A DNA stretch of 64,000 nucleotides, from positions 62,001 to 126,000 of the forward strand of contig QHYI01000109.1 in assembly GCA_003223245.1 (NCBI GenBank). The letters are read 5' to 3'. The stretch's first letter is position 1. The number at the start of each line of letters is the position of its first letter. The stretch comes from Acidobacteriota bacterium. GTDB lineage: Bacteria; Acidobacteriota; Terriglobia; Acidiferrales; UBA7541. A model generated the notes under the pieces. That model saw nothing but the letters and a program-made list of their open reading frames with translations, had not been told where the DNA came from and searched no databases. Both the position numbers and the translations under genes were made by a program. Shown one piece after another: positions 1-64,000 of this stretch.

Positions 1-229
1 CGAACGCGTGCCCGGCCCGACAAGCGTATTCTCAGCCTCGCAGAACGCTGGGAATCGGTGCGTGGCGCGCTTGGCCACACGTCCGGGCAGCCAAGTTGAC
101 AATCGTCGCGTTCTACTGGGCGCTGATGTATTGACGACTGGAGTCACGGTGGATGCCTGCACGCGAGCTTTGTGGGAAGCGGGTGCCGAGTCGGTAGTAG
201 GATTGCGGCCCGGGTGGTCCGGCCGGTAA
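1..229 (+). pseudogene. comF: ComF-type phosphoribosyltransferase 3' end, frameshifted
   Basis: Only the C-terminal end lies in the window. Reading frame 1 gives a ComF-like stretch containing LSLAERWESVRGA and stops at about 97-99. Frame 2 then supplies the PRPP-binding loop region, RRVLLGADVLTTGVTVDA, and an ending typical of the family, stopping at 227-229. The two halves are in different frames, so one indel lies around positions 70-105. The PRPP loop is also altered: the family normally has LLVDDVLTTGAT, here VD is replaced by GA, losing one of the two acidic residues that hold the ribose. ComF proteins are associated with DNA uptake in competent bacteria. I read this as a decayed gene, though a single sequencing error could explain the frameshift alone. 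Confidence 0.65.
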
Positions 230-415
230 GAAATCCACTCCCAAGCCCTGTAGAATGGTAGAATAGTCTAGGCAAGCTCAATGGGACCAAACCGGCACAT
301 GGCGGCCGATTCCCGAGGGGCTCATTCCCCCCAAGCGGAGAGCGTGGCTGCGCCCGATTCCGATGCTCCCGCTGGTAGTAGAATCCACAACTCGATTTCC
401 CGCCGCGCATCCTTG

Positions 416-925
416 ATGCAGGAACCGGTGCTCGTCTTGAATGCGACTTACGAGCCGATCAATGTCACCGCGGTGCGCCGAGCGATGGTATTGATGCTGA
501 AGGGGGTAGCCCAGGCGGAAGAGCTGCATAGCGCCGAGGTGCACTCCGCCACGCATGCTCACCAAGTCCCATCCGTGATTCGCCTGCTGGCATACCGGCA
601 CATTCCCCAACAGAGCCGCGCGCTTTCCCGGAAGAATATTCTGCTGCGTGACCGGAACACCTGCCAGTTCTGCGAGCGTGTGTTTCCGAGTTCCGAGCTG
701 ACGCTGGACCATGTGTTGCCCCGGTCCCGCGGAGGGCGTTCTTCTTGGGAAAATCTCGTGGCCTGCTGCTACCGCTGCAATAACGCCAAGGGGGATCGCA
801 CCCCGGAAGAAGCGGGGCTAAAGCTGGCTCGCAAGCCTCGGCCCTTTACACTCCACACCTCCCGGCAACTGATGCGGCTGATTGGCCACCGTGATGACCG
901 CTGGCGTAAGTACTTGTTTTATTGA
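416..925 (+). CDS. HNH endonuclease family protein
   Basis: This encodes 169 residues from the ATG at 416. The N-terminus [12 protein letters not shown] is the usual start of a bacterial HNH subfamily. The nuclease core follows: a CxxC pair (CQFC), [11 protein letters not shown] with the catalytic His, and [15 protein letters not shown] carrying the second zinc CxxC and the final Asn. The frame is open back to 281 with ATGs at 281 and 299, but the extra 45 residues are low in family-like content, so I prefer 416 although no clear ribosome site precedes it. The protein should be a metal-dependent DNA endonuclease; the biological substrate is unknown. A strong terminator follows at 1034-1070. 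Confidence 0.8.
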
Positions 926-1033
926 GATTTTGCCTTACTAAATCGATTTTGCCAAAATTTTTTTCTAGCCAAGGAAACCTTTTTGGCTCGCACACATCTA
1001 ATATTACAAAACCACTTCGAGGACACACCCCGG

Positions 1034-1074
1034 GAAGCGGTTAGGGCTTGCCCCTAACCGCTTCTCTCCTTTTA
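1034..1074 (+). terminator. Rho-independent terminator after the HNH gene
   Basis: A perfect 13-base stem (GAAGCGGTTAGGG at 1034-1046 with its complement at 1052-1064) closes a five-base loop and is followed by the pyrimidine-rich TCTCCTTTT. It lies about 110 bases after the HNH stop codon. Confidence 0.75.
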
Positions 1075-1342
1075 CGGATGAATTTCCTCACAAAATCTGT
1101 AAAGGCTCAGCTGTCCGCATCGGGAAAACCCCCTAACGCCGCTTTCTTCGCTGGGAAATTCAGGGAATACCTGATAGAGGCTAGATAATCTTCAGCACTT
1201 CCTGCACCTTCGCTACCTTACCTTACATCTGGCCGCCTTTTCTCACCACCGAAACGTACCTTTTCGCCATTTCTCCAATTCCCGAGCTGTCCCGATACCT
1301 CGAGCGGGCCAAGTTCAGCAGGATGTGCTTATCCCCTTTTTT
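1075..1342. other. Intergenic stretch
   Basis: Together with 926-1033 this leaves over 400 bases without a gene apart from the terminator. No open frame, promoter or repeat in it is convincing. Confidence 0.4.
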
Positions 1343-2200
1343 CTAGCGCTGTGTAATGGCGTCTCGAAAAATGCTCCAATCTCGAAGGATGTCACGTGTC
1401 GAATGGGCAGCGCAGCGGGCTATTGCCGCATGACCACGCGCGGCGACGATGGATTCGAGCGCGGGCTTGGCCCGCTGCAAAAGGGCTTCCGATTCGCGCG
1501 CAGGGACGAGCCAGGTATCCACATTGCCGGCGCGCCGCGGATCGATTTTTTCGAGAATGTCAAGCAGCGAATTGTGCTCATACAACTCCACTGCGAGGTG
1601 TGAGTCAAGCGCTCCAACGCGGTGCGCCACGGTTCGTGACGTATCCTTGGGAACAACCAATCGAAGTCCTGTGATTGCTCCGTCAGCGCTCGAACGGCGG
1701 GCGTGTGCCAGCCAGAGCAGCGCAAAGGTGAGGCAGTTGTCGATGGTGTCTGAGGATTCCACTCGCGCGCGCAGTTTCCGGAAAGAGAGTGCTCCAGGTC
1801 CGCGGAAGCAGGTAGGGATTCGACATTTTCGTCCGGGAACTGTTCGGCAAGGAGCTGGCTCCAGCCGCGCGCGGAATTCTTCACACGACAGCTGGCGGGC
1901 GTCACGTTCAAATTCCCGGCGCACAAATTCCAGCCGGTCCGGCTTGGCACGGTCGAAACGTTCGACAGCCAGGACCATTCGTTCCTGGGAATGATCCGTG
2001 ATAGCCAGCACACGTCGCGTCAGGTTGAATTGTTCTGACCAGAGATGCAAAAGCGGCTTTTCCGCCGCCTCGCACTTCCCACGACGGGTCCGCGCCAAAC
2101 CAAGTGCGGGCGCCGTTCTCATGCAGGTCCACGAGGCCGGAGGCCAGGAATCCTTTCAGGCTGGCTTCTAGTTCACATAGCTTATTATGACTAAAGTACG
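1343..2200 (-). pseudogene. Multiply frameshifted conserved acidobacterial gene
   Basis: The minus strand holds pieces of one protein in shifting frames. The beginning (KLCELEASLKGFLASGLVDL, then HENGARTWFGADPSWEVRGG) reads up to about 2070. The next part (LLHLWSEQFNLTRRVLAITD onward) is in a second frame. A middle piece (LLAEQFPDENVESLPASADL, EHSLSG) is in a third, and the text then returns to the second frame (DTIDNCLTFALLWLAHARR, PKDTSRTVAHRVGALDSHLA, DPRRAGNVDTWLVP). A stop lies upstream near 2205 without a clear start codon. I know no function for the intact protein. At least three frame changes argue for decay rather than one base-calling error. Confidence 0.6.
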
Positions 2201-2236
2201 TACCTGAAAACTATAGAGGAGCGGGAAAGCGCCGAA

Positions 2237-2980
2237 CTATCGGCCGACCGCCAATCGTTGGACCAAAGGCTCCGGAAGGTGGGCCGATCGCATACGCTTT
2301 TGAACCGCCTGAATGTCGTAGGGAACGCGCCAAAATTCCACCACGTTGTGCTGTAAATCCGCAATTGCAAAGGCAGCTCGTGGGTCCCCGTCGCGCGGCT
2401 GGCCAATCGAACCGGGATTCAATAGATAGCGCCGAGTTGGCTCGATGCGCAGAGCGGCAAACGATTCCGCCGAGCGTGGCCGAATCTGCAGTACTTCAAG
2501 ATCCGCGTCTTCGTAGGAAAACCCACCCTGGTGATGCGTGTGGCCGAAAAAAGTGACCTTGGCATTGGAATCGAGGAGGCCGTCGAGAGCTTGTTGCGGC
2601 GTGAACACATATTCGTCTTCGTCTTGAAGCGCTCCGTGAACGAGCACGATGCCGTCGGTTTCGAGCGGCCCCTTCGGCAAAGCCGAAAGCCAGGCCATGT
2701 GCTCCGGATTCAATTCTGACCGTGTCCAATCCACCGCCGCTTTCGCTACAGGATTGAAATCTTCCGTATCCATCAAGCCGGTTACGGCTTTGTCGTGGTT
2801 CCCTCGGATCGTCTTCGTGCCCAACTCGCGCAGCCGTGCCGTGACCTCATTGGGATCCGGGCCGTACCCGACTACGTCGCCTAGGCAAACGGAAAAATCC
2901 CAGCGATCCTTCGCCGCATCAAGAACGGCATTCAGAGCAGTAGCATTCGAATGTAAATCGCTGAGAATCAGAATCCGCAT
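2237..2980 (-). CDS. Metallophosphoesterase (YfcE/ApaH-like phosphodiesterase)
   Basis: The 247-residue protein carries all the di-metal motifs of the calcineurin-like phosphoesterase fold in order: SDLHSN (Asp8, His10), GDVVGYGPDP (Asp35), GNHD (Asn61, His62), VHGA (His115) and GHTHH (His147, His149). The C-terminal NPGSIGQPRDGDP segment is typical of the small bacterial branch that includes YfcE and diadenosine-tetraphosphatase-like enzymes. It is probably a cytoplasmic phosphodiesterase or phosphatase; the substrate cannot be told from sequence. The gene stands alone, with a degraded gene downstream and a 500-base leader region upstream. Confidence 0.88.
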   Translation of the reverse strand: MRILILSDLHSNATALNAVLDAAKDRWDFSVCLGDVVGYGPDPNEVTARLRELGTKTIRGNHDKAVTGLMDTEDFNPVAKAAVDWTRSELNPEHMAWLSALPKGPLETDGIVLVHGALQDEDEYVFTPQQALDGLLDSNAKVTFFGHTHHQGGFSYEDADLEVLQIRPRSAESFAALRIEPTRRYLLNPGSIGQPRDGDPRAAFAIADLQHNVVEFWRVPYDIQAVQKRMRSAHLPEPLVQRLAVGR

Positions 2981-3297
2981 CCGTGATCCCCGGAAAAATG
3001 ACCTAGAGTATAGATGAACAAGCTAGCCGATGCACGAAACGGCGCGGCAGTGCGGCAGTGGCAAAGACCAATATTACGGTCTGTCTTTGAGAACCTCATC
3101 GGTGGGTTTCAAGTATTTTTAGGAACGATTTATCTCGCAAAAGAGCCAGCGGGTTTCGCTTAAGCAGAAATAAAGTTGTCTCGCCGCAATTTTTCTACAA
3201 CTACGAAAATTTTATCACTGGACCGCGAAACATTCCCCGCTGCGATTTCGTCTATACGAGGGCAGCCGCTCGTAGCGCTGTGCAAGGCGAGATTCAG
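2981..3297. other. Intergenic stretch between divergent genes
   Basis: About 500 bases separate the phosphoesterase start from the secreted-protein start at 3482. This part is A+T richer than its neighbours around 3100-3250. I see no gene in it. The only clear structure is the hairpin described at 3298-3325. Confidence 0.4.
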
Positions 3298-3325
3298 AAA
3301 AAAAACCCGCGGTGGCAGCCGCGGG
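3298..3325 (-). terminator. Terminator-like hairpin reading on the minus strand
   Basis: On the minus strand CCCGCGG and CCGCGGG form a perfect seven-base G+C stem around a six-base loop, followed by eight T residues (A8 at 3298-3305 on the plus strand). This is a textbook intrinsic terminator, yet no gene on that strand ends here. It lies about 320 bases upstream of the phosphoesterase start, so it could be an attenuator in a long leader or the end of a small RNA. Confidence 0.6.
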
Positions 3326-3481
3326 GTGGTGACACGCAGTTTTTCCGGCCGTTAGTCCTGGAAGAAGAGGTGTCTTCACCGGCGAGACTACTCGTCCTCC
3401 CTTTGCGTGTCAACTCTATCTTGCCCGCCGCAGCCTTCTGTCCCGGCTGACTCGATCCTGTCCGAAAGGAAATTGACACGC

Positions 3482-3814
3482 ATGAAAAACAGCTCCATTT
3501 TCCGCTCTCTCGCTCTGTTGGCTGCTCTTGCGCTGGCAGTGCCCCTTTTCGCCAAGCCTTTCTCCAAAAACATCAACCTTGCCCAGACCAGCAAGATCGG
3601 CAAAGCTGAATTGCAGGCCGGCGAGTACCGCCTCTTGATCGACGGCAACAAGGCCACCGTGCAAAAGAACGGCAAGGTAATCACCGAAACCGAAGGCCGC
3701 TGGGAAGACCGCAACACGAAGTCGAGCTACGATTCTGTCCTCATCGGCGAAAATGGCCAAGTGAAGGAAGTGCGCTTCTCCGGCCAGGCCCGTGTATTTG
3801 TTTTCAGCGAATAA
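3482..3814 (+). CDS. Small secreted protein
   Basis: The protein has 110 residues. Its start is the ATG at 3482, preceded by GAAAGGAAA about ten bases upstream. Residues 1-24 form a signal peptide: MKNSS, then a hydrophobic run rich in Ala and Leu ending PLFA. The mature part is short and charged, with the pattern AELQAGEYRLLIDGNKATVQ, and probably folds as a small beta domain. Similar secreted proteins are frequent in acidobacteria; no function is known to me. A terminator follows immediately. Confidence 0.75.
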   Translation: MKNSSIFRSLALLAALALAVPLFAKPFSKNINLAQTSKIGKAELQAGEYRLLIDGNKATVQKNGKVITETEGRWEDRNTKSSYDSVLIGENGQVKEVRFSGQARVFVFSE

Positions 3815-3853
3815 GACAGACCGCTTCGCAATTGTTTTCTTCTGGACACAAGA

Positions 3854-3889
3854 GGGAGGTTGCAGCCAGCCGCAGCCTCCCGACTTTTC
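3854..3889 (+). terminator. Terminator of the small secreted protein gene
   Basis: GGGAGGTTGC (3854-3863) pairs with GCAGCCTCCC (3872-3881) with one G-T wobble, followed by GACTTTTCC. It sits 40 bases past the stop codon. Confidence 0.65.
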
Positions 3890-3980
3890 CAATGGACCTA
3901 TGCAGATGCTCCCACAAATCCGCTTCGACGCGGAACCATCAGCCCGTTCCGTTTGCCGGTCGTGGCGTGCCGCGCCCGGG

Positions 3981-5078
3981 TCAACGAATCAGCATGCAAT
4001 CCCCGTAGCTGTAGAAACGATACCCCGCTTCGACCGCGTGACGATAAGCGCGGAGCACGGTTTCACGTCCCGCAAAAGCACACACTAGCGCCAGCAGCGT
4101 CGAGCGCGGCAAGTGAAAGTTGGTTAGCAAAGCGTTCACGACGCGGAACGGAAATCCCGGGATGATGAACAGTTGAGCCTGCGCTTTGCCCGCTGTCACC
4201 GCGTTTGTAGCCCCGGCCTGTGCCGTACGCTGGGCCGCGTCTTCCAGAGCTCGCACCACGGTTGTCCCGATGGCCAAAATGGGGCGCCCCGCCGCATGCG
4301 CCGCGTTAATGCGTTCGGCGGTTTCGCCGGGAATTTCATAAGATTCGGAATGCATCGCGTGTTCTTCGAGCGTTGCACTGCGGACGGGCTGAAACGTACC
4401 GAGCCCCACGTCGAGCGTTAGTTCACAGATCTCCACTCCTCGCTCGCGAATTTGCTTGAGTATCTGCTCCGAGAAGTGCAGACCCGCAGTGGGCGCGGCA
4501 ATCGCACCAGGCCGCTTGGCAAAGACGGTTTGATAGCGCTCGCGATCGGTTGATTCATCGGGCCGTTCAATATACGGAGGCAGCGGCACGTGCCCCAATC
4601 GCTCGAAGTGCTCGTTCACCGAGCGCTGGTCACGAGAGACAAACCGCAGAGTGCGCAAGCCAAATTCGCCGCGCCCCGTTATTTCAGCCTCCAACTCTCC
4701 TTCCCCGAAAAGCACGCGCTCCCTTAAGCGCATTTTGCGTCCTGGGCGCACCAAAGCTTCCCACGTATCGCCCGCGACTCGGCGCGTCAATAGCACCTCC
4801 ACTTTCCCGGTCAAGTGCTCGGCTCGTGTGGCTCGTGAAGGCTTCTGCGAACCGACCCCGGCGCGGCGCCCGAAAAGCCGCGCGGGTATCACACGTGCAT
4901 TGTTCAGAACGAGCAACTCGTTGCCGGTGAGGAGGCCCGGAAATTCTGCGAAAAGCCGATCTTCGAAGGCCCCCGAAGAGCGGTTCAGAAGCAAAAGACG
5001 TGAGGCGTCACGGCGTTCGGGGGGCCGTTGCGCGATTTGCTCGGGAGGGAGGTGGTAGTCAAGCTCGTCCAGGCGCAT
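3981..5078 (-). CDS. queA: S-adenosylmethionine:tRNA ribosyltransferase-isomerase
   Basis: QueA moves the ribosyl part of S-adenosylmethionine onto preQ1-modified tRNA to make epoxyqueuosine. The 365-residue protein from the ATG at 5078 begins with the family signature MRLDELDYHLPPEQIAQRP and contains RDASRLLLLNR, ELLVLNNARVIPARLFGR, FAKRPGAIAAPTAGLHF and the C-terminal TNFHLPRSTLLALVCAFAGR. Length and ends match the family. An upstream in-frame codon exists at 5150, but the extra 24 residues are not conserved-looking. No other queuosine gene is in the window. Confidence 0.95.
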   Translation of the reverse strand: MRLDELDYHLPPEQIAQRPPERRDASRLLLLNRSSGAFEDRLFAEFPGLLTGNELLVLNNARVIPARLFGRRAGVGSQKPSRATRAEHLTGKVEVLLTRRVAGDTWEALVRPGRKMRLRERVLFGEGELEAEITGRGEFGLRTLRFVSRDQRSVNEHFERLGHVPLPPYIERPDESTDRERYQTVFAKRPGAIAAPTAGLHFSEQILKQIRERGVEICELTLDVGLGTFQPVRSATLEEHAMHSESYEIPGETAERINAAHAAGRPILAIGTTVVRALEDAAQRTAQAGATNAVTAGKAQAQLFIIPGFPFRVVNALLTNFHLPRSTLLALVCAFAGRETVLRAYRHAVEAGYRFYSYGDCMLIR

Positions 5079-5395
5079 GAGAAGCGGTAGTGTAGCAAGA
5101 ACCCGCTTTAGGCTTTCTGAAGCGGAACCACGGGGCGCATTCCCAACCAATTGCCTCGACCCTCCTGCCGCCGGAAGACGCAGAGCCGCTTAACTTCGCA
5201 GCACAAAGTAGTTTGTTTTACGGTATGGTCCGACCGTCTACCTGGTGCTGCCGGCTTGTGAAACCGTGGGAGGGCAACGTCAAGGTCCTTAAGCCGAGAT
5301 GCGTCAACCCGCCATTAGAATGGAAGAATGGAATTCATAGCTATGCTTTTGATTCTTAAGATGTTATCATATTTTCGTAGGCCCTTAAGTTTTTC
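5079..5395. other. Divergent intergenic region queA/hsp20
   Basis: No gene is seen between the queA start and the hsp20 promoter. The stretch becomes A+T rich towards the promoter. Confidence 0.4.
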
Positions 5396-5430
5396 TTGAC
5401 AATTACACGCTCATATTTTATTATGCGTGT
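5396..5430 (+). promoter_or_regulatory. Sigma-70-type promoter of hsp20 with overlapping inverted repeat
   Basis: TTGACA at 5396-5401 and TATTAT at 5419-5424 are separated by exactly 17 bases, close to the housekeeping consensus. An inverted repeat, ACACGC at 5405-5410 and GCGTGT at 5425-5430, brackets the spacer and -10 element. That position would suit a repressor that blocks polymerase. The hexamers are plain to see; regulation by the repeat is inference. Confidence 0.7.
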
Positions 5431-5458
5431 GAAGTCACCTATGGAGGTGCTTACAACA

Positions 5459-5935
5459 ATGAGAACGATTGCTCGATGGGAACCTTTTCGTAACGTAACG
5501 ACCCTGCAGGACCAGATCAACCGCCTGTTCAATGATGCTTTCGATCGAACGGGCGAGGACTCAAACCTCAGCGCGTGGGCCCCGGCCGTAGACATCTACG
5601 AGACCGAGCAGGAACTCATGGTGAAGGCGGACCTCCCCGACGTCGATCCCAAGGATTTGGACATCCGCGTGGAGAACAACATCCTGACGATCCGCGGGGA
5701 GCGCAAGTTCGACAAGAAGGTGAATGAAGAGAACTACCTGCGCGTGGAGCGCTCCTTTGGCTCCTTTGCTCGCAGCTTCACGCTCTCGAACACGGTGGAC
5801 TCGGACGGCATCAAAGCCGAGTATCAGGACGGCGTGCTGACCCTCACCATTCCCAAGCGCGAGGAAGCTAAGCCGAAGCAAATCAAGGTCAACGTTTCGG
5901 CTCCGGGCGTGGCAGCGGCTGCCTCTGGGAAGTAA
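5459..5935 (+). CDS. Small heat-shock protein, Hsp20/alpha-crystallin family
   Basis: This ATP-independent holdase binds unfolding proteins. It has 158 residues from the ATG at 5459, which has GGAGG ten bases upstream. The N-terminus (TIARWEPFRNVTTLQDQINR) is typical of the class A bacterial family. The alpha-crystallin domain runs from about residue 42 to 135, with PAVDIYETEQELMVKADLP, the NNILTIRGERK strand, and the closing YQDGVLTLTIPKREEAKPKQ containing the A-x-x-x-G-V-L-type motif and IPK. A terminator and then clpB follow, so the locus joins a holdase with a disaggregase. Confidence 0.95.
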   Translation: MRTIARWEPFRNVTTLQDQINRLFNDAFDRTGEDSNLSAWAPAVDIYETEQELMVKADLPDVDPKDLDIRVENNILTIRGERKFDKKVNEENYLRVERSFGSFARSFTLSNTVDSDGIKAEYQDGVLTLTIPKREEAKPKQIKVNVSAPGVAAAASGK

Positions 5936-5987
5936 GCAGTCCGGCGCAGCAAAAGGGCTTCTAGTGAAGTTGAAAACTGTAAAAATA

Positions 5988-6014
5988 GGGGGCTGGCGAT
6001 GAGCCAGCCCCTTT
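5988..6014 (+). terminator. Terminator between hsp20 and clpB
   Basis: GGGGCTGGC (5989-5997) pairs perfectly with GCCAGCCCC (6003-6011) over a five-base loop and is followed by TTT. It may separate hsp20 from clpB or allow partial read-through. Confidence 0.65.
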
Positions 6015-6051
6015 GTTCGACGAGCGAGATCGGAACTCCGTATGAGGGCCT

Positions 6052-8676
<2,625 letters not shown>

Positions 8677-8781
8677 TACAAAGGAAGTCTTGTGGAAGCA
8701 CGGGTTCACATGGTTACGTCCCAAAGGACCGAGATGGGCACTTTGTGGCGCGGTTGGTGTGCGTAGAATAGAAGGAAAATT

Positions 8782-9648
8782 ATGAGAATCTTTCGAACCA
8801 CTTTCTTGCTGGTAGCTCTTACGCTTCTGTTGATGCTGATCGGGCAGGGCTTCGGTGGCCGCGGCGGCATGACCATCGCCCTCGGGTTCGCCGTAATCAT
8901 GAATGCGTTCGCTTACTTCTTTTCGGACAAAATCGCGCTATGGTCTAGCGGCGCAAAACCGGTGACGCGCGAACAGTTGCCGCGACTGTACCAGGTGATG
9001 GAGCGACTCGCCGCAAAAGCCAATCTGCCAATGCCGAAGTTGTATGTCGTTCCTGAGCAAGCGCCCAACGCCTTCGCCACGGGAAGAAATCCGCGCCACG
9101 CCTCGGTGGCCGTGACGCAGGGTTTGCTCGAACTGATGAATGATGAAGAACTTGAGGGAGTCATTGCTCACGAACTGTCGCACGTACGCAACTACGACAT
9201 TCTGATCAGTTCGATCGCCGCAACCATTGCCGGCGCCGTTGTGCATTTAGCGACCATGGGTCGCTGGGCCATGATTTTTGGCGGATGGGGAGGCGGGGAC
9301 CGCGACGACCAAAAAGGCGGGGGAATGGCCGCAATCCTGATGCTGTTTCTGGCACCTTTTGCCGCCATGCTGTTGCAGCTGGGGCTGTCCCGCCAGCGCG
9401 AGTATTCCGCCGATGCGACCGGCGCGCGCATGGTAGGGAACCCTTACGGCTTGATCAGCGCTCTTCAGAAGCTCGGGACATATAACAACCGTATCCCCAC
9501 AACCGCCATTTCGCCTTCGACTGCCTCGCTGTGCATCGTGAAACCGCTTTTTGGGGGCGGCTCTTTCGGGACACTTTTCAGTACCCATCCGGCCATTCCT
9601 GATCGCATTGCCGCGCTCAAGGAAATGACCGTCCTTCCGCAGCGATAA
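8782..9648 (+). CDS. htpX: HtpX-like M48 membrane metalloprotease
   Basis: The 288-residue protein begins with two membrane segments (about 6-22 and 30-48). The zinc site HELSH is at residues 130-134, and the third ligand is Glu207 in SRQREYSADATGA. A further hydrophobic pair lies around 140-200. HtpX degrades damaged membrane proteins in the cytoplasmic membrane, with the active site facing the cytoplasm. The position after hsp20 and clpB supports a protein quality-control role. The start at 8782 is preceded by AGAAGGAAAA. Confidence 0.92.
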   Translation: MRIFRTTFLLVALTLLLMLIGQGFGGRGGMTIALGFAVIMNAFAYFFSDKIALWSSGAKPVTREQLPRLYQVMERLAAKANLPMPKLYVVPEQAPNAFATGRNPRHASVAVTQGLLELMNDEELEGVIAHELSHVRNYDILISSIAATIAGAVVHLATMGRWAMIFGGWGGGDRDDQKGGGMAAILMLFLAPFAAMLLQLGLSRQREYSADATGARMVGNPYGLISALQKLGTYNNRIPTTAISPSTASLCIVKPLFGGGSFGTLFSTHPAIPDRIAALKEMTVLPQR

Positions 9649-9894
9649 GCGGGGCGCCAGAGATAAACTGCTTGCCCCATGCGTCGATGCAGTGCTCAAA
9701 TTGTCCACCTGGGGTGTAAACTTTTCAGAATAGAACGCGCGTCTTGACCGACAACGAACCGATCACAAGTTGAATAAGCCTTTATTTGTCATTCATTTAC
9801 AACTTGTACGGTGGCCCTGACCCTTTTTGGCGCTGCAAGTGCACTACAGTGTTCACCTAGTCCATGGCTGTGGGGAATTGCAGGGGACAGGCGC

Positions 9895-10095
9895 ATGAGC
9901 TGCCGAGACACTATTCATTTGATTTGCTGGTATCTGGAGGGACGACTCTCGTCTCCGGTAGAGAGGGAGATCGAGCGTCACCTTGAAGGCTGCTCCGATT
10001 GTCGCTCGGTCCTGGAAGCTGCAATGAATACCCTAGACCGCTATTTCAACTCCGAGCGTGCGGAAGCGGGCGCGGACACCTTCCGTGCCGCCTGA
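9895..10095 (+). CDS. Small zinc-finger (anti-sigma-type) protein
   Basis: The product has 66 residues from the ATG at 9895, with GGGGACAGG just upstream. It has the pattern of the zf-HC2 anti-sigma zinc finger: Cys3, then His29-x3-Cys33-x2-Cys36 (HLEGCSDC). Such domains bind extracytoplasmic-function sigma factors, but no sigma gene is adjacent and there is no membrane segment, so it may act differently. The frame is open upstream to 9811; that extension lacks the motif. Confidence 0.6.
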   Translation: MSCRDTIHLICWYLEGRLSSPVEREIERHLEGCSDCRSVLEAAMNTLDRYFNSERAEAGADTFRAA

Positions 10096-10220
10096 CTCCT
10101 TTGTTCGTAAATAGTTGGCCACAAGTAGCTTAGCAGCTTCTTCCGTGGTGTAGGCCTGTTCCGAGCTCTTTTTTCGCAAGTGATCTTGAGTCGCTTCTAC
10201 GCATCAGGGTAATCCTTACA

Positions 10221-10304
10221 AGTACTAGTACTCTTAGTATTTATCGAGTGGCCTTTTGTCGCGAGTCCAACTTGTTGATTCCTCGTGCCTTCTCTAGTAC
10301 TAGT
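10221..10304. repeat. Two palindromes sharing AGTACTAGT
   Basis: AGTACTAGTACT at 10221-10232 is a perfect 12-base palindrome. CTAGTACTAG at 10294-10303 is a perfect 10-base palindrome. Both contain AGTACTAGT (10221-10229 and 10296-10304), 75 bases apart, in the region before the gene at 10386. They could be protein-binding sites; nothing else is visible between 10096 and 10385. Confidence 0.4.
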
Positions 10305-10385
10305 GGCGATCCGGCCTTTTGGCTCGGCGGGTGCTCCTTCTTCCCATACAGGGCAAAGTAAGCCTCAAAGGAGAGACAAACCCCT

Positions 10386-11225
10386 ATGATGGAATTCCAA
10401 GAGTATTCCCCCAGTGCTACCCCGGGCACGCCTCGTTGGGTCGGATTGGCGCTGGGCGTCCTAAGTGGTCTTTCTCTTTTCGGGCTGGGCCTCGGATGGA
10501 GCGCCCTCAATCAGGCCAAGAGCCTGGAGCAAACGGCCGTGGCCTCCAAGCAGGCCAGCGAAGCGCTCACTCAGCGTCTAGCCAAGGAAGACGAAATCAA
10601 TCAGCAAATGCAAAGCGACCTGAAGGTCATCGCCAACAAGCTGAACGTCACGCAGGGCGAATTGCTCAACGCGCGCAAGCAAACTAAAAGCGCCACGCAC
10701 GCTGTAGATCAGAAAGTGGACAGCTTGGCCACCTCCATGAAGGCGGAACTGGCCACCAAGGCGAGCGCGGATGACCTCAACAAACTGAACGGCGACATCA
10801 CCGGAGTCAAGGGCGACCTGGACGCCACCAAGAACAGCATTCAGATGGCCCGCAGTGAAATGGGCACCTTGATTGCGCGTAACCACGATGAAATCGATCA
10901 GCTTCGCCATATGGGCCAGCGCGATTATTTTGAATTCACTGTGCAGCGCAAGGGCGGCGCCACAAAAGTGGGCGGCATCCAGATTGTGCTGAAAGATACT
11001 AATCCCAAAAAGAACCAGTACACCATCAACGTGCTGGCCGACGACAACAACTTTGAGAAGAAGAACCGCTCGGTCAACGAACCGATCTTCTTCTACACCG
11101 GCGGCAGCCGCTCCGCGCTGGAGCTGGTGGTCAACAAAGTCACCAAGAGCAGCGCTACCGGCTACTTAAGCACGCCGAAGAGCACGCCGACAGCCTCGGC
11201 CAGCGCGGCAACTTCCGGCCAATAG
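10386..11225 (+). CDS. Membrane-anchored coiled-coil protein
   Basis: I do not recognise a named family. The 279-residue protein has a short cytoplasmic N-terminus, one membrane segment at about 18-40, then a long coiled coil (about 42-180) rich in Ala, Gln, Lys and Asp with heptad-like spacing. A compact beta-rich domain (about 178-255, FEFTVQRKGGATKVGGIQIV) and a Ser/Ala/Thr-rich tail follow. AAAGGAGAG stands 10-18 bases before the start. The topology suggests an envelope protein whose coil and terminal domain lie outside the membrane. A terminator follows. Confidence 0.7.
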   Translation: MMEFQEYSPSATPGTPRWVGLALGVLSGLSLFGLGLGWSALNQAKSLEQTAVASKQASEALTQRLAKEDEINQQMQSDLKVIANKLNVTQGELLNARKQTKSATHAVDQKVDSLATSMKAELATKASADDLNKLNGDITGVKGDLDATKNSIQMARSEMGTLIARNHDEIDQLRHMGQRDYFEFTVQRKGGATKVGGIQIVLKDTNPKKNQYTINVLADDNNFEKKNRSVNEPIFFYTGGSRSALELVVNKVTKSSATGYLSTPKSTPTASASAATSGQ

Positions 11226-11276
11226 GGCGGTCCCTGGTAAGCACCCGCGGCTTACGGCGGCAATCGAACATCATCC

Positions 11277-11306
11277 GGGGAGGATTCGAGAGAATCTTCC
11301 CCTTTT
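11277..11306 (+). terminator. Terminator after the coiled-coil protein gene
   Basis: GGGGAGGATT (11277-11286) pairs with AATCTTCCCC (11293-11302) with one wobble, followed directly by TTTT. Confidence 0.75.
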
Positions 11307-11441
11307 CTTGCTTGCGATGGGAATAAAATTCGCCGCCAGTACGGTTTAGGAAGTGACTGGACACGGGAGCCGGGGCTATGCGAAGCTAGCAACACGGCCC
11401 GGCAACTCAACCACGACAAAAGGACTTCTGGAGGGGGAACG

Positions 11442-11765
11442 ATGAAACTGAGACTCACAACCGCAATCGCAGCAACGCTGTTTGCGGGGACTCTTGCGTT
11501 GGCGGCAGATAGCTCCATGACCGGCTGGATTTCCGACAGCCAGTGCGGAGTGAAGGGCGCAAACGCGAAGGCCGGCGAGTGCACGACCAAGTGCGTCAAG
11601 GAACATGGCGCGAAATATGTGTTCGTGAACGACGCCGACAAGAAAGTGTACGTTGTCGATGCGCAGGACAAGGTAGCCGAGCATGCGGGCCATCACGTGA
11701 CCGTCAAGGGCACTGTGGAAGGCGACACGCTCAAGCTGGACAGCATCGAAATGGCTGGCAAGTAA
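11442..11765 (+). CDS. Small secreted protein, DUF5818-like
   Basis: The protein has 107 residues with a signal peptide (about 1-21, ending LALAA). The mature part starts SSMTGWISDSQCGVKG and contains a pair of cysteines in GECTTKC, followed by a small beta domain with VYVVDAQDKVAEHAGHHVTV, KGTVEGDTLKLDSIE. This layout resembles the acidobacterial secreted DUF5818-type proteins, of unknown function. GGAGGGGGAACG precedes the start, and a terminator follows. Confidence 0.7.
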   Translation: MKLRLTTAIAATLFAGTLALAADSSMTGWISDSQCGVKGANAKAGECTTKCVKEHGAKYVFVNDADKKVYVVDAQDKVAEHAGHHVTVKGTVEGDTLKLDSIEMAGK

Positions 11766-11790
11766 AACGCAATCACTGTTTATCTTGGCA

Positions 11791-11832
11791 AGCGGGCGGA
11801 CTGGTTATCTTTGAGTTCGCCCGTTTCGTTTT
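11791..11832 (+). terminator. Terminator before nagA
   Basis: AGCGGGCGGACT (11791-11802) pairs with AGTTCGCCCGTTT (11814-11826) with wobbles, and is followed by CGTTTTA. It separates the secreted protein gene from nagA. Confidence 0.5.
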
Positions 11833-11869
11833 ATCCCGCCCGGCATTTCCGTTACGATGTTGTACGACG

Positions 11870-13036
11870 ATGCCAACTACCCTCATCCATGCCGGGCGTG
11901 CTTTAACCCCCACCTCGGAAATCAAGGACGCAGGGATTTTGCTCCGCGACGACGTCATTGAGGCGGTCGGACCGCGGAGCGGCCTGAGCCTGCCCGCGGG
12001 CGCTGCCGAAATTGACGCCAGCGGGAAAACCGCGGTCCCCGGATTCATTGATATTCACATCCACGGCGCAGGCGGGCGCGATGTCATGGAAGCGACTACG
12101 GATGCTCTGTGCGTCGTTACCCGAAAGGTGGCCGAGTTCGGAACCACCTCGCTGCTTGCCACTACAGTTACTGCAGCTCCCGACGACACCTGCCGGGCGG
12201 CAGAAGGAATCTCGCTCTACATCACACAGCAGCACGCGGCAAAGGAATCTCGTGCTGAAGTTTTGGGCCTCCACTTTGAGGGGCCGTTCATCAGCAAAGA
12301 ACGCCGAGGCGTACATCCGGTCGAATGGATCCAGTCGCCTTCGGAGGGCTTGCTCAAACGCTTTTTGCAGGCAGCGGGGGGAAACGCGCGGCTCATCACC
12401 ATTGCCCCGGAGGTGCTTGGTGCGGCTCCGTGCATGGAAGCGGCACGCAAAGCCGGCTTGGTTGTTTCGATTGGCCATACCGATGCCAATTACGAGCAAG
12501 CGCGGTTTGCCATTGCCCACGGAGCGCGCAGCGCTACGCACACCTACAACGCCATGCGGCCGTTCACCCATCGCGATCCGGGTGTGATTGGCGCGGTGCT
12601 CACTTCACCGGAAATCAACGCGGAATTGATCGCGGACGGCGTGCACGTCGAAGAAGCTGCCATGAAGCTGCTGCTGAAGGCCAAAGGTCATGAACAGGTG
12701 ACTTTGGTGAGCGACGGGCTCTCCGCCACCGGCATGCCCGACGGCAAGTACCTGCTCGGCGGTTTCGAAGTGACCGTGACCAATGGCGTCTGCCGCAATG
12801 CCGCAGGAATTCTTGCCGGCAGCACGCTCACGCTCGACCGCGCGCTACGGAACATCGTGAACCTCGGCGTTCCCTCAGCGGATGCTGTGCGCATGCTGAC
12901 ACTCAACCCCGCGACGCTGCTGGGAATCGAGTTCAAGAAAGGATCCTTGCGGGTTGGCGCGGATGCCGACGTGTTGCTGCTCGATGAGTCGTTGCACGTG
13001 ACCGAGGTCTGGGCGCGGGGCCGTCCGGTCCATTAA
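11870..13036 (+). CDS. nagA: N-acetylglucosamine-6-phosphate deacetylase
   Basis: NagA removes acetate from GlcNAc-6-phosphate during amino-sugar and cell-wall recycling. The protein has 388 residues from the ATG at 11870, and the amidohydrolase barrel signatures are complete: DIHIHGAGG (His63, His65), HFEGPFISKERRGVHP (Glu137 as metal ligand), GHTDANYEQ (His203), ATHTYNAMRPFTHRDPG (His224) and the catalytic Asp282 in LVSDGLSATG. The end NPATLLGIEFKKGSLRVGAD is characteristic. No sugar transporter or glucosamine deaminase gene is adjacent. The frame is open further upstream but that part lacks family features. Confidence 0.94.
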   Translation: MPTTLIHAGRALTPTSEIKDAGILLRDDVIEAVGPRSGLSLPAGAAEIDASGKTAVPGFIDIHIHGAGGRDVMEATTDALCVVTRKVAEFGTTSLLATTVTAAPDDTCRAAEGISLYITQQHAAKESRAEVLGLHFEGPFISKERRGVHPVEWIQSPSEGLLKRFLQAAGGNARLITIAPEVLGAAPCMEAARKAGLVVSIGHTDANYEQARFAIAHGARSATHTYNAMRPFTHRDPGVIGAVLTSPEINAELIADGVHVEEAAMKLLLKAKGHEQVTLVSDGLSATGMPDGKYLLGGFEVTVTNGVCRNAAGILAGSTLTLDRALRNIVNLGVPSADAVRMLTLNPATLLGIEFKKGSLRVGADADVLLLDESLHVTEVWARGRPVH

Positions 13037-13063
13037 TTAAGCCACCCGAGAATCTGCTGCGGA

Positions 13064-13318
13064 TTACGGATTCAACGGAATATTCAATTCCTCAGCGAGT
13101 TCTTCGGGATCGAACGGGCTGCAGGCAAAATAGCGCCCGGCAACTTCGAGCGTCGGCACTTTGCGCAAGCCATTGTTTGCCTTGAGAACGATTTCTTCGG
13201 CGGCTTCGTCTTCTTCAATGTTGACTTCGCGGTAGGTGACGCCTCGCTCCCGCAGGAAAGCCTTGGTATAGCGGCAATCCGGGCACCAAGCCGTCGTGTA
13301 GATGGTGATCGGTTCCAT
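13064..13318 (-). CDS. Glutaredoxin-like thiol-disulfide protein
   Basis: This is an 84-residue thioredoxin-fold protein starting MEPITIYTTAWCPDC, with the active-site pair Cys12 and Cys15 and the cis-proline segment KVPTLEV. An alternative start five codons upstream at 13333 exists. It is probably a cytoplasmic glutaredoxin or mycoredoxin-like reductase. The gene follows atpC by about 80 bases on the same strand, so it may be the last gene of the ATP synthase transcript. Confidence 0.85.
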   Translation of the reverse strand: MEPITIYTTAWCPDCRYTKAFLRERGVTYREVNIEEDEAAEEIVLKANNGLRKVPTLEVAGRYFACSPFDPEELAEELNIPLNP

Positions 13319-13398
13319 TGGTTCTATCCACAATCAGGTTAGATGAACGGTCAGGGCTTCAGGTCACCAAAGCGCGACGGCTCCGTGAAGGTAAGCCT

Positions 13399-13827
13399 TT
13401 AGTGAGAATTCGCCGGCACGCTGCGATATTTGCGCGCCACTTGAATGCGAATAAGGGCACGCTGCAGAGCCACACCGGCGCGGTCCCAATCAATATTGGG
13501 GTCGCCAGCAGCAAGCCGCTTTTGAGCGCGGGCTTTTGCGGCTTCGGCGCGCTCTAGATCGATTTCGGCGGCCAGTTCCGCGGTTTCCGCGAGAACGGTC
13601 ACGCGGTCGGGCAGAACTTCAGCAAAGCCACGAATCACCGAGAGCTCCGTCTGTCCCGTGCCCCGAAAGGTCAATTCGCCGATACCAAGTTCGGTCATCA
13701 ATGGCGCGTGTCCTGGCAAGATCCCGAGGTAGCCATTCGCGCCCGGCAAAGTTACTTCCCGGGCGCCGGTCCGCACCAACTGCCGCGTCGGCGTGACGAT
13801 GATGAGTTCCATGGATTCGGGAAGCAT
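13399..13827 (-). CDS. atpC: ATP synthase F1 epsilon subunit
   Basis: The 142-residue protein starts MLPESMELIIVTPTRQLV and has the beta-sandwich signature PGANGYLGILPGHAPLMTEL, followed by a helical C-terminal domain (about 85-135). Epsilon sits in the rotor stalk and its C-terminal helices can inhibit ATP hydrolysis. A start at the second Met (13812) is possible. It lies six bases after atpD. Confidence 0.94.
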   Translation of the reverse strand: MLPESMELIIVTPTRQLVRTGAREVTLPGANGYLGILPGHAPLMTELGIGELTFRGTGQTELSVIRGFAEVLPDRVTVLAETAELAAEIDLERAEAAKARAQKRLAAGDPNIDWDRAGVALQRALIRIQVARKYRSVPANSH

Positions 13828-13833
13828 TTATCC

Positions 13834-15324
<1,491 letters not shown>

Positions 15325-15335
15325 TCACCCGTCAC

Positions 15336-16208
15336 TCATACGGTAGTCGATGCACCGCTCACAATTTCAATAATCTCTTTGGTAATGGCTGCCTGGCGGA
15401 CTTTGTTCATGTGCAGCGTCAACGTCTCGATCACGTCGCCCGCGTTTGTCGTCGCCGATTCCATCGCGGTCATGCGCGCCGCGTGTTCTGCCGCCGAGGA
15501 TTCCAGCATGGCGCGCTGTACCTGCGATTCGACGTAGCGCGGCAAAAGCCTGTCGAGCAGTTGTTCTTCCGTTTGCTCGTAAATGTAGTCCACGTGAGCG
15601 CTCGATGGCTCTTCGGAGCCTTCCCTTACCCGCGCGGGATCCACCGGCAGAAGTTTTTCTACTGTTAGGTTCGCGGACATCACCGTCTTGAACTCGCTGA
15701 AAATGACGTACACGGAATCGACCTGGCCCTGGGAGTACAAATCGCTTACCAGATTCGAAATTTCGCGCACCGTCGCAAATTCCACGCGCGACAGCACGTT
15801 AATGTATTCCGCGATGAGGTTGAACCCGGCTTTTCTCAAAGCATCGCGTCCCTTTTTTCCGAGGGGAATGATCGAGAGTTCCCGGCCCTTGTTGGCGCGG
15901 AAGAATTCGTTCGCCCTGCGCAGCAGGTTGGTATTGAACGCTCCTGCCAGTCCGCGCTCTCCGGTCAGTACCAAGGCGAGAACTTTCTCTTCCGGCCGAC
16001 GCGCCAGCAGCGGATGATGCGGCTCCGCGATCCGGCTGATTGTCGAGCGCAGCACGCGCATCAGTTCTTTGGCGTAGGGCCGCGCCGCCAGCGCTGCTTC
16101 CTGCGCGCGCCGCAGCCGCGCCGCCGCCACAAACTTCATGGCGCGGGTAATCTGCTGGGTGTTTTTTACCGAGCGGATGTGTCGCCGGAAATCGAGAAGT
16201 GTAGGCAT
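15336..16208 (-). CDS. atpG: ATP synthase F1 gamma subunit
   Basis: Gamma forms the central rotating shaft. The 290-residue protein begins MPTLLDFRRHIRSVKNTQQI and ends with the conserved helix KVRQAAITKEIIEIVSGASTT, and also contains LTGERGLAGAFNTNLLR. Length is normal. It lies 22 bases after atpA. Confidence 0.96.
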   Translation of the reverse strand: MPTLLDFRRHIRSVKNTQQITRAMKFVAAARLRRAQEAALAARPYAKELMRVLRSTISRIAEPHHPLLARRPEEKVLALVLTGERGLAGAFNTNLLRRANEFFRANKGRELSIIPLGKKGRDALRKAGFNLIAEYINVLSRVEFATVREISNLVSDLYSQGQVDSVYVIFSEFKTVMSANLTVEKLLPVDPARVREGSEEPSSAHVDYIYEQTEEQLLDRLLPRYVESQVQRAMLESSAAEHAARMTAMESATTNAGDVIETLTLHMNKVRQAAITKEIIEIVSGASTTV

Positions 16209-16230
16209 GGCAGCTGGTCAGTCAAAATCC

Positions 16231-17766
16231 TTAATTCGCGGCGACGGCAGAGGCCACCGTGAAGCGCTCCTTGAACGCGTCCACGGCTTTCTTGATTTCC
16301 GCTTTGATGCCGTCGTCAAGCGCTTTTTTCGTGGCGATATTCTTCAGCAGGGAAGGATAATTCGTCTCTGCGAACTGCAAAAACTCGCGTTCGAATCGCC
16401 GCACTTCCGGCACGGGCAAGGTGTCGAGCGCGCCGCTGGTTCCCACCTGGATGATCAGCACCTGTTTCTCGGCCGGGAGCGGCACGAATTGATCCTGCTT
16501 CAGAATTTCCGTCAGCCGTTGCCCGCGCGCCAGCTGCCCCTGGGTCACCTTGTCCAATTGGTCGGCGCCAAACTGCGCGAACGCCGCCAGATCGCGATAC
16601 TGCGCCATGTCCAGCCGCAGCGAACCCGCCACTTGGCGCATGGCTTTGATCTGCGCGTTGCCGCCCACGCGGCTCACGCTGATGCCCACGTTGATCGCGG
16701 GGCGAATGCCGGCGTTGAAAAGATCCGCCTCCAGGTAAATCTGCCCGTCGGTAATCGAGATCACGTTTGTGGGAATGTACGCGGAGACGTCGCCGGCCTG
16801 CGTTTCAATTACCGGCAATGCCGTCAACGAGCCCCCGCCCAGCTTGTCGCTCAATTTTGCGGCGCGCTCCAGCAAGCGCGAGTGCAGGTAGAACACGTCC
16901 CCGGGAAACGCTTCGCGTCCCGGAGGCCGCCGCAGCAACAAGGAAATTTCGCGATAAGCCTGGGCATGCTTCGAAAGGTCGTCGTAAAACGCCACCGCGT
17001 GCCGCTTGTTGTCGCGAAAATATTCGCCCATAGCGCATGCGGCGTACGGCGCGATGTATTGCAGGGAAGCCGGTTCAGCAGCCGAGGAGGCCACCACAAC
17101 CGTGTAGTCCATCGCGCCTGCATCGGACAGGATCTTCACCACTTGCGCGATGGTCGAGCGTTTCTGCCCAATCCCGCAGTAGATGCAAATGACGTCGCCG
17201 CCCTTTTGATTGATAATGGTGTCGAGGATAACCGCGGTTTTCCCGGTCTGGCGGTCTCCAATAATCAGCTCGCGCTGGCCCCGCCCGATGGGAATCATGC
17301 TGTCTATCGCTTTGATCCCCGTTTGCAACGGCTCGCGCACCGGTTGACGATCGATCACGCCAGGTGCAAGGCGCTCCAGCGCATTGCGCAGCTTGGTGAC
17401 AATCGGACCTTTGCCGTCCAGGGGCTGCCCCAGCGGATTCACGACTCGTCCCACGAGCGCGTCGCCCACGGGCACAGACATAATGGCGTTCGTGCGCTTT
17501 ACGACGTCGCCTTCTTTCAGCTCCGTCGTCTCGCCGAGCAGCACGACGCCGACTTGTTCTTCCTCGAGGTTCAACGCGATTCCGTAAACGTCATGCGGAA
17601 ACGCCAGCATCTCGCCGGCCATCACTTTTTCCAGGCCATGCACGCGGGCAATGCCATCGCCGACGCTGATAATCGCGCCCACCTCGTCGACCGCAACGGC
17701 TTGTTCGTAGTTTTCAATCTGCTCACGCAGAATCTTGCTAATCTCATCTGCCTTGATGTTTGCCAT
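16231..17766 (-). CDS. atpA: ATP synthase F1 alpha subunit
   Basis: Alpha is the non-catalytic nucleotide-binding subunit of F1. The protein has 511 residues from the ATG at 17766 ([20 protein letters not shown]). The Walker A loop is GDRQTGKT at 170-177, with [17 protein letters not shown] and the signature [21 protein letters not shown] codon seven residues upstream is in frame but less likely. The spacing to atpH is 68 bases. Confidence 0.97.
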
Positions 17767-17834
17767 GCCTGCTCCGTCGCTTCCCAACCCTTTCTCGCCA
17801 CTCGGTGGCCGAAACTCTAATCCCTAAATCCTTT

Positions 17835-18371
17835 TTACTCGGCCGCAAGCCGGGCGCGCATCTCGTTGAGCCGGCTCCGCAACGAACCATCGTAAATCGT
17901 ATCTCCGATGCGCACCACCGCGCCGCCCAGCAGCGCCGGATCGAGTGAATACTTCGGCTCGATCTTTTTCCCGGTGAGCCGCGCCAGCGTCAAGGCCAGG
18001 TCCTTCTTCTGTGCAGCGGTTAATTCCACGGCCGAAGAAATCTCCGCTTCCGCCACGCCTTGGCGCTCGCGCAACACCTGTTGAAACGCCGAGATAATTT
18101 CAGGAATCCGTTGCGTGCGCCGGTGATCTGCAATCACAAACAAGAAGTTCCGGATAATCTTGCTCGCGCCGATGCGCGCCGCAATCTTTTCAATGACTGC
18201 GTGCTTTGCTTCAAGGCTGACGGCCGGGCTTGCTAAAAACGTGCGCAACTCCGCCGATTGTGCGTAAGCTGCGCCAAAACTTTCCAATTGCTTCCCCGCG
18301 GGTTCCGCCGCGCCCTGCTCGAGCGCGATGTCCGCCAGAGCGTTTGCGTATTGCAGGCTCGCGGATTTCAA
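17835..18371 (-). CDS. atpH: ATP synthase delta subunit
   Basis: Delta (OSCP-like) joins the stator stalk to the top of F1. The 178-residue protein starts MKSASLQYANALADIALEQG and has the conserved C-terminal part KYSLDPALLGGAVVRIGDTI followed by YDGSLRSRLNEMRARL. Its start overlaps the atpF stop by four bases, a sign of translational coupling. Confidence 0.94.
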   Translation of the reverse strand: MKSASLQYANALADIALEQGAAEPAGKQLESFGAAYAQSAELRTFLASPAVSLEAKHAVIEKIAARIGASKIIRNFLFVIADHRRTQRIPEIISAFQQVLRERQGVAEAEISSAVELTAAQKKDLALTLARLTGKKIEPKYSLDPALLGGAVVRIGDTIYDGSLRSRLNEMRARLAAE

Positions 18372-18952
18372 TTCGGCATCCCTTCCAGGCTCTTCACAAA
18401 GTTGCCGATAAGCCCCGCCTGCGCCTGCGCGGTAAGCTGCTTCGCCAGCAGCGATTCCGCGCCTTCCACCGCCAATTTCGCTGCCAAGGCCTTCAACTCC
18501 AGCCGCGACGCGCGCTCAGCGGCCTCGATTTCTGCATTCGCTGCCGCGGCGATTTTTTCCAGGTCAGACCGCGTCGCGATTCGAATGCGCGTGACTTCCG
18601 CGGCGGCTTCCTGCTCCGCCAACGCCCGCAATTCGGCGACTTCTTTTTCCAAATTCGCGAGTTTCATCTCTGCTTCGCGCAATTGCGCGGCGGCGGCCGC
18701 TTTTGCGTTTCCCGCTTTTGTGATCGCGCAGCTGATGGCCTCCGCGCGCCCACGGAACCATCCCGGCGCTTTCTTCAGGCACAACCACAAAAGCGCGCCT
18801 GCCCAGATCGCGAAGTTCATCCACTTGAAAATTTCCTCGGCGGGACCGGCGCTTGCCGCGCCGCCTTGTTCTGCCCCGTGCGCGGTCAAAGTTAAGAAAA
18901 GCGCCGCAGTCACGGCGCCGGAGAGGGCCAGGATGTAGCGCTTTCCTTTCAT
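18368..18952 (-). CDS. atpF: ATP synthase Fo b subunit
   Basis: This 194-residue stator protein has an unusual N-terminus: a signal-peptide-like segment (about 6-25, ending TAHGAEQ) before the usual membrane helix (about 43-60, WMNFAIWAGALLWLCLKKAP). A long Ala/Glu/Lys-rich helix follows, typical of the dimerising b stalk. It overlaps the b' gene by four bases (ATGA at 18949-18952) and the delta gene by four. The extra hydrophobic N-terminal segment may be cleaved or form a second membrane span. Confidence 0.9.
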   Translation of the reverse strand: MKGKRYILALSGAVTAALFLTLTAHGAEQGGAASAGPAEEIFKWMNFAIWAGALLWLCLKKAPGWFRGRAEAISCAITKAGNAKAAAAAQLREAEMKLANLEKEVAELRALAEQEAAAEVTRIRIATRSDLEKIAAAANAEIEAAERASRLELKALAAKLAVEGAESLLAKQLTAQAQAGLIGNFVKSLEGMPN

Positions 18953-19425
18953 CGAGCCTCCCTCGCGGGAGTGCCTGGACGTGGCGGCGTAGGCAAGAGG
19001 CGCCGCGCAATTTCCGCAGAGAGCTGCGCTACCGAGGCTTCCACTTCCCGCCGCGCGGCAGTGAACTCCTTGGCCACGCGCTGTTTTGCCGCGACGACTT
19101 CCTCAGAAGCTTTGGTTCGCGCGTCCTTCAACTGCGCCGCGCGCTCGTCGAGCAGTTTCTTTCGCGCGGCTTCTTGCTCCGCGTAGACTTTGCCGCGCGC
19201 CTGCTTTAGCGCTTGCTGGTATTGCGTGACCTTTTCGGCAGCGGCCGCTTGTGCGGCCTCGGCGGCCTTCTGCGCTCCCGCGGTGCGCGCCTCGCGCTCA
19301 ACCATTACTCGCAGCAACGGTTGGAAGAAAAGCGGCCGTAAGATGAAGTAAAAAAGCAGGATAATCAGGACCGTGGGCGCAGCCCCAAGGAACAGTTCGC
19401 CAAGTTGGTGACCGATGGAAGGCAT
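18949..19425 (-). CDS. ATP synthase Fo b' subunit (second b-type)
   Basis: The protein has 158 residues from the ATG at 19425. A membrane helix (about 13-33, APTVLIILLFYFILRPLFFQ) precedes a long alpha-helical stalk rich in Ala, Glu, Lys and Arg. It is the first gene of the run, so the stalk is probably a b/b' heterodimer. The frame is open upstream to 19533, but the extra residues are not hydrophobic and cross the likely leader, so I keep the later start. Genes for subunits a and c are not in this window. Confidence 0.88.
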   Translation of the reverse strand: MPSIGHQLGELFLGAAPTVLIILLFYFILRPLFFQPLLRVMVEREARTAGAQKAAEAAQAAAAEKVTQYQQALKQARGKVYAEQEAARKKLLDERAAQLKDARTKASEEVVAAKQRVAKEFTAARREVEASVAQLSAEIARRLLPTPPRPGTPAREAR

Positions 19426-19553
19426 CGAGTTGTTGCGCCTAAATTTCCGTCGCCTCTGACCCAGATCCGCGCGGGGCAGATAGGTTGGCCGCCGCACACT
19501 GCCCCACCCCGAGGAGCGCACAGTGGGCTTCAAGCCGCCGCTTCAAAACGTAC

Positions 19554-19582
19554 TTTATAGCATCGGTCGCGCCTCCCGTCAA
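19554..19582 (-). promoter_or_regulatory. Promoter of the ATP synthase gene run
   Basis: On the minus strand TTGACG (19582-19577) and TATAAA (19559-19554) are separated by exactly 17 bases, which is near consensus for the housekeeping sigma factor. The predicted transcript would start near 19547 and carry a leader of about 120 bases before the b' start codon. Confidence 0.65.
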
Positions 19583-19648
19583 CGCGACCGCTGGGTGCTC
19601 TGGGGGCTACCCCTGGGTGCTATACTCTACTGGTTTTGCGGTAGGGTC

Positions 19649-19864
19649 ATGTCTCTCTCCCATCGCCCAGTTGTTCTCCTCGGCGCCCTCATCACTGCGG
19701 GTCTTTTCCTGTTCCTCGCCTTACAAGTCGTTGCTCTGATGCTTCCCTTCGTTTTGTCTGGTCCCTACAAATGGATCTTGGTGCCACTCGCTATTGTCTT
19801 GATCGCTCTTGCTGGTTTCCTGCGCGTCCGGAAAAGGCCAAAGGAATCCTTACAGCTTCACTGA
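19649..19864 (+). CDS. Possible small two-helix membrane protein
   Basis: The 71-residue frame from the ATG at 19649 encodes two hydrophobic segments (about 8-33 and 40-60) and a basic tail (RVRKRPKESLQLH), a plausible small inner-membrane protein. GTAGGG precedes the start. It is divergent from the ATP synthase run, where small genes such as atpI can occur, but I see no AtpI signature. Its last 74 bases overlap the converging gene ending at 19791, which lowers confidence. Confidence 0.35.
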   Translation: MSLSHRPVVLLGALITAGLFLFLALQVVALMLPFVLSGPYKWILVPLAIVLIALAGFLRVRKRPKESLQLH

Positions 19865-20678
19865 CCGTCCCGCTGACGGTTTCCTTAGAAGTGTGATGTC
19901 CAATCAGACGGTTGACCCAGCAGGAAGCTAGTCTGTATTTCACAGCTGCGTTGCCAGGCATGTCGCAGGAAGCGACTTCGGCAAGAATGTCGTACACGTA
20001 GTGCACATCCAGCGGACGGTTATTTGGTCCGCTGCTCTCGATATGCAGGTTTTCGTACAATTCCCGCCCGTCCGGAGAAAGCTCGAAGGTGCGGCTCATC
20101 TTGCCACCGCGCGGGCTCTTCTCATCGGTCACCAGTCGGTTGCCGTCCCATTTCGCGGCGATCTCCTGGTAATTGTCGTTCCTGGATTTTTGCAGCTTGC
20201 GCCCGTCGGTCATGAACGCGCGCTTGCGGTCGCGGTCATCCATCAAATCCACTTCCGCGCCGGTCATCGAGAAGGTCATCGTAGTTGGCGGCCTCGGCAG
20301 TTCGTGCATTTTCTGCCGTTCTTGCTCGCTTTCCCCGCCGCCCATGCCGCCGCGACGCCCGCCGTATCCTCCGCCTCCCGGCCAACCGCCCGGACGTCTC
20401 CCGCCGTAGCCCCCGCCGCCATTCGAACCGCGCGATTCTTCCATCCGTTTCTCGGGATCATCGCTTTCGTCGCGGTTCAGCTTCCATGCGCCCAGGATGC
20501 TCTGCCGCGGGGGAGACAGCGGCGGCGCTTCCTGCGCCTTGGCCGCCGGCGCAGTCCCGGGCGGCGCGGTTACCGGCCCCGCCGGCGCTTGCGCCGAAGC
20601 TTTTCCGCAAAACGTCACGGTCAGAAAACTCCCAAAAACCACAAAAGCGAATGCCACGATTGTTCGTGCGATTTTCAT
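19791..20678 (-). CDS. Secreted Gly-rich protein of unknown function
   Basis: The protein has 295 residues from the ATG at 20678, with GGGGGAAGG just before it. A signal peptide (about 1-29, ending SAQA) is followed by a Pro/Ala-rich linker and the motif SILGAWKLNRDESDDPEKRM, then a Gly/Arg-rich repeat region (GGGGYGGRRPGGWPGGGGYG). A folded C-terminal domain follows (PTTMTFSMTGAEVDLMDDRD through ELSPDGRELYENLHIES). I know this only as a recurrent acidobacterial secreted type. The last 60 residues after VHYVYDILAE look unlike the rest and could follow a frameshift. Confidence 0.65.
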   Translation of the reverse strand: MKIARTIVAFAFVVFGSFLTVTFCGKASAQAPAGPVTAPPGTAPAAKAQEAPPLSPPRQSILGAWKLNRDESDDPEKRMEESRGSNGGGGYGGRRPGGWPGGGGYGGRRGGMGGGESEQERQKMHELPRPPTTMTFSMTGAEVDLMDDRDRKRAFMTDGRKLQKSRNDNYQEIAAKWDGNRLVTDEKSPRGGKMSRTFELSPDGRELYENLHIESSGPNNRPLDVHYVYDILAEVASCDMPGNAAVKYRLASCWVNRLIGHHTSKETVSGTVSEAVRIPLAFSGRAGNQQERSRQ

Positions 20679-20755
20679 GCCTTCCCCCGATAGCGACACA
20701 CCCCCAATTCCAGTTCCCACCTTACCGGGAAATAGTTCCCAATGGATTGGGCGCT

Positions 20756-21517
20756 TCAATCATTCGTTAGTACCTCCTCAAGCTCCGTGATTCGCGGCAG
20801 CAGTGCGAGCGCGCCCAGCTCGCCGAATCGCGCGGCCCGTTCACCGTAGCGGTGCTCGTCGCGCGCCAGAATCGCCAAGAAGGGAACCCCCGCTTCCCGC
20901 GCCGCTAGTGCGTCATCAATGTTATCGCCGACGTACAGCGCCGTCCTCGGATCGCGCGCGCCAAGAATCATCTGCAATCCGTCCGGATGCGGCTTTTTTC
21001 GCGCGTCGTCCATCGTGATGATGGTCCGAAAGTATTTCGTGGCGGGCCAGCGTTCGAACGTGTACGAGAACTCTTGCCGCGTGCGCCCGGTGAACAAGTT
21101 CAGCTCGTATCGCTGCGCCCACTTCTCGATTTGCCGCGCGCTCACCAGAATCTTCTCGTTGCGAACGTTTCCCGGCTTTCCGTCGCTGCCCCAATAAAAT
21201 TTCTCGAACGCAACGCGCGCCTCTTCGTAGGAAAGCGGTTTTCCGAGCGCCGTGACCCAGGCCGCCACCATGCTCCAGTCGTCATTGAACCCCGGTTTGC
21301 TCTTCCATTGGTGCAGCTCAGCGTACGTCACGCGCTTTCCGGTCAGGTAGTGCACGGTGTCGAGCGCCGACCGCCAATAGGTGCCGCGCACATCCACCAG
21401 CACGCCATCTACGTCAAAAATCAGGATTTTCGGCCGCGTTGGAAGCGCCTTGCGCAATGCCCGCCTTTTGCTCTCTTGCGAGGTCGGCTTCCGCGTCGGG
21501 GAAGATTTTTTCGGCAC
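20756..21517 (-). CDS. HAD-superfamily phosphatase
   Basis: This is a 253-residue haloacid dehalogenase-fold hydrolase. Motif I is IFDVDGVLVD with the nucleophile Asp and the acid Asp two residues on. Motif II is LFTGRT, motif III the lysine in KKPHPDG, and motif IV YVGDNIDDALAA. The cap between motifs I and II includes QWKSKPGFNDDW, which resembles the HAD-IA subgroup often linked to histidine or cobalamin genes. The substrate is unknown. The first 28 residues are Lys/Ser-rich and may be an extension. The secreted Gly-rich gene follows 77 bases downstream. Confidence 0.85.
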   Translation of the reverse strand: MPKKSSPTRKPTSQESKRRALRKALPTRPKILIFDVDGVLVDVRGTYWRSALDTVHYLTGKRVTYAELHQWKSKPGFNDDWSMVAAWVTALGKPLSYEEARVAFEKFYWGSDGKPGNVRNEKILVSARQIEKWAQRYELNLFTGRTRQEFSYTFERWPATKYFRTIITMDDARKKPHPDGLQMILGARDPRTALYVGDNIDDALAAREAGVPFLAILARDEHRYGERAARFGELGALALLPRITELEEVLTND

Positions 21518-21670
21518 GTTTCCTTATTCCTTCGAATGGCACTCAGGTAAACAGAAAGTCTCCGCGCTCGAGAACTCCGCGTCAAGCCAGCTGTCCCGCC
21601 TCCGGAGCAACGTTGCTGGCCAATCCGGCGCGTTGCTACACTCTAGGGACGCGCAACAAGGACGCCACGC

Positions 21671-22843
21671 ATGGCCAAATTTGGCGGAGTGGATTTTATC
21701 GATTTCGATTCGCAATTGAACGACGAGGAAAAACTCGTCCGCCAAACCGCGCGCGAATTTGTCGAAAACGAAGTCATTCCCATCATTGAGAAGCACAGCC
21801 GCGAAGCCACTTTCCCCATGCACTTGATTCCGCAGCTCGGCGAGCTCGGCTTTTTTGGCGCCAATCTCCACGGCTACGGCTGCGCGGGTATGTCGAACGT
21901 TGCTTACGGTTTGATGACGCAAGAACTCGAGCGGGGTGACTCCGGGCTGCGCAGTTTTGTTTCCGTTCAGGGCGCGTTAGTGATGTATCCGATTTATTCC
22001 TACGGTAGCGACACGCAGAAAAACAAATGGCTGCCGCTCCTGCAGCAGGGCAAAGCCATCGGTTGCTTCGGGCTCACCGAGCCGCAGTTCGGTTCGAATC
22101 CTGGCGGCATGCTCACGCGCGCGGTGAAAAAAGGCTCGAAGTACCTTCTAAACGGCGAAAAAATGTGGATCACCAACGGCTCCATCGCCGATGTGGCGGT
22201 TGTCTGGGCCAAGGGCGAAGACGACAAAGTCCGCGGTTTCCTCGTAGAAAAGGGCACGCGCGGCTACAAAGCCTGGGATGTGCACGGCAAATGGTCATTG
22301 CGCGCGTCAATCACCTCCGGCTTATCCTTCAGCGACTGCGAAATCCCCGAAGAGAATTTGCTCCCCGGCGTCGTAGGCCTGAAAGGTCCGCTGAGCTGCT
22401 TGAACCAGGCGCGCTACGGCATCGGCTGGGGCGCTCTGGGCGCAGCGATGGCCTGTTATGACACCGCGCTGCAATATGCGAAGACGCGCAAACAATTTGC
22501 CAACAAGCCCATCGCTTCACACCAGCTCGTCCAGGAGAAGCTCGCCTGGATGATTACCGAAATCGTGAAAGGCCAATTGCTCGCACTGCACGTCGGCCGT
22601 CTCAAAGACGAAAACAAAGTCGATCCTTCGCACATTTCCATGCTGAAAATGAACAACGTCGCGACGGCGCTCGAAACCGCGCGCAAAGCCCGCGATATTC
22701 TTGGTGCCAACGGCATCGTCGACGACTACTGCATCATGCGCCACATGAACAACCTTGAAAGCGTGTACACCTACGAAGGCACCAACGACATTCACAAACT
22801 GGTGATCGGCGAGCGCGTTACGGGCATCTCCGCCTTTGTGTGA
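21671..22843 (+). CDS. Acyl-CoA dehydrogenase, glutaryl-CoA dehydrogenase-like
   Basis: This is a 390-residue flavoprotein of the acyl-CoA dehydrogenase fold. GCFGLTEPQFGSNPGGM is the FAD/substrate segment, KMWITNGSIADVAVVWAK the second conserved block, and Glu369 in TYEGTNDIH the catalytic base. The YEGTND context, rather than YEGA, is that of glutaryl-CoA dehydrogenases, which oxidise and decarboxylate glutaryl-CoA in lysine and aromatic breakdown. No partner pathway gene is adjacent, so substrate assignment is tentative. Confidence 0.85.
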   Translation: MAKFGGVDFIDFDSQLNDEEKLVRQTAREFVENEVIPIIEKHSREATFPMHLIPQLGELGFFGANLHGYGCAGMSNVAYGLMTQELERGDSGLRSFVSVQGALVMYPIYSYGSDTQKNKWLPLLQQGKAIGCFGLTEPQFGSNPGGMLTRAVKKGSKYLLNGEKMWITNGSIADVAVVWAKGEDDKVRGFLVEKGTRGYKAWDVHGKWSLRASITSGLSFSDCEIPEENLLPGVVGLKGPLSCLNQARYGIGWGALGAAMACYDTALQYAKTRKQFANKPIASHQLVQEKLAWMITEIVKGQLLALHVGRLKDENKVDPSHISMLKMNNVATALETARKARDILGANGIVDDYCIMRHMNNLESVYTYEGTNDIHKLVIGERVTGISAFV

Positions 22844-22854
22844 GGCCTCCTTCG

Positions 22855-23250
22855 TTAGCTTCCACCCCACACGACATTCACATCGTATTTTTCAAATTCG
22901 CGGTCCGCGGTCAGGATAGTCATCCCCTCGGCTTGCGCTTGCGCGATCAACAGGCGATCAAATGGGTCCTGATGATGCCACGGCAGAGAGTGAACTTTTA
23001 GGGCGTGATGCTGAAAAATGGGCAGTGCCTGAATGGCTTGCTCCGAAAGGCGCTTGGGGATATAGGTTTCCGGGGCATCGGGTAATCGCAATTTCCCGAG
23101 GGAGGCCTTGATGCTGATTTCCCAGGCGCTGGCTGCGGAAAAATAAACTTCCTGACTGCTATCAACCAGCAACTCACGTCCTTTGCGGCTTAACCGCTCG
23201 ACTCGCCCGACGCTCCATAACCACACCGCCGTATCCAGTAAGTATTTCAT
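22855..23250 (-). CDS. vapC: PIN-domain toxin, VapC-like
   Basis: This 131-residue PIN ribonuclease is the probable toxin of a type II pair. It has the four acidic residues of the fold: Asp6 in LLDTAVWLW, Glu in SAASAWEISIKA, Asp in PFDRLLIAQA and Asp in LTADREFEKY. Its start overlaps the antitoxin stop by four bases (23247-23250), so the two are translationally coupled. The WEISIK context is typical of the VapC subgroup paired with Phd/YefM antitoxins. Confidence 0.88.
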   Translation of the reverse strand: MKYLLDTAVWLWSVGRVERLSRKGRELLVDSSQEVYFSAASAWEISIKASLGKLRLPDAPETYIPKRLSEQAIQALPIFQHHALKVHSLPWHHQDPFDRLLIAQAQAEGMTILTADREFEKYDVNVVWGGS

Positions 23251-23528
23251 GTGCGACGTTTCGGCGCCTTCTTTGCACGGGACCGTTTTGCTGTTCCGCC
23301 GCCAAGGAAGCCCGCGAGTACATCTGCGGGTAACGGAGCGTCAAAATCATCAGCGATGTAAATGGAATCGCGATCCATCCCGAGTGGCCTCGGCGAACCT
23401 TCCGCTCGCGCCGGTACTAAGCGCGCCACGGGCACGCCGGCACGGGCGATGGTAATCTCTTCTCCCTGCGCGACGCGGCGAAGGATGCGGGAGAGGTGTG
23501 TTTTGGCCTGATGGATGTTGACTTTCAT
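23247..23528 (-). CDS. Antitoxin, Phd/YefM family
   Basis: The 93-residue protein has an N-terminal DNA-binding domain with the family signature VNIHQAKTHLSRILRRVAQG, then EEITIARAGVPVARLVP. The C-terminal part (ADDFDAPLPADVLAGFLGG) should bind and neutralise the toxin, and the tail is basic. The gene lies just upstream of the VapC-like toxin and just downstream of repeated palindromes that look like its operator. Confidence 0.88.
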   Translation of the reverse strand: MKVNIHQAKTHLSRILRRVAQGEEITIARAGVPVARLVPARAEGSPRPLGMDRDSIYIADDFDAPLPADVLAGFLGGGTAKRSRAKKAPKRRT

Positions 23529-23539
23529 AGTCTAAGGAT

Positions 23540-23562
23540 GGACTAAGTCCATGGACTAAGTC
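23540..23562 (-). promoter_or_regulatory. Operator-like palindromes before the toxin-antitoxin pair
   Basis: GGACTAAGTCC at 23540-23550 is a palindrome with one central base, and GGACTAAGTC at 23553-23562 repeats it 13 bases on. Both lie 12-34 bases before the antitoxin start. Antitoxins of this family usually repress their own promoter through repeated palindromes; binding here is inferred. Confidence 0.6.
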
Positions 23563-23684
23563 AATGTGACCTCGTGCATCGATCCCTTCGGAAAGGCACG
23601 GCGCTGAACCGCGAATCATCATTTCGCTGGCGAATCTTGTAAGCCGGTTCCGCGCGATGTATCGTGCCTTCCGGGAGAATTTGC

Positions 23685-24992
23685 ATGCCACCTCGAACTG
23701 GATTGCGATTTCTTGCTTTTCTGGCGCTTTTCGTTCTGGCCGTAGGCGCTTCACGGCGCACCACGCATGCGCAGCCGAACCCTACGCCCGCACAGCTGAG
23801 AAACACCTCCATCAATCCCGCGAATCCAAAGATTCGCGCCGTCACCGCGTTCGTCAATCTGGACTGGCGCGACTACCAGCGGCAAATCGCCGAGGCCCTG
23901 AAAATGCTGCATCGCGCACAAGTCATCTTCGAGTCTCGCGGCTACCAGGTGCAGACCATCCGCATTGCCACGCAGCCCTTTCCGGAATACATCCAGGGCA
24001 TGAACACGCAGCAGGCCGTGGACTTTTTCAAACTGGCGGACGCGCTCGCCGAACAGCAAAAATTTGCCATGTCCATTGGCCCGGCGATGTTGAACGCCAA
24101 CGATCCCGCTTCGCAAGCCGATATGCTCGGGGACATTCTTGCCAACACGAAAAGTCTGAACGGCACGGTTGTCGTAGCCGGCGAAGACGGCGTGCGCTGG
24201 GGCGCCATCGCCGCCGCCGCGCGCGTCATGAAAAAACTCGAAACCTCCACAGAACACAGCCAAGGGAACTTTCGCTTTGCTGCGATCGCCAATGTGCCGC
24301 CCCTAGTGCCGTTTTTCCCAGCCGCGTATCAGAACGGCTTCGGCCATCAGTTTGCCATTGCCATTGAGTCTGCTCCCGTGGTGGCTGCTGCAGTCAAAGA
24401 CGTGCCAGACCTCGCCTCAGCCCGCCAGCGCATTACCGATGCACTCGCTGCTGTCGCCTTCGACATCGAGCATCACGCAGGACGCGTCGACTCTGAAACC
24501 GGCTGGACCTACATGGGCATCGACCTTTCGCCGGCGCCTTCGCCGGCGTCAAACGCCTCGATTGGCGCGGCCATCGAGGAAATGACCAAGCAGTCCTTCG
24601 GCATGAGCGGTACCCTGACTGCGGCAGCCACGATTACCGCCGCCATCAAAGACGTCAAAGTGAAGCAGACCGGCTACAACGGGCTGATGCTGCCCATCCT
24701 CGAAGATGCGCGGCTCGCGCAGCGCTGGAGCGAAGGCCGCATTTCCGTGGACGCGCTGCTCGCCTACTCCGCCGTGTGCGGCACCGGCTTGGACACCATT
24801 CCGCTGCCGGGCGACACCACCGTCGATCAGCTCTCCCTGACCATCGCGGACATGGCCAGCCTCTCGGTGAAGTGGCACAAGCCGCTCTCCGCGCGGCTGA
24901 TGCCCGTTGTCGGCAAGGGCGGGGGCGAAACTACAGACTTCAATAGCCCTTTCATCGTCAACGTGACGCTCCAGCAATTTGGCCAGAAATAG
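23685..24992 (+). CDS. DUF711 (UPF0210-like) protein with signal peptide
   Basis: The protein has 435 residues from the ATG at 23685, with GGGAG upstream. DUF711 features include IRAVTAFVNLDW, the segment AVCGTGLDTIPLPGDTTVDQL and the C-terminal KWHKPLSARLMPVVGKGGGE-type motif. The family is poorly characterised and related to glycyl-radical-like folds. Here the N-terminus is a clear export signal: basic start, hydrophobic run (FLAFLALFVLAVG), then RRTTHAQPN. The stretch after GWTYMGIDLSPAPSP matches the family's middle. An exported member is unusual as far as I know. Confidence 0.72.
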   Translation: MPPRTGLRFLAFLALFVLAVGASRRTTHAQPNPTPAQLRNTSINPANPKIRAVTAFVNLDWRDYQRQIAEALKMLHRAQVIFESRGYQVQTIRIATQPFPEYIQGMNTQQAVDFFKLADALAEQQKFAMSIGPAMLNANDPASQADMLGDILANTKSLNGTVVVAGEDGVRWGAIAAAARVMKKLETSTEHSQGNFRFAAIANVPPLVPFFPAAYQNGFGHQFAIAIESAPVVAAAVKDVPDLASARQRITDALAAVAFDIEHHAGRVDSETGWTYMGIDLSPAPSPASNASIGAAIEEMTKQSFGMSGTLTAAATITAAIKDVKVKQTGYNGLMLPILEDARLAQRWSEGRISVDALLAYSAVCGTGLDTIPLPGDTTVDQLSLTIADMASLSVKWHKPLSARLMPVVGKGGGETTDFNSPFIVNVTLQQFGQK

Positions 24993-25261
24993 GTATGGCG
25001 TAACCGCCGCTCTGGGTCGCGTAGGAGCAGTCTACTCGAGGCCACCTGCTCGTCGATTCTACCTGGGGGCAACCTCAGCTCTTCCGGTATAACAGGAATG
25101 CTTACTTACTGCGGTCTCACGCCGTGCTCCAGTCGGTCGTGCGCGATAGAAACTTGATGCCAGTGTAACGGCTGCGCCAGGCTCGATAGCAGCACTTGGA
25201 GCCGCTGGGAGCTCCGTTTTTCTTTCCGGCCTTCCATCAATCTGCAACCTGTCAGGCAGAA

Positions 25262-25639
25262 TTACCGGCCGGCTGCCCCCGCACAGCAAGGCTGGAAGTT
25301 GCTTTGCACCCGTTTGATTAGGCCCGCGAGGCGTTGAAGGTCCTGGTCATTAATCGCGATGAATTTCAAGCCCAGGCCCTTGCCTCCTTCTACGTGACGC
25401 ACCACCGCGTTTGCACGAATCTGCCCCTCGTCCGCAAGGAAGTGGAGCTTTACGGGAGCGTCAAGGTTTTCCTCGAAGGGGCATTCGATGAACACTCCGC
25501 CCAGGCCAAGATCCCGCACTCGCGAGAGGTTTTCCCGGCCGTCACAGCTCCAGAAAGCATAGACGCTTTCGCCTACTCTAGCCCGCGACGTGCGCCTGCG
25601 AAAATAGGACGCCCTTTGCCGTTCTCTTTCTCCTGACAC
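25262..25639 (-). CDS. PilZ-domain protein
   Basis: The protein has 125 residues from a GTG start at 25639, with GGGGGTGGA before it. The c-di-GMP-binding RxxxR motif is RRTSR near the N-terminus, and the second PilZ motif appears as RDLGLGGVFIEC, a D/N-x-S-x-x-G variant with Gly at the Ser position. KGLGLKFIAI is the closing strand. It probably binds cyclic di-GMP, perhaps weakly given the variant motif, to influence motility or surface functions. No partner gene is adjacent. Confidence 0.75.
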   Translation of the reverse strand: MSGERERQRASYFRRRTSRARVGESVYAFWSCDGRENLSRVRDLGLGGVFIECPFEENLDAPVKLHFLADEGQIRANAVVRHVEGGKGLGLKFIAINDQDLQRLAGLIKRVQSNFQPCCAGAAGR

Positions 25640-25892
25640 TCCACCCCCCGCATATCAAACTTGCCAATGGACACACGCTTGAGAAGGACCTTGCAACGAA
25701 AGGGATAATCGGGAGCCCAAAGAAAAGCAATTCGGTCGAATCCTTAAAGCTCAATCGGGTAAAGACCCATGCGGCAGCCTGCTAGAGCGGCCGCTTTTCG
25801 GTCACAGCAGTGCCAACTTTCGTGCATGCCTACGATTAAGGTTTCCCGAGAGTCGGGGCAGAGCCTGGAAGCGTCTTCTGACGGTCTCGAGC
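25640..25892. other. Intergenic stretch
   Basis: No gene, promoter or repeat is convincing between the PilZ start and the TolC remnant. Confidence 0.4.
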
Positions 25893-26800
25893 CTACCTCG
25901 GCGCTGCAATGGTGAAGGCCAGCACCAGCTGTGTCAGGCGGTACTGATAAGTAGCGTCAGCGTCGGCGATGTCCGCTTCGGTTTTTTGGAGCTCGGCTTG
26001 AGTAAGTTCCACAATAGAGGCGAGGCCGACATTGTAACGGCCTTGCGCGAGGTCGAGAGCGAGAGCGGCCTGCTCGCGAAGCTGCTGGGTGACGGACAGG
26101 CGCTCGTAGGCACGATTGATGTCTTGCCAGGAAACGCGGACGTCGCGAGAAATCCTGTCTTGAAGATCGCGGAGCCTCTGGCGATCGGCCTCGGTTTGGA
26201 GGTCCGCAGCTTTAGCCCGGGCGTTGTAGAGGAAGCCGTTAAACACGGGGATGTTGACGTTGACGCCCACGGCGCCGTAGCAGTTGGGGGTAATGTGATT
26301 GTCGCGCACGGGTGTGTCACCGGCGACGCCCAGGGCGTTGACCGAGGGCATCCAAAGATCGTGTTCGGCCCTGCCTAATTTTTCCGCGGATGACGGTTCA
26401 AATTGCAACGCTTTGATTTCGGGGCGCTGCTCGAGGGCTTGCTGGATCAGCGGCTGCACGTCGGCAGCGGGAGGCGTGAGCGCGCCGGTTTCCTCCACGA
26501 GTTGGAAATTTTGCTCCGTGGGATAGCCGAGAACCGACGAAAGACCGGCAAGGGCAGCCTGGTAGTTATTCCGTGCTTCCAGCAAAAGAAGTTTGGCGCG
26601 GTCCAGCTCGACTTTGGAGAAGCTCAAATCGATTTCCGACTTGAGCTTCGCGGCGACTAAGGCCTGCACTTGATCCACCAGAGTTTGCCGGGCATGCACG
26701 GTGTCTTCCGCGACGCGGACCAAGGCCTGGGTGTCCAGCGAATTGTAAAAAGCCTGATCGACTGCCAAAAGAATGTCTGCGCGCGTGGCGGCAGCATTTC
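25893..26800 (-). pseudogene. TolC-family outer-membrane efflux protein, N-terminally truncated
   Basis: The readable part (from RADILLAVDQAFYNSLDTQA to the stop) covers roughly the C-terminal two thirds of a TolC-type efflux protein: repeated helix/strand blocks such as AQTLVDQVQAL, LAGLSSVLGYPTEQNFQL, VNVNIPVFNGFLYNARAKAA and QGRYNVGLASIVELTQAELQ. Normally TolC proteins have 420-480 residues with a signal peptide and a first repeat; these are missing. Immediately upstream, in another frame, is the start of an efflux adaptor protein, so an internal deletion joined the two genes. Confidence 0.75.
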
Positions 26801-27145
26801 TTGGCCTTCCTTCACATGTGAGCCGACGTCCACGTAAATCGCCTTGATGTAACCGGCAACTTTGGCGTGCACATCCACGTCTTGAAACGGCTTGAACTCT
26901 CCCGAGATTTTCAGAGTGTTAGCGATGGTGCGACGCTCGACACGCACCACGGCGGCGGGAGGATCCGCCGACGATACCGAGGGGTCATGGTCATCCGCCT
27001 TTGTAGGCGTGTGTCCATACCATCGCCACGCAAGCAACACGCCTGCGACAACAATGGCGACAAACAACCAATTCTTTTTTCCGTCATATCCACATCCGTC
27101 GCAGGCATCCGGCCCGGAAAGCAAGCCCTTGCGGGTTCCTGACAC
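26795..27145 (-). pseudogene. Membrane-fusion (HlyD/RND adaptor) protein, 5' fragment
   Basis: About 118 residues remain: a membrane anchor (about 28-44, LFVAIVVAGVLLAWRWYG), then VVRVERRTIANTLKISGEFK, and PFQDVDVHAKVAGYIKAIYV, DVGSHVKEGQ. This is the typical first half-motif of an RND adaptor. After GQEM the sequence switches to TolC coding in a different frame, so the rest of the adaptor, the pump gene expected between, and the TolC start appear deleted. The remnant cannot be functional. Confidence 0.75.
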
Positions 27146-27376
27146 CGGCAGAATTTTGCAGGGCCTAAACGACCGAGTTACACCGGTCTCATTCCAGAAC
27201 CGAAAAAGAACCCAATCAGGTCAGCGCAGGAAAAACAGTCAGCGAACGGGCGGCGGCCGGAACCACCGGCCGGGACCGAAAAACTGCTGCGAGAAGTGGG
27301 GGGGTGGAAGGCACAACCAAGAAAAACTTGGCTGTAAGATCGGGCAGTGGCAAAGCGATCGCCGCTTCGGCGGAGA

Positions 27377-27601
27377 TTACTGCCGGGAAAAGGTTGCACC
27401 CATCCGTAGGAGAGAATGCTGCATTTCGGAAGCGCCCACAGTCGCACGATGACTAGCTGGATGGCAGACTTCCAGGTTGTGCCCAGAGCGCGGAGCAGCG
27501 AAGAAAGGGTTAAAGAGCAGAAGAGTTGCGAGGACCAGACAGACCCAGCGGTATCGTCCTAAAAGCACAATTGTTCCCGGACAATAAAGAGAAATTTCCA
27601 T
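27377..27601 (-). pseudogene. Possible decayed small secreted protein upstream of the efflux remnant
   Basis: A 74-residue frame from 27601 has a membrane or signal segment (MEISLYCPGTIVLLGRYRWV, CLVLATLLLFNPFFAAP) then HNLEVCHPASHRATVGASEM. Past its TAA stop the same frame continues with PPPHFSQQFFGPGRWFRPPP before another stop, suggesting a longer protein with a premature stop. The pairing with an efflux remnant suggests a leader gene of the former operon. The rest of 27146-27732 holds nothing I recognise. Confidence 0.3.
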
Positions 27602-27732
27602 CCTGAACTCTTCTAGAACGATAGTAGGACGGCCCCGCGGGGTCAAGAGGTTGCCAGAATCGAGTTTCTTTCTCGTTGACGGGGGAAGGGGGACCGGGGC
27701 CAGGGGTGCACCGATCCCCCCAGGTAGGACAT

Positions 27733-28509
27733 TTAGGTGAAGATCAGGTGGTCAGTATGGCCGCCGGGAGTCACATCTGAATGAAGCACTCGTGAATTCT
27801 TCGTGACGTTCGACTCTCGAAGGCCGCCCACACCGCGGCCGTGACGCACGTCAAGGCCGCGAACCCAGAAAATGATGTCCTCCGCAATGTTGGTCGCATG
27901 GTCGGCAATGCGTTCCAGATGGCGAGTCGCCAGAACAAACTGAAGATTTGGGCTGACGGATTTCGGCTCGCCAGTCATGTCCTGAAGCAGATGTTCAAAA
28001 ATACGATCGCGATACTTATCGACGACGTCGTCACTTTCCAAAACGGTGGTTGCCATTTCAACATTGCGAGAAATCAGCGCACCGAGGCTCTGAGCGACCA
28101 TGACGCGCACGGCGGAGGCCATGGGGGAAAGCTCTTCCGGGATTTGCGCGCCGGGCATATCCCGAAGAGAAACAACTCTCTCGGCCAAGTTTACCGCGAG
28201 GTCTCCGATGCGCTCGAGATCGTTGTTCAGCTTTAATGCAGCCACAATCAAGCGCAAATCCTCTTCGGGAAGCGAGCCTTGGCGAAGCAGGCGGATGGCG
28301 TGCTCATCGATGATAACTTCCATTTCGTTGATGCGCGGCTCAAGAAGGAACACCTGACCAGGGAGAGCGGCAGTCTGGGGACTGTCAAGGCCGACAATAG
28401 CGTCCAGCGCGCGGTTCATGGTGCTTTCGACGGTGCGCGCCATGGAAACCAGATAATTCATGAGCGTGTCGAGCATAATCGGTTCAGTGAGTCGCGTGGT
28501 AGTGGCCAT
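27733..28509 (-). CDS. phoU: Phosphate-transport accessory regulator PhoU
   Basis: The 258-residue protein has the two three-helix PhoU repeats, recognisable by [19 protein letters not shown] and [20 protein letters not shown], each with the conserved E-R-I-(G/A)-D metal-binding motif. PhoU links phosphate transport to PhoR and keeps the Pho regulon off when phosphate is plentiful. It lies downstream of phoR on the same strand, so phoB-phoR-phoU may be one operon. The pst transporter genes are not in the window. Confidence 0.93.
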
Positions 28510-28657
28510 CGATCTCCTTTGAATGGCACTGCCGCTTCTACACTGCCTTTCTCAGGCACATTTTGAGCAGGGAATGGTTACAGTTTGTTGACTCGATTGT
28601 GAAAAAATTGAAAAGGGCGGTGGACCATGCGGGCGCTTGTTTCTTGTTCGATTGCGG

Positions 28658-30463
28658 CTATCGAGCGAGGCGCGGCGTGGCCTGCTGCGGCGGAAACACC
28701 GGGACGGTGAAATGGAATTGCGAACCCTGCCCCACTTCGCTCTCGACCCAGATGCGGCCCCCGTGCGCTTCGACAAGATGCTTGGCGATAGAAAGCCCGA
28801 GGCCCGTGCCGCCGACTTCGCGGGAGCGCGCGACATCGACCCGGTAGAAGCGCTCAAAAATGCGGGGTTGATCGACTTGGGGGATGCCGATTCCGGTGTC
28901 GGAGACGGTGAAAGTGACTTCGTTTCCGTCGGAGGAAGCGGAAACCGCAATCTTGCCGCCGGATGGCGTGTATTGAATGGCGTTATCCAGCAGGTTCTGC
29001 AAAACCTCGGCGAGCCGGCGCCGATCGGCGGCAATATCCGGAAGAGATTCCTGCAAATTAGCGGAAACCTGGAGGTGTTTATCGGCAGCAGAGCCTTGCG
29101 TCGTCTCGAGGCAGCTTTGCACAAATTGCCGGACGCTGAGCCGGTCGACTTCCAGGTCGAGGCGGTCCGCATCCATCTTGGAAAGTTCGAGCAGATCATC
29201 GGTGAGGCGCGCGAGACGGCGCGAGTGCTCGAGAATAATCTGCAGGAAACGAATACGATTCTGCGGATCGTCCATGGCGCCGGCAAGCAGTGTTTCCGCG
29301 AAGCCCTGAATGGCAGTAAGGGGCGTTTTAAATTCGTGCGACACGTTGGCGACGAAGTCGCGGCGGACGCGTTCGAGTTTGCGCAGATCGCTGATGTCAT
29401 GCAGCACGACGACCGCGCCCGAATTTTCGGTGGCCATGACGGAGGCAACCGTTGCGGCAAAGAAACGCTGGCGAAGCGTCCCGGTAGTGATTTCCGCTTG
29501 CACACGCGACGCGCCTTTTAGAACCGCGCGAACGGCTTCGAGAAGTTCCGTTTGTCTTACGATTTCGACGAGGGACCTGCCGGGCTGTGGCGGGGCATCG
29601 AGCTCCAGGATTTCCGCAAAACCTTTGTTGGCAAAAAGCAGGCGCTCCTCGGAATTGACCACCGCTACGCCTTCCACCATGCTGTCGAGGATGGCCCTGG
29701 ACAGGTTGCGCTCCTCGGTGAGCGTGCGAATCGCGTGGTCGAGACGAGCGGCAGAATCGTTCAAGGAAACAGCGAGCGCTTCGAGGACATCTCCGGAACG
29801 GTCTGCATCGATCGGGCGAAAGTCTCCTTCCGCCACCCGGCGGGAAAAAGACTGAAGGCGCTCGACCCGGCGCGAAAATGAGCGCGAGATAAGCAGCGAA
29901 ACCAGTCCCGTAACAGAGAGCATCGCCAGCGACGAAAGCCAAAGCCGCCGCCGGAATGCCCACACCTCGTCATCCACGGTGCGAAGAGGCAGGGCAAAAC
30001 GCAAAATGACCGGAGGACCAGAGGGCATGGACAACCGGGTGGCGTAATACATCAGATCGCGATTGATCGTGACGCTGTGGCGGACAGAAAGGCCGTCGCC
30101 CTTTGCCAAGGCTTCGCGAACCTCCGGGCGCTCGGCGTGATTCTCCATGGTTTGCGGATCGGACTGCGAATCCGCCAGAACCAAACCCTGGGCAGTAATC
30201 ACCGTAACGCGGACATCGCTGGCGGCCATCCGCTTGAGCCATTCGCGGAGCGCTGGAGAAGGGGTTCGAGAAGTTGTGGAGAGCGAGGACGCAAGGGGCG
30301 GGCTGGCCATTGCGATTCGCGCGATGGCGGAGAGTTTCTCAAAACCGGCGCGCTCGTAGTCGCGGCGCAAGGTGCGCTCGGCGTAGTAATCAACGGGCAG
30401 CAGGACTGCGATTAGCAGCGCGAAAAAAGCCAAGCCGAGTTTCCAGAAAAGGTTAAGCCGCAC
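28658..30463 (-). CDS. phoR: Phosphate-regulon type sensor histidine kinase
   Basis: The protein has 601 residues from a GTG start at 30463 that overlaps the phoB end by 11 bases. A first membrane helix (about 7-27) and a periplasmic sensor region precede a second helix (about 167-190), then HAMP, a PAS domain, the dimerisation box [20 protein letters not shown] with the phospho-accepting His, and the ATP-binding domain with N-box [21 protein letters not shown] and GTGLGLSI. PhoR phosphorylates PhoB during phosphate limitation; assignment rests on pairing with phoB and phoU. Confidence 0.88.
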
Positions 30464-31148
30464 GTGTCTCGAAAAGATACCCGGCGCCGCGTACAGTTTT
30501 CAAGTGCGTCGGGTTTTCGGGGTCGGACTCGATTTTTTCCCGGAGCCTACGCACGTAGACGTCCACGCTGCGCGGCGTGACAAAGCGGTCCGTGCCCCAG
30601 ACGGCATCCAGCAACTGATCGCGCGTGAACACGCGATTCGGGCGCGAAGCCAGGTAATAGAGCAGGCGAAACTCCAAGGTGCTGAGCACGACGGGTTTGC
30701 CAGAATGCGAAACACGATAGGAGGCCGGGTCGATGGTGAGTTTACCGATCTCGACCGCGTGCGGCACATCTGCTGCTGGTTCGGTGCGACGGAGTAGCGC
30801 CTTCACGCGAGCGATGAGTTCGCGCGGGCTGAAAGGCTTGGTCACGTAATCGTCGGCTCCCATCTCGAGCCCAACGACGCGGTCGGCTTCCTCGCCGCGG
30901 GCGGTAAGCATCAGGATGGGCAGGCGATTCAGCGATTCGTCCCGGCGAATCTCGCGGCAAATCTCAAGTCCGGAAAGTTTGGGCAGCATGAGGTCAAGAA
31001 GCAGGAGGTCCGGAGGAGTTCTCTTGAGCGTGGCGAGACCTGTGACGCCATCGTGAGCGGCGGTAACTTGAAAGCCTTCGTTGGCAAGGTTATAGCGAAC
31101 CAATTCTACGATGTCGCGATCGTCTTCGATGATGAATATGCGTTTCAT
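30453..31148 (-). CDS. phoB: Response regulator, PhoB/OmpR family
   Basis: The protein has 231 residues from the ATG at 31148. The receiver domain has the acidic pair in IIEDDRD, the phospho-Asp in LLLLDLMLP and Lys in [10 protein letters not shown]. The C-terminal winged helix contains [31 protein letters not shown] and [14 protein letters not shown], matching PhoB-type DNA-binding domains. I see no clear Pho box upstream of it. An upstream in-frame codon at 31253 is less likely than this start. Confidence 0.9.
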
Positions 31149-31333
31149 ACCGAAGGAACGCCTGGTACGCCCGCCTGAAAAAAGTGTATCGTAGCCCGGC
31201 GACCGGCGATAGGAATTCGAATAATAAGGCTCACTCGAGGTTTTCTGCTGCACAACCCATTATGGCAGAAGCCGCCTTTCTCCGGATAACGTGGCGTTTA
31301 CATTTATGTGAATGGAGTGTTAAAGCGGCAAAC

Positions 31334-33868
31334 CTAAGTGTTGCTTGCCGTTGTAAAGGCCAGAGACAGAAGCGTCTTCTGCTCCAGTTCGTGCGCTTTG
31401 GCAGAGCCTGTGGCCGGGCTGGCGCTCGGAGAACGCTTTACGGAGCGCAAAACCACGCCTGCCGCTTTGGCAATCCGTTCGAGCCGCGGAAGCACGAAAC
31501 CGGCGGCCCCCATGTTTCCCGGCTCTTCTTGCACCCAAACGATCTCGCGCGCACGGGGATGTCCGGCGATGGCGGCGGAGATTTCCGCGCGGGGCATAGG
31601 ATAAAGCTGATCGAGGAAGAAGATGGCTGTGCTCGTATCTTTACGGCGGCGGCGTTCAACCCGCAATTCGTGCCCGACTTTGCCGCTGGCGATGAGAATG
31701 CGCGACGCGTCGCGTATTTCGTGATCGGGAACCAGAGGCAGGAAGCGAGGACGCGTGAATTCTTCGATGTTGGAGCTAGCGTCGGGATGGCGCAGCATGC
31801 TTTTGGGGGTAAAGACAATGAGCGGCTTGCGCCACGGGCGGCGCGCCTGGCGGCGCAGCAGGTGAAAATACTGCGCGGCTGTCGAGGGCTGGCAAATCTG
31901 CATGTTGTCTTCGGCGGCTAGTTGAAGAAAGCGTTCCAGGCGCGCGCTGGAATGCTCCGGGCCCTGGCCCTCATAACCGTGTGGTAGCAGCATCACAATT
32001 CCGGCAGGAAGGTTCCACTTATCCTCACCCGCGCTGATGAACTGATCGATGATCACCTGTGCGCCATTGGCGAAATCGCCGAACTGTGCTTCCCAAAGCA
32101 CGAGCGCTTCGGGGTAGTCGCGGCTGAAACCGTATTCGAAACCCAGACAGCCCGCCTCGGAGAGCGAGGAATTGTAAATTTCACAAAACGCCTGATCCGG
32201 AGAGAGGTGACAAAGGGGTAGATAGTCGCCCTCGGTTTCCGTATCGACCAGCACGGCGTGGCGTTGATTGAAGGTGCCGCGCTCTGAGTCTTGGCCTGTC
32301 AGGCGCACGGGCGTGCCCTCAAGGAGCAAAGAACCGAAGGCCAGCGCTTCGGCAAAGCCATAATCGACGGGACGCTTTCCGTGGCCCATTTCGGCGCGTT
32401 GCTCGAGCAGTTTGGCGATTTTCGGATGAACGTGAAAACCGCCCGGCACGCGCACCAAACCGTCCGTAATTTCGGCGAGCCTCTCCCGGGTTAGCCCGGT
32501 ATCCACTTCATACTCCGGTTTGTAGCGACCGTGGGAATAGGGCGCCCAATAGTCCGGCAGCTGGCGCAGCCGCGGGATTTTCTTAAGCGCGCGCGCTTTG
32601 GTTTGCTCGTCTTCGTATTCTTTGCGAACTGCTTCAGCGAGCCCGGTAGCGTCAATGCCGGAGGCCTGGGCATAAATCTTCCAAAGCGGCGCATGAGTCT
32701 TGATGCGTTCGTAAAGCTTGGGCTGCGTGATGGTGGGGTCGTCGACTTCGCTATGCCCGTGCCGGCGATAGCCGATGATGTCAACGACCACGTCGCTGCC
32801 GAACGTAGCGCGATACTCCGTAGCCATTTTCCCGATGCGCACGACAGCGTCGGGATCTTCGCCGTTCACGTGAAAGATGGGCACGGATTGCCGCTTGGCA
32901 ATGTCGGAAGCGAAGCGGGCAGAATGTTCCTGATGCGGCAGGGTGGTGAAGCCAATGAGATTGTTCACGATGATGTGGATGGTGCCGCCGATGGTGTAGG
33001 CGCGCAGGTCGGCGAAATTGAGCGTCTCCGCCCAAATACCTTGCCCGGCGAAGGCGGCGTCGCCATGCATCACGATGGGAACAACTTTGTTGAGCGTTTC
33101 GCGCGAGCGGTCAACGTAAGCGCCACGCAAGCCGTAACGCGTCTGCTTGGCGCGCGCGCGCCCAACCGCAACGGGGTCGACCGCCTCGAGATGGCTGGGA
33201 TTTGAGACCAGATGGATGGCAATTTCCTTGCCCGAACTCGTGACATAAACGCCGGTCGCGCCAATGTGGTATTTCACGTCGCCCGCGCCCAGTACGCTGC
33301 GCGGGTCCACATCCTCGAATCCCGCCACGACTTCCTGTGGGCTTTTGCACGCCGCGTGCACCATCACGTTCAGCCGGCCACGATGGCTCATGGCCATGAT
33401 GGAAGATTCCGCGCCATATTCTGCGGCCGCTTCCAGGATGGAGTCGAGCAAGGGAATTAGCGCTGTGACCCCTTCCAGAGAAAACCGTTTTGAACCGAGA
33501 TAGCGCGCCTGCAACACCTGTTCGAAGAGGTCCGCGCGAATCAGGCGCTCCAGGATTTTGTGCTGGTCGGTTTGTTCGGCCGGGGCTTCCAGACGTTCGA
33601 CGATCCAGCGGCGACGTTCCGGTTCGACCAAATGCATGAAGTCGGCGCCCATCGTGCCGCAGTAGATGCGACGAGCTTGTTTGGCAGCCTCGCCGGTTAA
33701 TCCCTCAAGGTCCGGATGTTTCAGCGGCTGAAAGATCCCCAGGGGATCAAGGTTCGCTTCGAAATAGCCCCAGCGGCGAAAAGCGTCGAAGATGCGCTCT
33801 CGTTCCGGGTCGGCTTCCTTCGCGTCCGGACGAGGCCGTTCTTGCGCAAGTGTCGTACGGTGTGCCAT
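31334..33868 (-). CDS. sucA: 2-oxoglutarate dehydrogenase E1 component
   Basis: The E1 thiamine-diphosphate enzyme of the TCA cycle decarboxylates 2-oxoglutarate. The protein has 844 residues from the ATG at 33868, slightly short of the typical 930 because of a shorter N-terminus. Signatures include GMSHRGRLNV-type ESSIMAMSHRGRLNVMVHAA, GDVKYHIGATG, HGDAAFAGQGI, IIGYRRHGHSEVDDPTITQP, LALLVEG-type EALVLWEAQFGDFANGAQ and LPHGYEGQGPEHSSARLER. The dihydrolipoyl succinyltransferase (E2) gene is not adjacent in the window. Confidence 0.93.
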   Translation of the reverse strand: MAHRTTLAQERPRPDAKEADPERERIFDAFRRWGYFEANLDPLGIFQPLKHPDLEGLTGEAAKQARRIYCGTMGADFMHLVEPERRRWIVERLEAPAEQTDQHKILERLIRADLFEQVLQARYLGSKRFSLEGVTALIPLLDSILEAAAEYGAESSIMAMSHRGRLNVMVHAACKSPQEVVAGFEDVDPRSVLGAGDVKYHIGATGVYVTSSGKEIAIHLVSNPSHLEAVDPVAVGRARAKQTRYGLRGAYVDRSRETLNKVVPIVMHGDAAFAGQGIWAETLNFADLRAYTIGGTIHIIVNNLIGFTTLPHQEHSARFASDIAKRQSVPIFHVNGEDPDAVVRIGKMATEYRATFGSDVVVDIIGYRRHGHSEVDDPTITQPKLYERIKTHAPLWKIYAQASGIDATGLAEAVRKEYEDEQTKARALKKIPRLRQLPDYWAPYSHGRYKPEYEVDTGLTRERLAEITDGLVRVPGGFHVHPKIAKLLEQRAEMGHGKRPVDYGFAEALAFGSLLLEGTPVRLTGQDSERGTFNQRHAVLVDTETEGDYLPLCHLSPDQAFCEIYNSSLSEAGCLGFEYGFSRDYPEALVLWEAQFGDFANGAQVIIDQFISAGEDKWNLPAGIVMLLPHGYEGQGPEHSSARLERFLQLAAEDNMQICQPSTAAQYFHLLRRQARRPWRKPLIVFTPKSMLRHPDASSNIEEFTRPRFLPLVPDHEIRDASRILIASGKVGHELRVERRRRKDTSTAIFFLDQLYPMPRAEISAAIAGHPRAREIVWVQEEPGNMGAAGFVLPRLERIAKAAGVVLRSVKRSPSASPATGSAKAHELEQKTLLSLAFTTASNT

Positions 33869-34006
33869 CAATGGTGTTCTCTGAACTTTCTATTTTGCCA
33901 CAGGAGCTGAATCCATGCCGGTCGAGAAAGCCTTTTGTCTGTCGTTCTACTATTAGATGCAGTCGCTCTCATTGACATTACAAGGGTTCCTGAGCCGAGC
34001 GAATCG

Positions 34007-36550
34007 CTACAGGGACTTGACGATCGTCTCGAGTTGGCGGGCGATTTCTTCGGCAGCAGTGCCAGGCGCAAAAGTGACGGGGGCGCCAATTCGAACAACG
34101 ATCTCGCCGAAGCGGGCGAGCCGGCGGCGCTCGCGCTTCATTTGCCAGACGCCGTCGAGCCGCATGGGTACAATGGGAATCCGCAGATTTTCCGCGAGCA
34201 AGCCGATGCCGGACTGAAACGGCGCCATGCTGCCGTCCTCGGAGTTGTTCACCAGGCCTTCGGGAAAAACCAAAATGCTATAGCCGCGGCCCACGGACTC
34301 GCCCGCAAAGCGGAAGCTTTCCCGGAAGCCGGAGAATTGCGGGAGCGGAAAAACGTTGAAGAGCGCGATGACCAGCCAGTAGCCAAGCTGGTAGGCCCAG
34401 CGTTTTGCGAGAAACCAGTCGCTTGGGGGATGGCGCATGTTTTGCAGCGTTTCGCCGCCCATCGCCGTGGCGAGACGGTGGCGGAATCGATGGGGAAGCG
34501 CGGCAAGGATCAGTCCGATGTCGGCGCGGCGCGTGATGTGATTGGAAACCACGAGGAGCGGCCCAGGAATGCCGCGGAGGTTTTTGCGGCCCACGATTTT
34601 GGGATGGCCCAAAATCTGCGTTGCAGGCCAAACCAGCGCATAATAAACCGCCAGCCGGAACCAACGGACGAGCTCCCGCTGCGCCCACCGCGGATAAGCG
34701 TAGCCAGTCCGGCGCGCCGCCGGCTTTTGCAAGAGCTGCTGGACCTCAGCGACGGTTTTGGCTTCGGCAAAAGCCGTTTCGTCGAGTTCCACGTGAAACG
34801 TTTCTTCAAGGGCGCTCATCAGCTCGACGCGGTCGAGGGATGAGAGACTTAACTCCTTGTCGAGTTGAGCTGGACCTGAGCCCGGTTGAGTGAATTTGGC
34901 GAGCAGGGCGTCCAGGGGGCGCGCATGTGCTTCGAGTGGGCCGCCGGTTTCATGTCCGTCCAGGATTTGCGCGGCTCGGGCGGCAAGAAGTGCAAGGCGC
35001 GGTTTCCCTGTCGAGGTGCGCGGGAAATCTACGTCGGGCCAGAGGAGCCATCGCCGAATGCGCTGATATTCCGCGAGCGAGGAATTGGCGGCTTCGATAA
35101 CCCCTCGCACAGAAGTTTCGCTTGAATCTTTCATCAGCAGAATTGCGCAAGGTTCGGCGTTGCCATCGCGTTCGAACGGAATAACCACGCAATCGCGCAC
35201 GCCGGGTTGGCGGTCGAGCGCTTTCTCCAAATCCTCGGGATAAACATTCAGGCCTGCGGGCGTGACAATGACACTTTTCTTGCGTCCGCGAAAGCGCAGG
35301 TTGCCCGCGGCATCCACTTCCCCCAGGTCACCGGTGCGCAGCCATCCCTGTTCGCCCGGTGGCTCGAGAACGCCACTTTTCCAGTAACCTGCCGCGACGT
35401 TTTCTCCGCGGACCAGGATTTCCCCGCCTTCGGCCAGCTTGAATTCAAGCCCTGGAAGGATCTTGCCTACGGAACCTTCGGTTGCGCGAAACGGATGATT
35501 CAGGCTGATCAGCGAAGCCGTTTCCGTCATGCCATATCCCTGGACTACGGCGTAGCCCATGCGCTTGAAGAAACTCTCGGTGTCGCTGGCGAGCGCTGCT
35601 CCGCCACAGATAAAGGCCCAGAATTTCCAGCCAAACCGGCCGTGGATGCGGCGAAATATCCAGGCGCGTCGCAGGAATTTCTTTCCCTCGGCTGTTTCGT
35701 GCTTGCGCTGCAACCACTCGAATCTTCCGCGGGATTCGAATTCGCGTTCCAGGCCTGCTTTTAGCAGGTCGAGCTGCCTTGGCACGGCGATGAGCGCAGT
35801 GGCACGTTCGCGCTTCACGTTTCGAATGATTTCTCCGGGCTTCTTGGATGGCTCAAAGACAATGACGGCGCCAAGTAAGGGCGGCAGAAAAAGCGCCATG
35901 AATTGCCCGAACACGTGACTCAAGGGAACGAGCGTCACAAAGCGCAAAGGATGAAACCAGCGCTCGTATTTTCGGTATTCGGCGATGCCGCGCTCGAGCG
36001 GCTCGAGATTCGCGAGGAAGTTGCCGTGCGTGAGAACCACGCCGTGCGGCTCGGCGGTTGTTCCAGAAGTATAAAGAACTTCTGCGATTGTGCTGCGCGT
36101 AGATGCACAGCCAGGATTGACTTCAGGATTCATATCCCGCTTCGTAGGCGTAGAAACAGCTTTGGAATCGTTGATGAGCAATGTGGGAGGTGAGCCGGGA
36201 AGCTCGCCGAGCCGACGTTCGCGCAAGACCAGCTTGACGCCCGCATCTTTGATGGCCCGCTCGACGAAATCAGGAGTCGCAGCGGGATCCATGGGCACAG
36301 CGACGGCGCCCCGTAATAGAATTCCCCACAAGCACGCGATCCACTCAGCAGAATTGGCTCCCCACAGAAGGACGCGATCCCCAGGGCCGATCCCGCGCTC
36401 GGCGAGGGCCTGACTCCAGAAATGCGCCCAAGCGGACAACTCCCCATAGGTCGCCTTTTCCCGGCGGTACCCGCGCGTTTGGACGACGGCCACGTCGCTC
36501 GAGAACCGTGCAAAATCGTCAAAGAGCGTAAGCAGATTTCGTCGGGGCAT
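34007..36550 (-). CDS. Acyl ligase - acyl carrier protein - acyltransferase fusion
   Basis: The protein has 847 residues from the ATG at 36550. The first ~530 form an AMP-binding acyl ligase, with the loop VLYTSGTTAEPHGV, GYGMTETASLISLNHPFR and RTGDLGEVDAAGNLRFRGR. A carrier domain follows, with the likely phosphopantetheine Ser near 572 in ELSLSSLDRVELM. The last part is a PlsC-type acyltransferase with a motif I of NHITRRAD near 670 and FPEGLVNNSEDG near 765. Motif I is HX5D here rather than the usual HX4D. The protein could activate a fatty acid, hold it on its own carrier and transfer it to a lysophospholipid, a domain order opposite to that of E. coli Aas. An upstream in-frame start at 36712 is possible. 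Confidence 0.82.
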   Translation of the reverse strand: MPRRNLLTLFDDFARFSSDVAVVQTRGYRREKATYGELSAWAHFWSQALAERGIGPGDRVLLWGANSAEWIACLWGILLRGAVAVPMDPAATPDFVERAIKDAGVKLVLRERRLGELPGSPPTLLINDSKAVSTPTKRDMNPEVNPGCASTRSTIAEVLYTSGTTAEPHGVVLTHGNFLANLEPLERGIAEYRKYERWFHPLRFVTLVPLSHVFGQFMALFLPPLLGAVIVFEPSKKPGEIIRNVKRERATALIAVPRQLDLLKAGLEREFESRGRFEWLQRKHETAEGKKFLRRAWIFRRIHGRFGWKFWAFICGGAALASDTESFFKRMGYAVVQGYGMTETASLISLNHPFRATEGSVGKILPGLEFKLAEGGEILVRGENVAAGYWKSGVLEPPGEQGWLRTGDLGEVDAAGNLRFRGRKKSVIVTPAGLNVYPEDLEKALDRQPGVRDCVVIPFERDGNAEPCAILLMKDSSETSVRGVIEAANSSLAEYQRIRRWLLWPDVDFPRTSTGKPRLALLAARAAQILDGHETGGPLEAHARPLDALLAKFTQPGSGPAQLDKELSLSSLDRVELMSALEETFHVELDETAFAEAKTVAEVQQLLQKPAARRTGYAYPRWAQRELVRWFRLAVYYALVWPATQILGHPKIVGRKNLRGIPGPLLVVSNHITRRADIGLILAALPHRFRHRLATAMGGETLQNMRHPPSDWFLAKRWAYQLGYWLVIALFNVFPLPQFSGFRESFRFAGESVGRGYSILVFPEGLVNNSEDGSMAPFQSGIGLLAENLRIPIVPMRLDGVWQMKRERRRLARFGEIVVRIGAPVTFAPGTAAEEIARQLETIVKSL

Positions 36551-36826
36551 AAACGTCTTGGTTTCTATGCCTTGCCCAGGTGTTGATTTTACCTCGGAAG
36601 CTCCGGCAGAAAGGTCCGGCGGAGTTCGAGATTCTATTTGAACGGCTGGCAGCACCTTATGAGAGGTGCACTTCCTTTGCCAGTTCGGGAAGTGCTTGCC
36701 GAACCAAGGCAAAAGGAGGCGCGTGGATTTCAGGTGTTCTCAGGTACAATGGGACTTCGTTCTACCGGAGAGACTCTGGGGGCTCTCGGTGCGCCCCCAT
36801 TTATGTTTCAGGATTAGGTTGGGAAA

Positions 36827-37954
36827 ATGTCCGTACCTGTCTCGCAAATGTGGACCGTTGCGACGTACGTCCTGAAGCAGAAGCTGAAAGGACGCAAGCG
36901 CTACCCATTTGTGCTGATGCTCGAGCCCTTGTTCCGCTGCAACCTGGCCTGCGCGGGCTGCGGGAAGATTCAATATCCGGCGCACATCCTGAAAAAGGAA
37001 TTGTCGCCGGAGGAATGCTTCAAAGCGGTGGAAGAGTGCGGCACGCCGATGGTGTCCATTCCCGGCGGCGAGCCGCTGATGCATTCGCAAATTGCCAAGA
37101 TTGTGGAAGGCCTGGTCGCGCGGAAAAAGTACATCTACCTCTGCACCAATGCCCTGCTGCTGAAAGAAAAACTCCATCTTTTCAAGCCCAGCAAGTACCT
37201 GACGTTTTCCGTTCACGTGGATGGCCAGAAAGAGCACCACGATTTCTCCGTTTGCCGCGAGGGCGGCTACGATATGGCCATTGCAGGGATCAAGGAAGCG
37301 CTAAAGCGCGGTTTCCGCGTAACCACTAATACCACGCTGTTCGACGGCGCAGATCCCAACAGCGTGCGCGCCTTTTTTGACGAAATGATGGAAATTGGTG
37401 TCGAGGGCATGATGCTTTCGCCCGGCTACTCCTACGATAAGGCGCCAGACCAAAAGCACTTCCTGGGCCGAGCGCGGACGCGGCGCCTCTTCCGCGCCAT
37501 CCTCGCAAACCGCAAGAAAAGTTGGAAATTTAACCAATCGCCTCTTTTTCTGGAATTCCTGATGGGCGAGCGCAATTATGCCTGTACGCCTTGGGGGATG
37601 CCCACGTACAACGTGTTTGGCTGGCAGAAACCCTGCTATCTGCTTCAGGACGGCTATACGGATACGTTTCAAGAGTTGTTGGATTCTACCGCATGGGGAA
37701 ACTATGGCACGGAGTCCGGCAATGCAAAGTGCGCAAACTGCATGGTGCACAGTGGCTACGAGGCCTCCGCAGTGGACCACACGTTCAGTGGCTGGCGCGG
37801 GCTGTGGGCGACCGTGAAGGCAAGCCTTTCGACAACGTACAGCGATCCCGATGCTCTGGCCATGTTGAATGAGCCGGTGAAGCCGGTGCACTCCTACAAC
37901 CCGCTGGTTCAAATCGAGCCGGGTAAGGGGCAGTTGGAGGAGACCCCCGTATGA
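36827..37954 (+). CDS. hpnH: Hopanoid side-chain radical SAM protein HpnH
   Basis: HpnH joins adenosine to diploptene, the first step toward extended hopanoids. The 375-residue protein starts MSVPVSQMWTVATYVLKQKL, and the radical SAM cluster motif is Cys38-x3-Cys42-x2-Cys45 in PLFRCNLACAGCGKIQYP. ECGTPMVSIPGGEPLMHSQI is the SAM-binding GGEP segment. The C-terminal region carries extra Cys in KCANCMVHSGYEASAVDHTF. Length and motifs match the family closely. No hopene cyclase or other hpn gene is in the window, but a coupled small gene follows. Confidence 0.93.
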   Translation: MSVPVSQMWTVATYVLKQKLKGRKRYPFVLMLEPLFRCNLACAGCGKIQYPAHILKKELSPEECFKAVEECGTPMVSIPGGEPLMHSQIAKIVEGLVARKKYIYLCTNALLLKEKLHLFKPSKYLTFSVHVDGQKEHHDFSVCREGGYDMAIAGIKEALKRGFRVTTNTTLFDGADPNSVRAFFDEMMEIGVEGMMLSPGYSYDKAPDQKHFLGRARTRRLFRAILANRKKSWKFNQSPLFLEFLMGERNYACTPWGMPTYNVFGWQKPCYLLQDGYTDTFQELLDSTAWGNYGTESGNAKCANCMVHSGYEASAVDHTFSGWRGLWATVKASLSTTYSDPDALAMLNEPVKPVHSYNPLVQIEPGKGQLEETPV

Positions 37955-38400
37955 GCGGTCCCCGGCACGCCGACCGGCCCAGCCACACCGAGGGGTCTTC
38001 GCTCGACCCAGACGCGTTGGAGGTTGCGCCGGGAACGCACCACGAAACCGTCGAGGGTTGGGTCCCTCAACTGGCTAGCGAAGAAGAATTGCATATCGCC
38101 TTGGAAAAAGCCTTTGATTATCGCGGCGATGTGACCTTGACACTCAAGGACAATTCTAAAATCGAAGGGTATATCTTTGATCGGACTGTAGGGAAATCCC
38201 TCAATGACAGCTTCGTGCGGGTGATCCCCAAGGACACCAACCAAAAATTAAGAATTGCTTACGCCAATATTGCGGCACTCTCTTTCAGCGGCAAGGACAC
38301 TGCGGCTGGAAAGAGCTGGGAAGCCTGGGTGCGCAAGTATTGGGAAAAGAAGGCCTCCGGCGAAGGGGCTTTGAGCCTAGAGCCGGAATCCCTGGAATAA
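37951..38400 (+). CDS. Sm-like-fold protein coupled to hpnH
   Basis: I do not recognise a named family. The 149-residue protein starts in the ATGA overlap with the hpnH stop (37951-37954). The centre looks like an Sm/LSm core: GDVTLTLKDNSKIEGYIFDR is the Sm1-like strand set, and RVIPKDTNQKLRIAYANIAA resembles Sm2. The first 45 residues are a charged extension; the end is acidic (GALSLEPESLE). It could be a small beta-barrel protein binding RNA, lipid or another protein. The tight coupling suggests a role with HpnH. Confidence 0.6.
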   Translation: MSGPRHADRPSHTEGSSLDPDALEVAPGTHHETVEGWVPQLASEEELHIALEKAFDYRGDVTLTLKDNSKIEGYIFDRTVGKSLNDSFVRVIPKDTNQKLRIAYANIAALSFSGKDTAAGKSWEAWVRKYWEKKASGEGALSLEPESLE

Positions 38401-38729
38401 GCCTTGCGTAACGAGTCCAACACCATTCCGCAAAGCGGGAATTACGCCTAACCCTCGCATTTTGCTAGACTTAGTGGGTGTATAAAAACTGCACGATCCT
38501 GCAGTTCCATGTGGACAAATCCTCCATTTTCTGGTAATGTATTTCCCGCATTTGTTGCTCTTGTATTACCTTTTGACTCGTTCGAGGGGGCTGCGAGGAC
38601 AACCTTTGCGGCCTTTTTTACGGGCTGGAGGCAGTCACGGCACTTGGGAAGCCGGAGCGTGAACCGCTTTGCGCAACACCAGGGACGGACCAAGAGAGGC
38701 AAAGCAATTCCAACAACGAGGTAGTGTAA
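38401..38729. other. Long leader region upstream of cspA
   Basis: The 329 bases hold no gene. The first part is relatively A+T rich, with GTATAAAAAC near 38479, but no confident promoter can be chosen. Cold-shock genes often have long structured leaders, so the region may be transcribed. Confidence 0.35.
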
Positions 38730-38933
38730 GTGAAGGAACAAGGCACAGTGAAGTGGTTCAATGCTTCGAAGGGTTACGGGTTCATCCAGCGTCAGACTGG
38801 CGAAGATGTCTTCGTGCATTTCTCCGCCATTCAAATGGACGGCTACAAATCCCTCAACGAGGGTCAGACGGTGGAATTTGAGGTGAAGAAGGGCCCGAAG
38901 GGCCTTCAGGCGGAGAACGTTACAAGCCTCTAG
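38730..38933 (+). CDS. cspA: Cold-shock domain protein
   Basis: This 67-residue beta-barrel binds single-stranded RNA and DNA. The RNP1 motif KGYGFIQ is at 14-20 and RNP2 DVFVHFS at about 26-32, within the signature [15 protein letters not shown]. The family length is 65-70 residues. It probably acts as an RNA chaperone. The start ATG is replaced by a near GTG-free context (gtaagtg): the start at 38730 is GTG, with AACGAGGTAG upstream. A strong hairpin follows. Confidence 0.95.
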
Positions 38934-38943
38934 CCTGTTTTAT

Positions 38944-38971
38944 GGGAGTCCTGGCTGCGGCCAGGGCTCCC
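38944..38971 (+). terminator. Hairpin after cspA
   Basis: GGGAGTCCTGGC (38944-38955) pairs with GCCAGGGCTCCC (38960-38971) with one wobble over a four-base loop. No T run follows, so it is terminator-like or an mRNA-stabilising structure rather than a classical terminator. Confidence 0.5.
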
Positions 38972-39025
38972 GCTCCAAAAAGGTTCGAATCAAGAGTTCA
39001 AAGCAAAGTGGTCAAGGAGGATGTT

Positions 39026-39283
39026 GTGCAAGTAATGCAGGAAGGCCAGACGATCAAACATGAAGTATATGGCTTGGGAATCGTGACCGCTTCCGATACG
39101 GAGCGCACTGCCGTGGATTTTGACGATCATGGCCCCAAGCTGTTTGTTACCAGCATCATGACCGCCGAATTGATCGGCGAAGCCCCCGCCACTCCACCCA
39201 AAACGAAGCGCCGCCGCAAAGCCTCCGCTGCTGCCAAGGCTGCCAAGAAAGCGGCAGCGGCTGCTGCCGCCAGCCGTTCCTGA
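39026..39283 (+). CDS. Small KOW-like protein with basic Ala/Lys tail
   Basis: The protein has 85 residues from a GTG at 39026 with AAGGAGG at 39014-39020; an ATG three codons on is also possible. The core GQTIKHEVYGLGIVTASDTE, RTAVDFDDHGPKLFVTSIM resembles the short beta-barrel of KOW/Tudor-type domains that track nucleic acids. The C-terminal 35 residues are Lys/Ala/Arg-rich (KTKRRRKASAAAKAAKK), like histone-type tails. I infer nucleic-acid binding; the partner is unknown. The upstream cspA suggests an RNA-related setting. Confidence 0.6.
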   Translation: MQVMQEGQTIKHEVYGLGIVTASDTERTAVDFDDHGPKLFVTSIMTAELIGEAPATPPKTKRRRKASAAAKAAKKAAAAAAASRS

Positions 39284-39392
39284 ATTTCTCACCTCGAAGT
39301 TGCAACACTTCCTTGCGCGAATTCAGCGCAGAGGTGTGTTCTGACAGCGTTTATTCCAAAAGCCGCGTTGCTGTGGTAGGTTTTGGAGCCGC

Positions 39393-39617
39393 ATGAAGCG
39401 CTTGGTGATGGTCCTCGGCATCCTCTTGCTGGTCTGTGGTGTTGTGGGCTTGGTGCACCCTCGCTTCAGCTATCACAGGCAAGAAGAAGTGGCCAAGGTC
39501 GGACCATTTAAGGCCACCATGGATGAAGAAAAGATCGTGCAAATTCCCGCCATGCTTTCCATTGCCTTTCTCGTTTCCGGGATAGGCCTGGTTCTGATCG
39601 GTCCGCAGATCAAGTAG
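39393..39617 (+). CDS. Small membrane protein (DUF3185-like)
   Basis: The 74-residue protein has two membrane segments (about 4-22, VMVLGILLLVCGVVGLV, and 52-70, AMLSIAFLVSGIGLVLIG) joined by a polar loop with HRQEEVAKVGPFKATMDEEK. That layout resembles DUF3185-type small membrane proteins of unknown function. Confidence 0.55.
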   Translation: MKRLVMVLGILLLVCGVVGLVHPRFSYHRQEEVAKVGPFKATMDEEKIVQIPAMLSIAFLVSGIGLVLIGPQIK

Positions 39618-39879
39618 AAAAAGAGGGTTTTGACAGCGTGATTCCAACTGTCGTGCGCAGCGGCCGCGCCGTGCCGTTCACGGAGTGGTCCACCGCCGCA
39701 CCAAAATGAACTGGGCCCATGCCACCCGCAGTGCGCATGTTGCTTTTTGATAATCCGCAATCGGCCACGAAGCCACCAACGGCGTTTTCTCAAGCTTTGA
39801 TTCGCAGGGGTCATAGGATCAGAGGGCTTGGTATTTCTCAAAGCCGCTGAACGCGCAAAGCAGGGGAGGAATCCAAGTG

Positions 39880-40800
39880 CTATTTTATTGCAGCTTCCGC
39901 TTGGTCGAAGGCGTGATAGGAAGAGCGGACCAGTGGGCCGGACTCCACGTGCTTGAAGCCCATAGCTTCGCCGAGGGTTTTATACTCCGCGAACTCGTCG
40001 GGATGAACGTAGCGCACGACCGGCAGATGTTCGCGGGTGGGCTGGAGGTATTGCCCCAGCGTCAGGATGTTGGTGCCCTGCGCCGCGAGCTCTTCCATGG
40101 TAGCCAGCACTTCCTCTTTCTTCTCGCCCAAACCCAGCATCATTCCGGTTTTCGTGGAAATCTCAGGATGCGTTTCCTTCGAGCGCCGCAATAGTTCCAA
40201 GGACCTCTCGTAAACGGCACCTTTGCGCACACGGCGGTAGAGGCGGGGCACCGTCTCGGTATTGTGGTTCAGAACATCCGGCTTGGCCTCGAGCACGATA
40301 TCGAGCGCGTTCCGATCACCCCGGAAATCCGGAATCAAGACTTCCACCTTGCAGCCGGGCACGCGATTGCGAATCTCTTCGATGGTGCGGGCGAAAATGT
40401 GCGCGCCCCCGTCGGGCTGATCGTCGCGATTGACGCTGGTGACGACGGCATAGCGCAAGCCCATCTTGGCCACGGCGTCCGCCACGCGGTAGGGCTCATC
40501 TTCGTCAGGCGGGCCGACAGGCCTGCCTGAGGGCACCGCACAAAAGCCGCACGCCCGGGTGCAAATATCTCCCAGAATCATGAAGGTAGCCGCGCCATGT
40601 TCCCAGCATTCGCCCATGTTCGGGCAGCGCGCACTTTCGCACACGGTATGCAGATCGAGCGTCCGCATCAGGCGCTTCAGGTCTTGGAAACGCTCTCCGC
40701 CAAAGAACTTCACGCGCAGCCAGGCGGGCCGTGGATGAACCTCTGGCGGCGGCACCGCTGGCACCACGGAATTGGACAGGATGTGAAAGGGGGAGGCCAT
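39880..40800 (-). CDS. lipA: Lipoyl synthase
   Basis: LipA is a radical SAM enzyme that inserts two sulfurs into octanoyl groups of 2-oxoacid dehydrogenases and the glycine cleavage H protein. The 306-residue protein has the auxiliary cluster motif with Cys54, Cys59 and Cys65 ([12 protein letters not shown]) and the radical SAM motif Cys80, Cys84, Cys87 (CTRACGFC). The C-terminal RSSYHAFDQ holds the Ser that ligates the auxiliary cluster. The start codon is at 40800. sucA nearby encodes a lipoyl-dependent complex, so the context is consistent. A degenerate copy of the 5' end lies at 45205-45244. Confidence 0.95.
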
Positions 40801-40807
40801 GGAGTCC
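40768..40807. repeat. lipA start-region repeat, copy 1
   Basis: This 40-base segment spans the lipA start codon and its first eleven codons. The same sequence with three mismatches recurs at 45205-45244, on the far side of the large receptor gene. Confidence 0.7.
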
Positions 40808-40995
40808 TTATGAACTTCGTATTTTACGCGTATCTAAAGCAGGCTACAAACCGCAGAGCGGAGTGCGACAATGACTCAGTCTCCTTAAACTTGTCTCCGT
40901 AGCTGATAACCGCCGGGCGAATTCGGTCGATTTTGGGCCTATTGGGGTTCACGAGAGAAAGATGGATCGAGAAGATATCTGCAAGCGGGATGTTA

Positions 40996-41001
40996 TATAA
41001 T
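40996..41001 (+). promoter_or_regulatory. Possible -10 element before the receptor gene
   Basis: TATAAT is perfect at 40996-41001, but the -35 position (AGATAT at 40973-40978) is poor. The rest of 40808-41193 contains no gene I can support. Confidence 0.3.
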
Positions 41002-41193
41002 ATTCTCCCACCCCCGAGGCAGCTGCGAGGTTGCCTCTACGCAACCGCGCGACTCTTCGGAACCGCCGAATCAATCAGGGCAGGACTCTACCTCGCTACA
41101 CGGCGACAAATGCCAACATCGCATGGCAATCAGTGATTTCGGGCTTCGCTCGTTTCCGAGGCTTCGAATCGGCGTGGCATAAGGGGGAATGCG

Positions 41194-44100
41194 ATGAGCA
41201 AGCGTGAATGCAAAGAAGACCCAGCGACTCTGAATTCTTTCTTCAATAAAATCCTGCTCTTACTATGTCTGTTTCCGTTTGCGCTTACTGCTACGGCGCA
41301 AACGTTGACGACTGGGCAAGTTCTCGGCAGGCTGGAAGACCCGACCGGTGCCTCCGTCCCGAAGGCGAAAATCGAGCTCCGTGACACGGCCACCGGATCT
41401 GTGCGTGTTACCACGACCGACGACGACGGTGAGTACGCCTTTTTACAAGTCACACCGGGGACGTACTCGGTGACCGCGACTGCCGCAGGGTTCGCACAGG
41501 CGGTTGTCTCGCCGGTGACGGTTGTGGTCGGCAAGAGCACCACAATCAATCTCGACTTGAAGCTCGGGAAATCCACAGAGGTAGTCGAGGTGCACTCGAC
41601 GCCGGGGGCCGACCTGCAGACGGTGGACTCCACGGTCGGAAATGTCGTAGTCAGTAACGAGCTTCTGGCGTTGCCGACCATCGAGCGGAGCACCACTAGC
41701 CTACTGCTTCTGCAACCGTTAGCCATGCCGGAACAATCCACATCGCAAGCCAGCCGCTTCGGCGGCCAGGTAGCTGGCGCCCGTAGCGACCAGAATTCTT
41801 TTCTCCTGGATGGCGGGGAGATCACCGACCCAACTTCCGGAAACACCGATTACTGGAAGGCGTTTAGTGGGAGCCCGGAAGGTGCCATTCCGACACCGGT
41901 AGAAAGCATCCAGGAGTTCAACTTAGAAACCAACAACCCCAGCGGCCCATTGAGCCTGGGGGGCGGGGCGCACGTCGTGCTTGTTACCAAGCGTGGTACG
42001 GACACCTACCACGGTTCCCTCTACGAGTATTACCGCGGGGCGGCGCTGAACGCCAATCGCTGGGACGCCAATCGCATCGGCCAAGCGCGCCCCAACATCG
42101 TGGACAACCGCTTCGGCTTCAGCTTTGGCGGGCACGCCTTACCGCACGCAGGGAAATCGTACTTCTATGTGAATTATGAGGGGCGGCGCCGACGCGATGC
42201 CGTGCTCATAAGCCGATTGGTACCCACGTCGACAATGCGCCAGGGCATGCTCCGTTTCAAAGACCTCGCTGGAAACACGGTCAGCTATTCCCTGCAGCCT
42301 GGCAATGTTTCCAGCCTTTGCGGTGCGACAGGCACAGCTTCCTGCGATCCACGCAACCTGGGCATGGCGCCAGCCATTGGCCAGCTATGGGCCATGATGC
42401 CGCCAGGGAACGACACCGCGCAGGGGGATGGCTTGAATACCATTGGGTTTTCCGGTTTCGCGAAGTTCCCGCTCAACACAGACCTGGGCGTGATCCGTGT
42501 GGACCACACCTTCAATCCAAAGTTGCAATGGACGGCGAGCTACCGCCATTACACCGAAGACGCCGGAATCCCTCGCCAAGTAGACATTGGAGGAATTGTT
42601 GGAAATGATGTGCCTGGCATCCCGAAGATTCTTTCCACCATCCCGCGCCAACCACGCTATCTCGTGACCGGCGTGACATCGAACTTTACCCAGGCCCTCA
42701 CCAATGATGTCCATCTGAGCTGGCTGAGAGATTACTGGCAATGGATCGACTTACCCCCCTTTGCCCAATTACCTTCCGTCACTCCGGCCGCCTTGGTGCC
42801 GGGTGGGGACAACGTGAACACGCAGCTGATCCCCGTGAACTTCGATACGCAGAATGCCCGCACGCGTTTGTGGAACTCCCACGGCTTGGACCTGCGCGAC
42901 GACGCCAGCTGGATCGTCAGTAAGCACCTGCTGCGCTTTGGTGGGTCCTTCAAACATACCTGGGCCTACTTCCAGCGCAACGACGGGCAGCAGAACAACC
43001 AGACCACGCTGCAATACTTCCTGGGGACCGTGAGCAACCTCGGCGGCCTCACCATCCCGGCCTCGTCCCGCCCGCCAACCTGCACCGCAGCCGTCACGAC
43101 GAACTGCTTGCCCACCAATCAGACGGCGAACTGGAACAACCTCTACGCGCAAGTTCTGGGCTTGGTGGATTCGGCGAGTATCCTACGCGCGCGCGATGCA
43201 GGACTTAATCTTCTGCCCACCGGTACCGACTTGAAGGAAACCGTCCGCTATGATCAGTCGACCCTTTACGTGGACGACAGCTGGCGTCTCGGCTCTGCAT
43301 TTACCCTGAGCTACGGCCTTGCTTGGGAGGCGAGCATCCCTCCCGTGGAGGACAGCGGGAAATTCATGATGGCGGTGGACTCGAGCGGTAACCTCATTTC
43401 CCCAAGAGCTTACCTGGAACAGCGCCGCCAGGCAGCTCTGGCTGGGCAGATTTTCAATCCGCCAGTTGGATTTGTCCCCATCGGTAAGACCGGGCGAAAA
43501 TATCCCTTCGATTTTGTTAAAGAGAATTTCTCGCCGCGCGTTTCTGTGGCTTGGCAGCCTAATTTCGATTCCGGAATCTTGGGAATGCTTTTTGGAAAGG
43601 GCAAAACGGTATTTCGCGGCGGCTATAGGCACTTCTATGATCGCCTCAATGGCGTGCAGACCGCGGTCGATCCCCTGCAAGCGGTGGGCTTTGGCCAGGC
43701 GCTCTTGTGTCAGGGGCCGGGGCTAAACGCGGCGACCAGTGTAGATTGCCGAGGGAGTGGTGGCGTCAATCCCTCCACCGCCTTCCGTATCGGCATCGAT
43801 GGAGGCACCATTACCCTGCCGGCGCTGGCCCCCGCGCTTGCCACACCAGTAGTGCCAGGTACTACGAGCAGCGTCCCTCCAGCCGGCGCCAACACACCCT
43901 TCGTGCCCAACTCTTTCTTGCAAGATCCGCAGTGGCGGCCCGGCGCCCACGATCAATGGGATTTCACAATGCAACGGGAAGTGCCGGGTAACGGCAGAGT
44001 GGAGGTCGGGTATGTGGGTCATACGGCACACAACATCTACATGGGCATCGACCTTAACCAGGTACCGTTCTTCATGACGGCCGGGAGACAGACTTTTGCG

Positions 44101-45153
44101 GCGGCCTTCGATGCTGTGGCACAGGCGCTGAGAACAGGGTCTAACGTCACGCCCCAACCCTTCTTTGAAACTGCGCTGGCCGGGAGCACCAAGTTCTGCG
44201 GGGGAACCTTCACCAGTTGTACCGCCGGAGTGGTGAACAGTTTCTCGTCCGCCTTTACGAACCAGCAAGTGCGAACCGTGTTCAATGGTATTCAATCAGC
44301 ATTTCAGCTCGGTCCGGCCACGCAGGCGGCGACGCAGTTCACGAACTTCTTCTTTTGGTCAAGTCTGGCCCGGTCGAACTACAACGCTGGGTTTGTGTCC
44401 TACCGAGTCCGCGCGTATCACGGTCTCACGCTAGACGCGAACCTTACCTACGGACATAGCCTCGACAATACGGGCGTCAATCAGGATACGGACCGGGCAT
44501 TCTCCAACAGCTACAATCCGAATTACGACTATGGCACGTCCGTGTTTGACCGCAAATTCGTGTTTACCGCGCTCGGCGTCTGGGAAGTTCCGTGGCATTC
44601 GCGGACGGGATGGCTCAACCGGGTAGTCGGGGGTTGGCAGTTGGCGCCTATCGTCAGCATCAACAGCGGATTGCCGCTGCGCGTGCTGGATGGTTCGGGA
44701 CAGGAATTCGGTCAAACCAGCTTGGGCGAAGTTTCGGAAGCCATCCGCACGGGTTCCGGATACACGGCGGCTGGCCGCAACAATGTGACCACGACTACTG
44801 GCTGCGGTTCCAGCGCCAACCCGGCCACAGGCGGGACTGGCCTTAACATCTTTGCTAATCCAGCGGCTGTTTGCGCCCTCTTTCGTCCCATCCAACTCAG
44901 CATAGACACGACTTCGCGTGGCGGCACGCTGCGAGGTCTCGGGTCGTGGAACGTGGATTTGAGCTTCATGAAGAAAATCCAACTAACAGAGAAGTTCAGG
45001 TTTACGTTCTCCTCAGAGTTCTTCAACCTGTTTAACCACGTGAATTTCCTGGATCCCGCGGCGAACCTGCAGAACCCGCAAACGTTTGGCGTGCTCACGA
45101 CCCAAGCAAACGATCCTCGTCAAATCCAGCTCGGCTTACGTGTCGACTTCTAG
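41194..45153 (+). CDS. Oar-type TonB-dependent outer-membrane receptor
   Basis: The 1319-residue protein has GGGGGAA before the ATG. A signal peptide (about 20-36, ending TATAQT) leads to a carboxypeptidase-regulatory-like domain (about 37-125, GQVLGRLEDPTGASVPKAKI through DGEYAFLQVTPGTYSVTATA). A plug domain follows (VNNVVVSNELLALPT-type region, GARSDQNSFLLDGGEITDP), then a very large beta-barrel rich in Asn, Tyr and Thr, ending with the terminal strand RQIQLGLRVDF, a C-terminal Phe typical of outer-membrane barrels. Such Oar-like receptors are expanded in acidobacteria and probably import large sugars or bind matrix. No TonB, surface lipoprotein or glycosidase gene is adjacent. Confidence 0.88.
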   Translation: MSKRECKEDPATLNSFFNKILLLLCLFPFALTATAQTLTTGQVLGRLEDPTGASVPKAKIELRDTATGSVRVTTTDDDGEYAFLQVTPGTYSVTATAAGFAQAVVSPVTVVVGKSTTINLDLKLGKSTEVVEVHSTPGADLQTVDSTVGNVVVSNELLALPTIERSTTSLLLLQPLAMPEQSTSQASRFGGQVAGARSDQNSFLLDGGEITDPTSGNTDYWKAFSGSPEGAIPTPVESIQEFNLETNNPSGPLSLGGGAHVVLVTKRGTDTYHGSLYEYYRGAALNANRWDANRIGQARPNIVDNRFGFSFGGHALPHAGKSYFYVNYEGRRRRDAVLISRLVPTSTMRQGMLRFKDLAGNTVSYSLQPGNVSSLCGATGTASCDPRNLGMAPAIGQLWAMMPPGNDTAQGDGLNTIGFSGFAKFPLNTDLGVIRVDHTFNPKLQWTASYRHYTEDAGIPRQVDIGGIVGNDVPGIPKILSTIPRQPRYLVTGVTSNFTQALTNDVHLSWLRDYWQWIDLPPFAQLPSVTPAALVPGGDNVNTQLIPVNFDTQNARTRLWNSHGLDLRDDASWIVSKHLLRFGGSFKHTWAYFQRNDGQQNNQTTLQYFLGTVSNLGGLTIPASSRPPTCTAAVTTNCLPTNQTANWNNLYAQVLGLVDSASILRARDAGLNLLPTGTDLKETVRYDQSTLYVDDSWRLGSAFTLSYGLAWEASIPPVEDSGKFMMAVDSSGNLISPRAYLEQRRQAALAGQIFNPPVGFVPIGKTGRKYPFDFVKENFSPRVSVAWQPNFDSGILGMLFGKGKTVFRGGYRHFYDRLNGVQTAVDPLQAVGFGQALLCQGPGLNAATSVDCRGSGGVNPSTAFRIGIDGGTITLPALAPALATPVVPGTTSSVPPAGANTPFVPNSFLQDPQWRPGAHDQWDFTMQREVPGNGRVEVGYVGHTAHNIYMGIDLNQVPFFMTAGRQTFAAAFDAVAQALRTGSNVTPQPFFETALAGSTKFCGGTFTSCTAGVVNSFSSAFTNQQVRTVFNGIQSAFQLGPATQAATQFTNFFFWSSLARSNYNAGFVSYRVRAYHGLTLDANLTYGHSLDNTGVNQDTDRAFSNSYNPNYDYGTSVFDRKFVFTALGVWEVPWHSRTGWLNRVVGGWQLAPIVSINSGLPLRVLDGSGQEFGQTSLGEVSEAIRTGSGYTAAGRNNVTTTTGCGSSANPATGGTGLNIFANPAAVCALFRPIQLSIDTTSRGGTLRGLGSWNVDLSFMKKIQLTEKFRFTFSSEFFNLFNHVNFLDPAANLQNPQTFGVLTTQANDPRQIQLGLRVDF

Positions 45154-45204
45154 GAAACGGCGAGTTCCACGAACCGGTTACCAAAGGGCGACCAAAGGCG
45201 CCGG

Positions 45205-45244
45205 GGAATTGGATAGGATGTGAAAGGGCGAGGACATGGAGTCC
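45205..45244 (-). repeat. lipA start-region repeat, copy 2 (remnant)
   Basis: 37 of 40 bases match 40768-40807. Read on the minus strand it encodes [11 protein letters not shown] followed by a short unrelated tail and a stop (LW then TAA), against [11 protein letters not shown] at the true lipA start. It is a remnant of a lipA 5' end. The remaining bases to 45601 hold no gene; a GCCACCCGGG repeat occurs at 45458-45467 and 45472-45481. Confidence 0.65.
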
Positions 45245-45601
45245 GGTGCTCTGAGGGTGGGTCACTTTCCGGGCAGGCGGCTATTCGGGTAATTGCTCTT
45301 GTACAAGCTGGGGATTATGAATGCAACGTGACGGGTTGCTCGTTCCGCCTCGTGCGGAGGCGGATTGCTCGGAAGAGCAAATAGGTGAGAAGGGCGATAG
45401 ATGCGCAGATCAGCGTGATGATCCATGGATTGCTGAATGTCGAGTCTGTCGGGAATTGCCACCCGGGAGAGTGCCACCCGGGCGATTGCGTCTTCGGCGG
45501 GTTCAGCTGATGGGCTCTCGAGTTTGCGATTTTTATTTCAATTGTTGATGAATCGCCAAGTCGCGCATGCTAACCGGAAAATGCCCCGTCGCCGCAAGGG
45601 G

Positions 45602-46147
45602 CTAGGGTTCTTTCGCCAGGTCCAGAGAATCTCCAGTCTGGTGATCGGAAGTCTGGAAGCGCAGGAACTCATGCACGGCGCGCAACGCTTCTGGGTTCTT
45701 CGTGGTGATGCGAATACGCGCCCCTTTTCCGGTAGTCTCCAGCTTGTATTGGATTACCTCCCGCAGGCGCTTCATCGCTTCTGTTCCCGGCGGATTCTGC
45801 GCGTGAATGAGCATCGGCGCTGAAAAATTCCCAGCCGCGAACATCGTCACAATGTGCTGGAAGTGCGAACGGATTTGCTCCCGGCTGGTCGCGTCTTGCG
45901 CAGCGTTGGCTTCCGCTTCGATGACCCCACCATGTGAATCAAGCCTGAAATGATGCGTGGTTTTCTCATGAGAAAATCCCATCACCTCATCCCCGCGCTG
46001 CACCACGCCCTGGTGATGCTCCTCCGCCGAAGGCGTCTTCTGCAAGTGCATCGCGCAAATGGGTCTTGCCTGCGCTGCCGGTTTTTCTTGCGCCAAACAG
46101 GGGAATGCCGCCAAGGCCACAACCAGGATTGCCGGCAGAGTGTTCAT
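45602..46147 (-). CDS. Secreted protein of unknown function
   Basis: The protein has 181 residues from the ATG at 46147. A signal peptide (about 1-19, ending CLAQ) precedes QGVVQRGDEVMGFSHEKTTH, HHFRLDSHGGVIEAEANAAQ, PPGTEAMKRLREVIQYKLET, PEALRAVHEFLRFQTSDHQT. I recognise it as a recurrent exported acidobacterial family without known role; the pattern GFSHEKTTHHF may bind metal through its His residues. It lies after the secreted metallo-beta-lactamase-fold gene on the same strand, so the two could be co-transcribed. Confidence 0.65.
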   Translation of the reverse strand: MNTLPAILVVALAAFPCLAQEKPAAQARPICAMHLQKTPSAEEHHQGVVQRGDEVMGFSHEKTTHHFRLDSHGGVIEAEANAAQDATSREQIRSHFQHIVTMFAAGNFSAPMLIHAQNPPGTEAMKRLREVIQYKLETTGKGARIRITTKNPEALRAVHEFLRFQTSDHQTGDSLDLAKEP

Positions 46148-46239
46148 CTTTGTGGTGCCTCTTTTCCCGCGGAATGCTTTACCCATGCTTCGCGCGCGCT
46201 CACCGTGTTGGACGAGCCAGATGGCGATTCGGCGCTTGC

Positions 46240-47067
46240 CTACCGGATCTTGGCGACGCGGCCTTCAGTGGGAAACTTCTGAAATTGCAACATGTCGTGA
46301 CCCGGCACGACGCGGTCTGCCGAGCCCGCCAGTTCGATCATGCGCGCTTGGTTCTTGATGTTCGCTGCCTCATCGGCCTTGGAGAACGTGGCGCTGGCCT
46401 TGTGCTCCGCAAGGTTGCGATAGAGATAGCAGTTGTCGGAAGCCAGCACCAACGGGTGATCCCCCTCCACGCGCAGGTATTGTGAGGCATAAGTGTGCCG
46501 CGCCCCGGTGTACGCGCGGATCCCCGGAAAGATCTCGACGTTGTCGCCATCCACGAAGCGCACGCGCCCTTCCGTATTCAGCTTGACCAGTTGCTGCACA
46601 TCCTCGGGATCAATGCCGCCGTGATGCCCGCCCGGCTGCCACGCCTCGCCGGTGTAATACCGAAATTCCTCCTTCTGAATCCAAACCGTTGCTTTGGGAA
46701 AGAGATCGATACCGCCCATGTGGTCCCAATGCGCGTGGCTGATGATGATGTCGGTGATTTCCTCGGGCTGGACGCCGGCGAGTTTCACGGCTTCATCCGG
46801 GCGAATGTATTCCGTGGAGGGAAAATATTTGAGGAAAGTTTCGCGGTGATAGCCGCTGTCAAAGAGGATGTTCCGCCCGCCGCCTCGAATCAGCCACACG
46901 ACCATGGCGATGTTGATTTTTTCGCCTTTAGGCACGCCCATGACCAAGCCCGCCACTTCGTCTTCGGCGGAAGCGTAGCGAATGGCTTGGATGGAATACT
47001 CCGTCGCCGTGGCTGCGGGCAAAGCCGCGGCAACAATCCCCAATATCGCTAAGAGGAATTTTTTCAT
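46240..47067 (-). CDS. Exported metallo-beta-lactamase-fold lactonase-like hydrolase
   Basis: The 275-residue protein has a signal peptide (about 1-22) and the zinc motif HAHWDHMGG (His111, His113, Asp115, His116). Later ligands fit TGARHTYASQYLRVEG, with the Asp in VLASDNCYLY and a late His in VPGHDML. Spacing resembles N-acyl-homoserine lactonases of the AiiA/AhlS group, though these are often cytoplasmic. Periplasmic lactone or ester hydrolysis is likely; quorum quenching is a guess. Confidence 0.78.
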   Translation of the reverse strand: MKKFLLAILGIVAAALPAATATEYSIQAIRYASAEDEVAGLVMGVPKGEKINIAMVVWLIRGGGRNILFDSGYHRETFLKYFPSTEYIRPDEAVKLAGVQPEEITDIIISHAHWDHMGGIDLFPKATVWIQKEEFRYYTGEAWQPGGHHGGIDPEDVQQLVKLNTEGRVRFVDGDNVEIFPGIRAYTGARHTYASQYLRVEGDHPLVLASDNCYLYRNLAEHKASATFSKADEAANIKNQARMIELAGSADRVVPGHDMLQFQKFPTEGRVAKIR

Positions 47068-47165
47068 TTTGCGGCTCCAAGGGAAAGAGCCGCTATTCTA
47101 ATCTGCGAGGACCAAAGAGCTTAAGTGAAAAGTACGCAGGGGGAGCGGTAAGCCGGCAAGGAAAT

Positions 47166-47441
47166 TTACAGCGGCCGCCGCGAGGAGCGTACGAAATCGC
47201 GCAGCACCGTGACGTTCGGGCCGTAAGTGCCGATTCGGCTCGCATCCACAGGAAGTCCCAGCCGTTCGGCAAGTTCCAGGTTCACGCCCGCGTCGTCCAG
47301 TTCGGAAAGGCTAAAACCCTGTGCCGGCAACACGCGATTCAAACCCGTCGGATACACCGGGCGAGGCGGACGGTGATGCCGCCAGGGGCGACGCGCCACC
47401 TCGTAGAATTGCTTCCAATCGGCTTTGCTCCATGTCGTCAT
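47166..47441 (-). CDS. Small protein resembling ribosomal protein L13e family
   Basis: The 91-residue protein contains RRPWRHHRPPRPVYPTGLNR and GFSLSELDDAGVNLELAERL, GLPVDASRIGTYG. The GFSL-x-EL-x-x-AG pattern followed by a LGLPVD-type segment resembles the L13e-type domain of eukaryotic and archaeal ribosomes, seen sporadically in bacteria. I cannot say it is ribosomal here. It is isolated. Confidence 0.5.
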   Translation of the reverse strand: MTTWSKADWKQFYEVARRPWRHHRPPRPVYPTGLNRVLPAQGFSLSELDDAGVNLELAERLGLPVDASRIGTYGPNVTVLRDFVRSSRRPL

Positions 47442-47890
47442 ACTATTTCGTTATACGCTTTACTCATGCGATTGGATGCGGCCCGTGTCCAGAAGGTTCA
47501 CCGAGGGTTGCATCGGTGCCTTCTTGTCGGTCACCCTCCAACGTCCGAGCTATTCATATACATCACTGAATCCCCGGTGGAGCATTTTCCTCACCTCCTG
47601 TATCAAACACGTTACGGGGGCATCTGTTTCGTGGGTTGTTTTCTGAAGCTTCCGACGACCATGCAGCGTGTACGCTACATTGTGTGCGAACTGGCATCGT
47701 GCGAGCGGTATCTGCCAGCGCGAGGGAATAAAGAGCACGGGGGAGTAGAACGACGAAGTGTGGATTTGCGCAGACTTGCGCCTCAGAGTTCTCTAAAGGG
47801 AAATGAGGGGCCCGCTGGGTGAGCCTGCTCTCTCAGAAGCGAACAGATTGCCTACAAGCGATGCGGGTAGCTCAGACGGAAGCTTGCGGT
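47442..47890. other. Intergenic stretch
   Basis: Some 449 bases without a gene I can support. Open frames here look random. No promoter or terminator stands out. Confidence 0.4.
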
Positions 47891-48253
47891 TTACCAGCGA
47901 TTGCTACGGTCGCCGCGATCTCCGCCGCGCCCCCCGCCGTGGCCGCGTCCGCCACCGCCACCTCGGCCGCCGCCATAACCGCCCCGCCCGCCGCCGCTGC
48001 GTTCCGCCTGAGGACGCGCTTCGTTGACCACCAGGTTTCGGCCCCCGAAGTTTTGGCCGTTCAAAGAATTAATCGCCCGGTCCGCGTCTTCGTCACTGTT
48101 GATTTCGACGAACGCGAACCCGCGTGATTGACCGGTAAAACGGTCGCGAATGAGATTGACACCTGAAGGGGATACTCCTACTTGAGAAAACCAGTCCTGA
48201 AGCTGATCCTCCGTTGCCGAAAACGGAAGATTGCCGATATAAAGCTTCTTCAC
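47891..48253 (-). CDS. RRM-type RNA-binding protein with Gly/Arg tail
   Basis: The 120-residue protein has one RNA-recognition motif: RNP2 LYIGNLP at 4-10 and RNP1 RGFAFVEI near 44-51. A C-terminal third follows, rich in Gly and Arg (GGGRGGYGGGRGGGGGRGHG). These proteins, common in cyanobacteria and acidobacteria, probably act as RNA chaperones in cold or stress. The 273-base region upstream to 48526 holds no other gene. Confidence 0.92.
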   Translation of the reverse strand: MKKLYIGNLPFSATEDQLQDWFSQVGVSPSGVNLIRDRFTGQSRGFAFVEINSDEDADRAINSLNGQNFGGRNLVVNEARPQAERSGGGRGGYGGGRGGGGGRGHGGGRGGDRGDRSNRW

Positions 48254-48526
48254 CTATTGCTCCTTCTGCCCGGAACCTGACTTGCCAGTCGCGGAGCGCG
48301 CCGAAGAAACCGCTATCGTTCACCGGGGAGGCGAACCTGCGCTGCCGCCGAGGGAGCGAGACCGTAACTTCAGCGGTCTGCTGCATCCTCTCGGAATTTG
48401 ACATTATTTGCAACTAAATAAAATGCCCGCATCGTTTCGGGCGTACCCCTGTTGGCCCGCCTGCTCCCTCTCGCTAAGAATTCGTGCTAGCATGCGCTCA
48501 ATTTGTCCTTCCGTTTGGGAGGCCCC

Positions 48527-50143
48527 ATGCGTGGCACAATGATGAATTTTCCGTTGACGCTCCCCACCATTCTGGAGCGTTCCGGGAAGATCTTCCCCCG
48601 CGTGGAAATTGTTTCGCGAAGACCGGACAAGTCTACTGTGCGCAGCTGTTACGGAGAGTTTTATCAACGGGCGCGTGGTCTTGCCGCGGCCTTCTTGAAA
48701 CTCGGATTACGGCCGGGCGACCGCGTCGCTTCCATGATGTGGAACCATTCGGAACACCTGGAGGCCTTCTTCGGGGTTCCGTGCGCCGGAGGCATCCTGC
48801 ACACGCTGAATCTTCGTCTCCACCCCCATGAAATTGCCACCATTGCCAAACATGCCGGGGACCGTTTTTTGCTGATTGACGATGTTCTGTATCCCGTCTA
48901 TGAGAAATTCCGCGAAGACGTTTCCTTTGAGAAAGTGATCGTCGTTCCCTACGCCTTCAATACCGTTCCGGAAGGCTTTCTGAATTATGAAGAGCTGCTC
49001 GCTGATGCCGCTGACGACTTCCGCTATCCGGCGATTGACGAAAACGATGGCGCCGCGATGTGCTTCACCTCCGGCACGACCGGCTTTTCCAAAGGCGTGG
49101 TCTACTCGCACCGCGCCATCGTGCTGCACTCTTTCTGCTGTGGTCTGGTCGAGGTGTTTGGCATGAACCAGGCGGACACGGTAATGCTGGTGGCGCCGAT
49201 GTTCCATGCTAATGCCTGGGGGATTCCGTTTGCGGCGACGATGCTCGGCGCGCGTCTCGTTCTTCCTGGGCCGCAGGTGGATCCGGAGAGCCTCCTGGAA
49301 TTGATGGTGAGCGAGCGCGTGACCATCGCTTGCGGAGTACCCACGGTTTGGATCGCCGTTCTCGACGCGCTCGAAAAAAATCCCACGAAATGGAAGTTCG
49401 AGTCTCCCATTCGGGTGGTTTGCGGAGGCACGGCTCCTCCGGTCGAACTCATCCGCCGGCTGGACCGTTTCGGCCTGCACATCCAGCATCTCTGGGGCAT
49501 GACGGAAACCACGCCCATTGGCACTTCCGGCGGGCTGCGCGCTCATATGTGTGATTGGCCGGATGACAAAAAGTACGAGGTTCGCGCCAAGCAGGGCTGG
49601 CCCGCTCCGTTTGTGGAGATTCGCCTGATGCGGCCGGAAGGAGAAGCCCCGTGGGATGGCGTCACCTCGGGCGAAATCGAGATTCGCGGGCCGTGGGTGG
49701 CGGCGAGTTACTACGAATCGCCCGACCAGGCGCACCGCTGGACCGAAGACGGCTGGTTCCGTACCGGCGATGTCGCCACCATGGACGAAGAGGGCTACGT
49801 CAAGATCGTTGACCGGGCAAAAGATCTGGTGAAGTCCGGCGGGGAATGGATCAGTTCGGTGGACCTGGAAAATGCGCTGATGGGTCACCCCGCAGTCAAA
49901 GAGGCTTGTGTCGTGGGCATCCCGCATCCTAAATGGCAGGAGCGCCCGCTTGCCGCTGTCGTCCTGAAAGATGGCGCGCGCGCTACTCCCGAGGAGCTGC
50001 GCGCCTTTCTCGGCGCATCGTTTGCCAAGTGGCAGCTTCCGGACGCGTTCGTCTTCCTCGACTCTATCCCGCGGACTTCCGTAGGCAAATTCAAGAAAAT
50101 CGCCCTCCGCGAGCAGTTCGCCAACTGGAAGTGGGATGCCTAG
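48527..50143 (+). CDS. Fatty-acyl-CoA ligase (long- or medium-chain)
   Basis: The protein has 538 residues from the ATG at 48527, with GGGAGG five bases upstream. It belongs to the adenylate-forming family: the P-loop is CFTSGTTGFSKGVVYSHRAI, LWGMTETTPIGTSGGLRAH is the A5-type motif, and RTGDVATMDEEGYVKIVDRA plus KSGGEWISSVDLENALMGHP the hinge motifs. SVGKFKKIALRE holds the catalytic Lys. A free fatty acid or similar carboxylate would be activated with CoA. The gene stands alone. Confidence 0.9.
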   Translation: MRGTMMNFPLTLPTILERSGKIFPRVEIVSRRPDKSTVRSCYGEFYQRARGLAAAFLKLGLRPGDRVASMMWNHSEHLEAFFGVPCAGGILHTLNLRLHPHEIATIAKHAGDRFLLIDDVLYPVYEKFREDVSFEKVIVVPYAFNTVPEGFLNYEELLADAADDFRYPAIDENDGAAMCFTSGTTGFSKGVVYSHRAIVLHSFCCGLVEVFGMNQADTVMLVAPMFHANAWGIPFAATMLGARLVLPGPQVDPESLLELMVSERVTIACGVPTVWIAVLDALEKNPTKWKFESPIRVVCGGTAPPVELIRRLDRFGLHIQHLWGMTETTPIGTSGGLRAHMCDWPDDKKYEVRAKQGWPAPFVEIRLMRPEGEAPWDGVTSGEIEIRGPWVAASYYESPDQAHRWTEDGWFRTGDVATMDEEGYVKIVDRAKDLVKSGGEWISSVDLENALMGHPAVKEACVVGIPHPKWQERPLAAVVLKDGARATPEELRAFLGASFAKWQLPDAFVFLDSIPRTSVGKFKKIALREQFANWKWDA

Positions 50144-50216
50144 CCGCAGACTCCCAAGCAAGGTGTCGTCATCTCTTCTTCATTGACGTTGGCAATTTTC
50201 CGGTCTTCTTGGAAGC

Positions 50217-50857
50217 TCAGGCCCGTGCACTCAGTCCCGGCTCCGCAACCCAGCCAAAGGACCGCGTTACGGCCTTTTTCCATTCCGAGTAGAGCCGCTC
50301 TCGCGTGGCGCTTTCCATGTGGGGCTTCCATACTTGGTCCGCACTCCAATGTCTGCGCAATTCTCCCAAATCTTTATAGAAGCCGACGGCCAGGCCTGCG
50401 GCGTAACTGGCGCCCAGCGCTCTGGTTTCTTTGATCAATGGCCGGATGACGTCGCGATTCAGAATGTCCGCCTGAAATTGCATCAGCAGATCGTTTTCAA
50501 CCATACCGCCGTGGGCTCTCAGGGAGTCCACTCTTTTGCCGGAATCCAGTTCCATAGCCTCGAGCACTTCGCGGGTTTGATACGCGGTAGCTTCCAGAAC
50601 CGCGCGTGCCAGATGACCCTTATTCGAGTAGCGCGTAAGCCCGGCGATAACGCCTCGAGCGTCGGATTTCCAGTAAGGAGCGAAAAGCCCCGAGAACGCT
50701 GGCACAAAGTAAACGCCTCCGTTGTCCTTGACGGTGCGCGCCAGGGGCTCAATATCCGAGCTCTTTTGAATCAGCCCCAAGTTGTCGCGCATCCACTGCA
50801 CGAGCGCTCCGGTAATAGCCATACTGCCTTCGAGGGCGTAGGGGATGACGCGAGCCC
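50217..50857 (-). pseudogene. glpK: Glycerol kinase, N-terminally truncated
   Basis: The readable frame ([20 protein letters not shown] and the following [40 protein letters not shown]) is the C-terminal half of a GlpK-type FGGY kinase, ending in family-like fashion. Intact GlpK has about 500 residues; here roughly 210 remain. An in-frame stop lies at about 50867, just before the first family-like residue, so the 5' half is gone. No glycerol transporter or dehydrogenase gene is adjacent. Confidence 0.78.
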
Positions 50858-51156
50858 CGGCGAATGGTCATATTTGCGTCACTGTACTATCTGCGCGCGT
50901 ATCGGAAGGTCGTAGTACTTACACCCAGAAAGTCTTAGTACCTATAAAACCCCAAGGAATTTGCAAAGATTTCTTGACTGTAGCCCCGGAATTGATTACA
51001 AGAAGCCAGCGACCTTTCAGGGTGCGTTCTGAAATACGGCCAATCCATGTGATAATGAAGCAGGGGCGGTGCCCAACATTACCGGCTGCAGCAGCGTCAG
51101 CGGCGAGCGGCTCCGCAAGTTTCCAATCCTAACCGGATTGGGGGTGAATTGATAAA
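50858..51156. other. Intergenic stretch before rpsU
   Basis: About 300 bases with TAGTAC at 50913-50918 and again at 50936-50941, 23 bases apart, and a GATAAT box at 51051-51056 with no good -35. The promoter of rpsU must be here but cannot be fixed with confidence. Confidence 0.4.
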
Positions 51157-51354
51157 GTGGCGGAAGTCATCATCCAGGAAAACGAATCTCTGGAAAACGC
51201 ACTGCGGCGCTTCAAGCGCAAAGTGCAACAGGAAGACATCATCAAGGAGATCAAGAAGCATAGCTTCTACATGAAGCCCGGCGAGAAGCGCCGGGCGAAA
51301 GAAGCGCTTTCGCGGAAGCGACTGCGCAAGAAGCAGCGGCGGGAATCGGAGTAA
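51157..51354 (+). CDS. rpsU: 30S ribosomal protein S21
   Basis: The protein has 65 residues from a GTG start at 51157, with GGGGGTG upstream. The sequence IIQENESLENALRRFKRKVQ followed by FYMKPGEKRRAKEALSRKRL and a basic tail is typical of S21, which takes part in initiation on the small subunit. Confidence 0.95.
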   Translation: MAEVIIQENESLENALRRFKRKVQQEDIIKEIKKHSFYMKPGEKRRAKEALSRKRLRKKQRRESE

Positions 51355-51361
51355 TTTGCCG

Positions 51362-51388
51362 AGGGCGGTCCTTTCCGGAGGGCCGCCC
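51362..51388 (+). terminator. Terminator after rpsU
   Basis: AGGGCGGTCC pairs with GGGCCGCCCT with one wobble around a pyrimidine loop and ends TT. It is 8 bases past the stop codon. Confidence 0.55.
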
Positions 51389-51595
51389 TTGCGTTATCCG
51401 TCGCGGCGAGGCGCTGAACTTCCGAGAGTTAGGCCCCCGTTAGGCAGAACGTTTGGGTGTTTTTCGCAGCTTCGTACCCGCAGGCCCAAGGGATCCGCGC
51501 CCGGCGTCCCCGGATACTGGTCTCCTCAAGCATCTTGGCTCTCAGGTGCAAAGTCCTCCCAAACCCCTGCCGGCGGGACCAGGGGAGAGCGCCTC

Positions 51596-51892
51596 ATGGA
51601 ATACCACGACAAGGTGTTGAAGTGTTCGGAATGCGGAGCGGAGTTCGTGTTCACTGCCGGCGAACAGATGTTTTTCGCCGACAAAGGATTCAAGAACGAA
51701 CCGAAGCGCTGCAAGGCCTGCAAAGCGAAAAGGGCCGAAAGCGGCGCGCACGCCGCTCCAGCACGCGCGGAAACCAAGACCAATTGCTCGCAGTGCGGGA
51801 AAGAAACCACGGTTCCCTTCCGGCCCACGCAGGGACGGCCGGTATATTGCCGTGAATGCTTCCAGCAGCGGCGGGCCATAGGCGCGGCGTAG
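51596..51892 (+). CDS. Double zinc-ribbon protein
   Basis: The protein has 98 residues from the ATG at 51596, with AGGGGAGAG upstream. It has two treble-clef-like zinc sites: Cys10/Cys13 with Cys39/Cys42 (CSECGAEF and RCKACKAK), and Cys64/Cys67 with Cys85/Cys88 (NCSQCGKETTVPFRPTQGRP, YCRECF). The second unit is typical of acidobacterial CxxC-CxxC proteins of unknown role. Nucleic-acid or protein binding is likely. The frame extends back to 51356 but that part is Arg/Pro-rich and looks non-coding. Confidence 0.75.
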   Translation: MEYHDKVLKCSECGAEFVFTAGEQMFFADKGFKNEPKRCKACKAKRAESGAHAAPARAETKTNCSQCGKETTVPFRPTQGRPVYCRECFQQRRAIGAA

Positions 51893-52082
51893 TTCAGAAG
51901 TTGGAAGTTAGAAACTAAAGGTCAGAAGCAGGGCTCGCAGAGGAGAACGTTTCCGGTGGGGCGGGTCGGTTTTCGTCCGCTTGTTGTTTCGCCCATCCTT
52001 TCTTCCTTCCCGCCTTATGCTTTATTTGATATTTTGTTCTAATTTCTCCCTTCTTGCCGAGCAATCTGCGGCGCTGCCAAAT

Positions 52083-53195
52083 TCAAGAATGGGCGTCGAG
52101 GTAGGCGCCGAACTGAGCAAGCGCTTCGGGCATGTTCTTGCGGCCGTAGCCGAAGCGAATGTGGCGTGGCTGATCGTAGACGGTGCCTGGCAGGAGCAAG
52201 ACTCCCGCTTTGTTCACCGCTTCCTCACAAAACGAAAGCACGTCGCACTGCGGCTTGAAGCGGACAAAGCCGATGGGGCTGGCGTTGGGCTTGACCCATT
52301 CGAAGAGATTCGAGCGCTGCCGCAAGAAAGAAGCTAGCAGAGGCAGGTTGCGTAATACGATTTCGCGATTGCGCTGGACCAGGACTTCGCGGTGGCGCAA
52401 CGCCAGCGCCGAGAGAAATTCGCTCGGAGCGCTGCTGCAGATCGACGTGTAGTACTTGAATTCGAGGCAGCGGTCGAGAATCCCTGCATCTTTGGAGGCG
52501 AGCCAGCCAAGCCGAAGGCCGGGCAAGCCGTAAGTCTTGCTCATGGAGCCAAGACTGACGGCGCGTTCGTAAATTTCACAGGCCGCTGGGAGACGCGTGG
52601 CGGGATCGTGCTCGAGTTCGCGGTAGACTTCGTCGCAAAAGACGATAATTCCGCGCGCGGAGGCAAGTTTCATGACTTGCTGGAAGACGTTTGCAGACAT
52701 CAAAAGCCCCGTCGGATTGTGAGGCGTGTTGATGTAGATGATTTTCGTGTTAGGCTGAATCAATTTTTCAAGCGCGGCGAGGTCATGCGCCCAGCCGTTT
52801 TCAAAGCAGCGACGCCATTCGCTAATTTGTGCTCCCGTGCTGCGCGCGACTTCGAGCGCGCTCTCATAGCAAGGCGTTTCGACGATGACGTGATCGTCCG
52901 GCGAAAGCAACGCGTGATACAAAACAAAAATGCCTTCCTCGGTTGCTGCCGTGACCAGGACATCTCGAGGAGGGATTCCCCGATACATCGCCGAGACGAC
53001 TTCGCGCAGCACCGGCGCTCCCGGCGATTCCGTGTACCCGCACCAATGCTTCAGGAAGCGATCATGAGAACCGGGCTCGAGGTCGAGCAGCTCCTGGATG
53101 GTGCGGGACTCCGCGTCGGAACTGGAAAGCAGATATTTGGCGGTGAATTCGTATTTGCCGAAATACTGTTCAATGCGAAAGGGCTTGATTTGCAT
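52083..53195 (-). CDS. PLP-dependent aminotransferase, class I/II
   Basis: The protein has 370 residues from the ATG at 53195. Fold-type I signatures are complete: INTPHNPTG binds the cofactor and substrate, FCDEVYRELEHD holds the Asp that contacts PLP, and GSMSKTYGLPGLRLGW has the Schiff-base Lys. IRFGYGRKNMPEALAQF ends with an Arg that could bind the carboxylate. It is probably an amino-acid transaminase; substrate unknown. An upstream in-frame stretch to 53336 is unconvincing. The region 53196-53518 holds nothing I can name. Confidence 0.88.
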   Translation of the reverse strand: MQIKPFRIEQYFGKYEFTAKYLLSSSDAESRTIQELLDLEPGSHDRFLKHWCGYTESPGAPVLREVVSAMYRGIPPRDVLVTAATEEGIFVLYHALLSPDDHVIVETPCYESALEVARSTGAQISEWRRCFENGWAHDLAALEKLIQPNTKIIYINTPHNPTGLLMSANVFQQVMKLASARGIIVFCDEVYRELEHDPATRLPAACEIYERAVSLGSMSKTYGLPGLRLGWLASKDAGILDRCLEFKYYTSICSSAPSEFLSALALRHREVLVQRNREIVLRNLPLLASFLRQRSNLFEWVKPNASPIGFVRFKPQCDVLSFCEEAVNKAGVLLLPGTVYDQPRHIRFGYGRKNMPEALAQFGAYLDAHS

Positions 53196-53518
53196 GGCAC
53201 AAGAGTCTGGCAAGGTCCACGTCCGGCAGTCTAGCGCCAAAATGACTCGCACACCGGTGCGGCATTGCGCTTGGCCAACAGAGCGAATACGCACTCCGGC
53301 CTGGCACGTCAGGCTCCTCGACTCGGACCCGGCCATCGGCTGGCAGGTCCTGAGGACTTCACGGGTGAGGCCACTGACGCGATTGCAGCCGAGCGGTCCC
53401 GCGTCGCTGCGGAGGGCTGGGGAGCCCGACTGACGGGCTTATTCGCAATAACCGACTTAGGAATTCTTTGCAGCGTGGGAAAGGAAACGGTACGGCTTCT
53501 GTCAGCCGGTTCCCGATT

Positions 53519-54763
53519 TCAAATGATGTCCTCTCTCTCGGCGTCCCATTGGACGGTGCGCAACTGGCGCAGTGAAGCGATAGCCATTTGGCAGGCGATC
53601 GCGGAACTGTAGCCTAGCTCGAAGGGGCAGTTCGGTTCCATGCGGCTGCGGACACAATCGAAGAAATTGCGCATGTGGGCTTCGGTATCATTTTCATCCG
53701 AGCCGACAATGTTGGCCTCGCCTCCGACCGATGAGGAGGTGGGGGCTTTTTGTTCGGCGTGATGATGGGTCTGCGGCAGATAGCTCACGTTGTCCACCAC
53801 GCGCAGGACGGTTCCTTTGTTCCCCAGAGCCAGGTCGCTTCCGTCTTCCCCGTAGTAATTGTTGCCGAACATCGAATTCCAGGTGAACATCAGCTTTTCC
53901 GGCTGATCCATGCAGACATTCATGGTGTCGGGAACTTCCATCTCGGGAGAAAGATAGTTATAGCCAGCCATGGTGACGCGGTGCGGAACCTTGAGCCCAA
54001 GCACTTTGTACCAAAAGCCTACCTGGTGGACCATATTCTCAAAAACGTTTCCGCCGGAATAATCCCAGAAAAACCGCCAATTGATGAAGCGCTGCGGATC
54101 GAAGTCGTGCGGCGGCGCTTCGCCTTCGAACTCTTTCCAAGCGACGTTTTCCAGATTGCAGTCAGGGGGAATGTTCCGTTTCCATCCGCCATAGGGAGCG
54201 TTGCGATAATGATGGGTATGAATCGCGGTGATATTTCCCAGGCGGTCCGGGGTCGCAAGTTCGCGCGCGCGCTCGAAAGCTTTTCCGCTCACGGACTGGA
54301 TGCCGACCTGAACCACACGATTCGATCCTTCGACCGCGCGGCGCATCCGACGCGCATGGTCGGGATTAAAGGCCATGGTCTTTTCCTGGTAGACGTCTTT
54401 GCCCGCTCGGATCGCGGGGACGAAGTTGAGGGCATGCTGATGCTGTGGAGTGGCGATGAGCACGGCGTCGACGGACTTGTCGTCGAGCAAGCGGCGGAAG
54501 TCGGTGTAGGTCTGAATCGATGGAACCAGGTGCTTGATCGCGTCCAGACGGCGCGAATAGACGTCGGCAACCGCGACGGCTTGCGTGTTGGGCGCCTTCA
54601 GAGCGGCTTTGAAGATAGCCGTTCCCCGGCCGCCTGCGCCGATAAGGCCGAAGCGGACGCGGTCGTTGGCGCCAAGGACGCGAGCCGGCGGGAACATCGA
54701 CGAGCCTGCCAGGGCGGCGGCACCTCCGGTAAGTTGATGGATGAAAATGCGGCGGTTTAGCAT
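53519..54763 (-). CDS. Gfo/Idh/MocA oxidoreductase with twin-arginine-like signal
   Basis: This 414-residue NAD(P)-dependent sugar or cyclitol oxidoreductase has an N-terminus MLNRRIFIHQLTGGAAALAG that resembles a twin-arginine export signal, then the Rossmann loop GLIGAGGRGTAI. QEKTMAFNPDHAR replaces the usual EKP motif, with the conserved Lys kept. The C-terminal domain has GGNVFENMVHQVGFWYKVLG. The gene follows the isomerase gene by 18 bases, so the pair are likely one transcript acting on a sugar outside the cytoplasm. Confidence 0.83.
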   Translation of the reverse strand: MLNRRIFIHQLTGGAAALAGSSMFPPARVLGANDRVRFGLIGAGGRGTAIFKAALKAPNTQAVAVADVYSRRLDAIKHLVPSIQTYTDFRRLLDDKSVDAVLIATPQHQHALNFVPAIRAGKDVYQEKTMAFNPDHARRMRRAVEGSNRVVQVGIQSVSGKAFERARELATPDRLGNITAIHTHHYRNAPYGGWKRNIPPDCNLENVAWKEFEGEAPPHDFDPQRFINWRFFWDYSGGNVFENMVHQVGFWYKVLGLKVPHRVTMAGYNYLSPEMEVPDTMNVCMDQPEKLMFTWNSMFGNNYYGEDGSDLALGNKGTVLRVVDNVSYLPQTHHHAEQKAPTSSSVGGEANIVGSDENDTEAHMRNFFDCVRSRMEPNCPFELGYSSAIACQMAIASLRQLRTVQWDAEREDII

Positions 54764-54781
54764 GGCTTTCGCTCCTATTGG

Positions 54782-55708
54782 TCAAACTGAGGAATATTTC
54801 CTGCAAAGGGTTTTGATCTTGGCGACCAGCTTGGGCACACCCGTGGTGGCGTCCTCTTTTCCTTCATATTCCGCGGACATGAAACCTTTGTAATTGGCGC
54901 GTGCAAAAATTTGCCAAACGCGGTCGAGGTCCACGGCTTCTCCGTTTTGGAAGTGGTCGCGGATGTGCGTATGCGTGGCGTAAGGGGCGGTGGCTTCGAT
55001 TTGCGAGTAAGCGTCGGCTTTTGCGATGGGGATGAAATTGGTTATGTCGAGATTGATTCCAAAAAAAGGTGAGTCGACGCGATGGACGATCTCAAGACAG
55101 GTATCCGAGTTCTGCGTAATTCCTTGGTGGTCTTCCATTCCAAGAGTGATGCCTTTCTTGCTCGAGTATTCACAAGCCGCCTTCAGCGTTTCCACCGTCC
55201 ATCCCACCGCTTGCTGAACAGTGGCTCCCGCTGGGAGCTGGCCCGCGAAAACACGCAGGTGCGGCGCGCCAAGCGATTCGGTAACATCCACCCATTTCTT
55301 GATTTCCTCCAAGACCTCGGCGCGTTTGCCCGGTTCAGCTTGCACGGTGCTGGCTCCGATGGCGGCGCCCGAAAAACATACGCCGTTTTTGAAGGCCAGA
55401 TGCCGCAGCGAAGCCAGGTAGGCAGGGTCGGCGGACTTGAACCAATATCCGGTCATATCCACGCCATCAATGCCCAGCGCGACGGCGTTTCGAATGACGT
55501 CTTCCATGGTCATTTTGCCGGCGCCGAGAAGTTTGCTGTAAGAGTAAGCGCAGCAACCCGTGAGCAGCCGCGGCGCTGCTGCACTTGCCGGCTCCGTGTT
55601 TGGCGTCGCAGCCCAAGGCCGGGCTGCTCGGACAAGTTCCGCGCCAGCGATGACCCCTGGCCCCGCAGCTCGCAAAAAGTCTCTGCGGTCAATCGGCTTT
55701 GGCGTCAT
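54782..55708 (-). CDS. Sugar-phosphate isomerase/epimerase-type TIM barrel, exported
   Basis: The 308-residue protein starts with IDRRDFLRAAGPGVIAGAEL, a twin-arginine signal, followed by the TIM-barrel family region: ALGIDGVDMTGYWFKSADPA, HLRVFAGQLPAGATV, GITLGMEDHQGITQNSDTCL with the metal-binding Glu/His pair, and HTHIRDHFQNGEAVDLDRVW. It resembles xylose-isomerase-like or hydroxypyruvate-isomerase-like enzymes. The substrate is unknown; coupling with the oxidoreductase downstream suggests a sugar-epimerising or degrading step. Confidence 0.85.
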   Translation of the reverse strand: MTPKPIDRRDFLRAAGPGVIAGAELVRAARPWAATPNTEPASAAAPRLLTGCCAYSYSKLLGAGKMTMEDVIRNAVALGIDGVDMTGYWFKSADPAYLASLRHLAFKNGVCFSGAAIGASTVQAEPGKRAEVLEEIKKWVDVTESLGAPHLRVFAGQLPAGATVQQAVGWTVETLKAACEYSSKKGITLGMEDHQGITQNSDTCLEIVHRVDSPFFGINLDITNFIPIAKADAYSQIEATAPYATHTHIRDHFQNGEAVDLDRVWQIFARANYKGFMSAEYEGKEDATTGVPKLVAKIKTLCRKYSSV

Positions 55709-55889
55709 GGATTGAACTCTCCCTTATCATGGAACGGAAATCTCGCCGGAACAAGCCCGAAGCTGCTAAAGGCGCGATTCGCAGGCTATTGGTCTGTTTC
55801 CGCTTGAAGCGTGCAAATTCTAACCCTGGCGGAGTATGATACGAAGCGCAAAAGTCCCGGTCAGCTCGTGCTCCTCGGAGGGCCAGCCC

Positions 55890-57026
55890 ATGGCTCACCG
55901 CTTCACTATTGGCGTCGAAGAAGAATTCCAAATCATCGATCCTGCGACTTGCGAACTGCGTTCGCACGTCAGCCAGCTCATTTCCCAGGCCTCGGCGGAC
56001 ATCGTCGAACAAGTCAAGCCCGAGTTGCACCAATCCATCGTCGAAACGGGCACGCGGATTTGCGACAGCGTCAGCGATTTGCGCATTGAAATGCACCGCA
56101 CGCGGGGAGAATTGGTAGCCGCGGCAGAACGCGCGGGCCTGCAAGTCGCCGCGGCGGGAACACACCCGTTTTCGAGCTGGATCGACCAAGTCATCTCCCC
56201 TGGGGAGCGTTACCAGCATATCGTCGACGAAATGGGCCAACTGGCGAGGTCGCTGCTGATCTTCGGCATGCACGTGCACGTGGCCATGCCGGACAAGCAG
56301 ACGACGATTGATTTGATGAACGGTGTGCGTTATTTCCTGCCGCATCTGCTGGCGCTTTCCACCAGTTCGCCTTTCTGGATGGGCCGGAACACGGGGCTGA
56401 AATCGTTCCGCACTACCGTGTTTCGCCGTTTTCCGCGAACGGGCGTCCCGGAACAGTTCGAATCCTGGAGCGCCTACGAAAATTTTGTGAATTTGCTGGT
56501 GAAGCTGCACTGCATCGATAACGGCAAGAAAATCTGGTGGGACGTGCGGCCGCATCCGATGTTCCGCACGCTGGAGTTCCGGATGTTCGATGTGTGCACC
56601 AAGGTCGAGGAAGCGGTGGCCATTGCGGCGTTGGCCCAAGCGATTATTGTGAAGCTGCACCGGCTGTACACCTTGAATCAGAGCTGGCGGCTGTACCGCC
56701 GGGCGCTCATCGAAGAGAACAAATGGCGCGCGGCGCGTTACGGCATCGACGGCAACCTCATCGACTTCGGCAAAGAAGCGGAAGTGGATATGCGGCAATT
56801 GATTCCGGAATTGCTGGAGCTGGTGGACGACGTGGTCGACGACCTGGGAAGCCGCGGCGCTGTCGAGTATGTCCACACGATCCTAAAAGAAGGCACGAGC
56901 GCAGACCGCCAACTGCGCGTTTATCAGGAAGCAGGAGATTTGAAAGAGGTGGTGCGCCATCTGGTTGCGGAAACCCGCGCTGGCGTGACCGAGCCGCGAA
57001 CTTCTTCGGCGCACGCCGTGAATTGA
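55890..57026 (+). CDS. Carboxylate-amine ligase, GCS2/YbdK type
   Basis: The protein has 378 residues from the ATG at 55890, with CTCGGAGGG upstream. It belongs to the glutamate-cysteine-ligase type 2 fold: RFTIGVEEEFQIIDP is the metal-binding start, RIEMHRTRGELVAAAERAG and AAGTHPFSSW follow, then IFGMHVHVAMPDKQT and WWDVRPHPMFRTLEFRMFDV. It joins an amino acid carboxylate to an amine using ATP, with gamma-glutamyl products in known relatives. It opens a run of ligase genes and starts 180 bases from the divergent isomerase gene. Confidence 0.9.
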   Translation: MAHRFTIGVEEEFQIIDPATCELRSHVSQLISQASADIVEQVKPELHQSIVETGTRICDSVSDLRIEMHRTRGELVAAAERAGLQVAAAGTHPFSSWIDQVISPGERYQHIVDEMGQLARSLLIFGMHVHVAMPDKQTTIDLMNGVRYFLPHLLALSTSSPFWMGRNTGLKSFRTTVFRRFPRTGVPEQFESWSAYENFVNLLVKLHCIDNGKKIWWDVRPHPMFRTLEFRMFDVCTKVEEAVAIAALAQAIIVKLHRLYTLNQSWRLYRRALIEENKWRAARYGIDGNLIDFGKEAEVDMRQLIPELLELVDDVVDDLGSRGAVEYVHTILKEGTSADRQLRVYQEAGDLKEVVRHLVAETRAGVTEPRTSSAHAVN

Positions 57027-57174
57027 GCCGTCCGTTGTCAGCGGTTGTTTCTCAGTTTCCAGCGGAAGAAGCGATTGGACGTTCAATGAAATTGGTTGAG
57101 GAACGTTGTTTCGCCCATTGAGAACTGATCCCTGAAAGTGGAAAGTCCATCAGTCGTACGTCGCAGGAGCAACA

Positions 57175-58206
57175 ATGAAAAAGATTGGCCTTCTCTGCGG
57201 ACGGGAATACAGCTTTCCTCCGGCGTTTATCGTGAAAGTGAACGAGCTAGGGAAGAAAGACGGCGTGGCCGCGGAATTCGTGAAGCTGGGCGGCACGCCC
57301 ATGGGCGAGCCGGCGAAGTACAGCGTGATTGTCGATCGCATCTCGCACGAGGTCGCATATTACCGCGGGTTTTTGAAGCACGCCGTCCTAGAAGGCACGT
57401 ACGTCATCAACAACCCCTTCTGGTGGTCGGCCGACGACAAATATTTCAACTACTCGGTCGCGACAAAGCTGGGCATCGCGATTCCAAAGACCATCTTGCT
57501 CCCGCAAAAGGGTTATCCCGCGGATGTCGACATCACTTCCGAGTCGCTCCACAACCTGGAATATCCTCTGGATTGGGAAGGCATGTTGGATTACGTCGGG
57601 CGGCCGGCAATCCTCAAGCCGTTTTCCGGCGGAGGCTGGAAACACGTCTACAAGGTCCACAACAAGCTGGAGTTGCTGGCCGCGTATGACCAGACCTCGC
57701 CGTACTGCATGACGCTGCAGCAGTTCATTGATTTCTCGCAATACGTGCGCTGCTTCAGCTTCGGCAAGACGGACATTATTCCCGTTCATTACGATCCAAA
57801 GGAACGGAAATATTTGGTTGACCATGCGTATTTAGCGTCAGAACTGGGCGTGCGCATCGTGAAGGATGCGCAGATCATCAATCAGGCGCTCGGCTATGAG
57901 ATGAATACCATCGAATTTGCCATCCAGGATGGCGTACCCTATGCCATTGATTTTTTGAATCCTGCGCCGGATTTCGAACGCGATCGCATCACGGAATTCT
58001 ATTTCGAGCTCGTGGTGGAAAAAATGGCGCGCCTGGTCATCGACCGCGCTCTTCATGGTCAGGCTTATAATTCCTGGCCCCGCTGGGAAGAAATGCTGGG
58101 AATGGGCGCCGCCGGAGGATTTACGGGAGCGCCCAAGAGTGCGGCGTCGGGACAAAAATCGGGCGCGGTTCCGGCATGGAGTTCGCCGCCAGCGCAAGGA
58201 TCGTAA
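57175..58206 (+). CDS. ATP-grasp ligase (RimK-like), unknown product
   Basis: The protein has 343 residues. The ATP-binding core is RPAILKPFSGGGWKHVYKVH, with Lys and a Gly-rich loop. The distal part MNTIEFAIQDGVPYAIDFLN followed by PAPDFERD provides the metal-binding Glu and Asn/Asp pattern of ATP-grasp enzymes. The N-terminus IGLLCGREYSFPPAFIVKVN is a pre-ATP-grasp-like fold. The last 35 residues are Gly/Ala/Pro-rich and probably disordered. It would ligate a carboxylate to an amine via an acyl phosphate. Three bases separate it from the next gene. Confidence 0.75.
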   Translation: MKKIGLLCGREYSFPPAFIVKVNELGKKDGVAAEFVKLGGTPMGEPAKYSVIVDRISHEVAYYRGFLKHAVLEGTYVINNPFWWSADDKYFNYSVATKLGIAIPKTILLPQKGYPADVDITSESLHNLEYPLDWEGMLDYVGRPAILKPFSGGGWKHVYKVHNKLELLAAYDQTSPYCMTLQQFIDFSQYVRCFSFGKTDIIPVHYDPKERKYLVDHAYLASELGVRIVKDAQIINQALGYEMNTIEFAIQDGVPYAIDFLNPAPDFERDRITEFYFELVVEKMARLVIDRALHGQAYNSWPRWEEMLGMGAAGGFTGAPKSAASGQKSGAVPAWSSPPAQGS

Positions 58207-58209
58207 CCC

Positions 58210-59601
58210 GTGACCACGGCTCCCACACCTTTACCTCCTTGTTCGCCGGCGGAGGATTGGCATGAAATCTTGAAGCCGATGCTCTTGCGCATGCCGGAGC
58301 TTCCCGAGGATTTGTTCCGACGCATGCGCGGGGCCAAATTGACTTTTGGCCAGCGCGTCCACTGCCCTTTCCTGCGGCCGTTTTTTCTCTCTCCCGAAGA
58401 CGAAGAGCACGTCCGAACCGTGGCGGAGACCATTGCCGAACTTGGCGAACGCGTGGTGCTTGCGGCCTTGGAGGACAAGCACGTTTTCGCGCAACTGCAT
58501 TTGCGCGAGGAGGAGGAACGGCTCGCGCGTATCCCCGTCGGCCTTGGCCCGGCCAGCACAGCAGCACGGCTTGATGCGTTCTTGCTCCCTGATTCCTTGA
58601 GATTTGCCGAATACAACGCGGAATCGCCGGCAGGTCCCGGCTATGCGGAAGCACTCGCGGAAATTTTCAACGACCTTCCGATGATGGGGCAGTTTGCCCG
58701 AAAATATCAAGTGCATCGGTATTCGCTGACTGCCAGATTGCTTGAGGCGCTGCTCCAGAGCTACCGGGATTCGGGGGGCTCGGCGGAAAAACCGCAAATC
58801 GCCATTGTGGATTGGGAAGAGGTTCCCACATGGAGCGAATTTGAGATTCTCCAGGCGCGCTTCGAGAAGATGGGGATTCCTACGCTGCTTGCCGATCCGC
58901 GTCAGCTCGAATGGGATGGAAAGCACCTGGTCGTGGCGGGCAAAAGAATTGATCTGGCGTACCGGCGCGTGCTAATCAATGACATCGTGGCTAAGCCGGT
59001 GGAGTGTGCGGCGCTAGTAAAAGCCTACACGGCTGGCGCCGTGTGCGTGGCGAATAGTTTTCGCTGCAAAATCCCGCATGTGAAAACGTTCTTTGCTGTT
59101 CTCACCGACGAGCAAAACGGGAACCTCTTCTCGCTCAGCGAGCGCGAGATCATTCGCAAGCACATCCCGTGGACGCGCGTGGTTGCGGATGTTCAGACCG
59201 CCCATTACGGCGAGCATGTGGAACTGCTGGACTTTATCCGCAAGGAGCGCGAGAAGCTAGTGTTGAAGCCCAGCGATGAATACGGCGGCTCAGGCGTGAC
59301 CCTCGGATGGGAAACCGGAGAAGCGGCCTGGGAGGAAGCCATCGAACGCGCGCTGACAGCAAAGAATGGCGTGTGGATTGTGCAGGAGCGGATCCCCGTT
59401 CGCCGCGAATTCTTCCCTTACATTGCTGATGTAGGCACAGTCGATTACCGCGAAATGCTGGTGGATTTTGCGCCGTACTTATTCCGCGGGAAACTGTGCG
59501 GCTTTCTCACGCGGCTAAGTTCGACGGGACTCGCTAACGTCACCAGCGGCGGCGGACAGGTGCCGGCGTTCCGGGTTTCTCTCAGAAACACCGCCAACTA
59601 A
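58210..59601 (+). CDS. Second ATP-grasp-like ligase, probably circularly permuted type
   Basis: The protein has 463 residues from a GTG at 58210 just three bases after the previous gene; AAGGATCG lies inside the upstream end. FAEYNAESPAGPGYAEALAE resembles the D-x-N-S/E-P-A-G segment of the circularly permuted ATP-grasp family (glutathionylspermidine-synthase-like). VLKPSDEYGGSGVTLGWETG gives the ATP-binding Lys and Gly-rich loop near the C-terminus, and WIVQERIPVRREFFPY the strand after it. It is distinct from the preceding ATP-grasp protein, so the cluster has two different ligases besides the GCS2 enzyme. Confidence 0.72.
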   Translation: MTTAPTPLPPCSPAEDWHEILKPMLLRMPELPEDLFRRMRGAKLTFGQRVHCPFLRPFFLSPEDEEHVRTVAETIAELGERVVLAALEDKHVFAQLHLREEEERLARIPVGLGPASTAARLDAFLLPDSLRFAEYNAESPAGPGYAEALAEIFNDLPMMGQFARKYQVHRYSLTARLLEALLQSYRDSGGSAEKPQIAIVDWEEVPTWSEFEILQARFEKMGIPTLLADPRQLEWDGKHLVVAGKRIDLAYRRVLINDIVAKPVECAALVKAYTAGAVCVANSFRCKIPHVKTFFAVLTDEQNGNLFSLSEREIIRKHIPWTRVVADVQTAHYGEHVELLDFIRKEREKLVLKPSDEYGGSGVTLGWETGEAAWEEAIERALTAKNGVWIVQERIPVRREFFPYIADVGTVDYREMLVDFAPYLFRGKLCGFLTRLSSTGLANVTSGGGQVPAFRVSLRNTAN

Positions 59602-59706
59602 CTCTCAATCAAGCGGGAGGTTTTGCCCGTCCCTTCGACCGGTGGAATAAACGCCCGAGCAAAACGACCTTGCCAGAAATTCGGCCGTTTCAAGTACACT
59701 TTTGAA

Positions 59707-60732
59707 ATGGACTTCGGGACTCCCGACGCAGAGTTGATGCCAGGCGCGCGCAACGCCGTCGAGACCTGTCTCGGTGTGCGCCGCGACGAACAGGTCGCGC
59801 TGATTGCCGACGAAGCAAGCAGGGCGGTTGCGGCTAGCATTGCCGCTGCAGTGGACGAACGCGACGCGCGGTGCAGGAAGCTGTTGCTGGAGTCTTTTGG
59901 CCCGCGCCCAATGGCGGCTGCTCCGAAAGGAGTTTTGAGCGCGCTCGAGACGGCCGACGTGGGCGTCCTGTGCATGACGGCGGAGCCGGGCGAACTTGCT
60001 GCACGCATGGCCATCGTGAAAGTGGTCGAGCGCTGCCAGATTCGCTACGCACACATGGTGGGCGTGACGCCGCAGATCATGCAGCAGGGCATGCGCGCGG
60101 ATTACCGCATGGTGGATCGCTTGAGCGACAAGCTGCGCCAACGCATGCTGCGCGCCAAAACTCTAACAGTGAAGACCGAAGCAGGCACAAAGTTTGACGC
60201 GCACTTTGACGGGCAGCTCGATTGGGTGAAGACCAGCGGGCTGATCAACCCGCGCTACTGGTCGAATCTTCCAGCGGGCGAAGTTTTTACGACACCCGCA
60301 ACGGTGGACGGCACATTCGTTTGCGATGCGACGGCAGGCGACCACTTCAACGGAAAGTACGGGGACCTGCAGTCCACACCGCTCACGCTGACGATCAAAA
60401 GCGCGCGATTGGTGAATGTTGCGTGCGCGCGCAAGGATTTGAAGCAGGAGTTTTGGGATTATTGCCACACCGATGAAAACAGTGACCGCGTCGGAGAGCT
60501 GGCATTTGGAACAAATCTTGGATTAACCGAAATGATTGGCGTGCTGCTCCAGGACGAAAAGTTTCCCGGCGTACATCTCGCGTTCGGCGATCCGTATGGC
60601 AGCCAGACGCACGCCGACTGGAAATCCACTACGCACGTCGACGTGCTGACCCGCAATTGCGACGCCTGGATCGACGATGACCTGGTTATTGAAAAGGGCC
60701 GCTACCAACTCGGCCACCTCGGCTTAGCCTAA
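59707..60732 (+). CDS. M29-like aminopeptidase
   Basis: The protein has 341 residues from the ATG at 59707; a TTG at 59623 with GGGAGG just before it is an alternative. NLPAGEVFTTP carries the first metal-binding Glu of the M29 thermophilic aminopeptidases. GELAFGTNLGL, DEKFPGVHLAFGDP and SQTHADWKSTTHVDV provide the remaining Glu, His and Asp region. The family uses a cobalt or zinc pair to remove N-terminal residues from peptides. Its position after three amide ligases suggests trimming or recycling of the product. Confidence 0.75.
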   Translation: MDFGTPDAELMPGARNAVETCLGVRRDEQVALIADEASRAVAASIAAAVDERDARCRKLLLESFGPRPMAAAPKGVLSALETADVGVLCMTAEPGELAARMAIVKVVERCQIRYAHMVGVTPQIMQQGMRADYRMVDRLSDKLRQRMLRAKTLTVKTEAGTKFDAHFDGQLDWVKTSGLINPRYWSNLPAGEVFTTPATVDGTFVCDATAGDHFNGKYGDLQSTPLTLTIKSARLVNVACARKDLKQEFWDYCHTDENSDRVGELAFGTNLGLTEMIGVLLQDEKFPGVHLAFGDPYGSQTHADWKSTTHVDVLTRNCDAWIDDDLVIEKGRYQLGHLGLA

Positions 60733-60855
60733 TTTAACCACACCGGGGAATTATTCCCATCGAACATCGTCCCTTGTATGCTTAAGGGGATTTGTGCAAT
60801 GCCGCGCTATTTCACTTGTTCTTTCAAGTAGCGCCGAAATTCCCGGAAGGAGTCC

Positions 60856-61614
60856 ATGATGCGAAGCCAAATTGTAGGCACGACGATGCCAGTCCTGGAG
60901 TTTGTGCTGGATCCGAATGATTCCATCATTTCCGAAGCGGGCCAGCTTTCCTGGATGGGCAGCTCGATTCAGATGACCACACACACGCAATTTGGCGGCG
61001 GGGGAGGCGTTTGGGGGGCCATAAAGCGCGTTGCGGGCGGCGGAACGCTTTTCATGACGGAATATCGGGCGGTGGGAGTCCCGGGCGAACTGGCATTTGC
61101 CACGAAGCTTCCCGGGCATATTGTGCCCGTCGAGGTCGCAGCGGGGCGCGAATACATGATTCACCGCCACGGGTTTATTTGCTCGACTCCGCAGGTGCAA
61201 ATTGGCGTGGGATTCCAACAATCGCTGGGCGCAGGAATTTTTGGGGGCAGCGGCTTCGTATTGCAGCGCGTCAGCGGTCAAGGAAGCGCGTGGATCGAAC
61301 TTTCTGGGGAATTGGTTGTTAGAGATTTGCAGGCAGGAGAAACGCTGCGCGTCCATCCGGGGCACGTCGGCGCGTTCCAGACCAGCGTGAATTTCGAGAT
61401 CACCACGGTTCCTGGAATCAAGAACATGATCTTTGGTGGCGATGGAATTTTTCTGGCGTCTTTGACCGGCCCCGGCCGCATTTGGCTGCAGACTCTGCCC
61501 ATCGCCAAACTTGCCCACGAGCTGATGGAATATATGCCCATCCAGTCCAGTAAAGCTGCGGAAGGCGGCGTGATCGGAGGAATCGTGGGCTCCATTCTGC
61601 AAGGGTCAGACTAG
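60856..61614 (+). CDS. AIM24-family protein
   Basis: The protein has 252 residues; two adjacent ATGs (60856 and 60859) follow GGAAGGAG. The sequence follows the AIM24/TIGR00266 beta-helix family: VLEFVLDPNDSIISEAGQLS, FGGGGGVWGAIKRVAGGGTL, ATKLPGHIVPVEVA and FLASLTGPGRIWLQTLP. The family is found in bacteria, archaea and mitochondria; its biochemical role is not settled. Gly-rich turns are typical. It ends the plus-strand run of the cluster. Confidence 0.85.
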   Translation: MMRSQIVGTTMPVLEFVLDPNDSIISEAGQLSWMGSSIQMTTHTQFGGGGGVWGAIKRVAGGGTLFMTEYRAVGVPGELAFATKLPGHIVPVEVAAGREYMIHRHGFICSTPQVQIGVGFQQSLGAGIFGGSGFVLQRVSGQGSAWIELSGELVVRDLQAGETLRVHPGHVGAFQTSVNFEITTVPGIKNMIFGGDGIFLASLTGPGRIWLQTLPIAKLAHELMEYMPIQSSKAAEGGVIGGIVGSILQGSD

Positions 61615-61751
61615 CGTCGAGAAAAGTCTCGGCGAACGCCAGCAAGCGACGGAACAGCACGTAAACTCCGTTTTGCAATTCTCAAGCTTCCGGAGGATTG
61701 ACGAATCGCGTGAGATAAGTAGGTGGTTAGGGCGCCCTTCTGCCACCATCT

Positions 61752-62483
61752 TTAGAAAAGCCTCGAAACATATTCCCGCATCTGGTGCTTCCAGTAGCGC
61801 CAGTCGTGGCCGCCTTGCGGGCCCCAATTGTCGAGCGCATGGCGAATGCCTTTGCCGGAAAGCACTTCGGAGAGACGATAGGTAGGCGCGCTATTCTCCC
61901 ACGGGCCGGTGCCGGTCGTGAGGTGAATGTCACAGCCCGCGACCTGCTCGTAAAACCAAGGGTCGCTCATGTTCGCGAGATAATCCACGGGATTGTTGAA
62001 ATAGAAATTGTCGTCGTACAGGCCGTCCATGAAATTGCGCAGATCGTAGATCCCGGACATGGCGAAGCAGCGCTTGATCACGTCGGGATGCTTGAAGAGC
62101 GAGTTCGCCGCGTGGTACGCGCCGAAAGAAGCGCCCATCGTGGAAATGACGATGCCCTGCGTCTGGCAATTATTCCAGATGAAGGGCACGACCTCCTCCC
62201 GCAGATACGAGTCGAACATCGCCTGCATGTGGCTGCGATGAAAAGGATGCGCGGATTTGTTGTAGAAGCTGTGAGCGTTGATGGAGTTCACCGCGTAGAG
62301 CTTGATTTTGCCGCCATCGATGAATTCGCCGAGCGCCTCGACCATGCCCTGGTTTTCGAGTTCCCATTCGTCGCCGCCGCTGGTCGGGAATCCAAGCAGA
62401 GGCGCGCCCCAGTGGCCGTACACCACGACCCCAAGCTCCAAACTAACGCGCTGGGAATACCAGCGCTGATATTCGCGCCTCAT
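61752..62483 (-). CDS. Alpha/beta-hydrolase (esterase of the COG4947 type)
   Basis: The protein has 243 residues from the ATG at 62483. The nucleophile elbow is GASFG in ISTMGASFGAYHAANSLFKH, and the late His is near GPQGGHDWRYWK. The start MRREYQRWYSQRVSLELGVV and LGFPTSGGDEWELENQGMVE match a subfamily of exported-enterochelin-esterase-like and carbohydrate-ester hydrolases. It is convergent with the AIM24 gene and belongs to the ligase cluster by position. Confidence 0.82.
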   Translation of the reverse strand: MRREYQRWYSQRVSLELGVVVYGHWGAPLLGFPTSGGDEWELENQGMVEALGEFIDGGKIKLYAVNSINAHSFYNKSAHPFHRSHMQAMFDSYLREEVVPFIWNNCQTQGIVISTMGASFGAYHAANSLFKHPDVIKRCFAMSGIYDLRNFMDGLYDDNFYFNNPVDYLANMSDPWFYEQVAGCDIHLTTGTGPWENSAPTYRLSEVLSGKGIRHALDNWGPQGGHDWRYWKHQMREYVSRLF

Positions 62484-62640
62484 TGTTGCCTCTTGCTTGC
62501 CGCGGGGAGAGAAAGTATGCCAGCATGGGCGGGTTCCAGGCAATGACGCGGCGCGATTGCTCGCCCGACGAGACATTTCGCGGCGGCCGGCATCTATTAG
62601 CTAAGGAAGTCAAATTCAAGAAGCAGGGAGCCAGCGTTCA

Positions 62641-63663
62641 ATGGCTGCATCGACGCACTCGTGCAAACCAAGCCCGGAACGTATTTTCAATACTATGACC
62701 GCCTTTCAGGAAACCGAAGCGCTGAAAGCGGCGATTGAACTGGACATTTTCACGGCTATCGCGGAAGGAGTGCACACCGCTGAATTGCTGGCGGCAAAAA
62801 CGGGAGCGTCAGAACGAGGAATGCGCATTCTGTGCGACTACTTCACGAGCAAAGAATTTCTAACCAAAAAGGGCGATCAATATGCGCTTACTCAGGAGTC
62901 CGCTACTTTTTTGAATCGCCACTCGCCGGCGTGCCTGGCCACGATGGTCAATTTTCTGGCTAGCCCCTGGAGCCGAAGAAATTTTGCGGCCCTGGCAGAA
63001 GCCGTACGCAAGGGCGGGACGGCGAATGGAACAGGAGATCACACCAAATCGCACGAAGAGATATGGGTCAATTTTGCGCGTTCGATGGCGCCGCTGACGA
63101 TACCGGCTGCTGAATTCATCGCGGGATTGCTTCGGGCCGAGGCGGGGCGGCCGTGCAGGGTGCTGGACATTGCTGCCGGACACGGAATGTATGGAATCAC
63201 GGTGGCGAAGCGCAATCCCAACGCGCAGGTCGTCGCTGTGGATTGGCCCGCTGTGCTGGAAGTGACCAAGGAAAACGCCAGGAAATTCGGCGTTGCCGAC
63301 CGTCACACGACGCGCCCGGGCAGCGCGTTTGAGGTTGCATTTGGCAATGGGTATGACCTCGCACTGCTCACGAACATCTTCCATCATTTCGATGTGCCCA
63401 CTTGCGAAAAACTGATGCGCCGGGTCCACGCTGCCTTACAGCCCGGCGGCAAGGCTATCACTCTGGAATTTGTGCCGAATGAAGACCGCGTCTCGCCGCC
63501 GCACGCCGCCGCGTTTAGCCTGGTGATGCTGGCGGGCACGGACGCGGGAGACGCCTATACGTTTTCGCAATATGAGAAGATGTTCGGCAACGCCGGATTT
63601 TCGAAAACGACTTTGCATCCCATTCCCGATATGCCGCAACAAGTTCTGATTTCAGAAAAATAG
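62641..63663 (+). CDS. SAM-dependent methyltransferase, O-methyltransferase-like
   Basis: The 340-residue protein has an N-terminal winged-helix dimerisation part (about 20-100) with ETEALKAAIELDIFTAIAEG, followed by the class I methyltransferase fold: CRVLDIAAGHGMYGITVA is motif I, and LLTNIFHHFDVPTCEKLM with LQPGGKAITLEFVPNED the later motifs. This is the layout of plant-type O-methyltransferases and hydroxyneurosporene-like enzymes. The substrate is unknown. It is next to the ligase cluster, so methylation of the product is possible. Eight bases separate it from the DinB gene. Confidence 0.85.
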   Translation: MAASTHSCKPSPERIFNTMTAFQETEALKAAIELDIFTAIAEGVHTAELLAAKTGASERGMRILCDYFTSKEFLTKKGDQYALTQESATFLNRHSPACLATMVNFLASPWSRRNFAALAEAVRKGGTANGTGDHTKSHEEIWVNFARSMAPLTIPAAEFIAGLLRAEAGRPCRVLDIAAGHGMYGITVAKRNPNAQVVAVDWPAVLEVTKENARKFGVADRHTTRPGSAFEVAFGNGYDLALLTNIFHHFDVPTCEKLMRRVHAALQPGGKAITLEFVPNEDRVSPPHAAAFSLVMLAGTDAGDAYTFSQYEKMFGNAGFSKTTLHPIPDMPQQVLISEK

Positions 63664-63671
63664 GAATCCCC

Positions 63672-64000
63672 ATGAAGAAAAATGCCAAACCAGTACCTAA
63701 GAAGCAGGCTGCTTCGGGCAACAACGATCGGGTGTTGCGCGAACACCTCGTCTACCTTTTGAAAGGCGGCGGGGCGCACGTGCATTTCACGGATGCGGTC
63801 GAAGGCTTCCCTGAAGCGAAGCGCGGTGCGTTTATCGCGGGACTGCCGCACACCGGCTGGCAGCTTCTGGAGCATGCGCGCATCGCGCAATGGGATATCC
63901 TAGAATTCAGCCGTAATCCGAAGCACGTCTCACCGGGATTTCCTGAAGGCTACTGGCCGAAGACGCCGGGACCTCCGGAGCCGGCGGCCTGGGACAAATC
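63672..64000 (+). CDS. DinB-superfamily protein, 5' part
   Basis: The gene runs off the right edge after 109 codons. The visible region has REHLVYLLKGGGAHVHFTDA, GLPHTGWQLLEHARIAQWDI and LEFSRNPKHVSPGFPEGYWP, which match the four-helix DinB/YfiT-like metal-binding family. The His in LLEHARIAQWD is one of the usual metal ligands. These proteins often act as thiol transferases or unknown hydrolases. AGGAATCCCC precedes the ATG. Confidence 0.72.
   Translation, partial: MKKNAKPVPKKQAASGNNDRVLREHLVYLLKGGGAHVHFTDAVEGFPEAKRGAFIAGLPHTGWQLLEHARIAQWDILEFSRNPKHVSPGFPEGYWPKTPGPPEPAAWDK

Follow-up and report, generated by a model that had tools for sequence, protein, structure and literature searches.

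Four genes lying together in a soil Acidobacteria genome and encoding a GCS2-type carboxylate-amine ligase (A), a non-permuted ATP-grasp ligase (B), a circularly permuted ATP-grasp ligase (C) and an esterase of family PF00756 (F) appear to form one nonribosomal pathway to a short peptide or peptide-amine, a reading to which we assign a probability of about 0.6. It is based on the recurrence of the gene set, on conserved putative active sites, and on the predicted folds of C and of a second ligase, X4, found in its place elsewhere. The cluster is compact and common to many genomes. All positions refer to the window, i.e. the whole analysed stretch of 64,000 nucleotides.

Gene assignments and conserved residues

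The gene set named in a preliminary description of the locus was confirmed in position with the list of open reading frames and in family with Pfam and NCBIfam searches. Gene A (55890..57026, plus strand), of the YbdK type, matched GCS2 PF04107 in Pfam with 205.8 bits (cut-off 21) and the carboxylate-amine ligase family NF010039 in NCBIfam with 530 bits (cut-off 371), and aligned to the YbdK structure 1r8g with an E-value of 1.3e-48; the alignment of A comprised 21 rows.

Gene B (57175..58206, plus strand), used as seed of the comparison across genomes, is separated by three bases from C, as first described (B end 58206, C start 58210). It exceeded no family cut-off in Pfam. Its best named relative was RimK_fam TIGR00768 (E 3.2e-07), of which it was rejected as a member at 30 bits, far under the cut-off of 143.4, and its similarity to any named family is weak. 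The profile of B aligned with D-Ala-D-Ala ligase 3r23 (E 1e-6) and biotin carboxylase 3ouu (E 7.1e-7). Residues K148, GGG152-154, Q182, R192, E247 and N262 were invariant in a 28-row alignment; among them we read, from knowledge of the family, the lysine, the hinge and the Mg-binding acid/Asn of ATP-grasp enzymes, and with these B appears to carry the ATP-grasp sequence signature. A search for B on plasmids gave no match.

Gene C (58210..59601, plus strand) matched CP_ATPgrasp_2 PF14403 (36.9 bits, cut-off 32) and CP_ATPgrasp_1 PF04174 (25.3 bits, cut-off 23.1) in Pfam; a phmmer search of the PDB with C (E up to 1) returned no match. In a 20-row alignment E134, N136, E138, K353, Q392 and R435 were invariant, of which E134, N136, K353 and R435 presumably serve in ATP/Mg binding, as known for the family. 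Putative ATP-site residues, whose possible absence the preliminary description had raised as a point against its proposal, are conserved in the alignments of both B and C.

The predicted model of C (pLDDT 90.6) is that of a permuted ATP-grasp protein, in line with the earlier impression that the second ATP-grasp-like ligase looked circularly permuted. Over the whole protein, C and X4 are predicted to share the permuted fold of glutathione synthetase, glutathionylspermidine synthetase and YgiC/YjfC: YgiC aligned with the model of C at Z 30.9 and with that of X4 at Z 26.1, and human and potato glutathione synthetase aligned with the model of C at Z 29.2 and 29.7, respectively, the identity in the alignments with glutathione synthetases being about 12-16%. 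X4 belongs to a different family from C, with the same fold according to the models; a profile comparison of the two was co-linear, with a probability of 80.9 over 286 columns.

Gene F (61752..62483, minus strand, most likely start 62483), a candidate COG4947-type esterase, is convergent to the plus-strand genes, as had been noted, and matched Esterase PF00756 in Pfam with 43.7 bits (cut-off 22). Residues S119, within the GxSxG motif, and H226 were invariant in an 18-row alignment, as were D174 and D227, which are candidates for the catalytic acid. A phmmer search of the PDB with F (E up to 0.01) gave no match.

Comparison across genomes

Patterns derived from the B gene of the window retrieved at least 595 loci, the best 80 of which were named and compared. 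This set leans to close relatives, and as counts were made within the stored flanks of B (up to 8 kb), where many contigs are cut, misses are upper limits. Among these best 80 of at least 595 loci, A was found near B in 65, F in 53 and D in 52, while C occurred in 24 and X4 in 33, never both. Of the 17 closest loci (L031-L047), 14 show the order A-B-C-D, the rest being one contig that ends after C and two loci with another family, Y, in place of D. Convergent in the window, F elsewhere most commonly lies upstream of B on the same strand.

Within Acidobacteriota, B was found in 53 of 199 genomes. F was present in 49 of these 53, C or X4 in 48 (five genomes having neither, two having both) and A in 43, often unlinked; the corresponding numbers for the 146 genomes without strict B were 8, 2 and 14, with Fisher p-values inflated by the mutual relatedness of the 199 genomes. 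Of the 49 genomes with both B and F, only 24 have F at a distance of 10 kb or less from their best B, second copies being left out, and the co-occurrence therefore does not rest on linkage. Left out of the strict counts were six genomes with a distant B (E about 1e-31), all six of which have F, eight with a distant C (best match 192-224 bits) and one with a 60-bit X4 (G132); the co-occurrence table omits seven genomes with a weaker GCS2 match (<400 bits) and seven with a weaker M29 match (<300 bits). The split between C and X4 largely tracks the tree of B and reflects few events.

A match to B was also obtained in 39 of 151 Chloroflexota genomes, two of the 39 scoring only 156-160 bits; the name Chloroflexota for these genomes rests on locus L101 (Chloroflexales). 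In 20 regions hand-picked from the 39 genomes, mostly for high scores and long contigs, C adjoined B or was one gene away in 18, and the four most recurrent families were B, C, A and F, the next family reaching 5 of 20; F fell inside the fetched flank in only 7. Moreover, F was present in five of the six genomes behind loci labelled Chloroflexi/Chloroflexales, Obscuribacterales, Armatimonadetes, Ignavibacteriae or 'bacterium'. The comparison of gene order suggested by the preliminary description thus finds A, B, C and F co-localised and co-occurring in Acidobacteriota and beyond. As the order recurs in the closest loci and the core in other phyla, the A-B-C-D arrangement is not due to chance.

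Accessory and neighbouring genes

The open reading frame of D (59707..60732, plus strand) opens at 59623, and the ATG at 59707 is the likely start since close relatives have 341 residues. D matched Peptidase_M29 PF02073 in Pfam with 35.2 bits (cut-off 27), and E220, E292, H318, H338 and D340 (numbered from 59623) were invariant in 20 rows; by comparison with AmpS, they are putative metal ligands of the kind found in two-metal aminopeptidases. In a profile comparison, however, D matched NicX, a dioxygenase (E 8.9e-06), better than AmpS (E 0.0047), and peptidase activity of D is therefore only a possibility. The preliminary description had placed this M29-like aminopeptidase homologue in the pathway, for which its frequency near B among the named loci speaks; however, D was found at the strict threshold in 14 of the 53 B-bearing Acidobacteriota genomes, 39 being without it, and in none of the fetched flanks of the 20 Chloroflexota regions, and we regard it as accessory. 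Family Y, which may replace D, was seen in three loci and by its motifs resembles class I glutamine amidotransferases; two members had no family match in Pfam or NCBIfam, and one member searched against the PDB gave nothing better than E 0.68.

Gene E (60856..61614, plus strand) is a member of the AIM24 family (PF01987, 213.6 bits, cut-off 25.7), and the adjacent O-methyltransferase gene (62641..63663, plus strand) matched PF00891 (64.2 bits, cut-off 22.3). Both had been considered part of the set and were rejected for their rarity near B, with 4 and 6 occurrences, respectively, among the best 80 of at least 595 loci, one of the six being a short match.

Alternative readings

It is unlikely, though worth weighing ahead of other alternatives, that the cluster serves protein modification, in which C and the RimK/TTL-like B would decorate a protein with amino acids or amines, to be taken off again by D and F. 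The named family nearest to B is RimK, an enzyme that glutamylates ribosomal protein S6, and the pairing of ligases with hydrolases would fit. Against this, the nearest folds of the C model are small-peptide and polyamine ligases (Z 25-31), whereas RimK/LysX remain below Z 10; the GCS2 enzymes of known function use free amino acids; and among the neighbouring genes no other family is common enough to encode the protein that would be modified.

A glutathione-like low-molecular-weight thiol pathway, in which A makes gamma-glutamylcysteine and C or X4 stands in for GshB, is a still more doubtful reading. A and C belong to the two enzyme classes that plants combine to make glutathione, a GCS2-type ligase and a permuted glutathione synthetase. 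The N-terminal GshB family PF02951, which a control search found in 3 of 14 known genomes including E. coli, was detected at E 1e-5 in only 1 of the 53 B-bearing genomes and not in the window's own, and the canonical bacterial glutathione pathway was rejected on this ground; its presence in 9 of the 13 A-only genomes is a hint at a possible role of this GCS2 subfamily in glutathione synthesis. However, the bacillithiol enzyme BshC occurs in the same genome as the window and in 50 of the 53, so that production of a thiol is predicted in any case; neither B, as a third ligase, nor the esterase F, both additional to the plant pathway, would be explained; and YgiC and GspS resemble the model of C no less than glutathione synthetase does.

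We consider it very improbable that A, B, C and F have separate housekeeping roles and lie next to each other by chance in some lineages. Gene order differs among loci, 9 of the best 80 of at least 595 loci have B without any partner inside the stored flanks, and A, B, C/X4 and F do not always travel together: four genomes have B and F only, with a further five having a distant B and F, two have F only and 13 have A only. Nonetheless, co-occurrence holds where the genes are unlinked, and the set recurs in Chloroflexota.

Least probable is a graspetide-like RiPP cluster with an overlooked precursor peptide, as the gaps are short, no small fragment is common to more than three other loci, and GCS2 and permuted ligases are, to our knowledge, no graspetide hallmarks. 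No conserved precursor peptide gene was found in 115 cluster gaps taken without flanks; when 60-base flanks were included, the most widely shared small open reading frames were N-termini of B. In its favour, lactam and lactone links of graspetides are made by ATP-grasp ligases, according to the available part of PMC8939145.

Proposed pathway and related systems

The single pathway of the preliminary description is retained for A, B, C (or X4) and F, with D accessory and AIM24 and the methyltransferase removed, and its nonribosomal nature in so far as the 115 gaps hold no conserved small open reading frame. For this nonribosomal pathway we infer substrates, order and product as follows. A would join the side-chain carboxylate of glutamate, or a similar one, to an amine or amino acid, B would add or supply a further acyl unit, and C, elsewhere X4, would attach an amino acid or amine through another amide bond, by analogy to the activities of glutathione synthetase, glutathionylspermidine synthetase and YgiC/YjfC. 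F, as a serine esterase, may act by cleavage or transfer on an ester carried by an intermediate or by the final product, and D, where present, may trim or recycle this product, which is probably a gamma-glutamyl peptide or peptide-amine made stepwise.

Glutathionylspermidine synthetase and the peptide-spermidine ligases YgiC/YjfC share the permuted fold predicted for C and X4, which differ from them in having no amidase domain and in being clustered with a GCS2 ligase, a second ATP-grasp ligase and an esterase. Neighbourhoods of ATP-grasp and GCS2 amidoligases with peptidases and esterases, predicted to contain peptide ligases, were reportedly described by Iyer et al. in Mol Biosyst in 2009; with their combination of ligases and hydrolases, they may already include part of this set. 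The alternation with X4, the genome-wide profile and the fold assignment come from the present analysis. A further likeness is Cp1B of the fungal E-64 pathway, an ATP-grasp ligase of homoglutathione synthetase-like fold in an NRPS-independent small-molecule route (available part of PMC12568646), whose fold aligned with C at Z 25.1 and with X4 at Z 22.9; that pathway is fungal, and its partners are an Fe(II)/alpha-ketoglutarate oxygenase and an ANL-family amide synthetase. Literature searches, one of them too broad, gave no paper treating the gene set among the matches listed, and the available part of PMC4431377 contains nothing on it.

Tentatively, and with less confidence than in the pathway itself, the findings may point to a widespread unrecognised route by which many members of the Acidobacteriota and Chloroflexota make a gamma-glutamyl tripeptide or peptide-amine. 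Either C or X4 would carry out one of its three amide steps, and a dedicated esterase would be no less constant than the ligases. B is present in about a quarter of the sampled genomes of both phyla, which are abundant and poorly characterised. A small metabolite common to them would, if real, matter ecologically and yield new enzymes for amide-bond formation. The tight link between B and F together with the alternation of C and X4 makes the product directly testable in cultivated relatives, such as those of Granulicella, Terriglobus or Bryobacter type.

Genes of the cluster

The open reading frames and protein families named in the preliminary description were confirmed at their coordinates by ORF reading and Pfam/NCBIfam searches (G000:C143:62001-126000; source genome of 6.3 Mb in 237 contigs). 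Gene A (55890-57026, + strand) encodes a YbdK-type GCS2 ligase (NF010039, 530 bits; YbdK structure 1r8g, E 1.3e-48). B (57175-58206, +) gave nothing above cut-off in Pfam and a weak RimK family match (E 3.2e-07), and its alignment profile matched D-Ala-D-Ala ligase and biotin carboxylase. C (58210-59601, +), which starts after a spacing of 3 bases, passed both circularly permuted ATP-grasp Pfam cut-offs, and D (59707-60732, +), E (60856-61614, +) and F (61752-62483, - strand) passed those of Peptidase_M29, AIM24 and Esterase (PF00756), respectively. L031-L034, four named loci among those most similar to this one, are titled Acidobacteria 'gp2'.

Invariant residues were K148, G152-154, Q182, R192, E247 and N262 in B (28 alignment rows), E134, N136, E138, K353, Q392 and R435 in C (20 rows), E220, E292, H318, H338 and D340 in D (20 rows), and S119 within GxSxG and H226 in F (18 rows), where D174 and D227 are invariant as well; the presumed roles of these residues come from knowledge of the families. 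By its sequence, D may be a peptidase, but its profile matched the dioxygenase NicX (E 8.9e-06) better than AmpS (E 0.0047).

Neighbourhood of B

Scanning named genomes with B yielded at least 595 loci. Neighbourhood counts refer to the 80 best of these, with partners counted by tblastn within the stored flanks. A was found near B at 65 loci, F at 53, D at 52, C at 24 and E at 4, and the O-methyltransferase gene (62641-63663, +) at 6. A second permuted ligase family, X4, was found at 33 (L090:5189-6370 (+) and 32 more); C or X4 was present at 57 loci, and no locus had both. Close relatives share the layout A-B-C-D followed by convergent F, the largest other group has F-B-A-D-X4, and a few loci are ordered F-B-C-A or B-C-A. 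Median gaps were short, at 8 bases for A-D, 31 for D-X4, 5 for B-C, 52 for F-B and 57 for B-A.

At 19 of the 80 loci (L040:12398-13237 (+), L058:6183-7040 (-) and 17 more) the cluster, whether C-type or X4-type, is accompanied by a second PF00756 esterase, which adjoins F or is one ORF away from it in 15 of them and is mostly divergent from F; six scanned members scored 99.9-111.1 bits. The window's genome holds only distant relatives of this second esterase, away from the cluster (best E 8e-12). Beyond A, B, C, D, F, X4 and this esterase, no neighbour family occurred at more than 8 of the 80 loci. At three loci, all without D, a family Y occupies the position of D (L046:10304-11440; L079:3602-4735; L041:7925-8902 (+)); scanned members had no Pfam or NCBIfam match, and the sequence motifs look like those of a class I glutamine amidotransferase. 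Directly 3' of B in L081, L084, L104 and L107 lies an RraA-like protein, apparently with a signal sequence; the one member scanned, from L104, is PF03737. Downstream of X4-type clusters, eight loci carry a tandem pair of small genes (L059:7325-8469; L062:14114-15218; L066, L076, L088, L093, L096, L102), the second of which resembles, in sequence, a LuxR-type response regulator.

Alternation of C and X4

X4, of about 394 residues, stands in for C in many Acidobacteriaceae/Bryobacterales clusters; two scanned members had no NCBIfam match and no Pfam match above cut-off. AlphaFold2 models of C and X4 (mean pLDDT 90.6 and 90.9) were both placed by Foldseek in the permuted ATP-grasp group, with human, yeast and plant glutathione synthetase, 3n6x, YgiC/YjfC, glutathionylspermidine and trypanothione synthetase, and Cp1B as neighbours. 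In VIA-align, where Z differences below 1 are ties, the C model scored 30.9 against YgiC (rmsd 3.3, 366 aligned), 29.7 and 29.2 against potato and human glutathione synthetase, 29.4 against GspS, 25.1 against Cp1B, 12.7 against 3k1t (putative gamma-glutamylcysteine synthetase) and 9.6 against LysX; the X4 model scored 26.1 against YgiC, 24.6 against human glutathione synthetase and 24.1 against GspS. Profile comparison of C with X4 was co-linear over 286 columns (probability 80.9). Judged from the models, C and X4 are separate families sharing one fold, which fits, and does not prove, a role in the same step. In a tree of B (76 rows), C-type and X4-type clusters occupy largely separate parts, although one C-type row, L108, branches basally to the X4-type rows; the exchange thus looks like an ancient and infrequent event.

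Distribution among genomes

Among 199 Acidobacteriota genomes, strict counts were 53 for B, 57 for A, 57 for F, 30 for C, 22 for X4 and 15 for D. The 53 genomes with B contained F in 49, C or X4 in 48, A in 43 and D in 14, against 8, 2, 14 and 1 of the 146 without strict B (Fisher p from 9e-38 to 3e-08 for the four pairings, ignoring relatedness). Six of the eight F genomes lacking strict B had a distant B, five of the 53 had neither C nor X4, and G005 and G074 had both. In genomes with both genes, no more than 10 kb separated the partner from the best B in 24 of 49 for F, 21 of 29 for C, 9 of 21 for X4 and 28 of 43 for A; since partners are often farther away, co-occurrence with B is not driven by physical linkage. 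Eight genomes belonging to a single family (G002, G018, G032, G058, G100, G109, G118, G136) carry distant homologues of C (best match 192-224 bits); at the thresholds applied, B, F, A and X4 were all absent from them.

The bacillithiol enzyme BshC is present in the window's genome and in 50 of the 53 genomes with B versus 62 of 146 without it, uncorrected for relatedness, an association that may arise from phylogeny alone. The GshB N-terminal family PF02951 is absent from the window's genome and occurs in 1 of 53 B genomes. It was found in 9 of the 13 genomes that have A alone of the set, which hints that the GCS2 subfamily of A is able to work in glutathione synthesis; seven of these nine have a second GCS2 match.

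Outside Acidobacteriota, F was present in five of six genomes behind loci titled Chloroflexi, Chloroflexales, Obscuribacterales, Armatimonadetes, Ignavibacteriae and unassigned bacterium, and absent from G202, behind Ignavibacteriae locus L092. Of 151 genomes from the phylum to which the Chloroflexales MAG L101 belongs, 39 carried B. Among 20 regions hand-picked from these 39, C adjoined B or lay one gene away in 18, 12 had A and 7 had F; neither D nor X4 was found in any, and no other family in more than five. D is a lineage-specific addition.

Proposed pathway

Among the papers listed by literature searches, none appeared to treat this gene set. The combination of three ligases, representing two chemistries, with one serine esterase is found repeatedly in at least two phyla, and the most recurrent neighbour families included no carrier protein, NRPS or precursor (rarer neighbours were partly scanned); on these grounds we read the set as a nonribosomal pathway that assembles a small peptide or peptide-amine step by step. 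As the first step, A would most likely form a gamma-glutamyl bond, as its family suggests, and C may add an amino acid or amine at the chain end, by analogy with its nearest folds. Since no gene accompanies B in Acidobacteriota more constantly than F, also where a genome has only a distant B, the substrate of F probably derives from the product of B.
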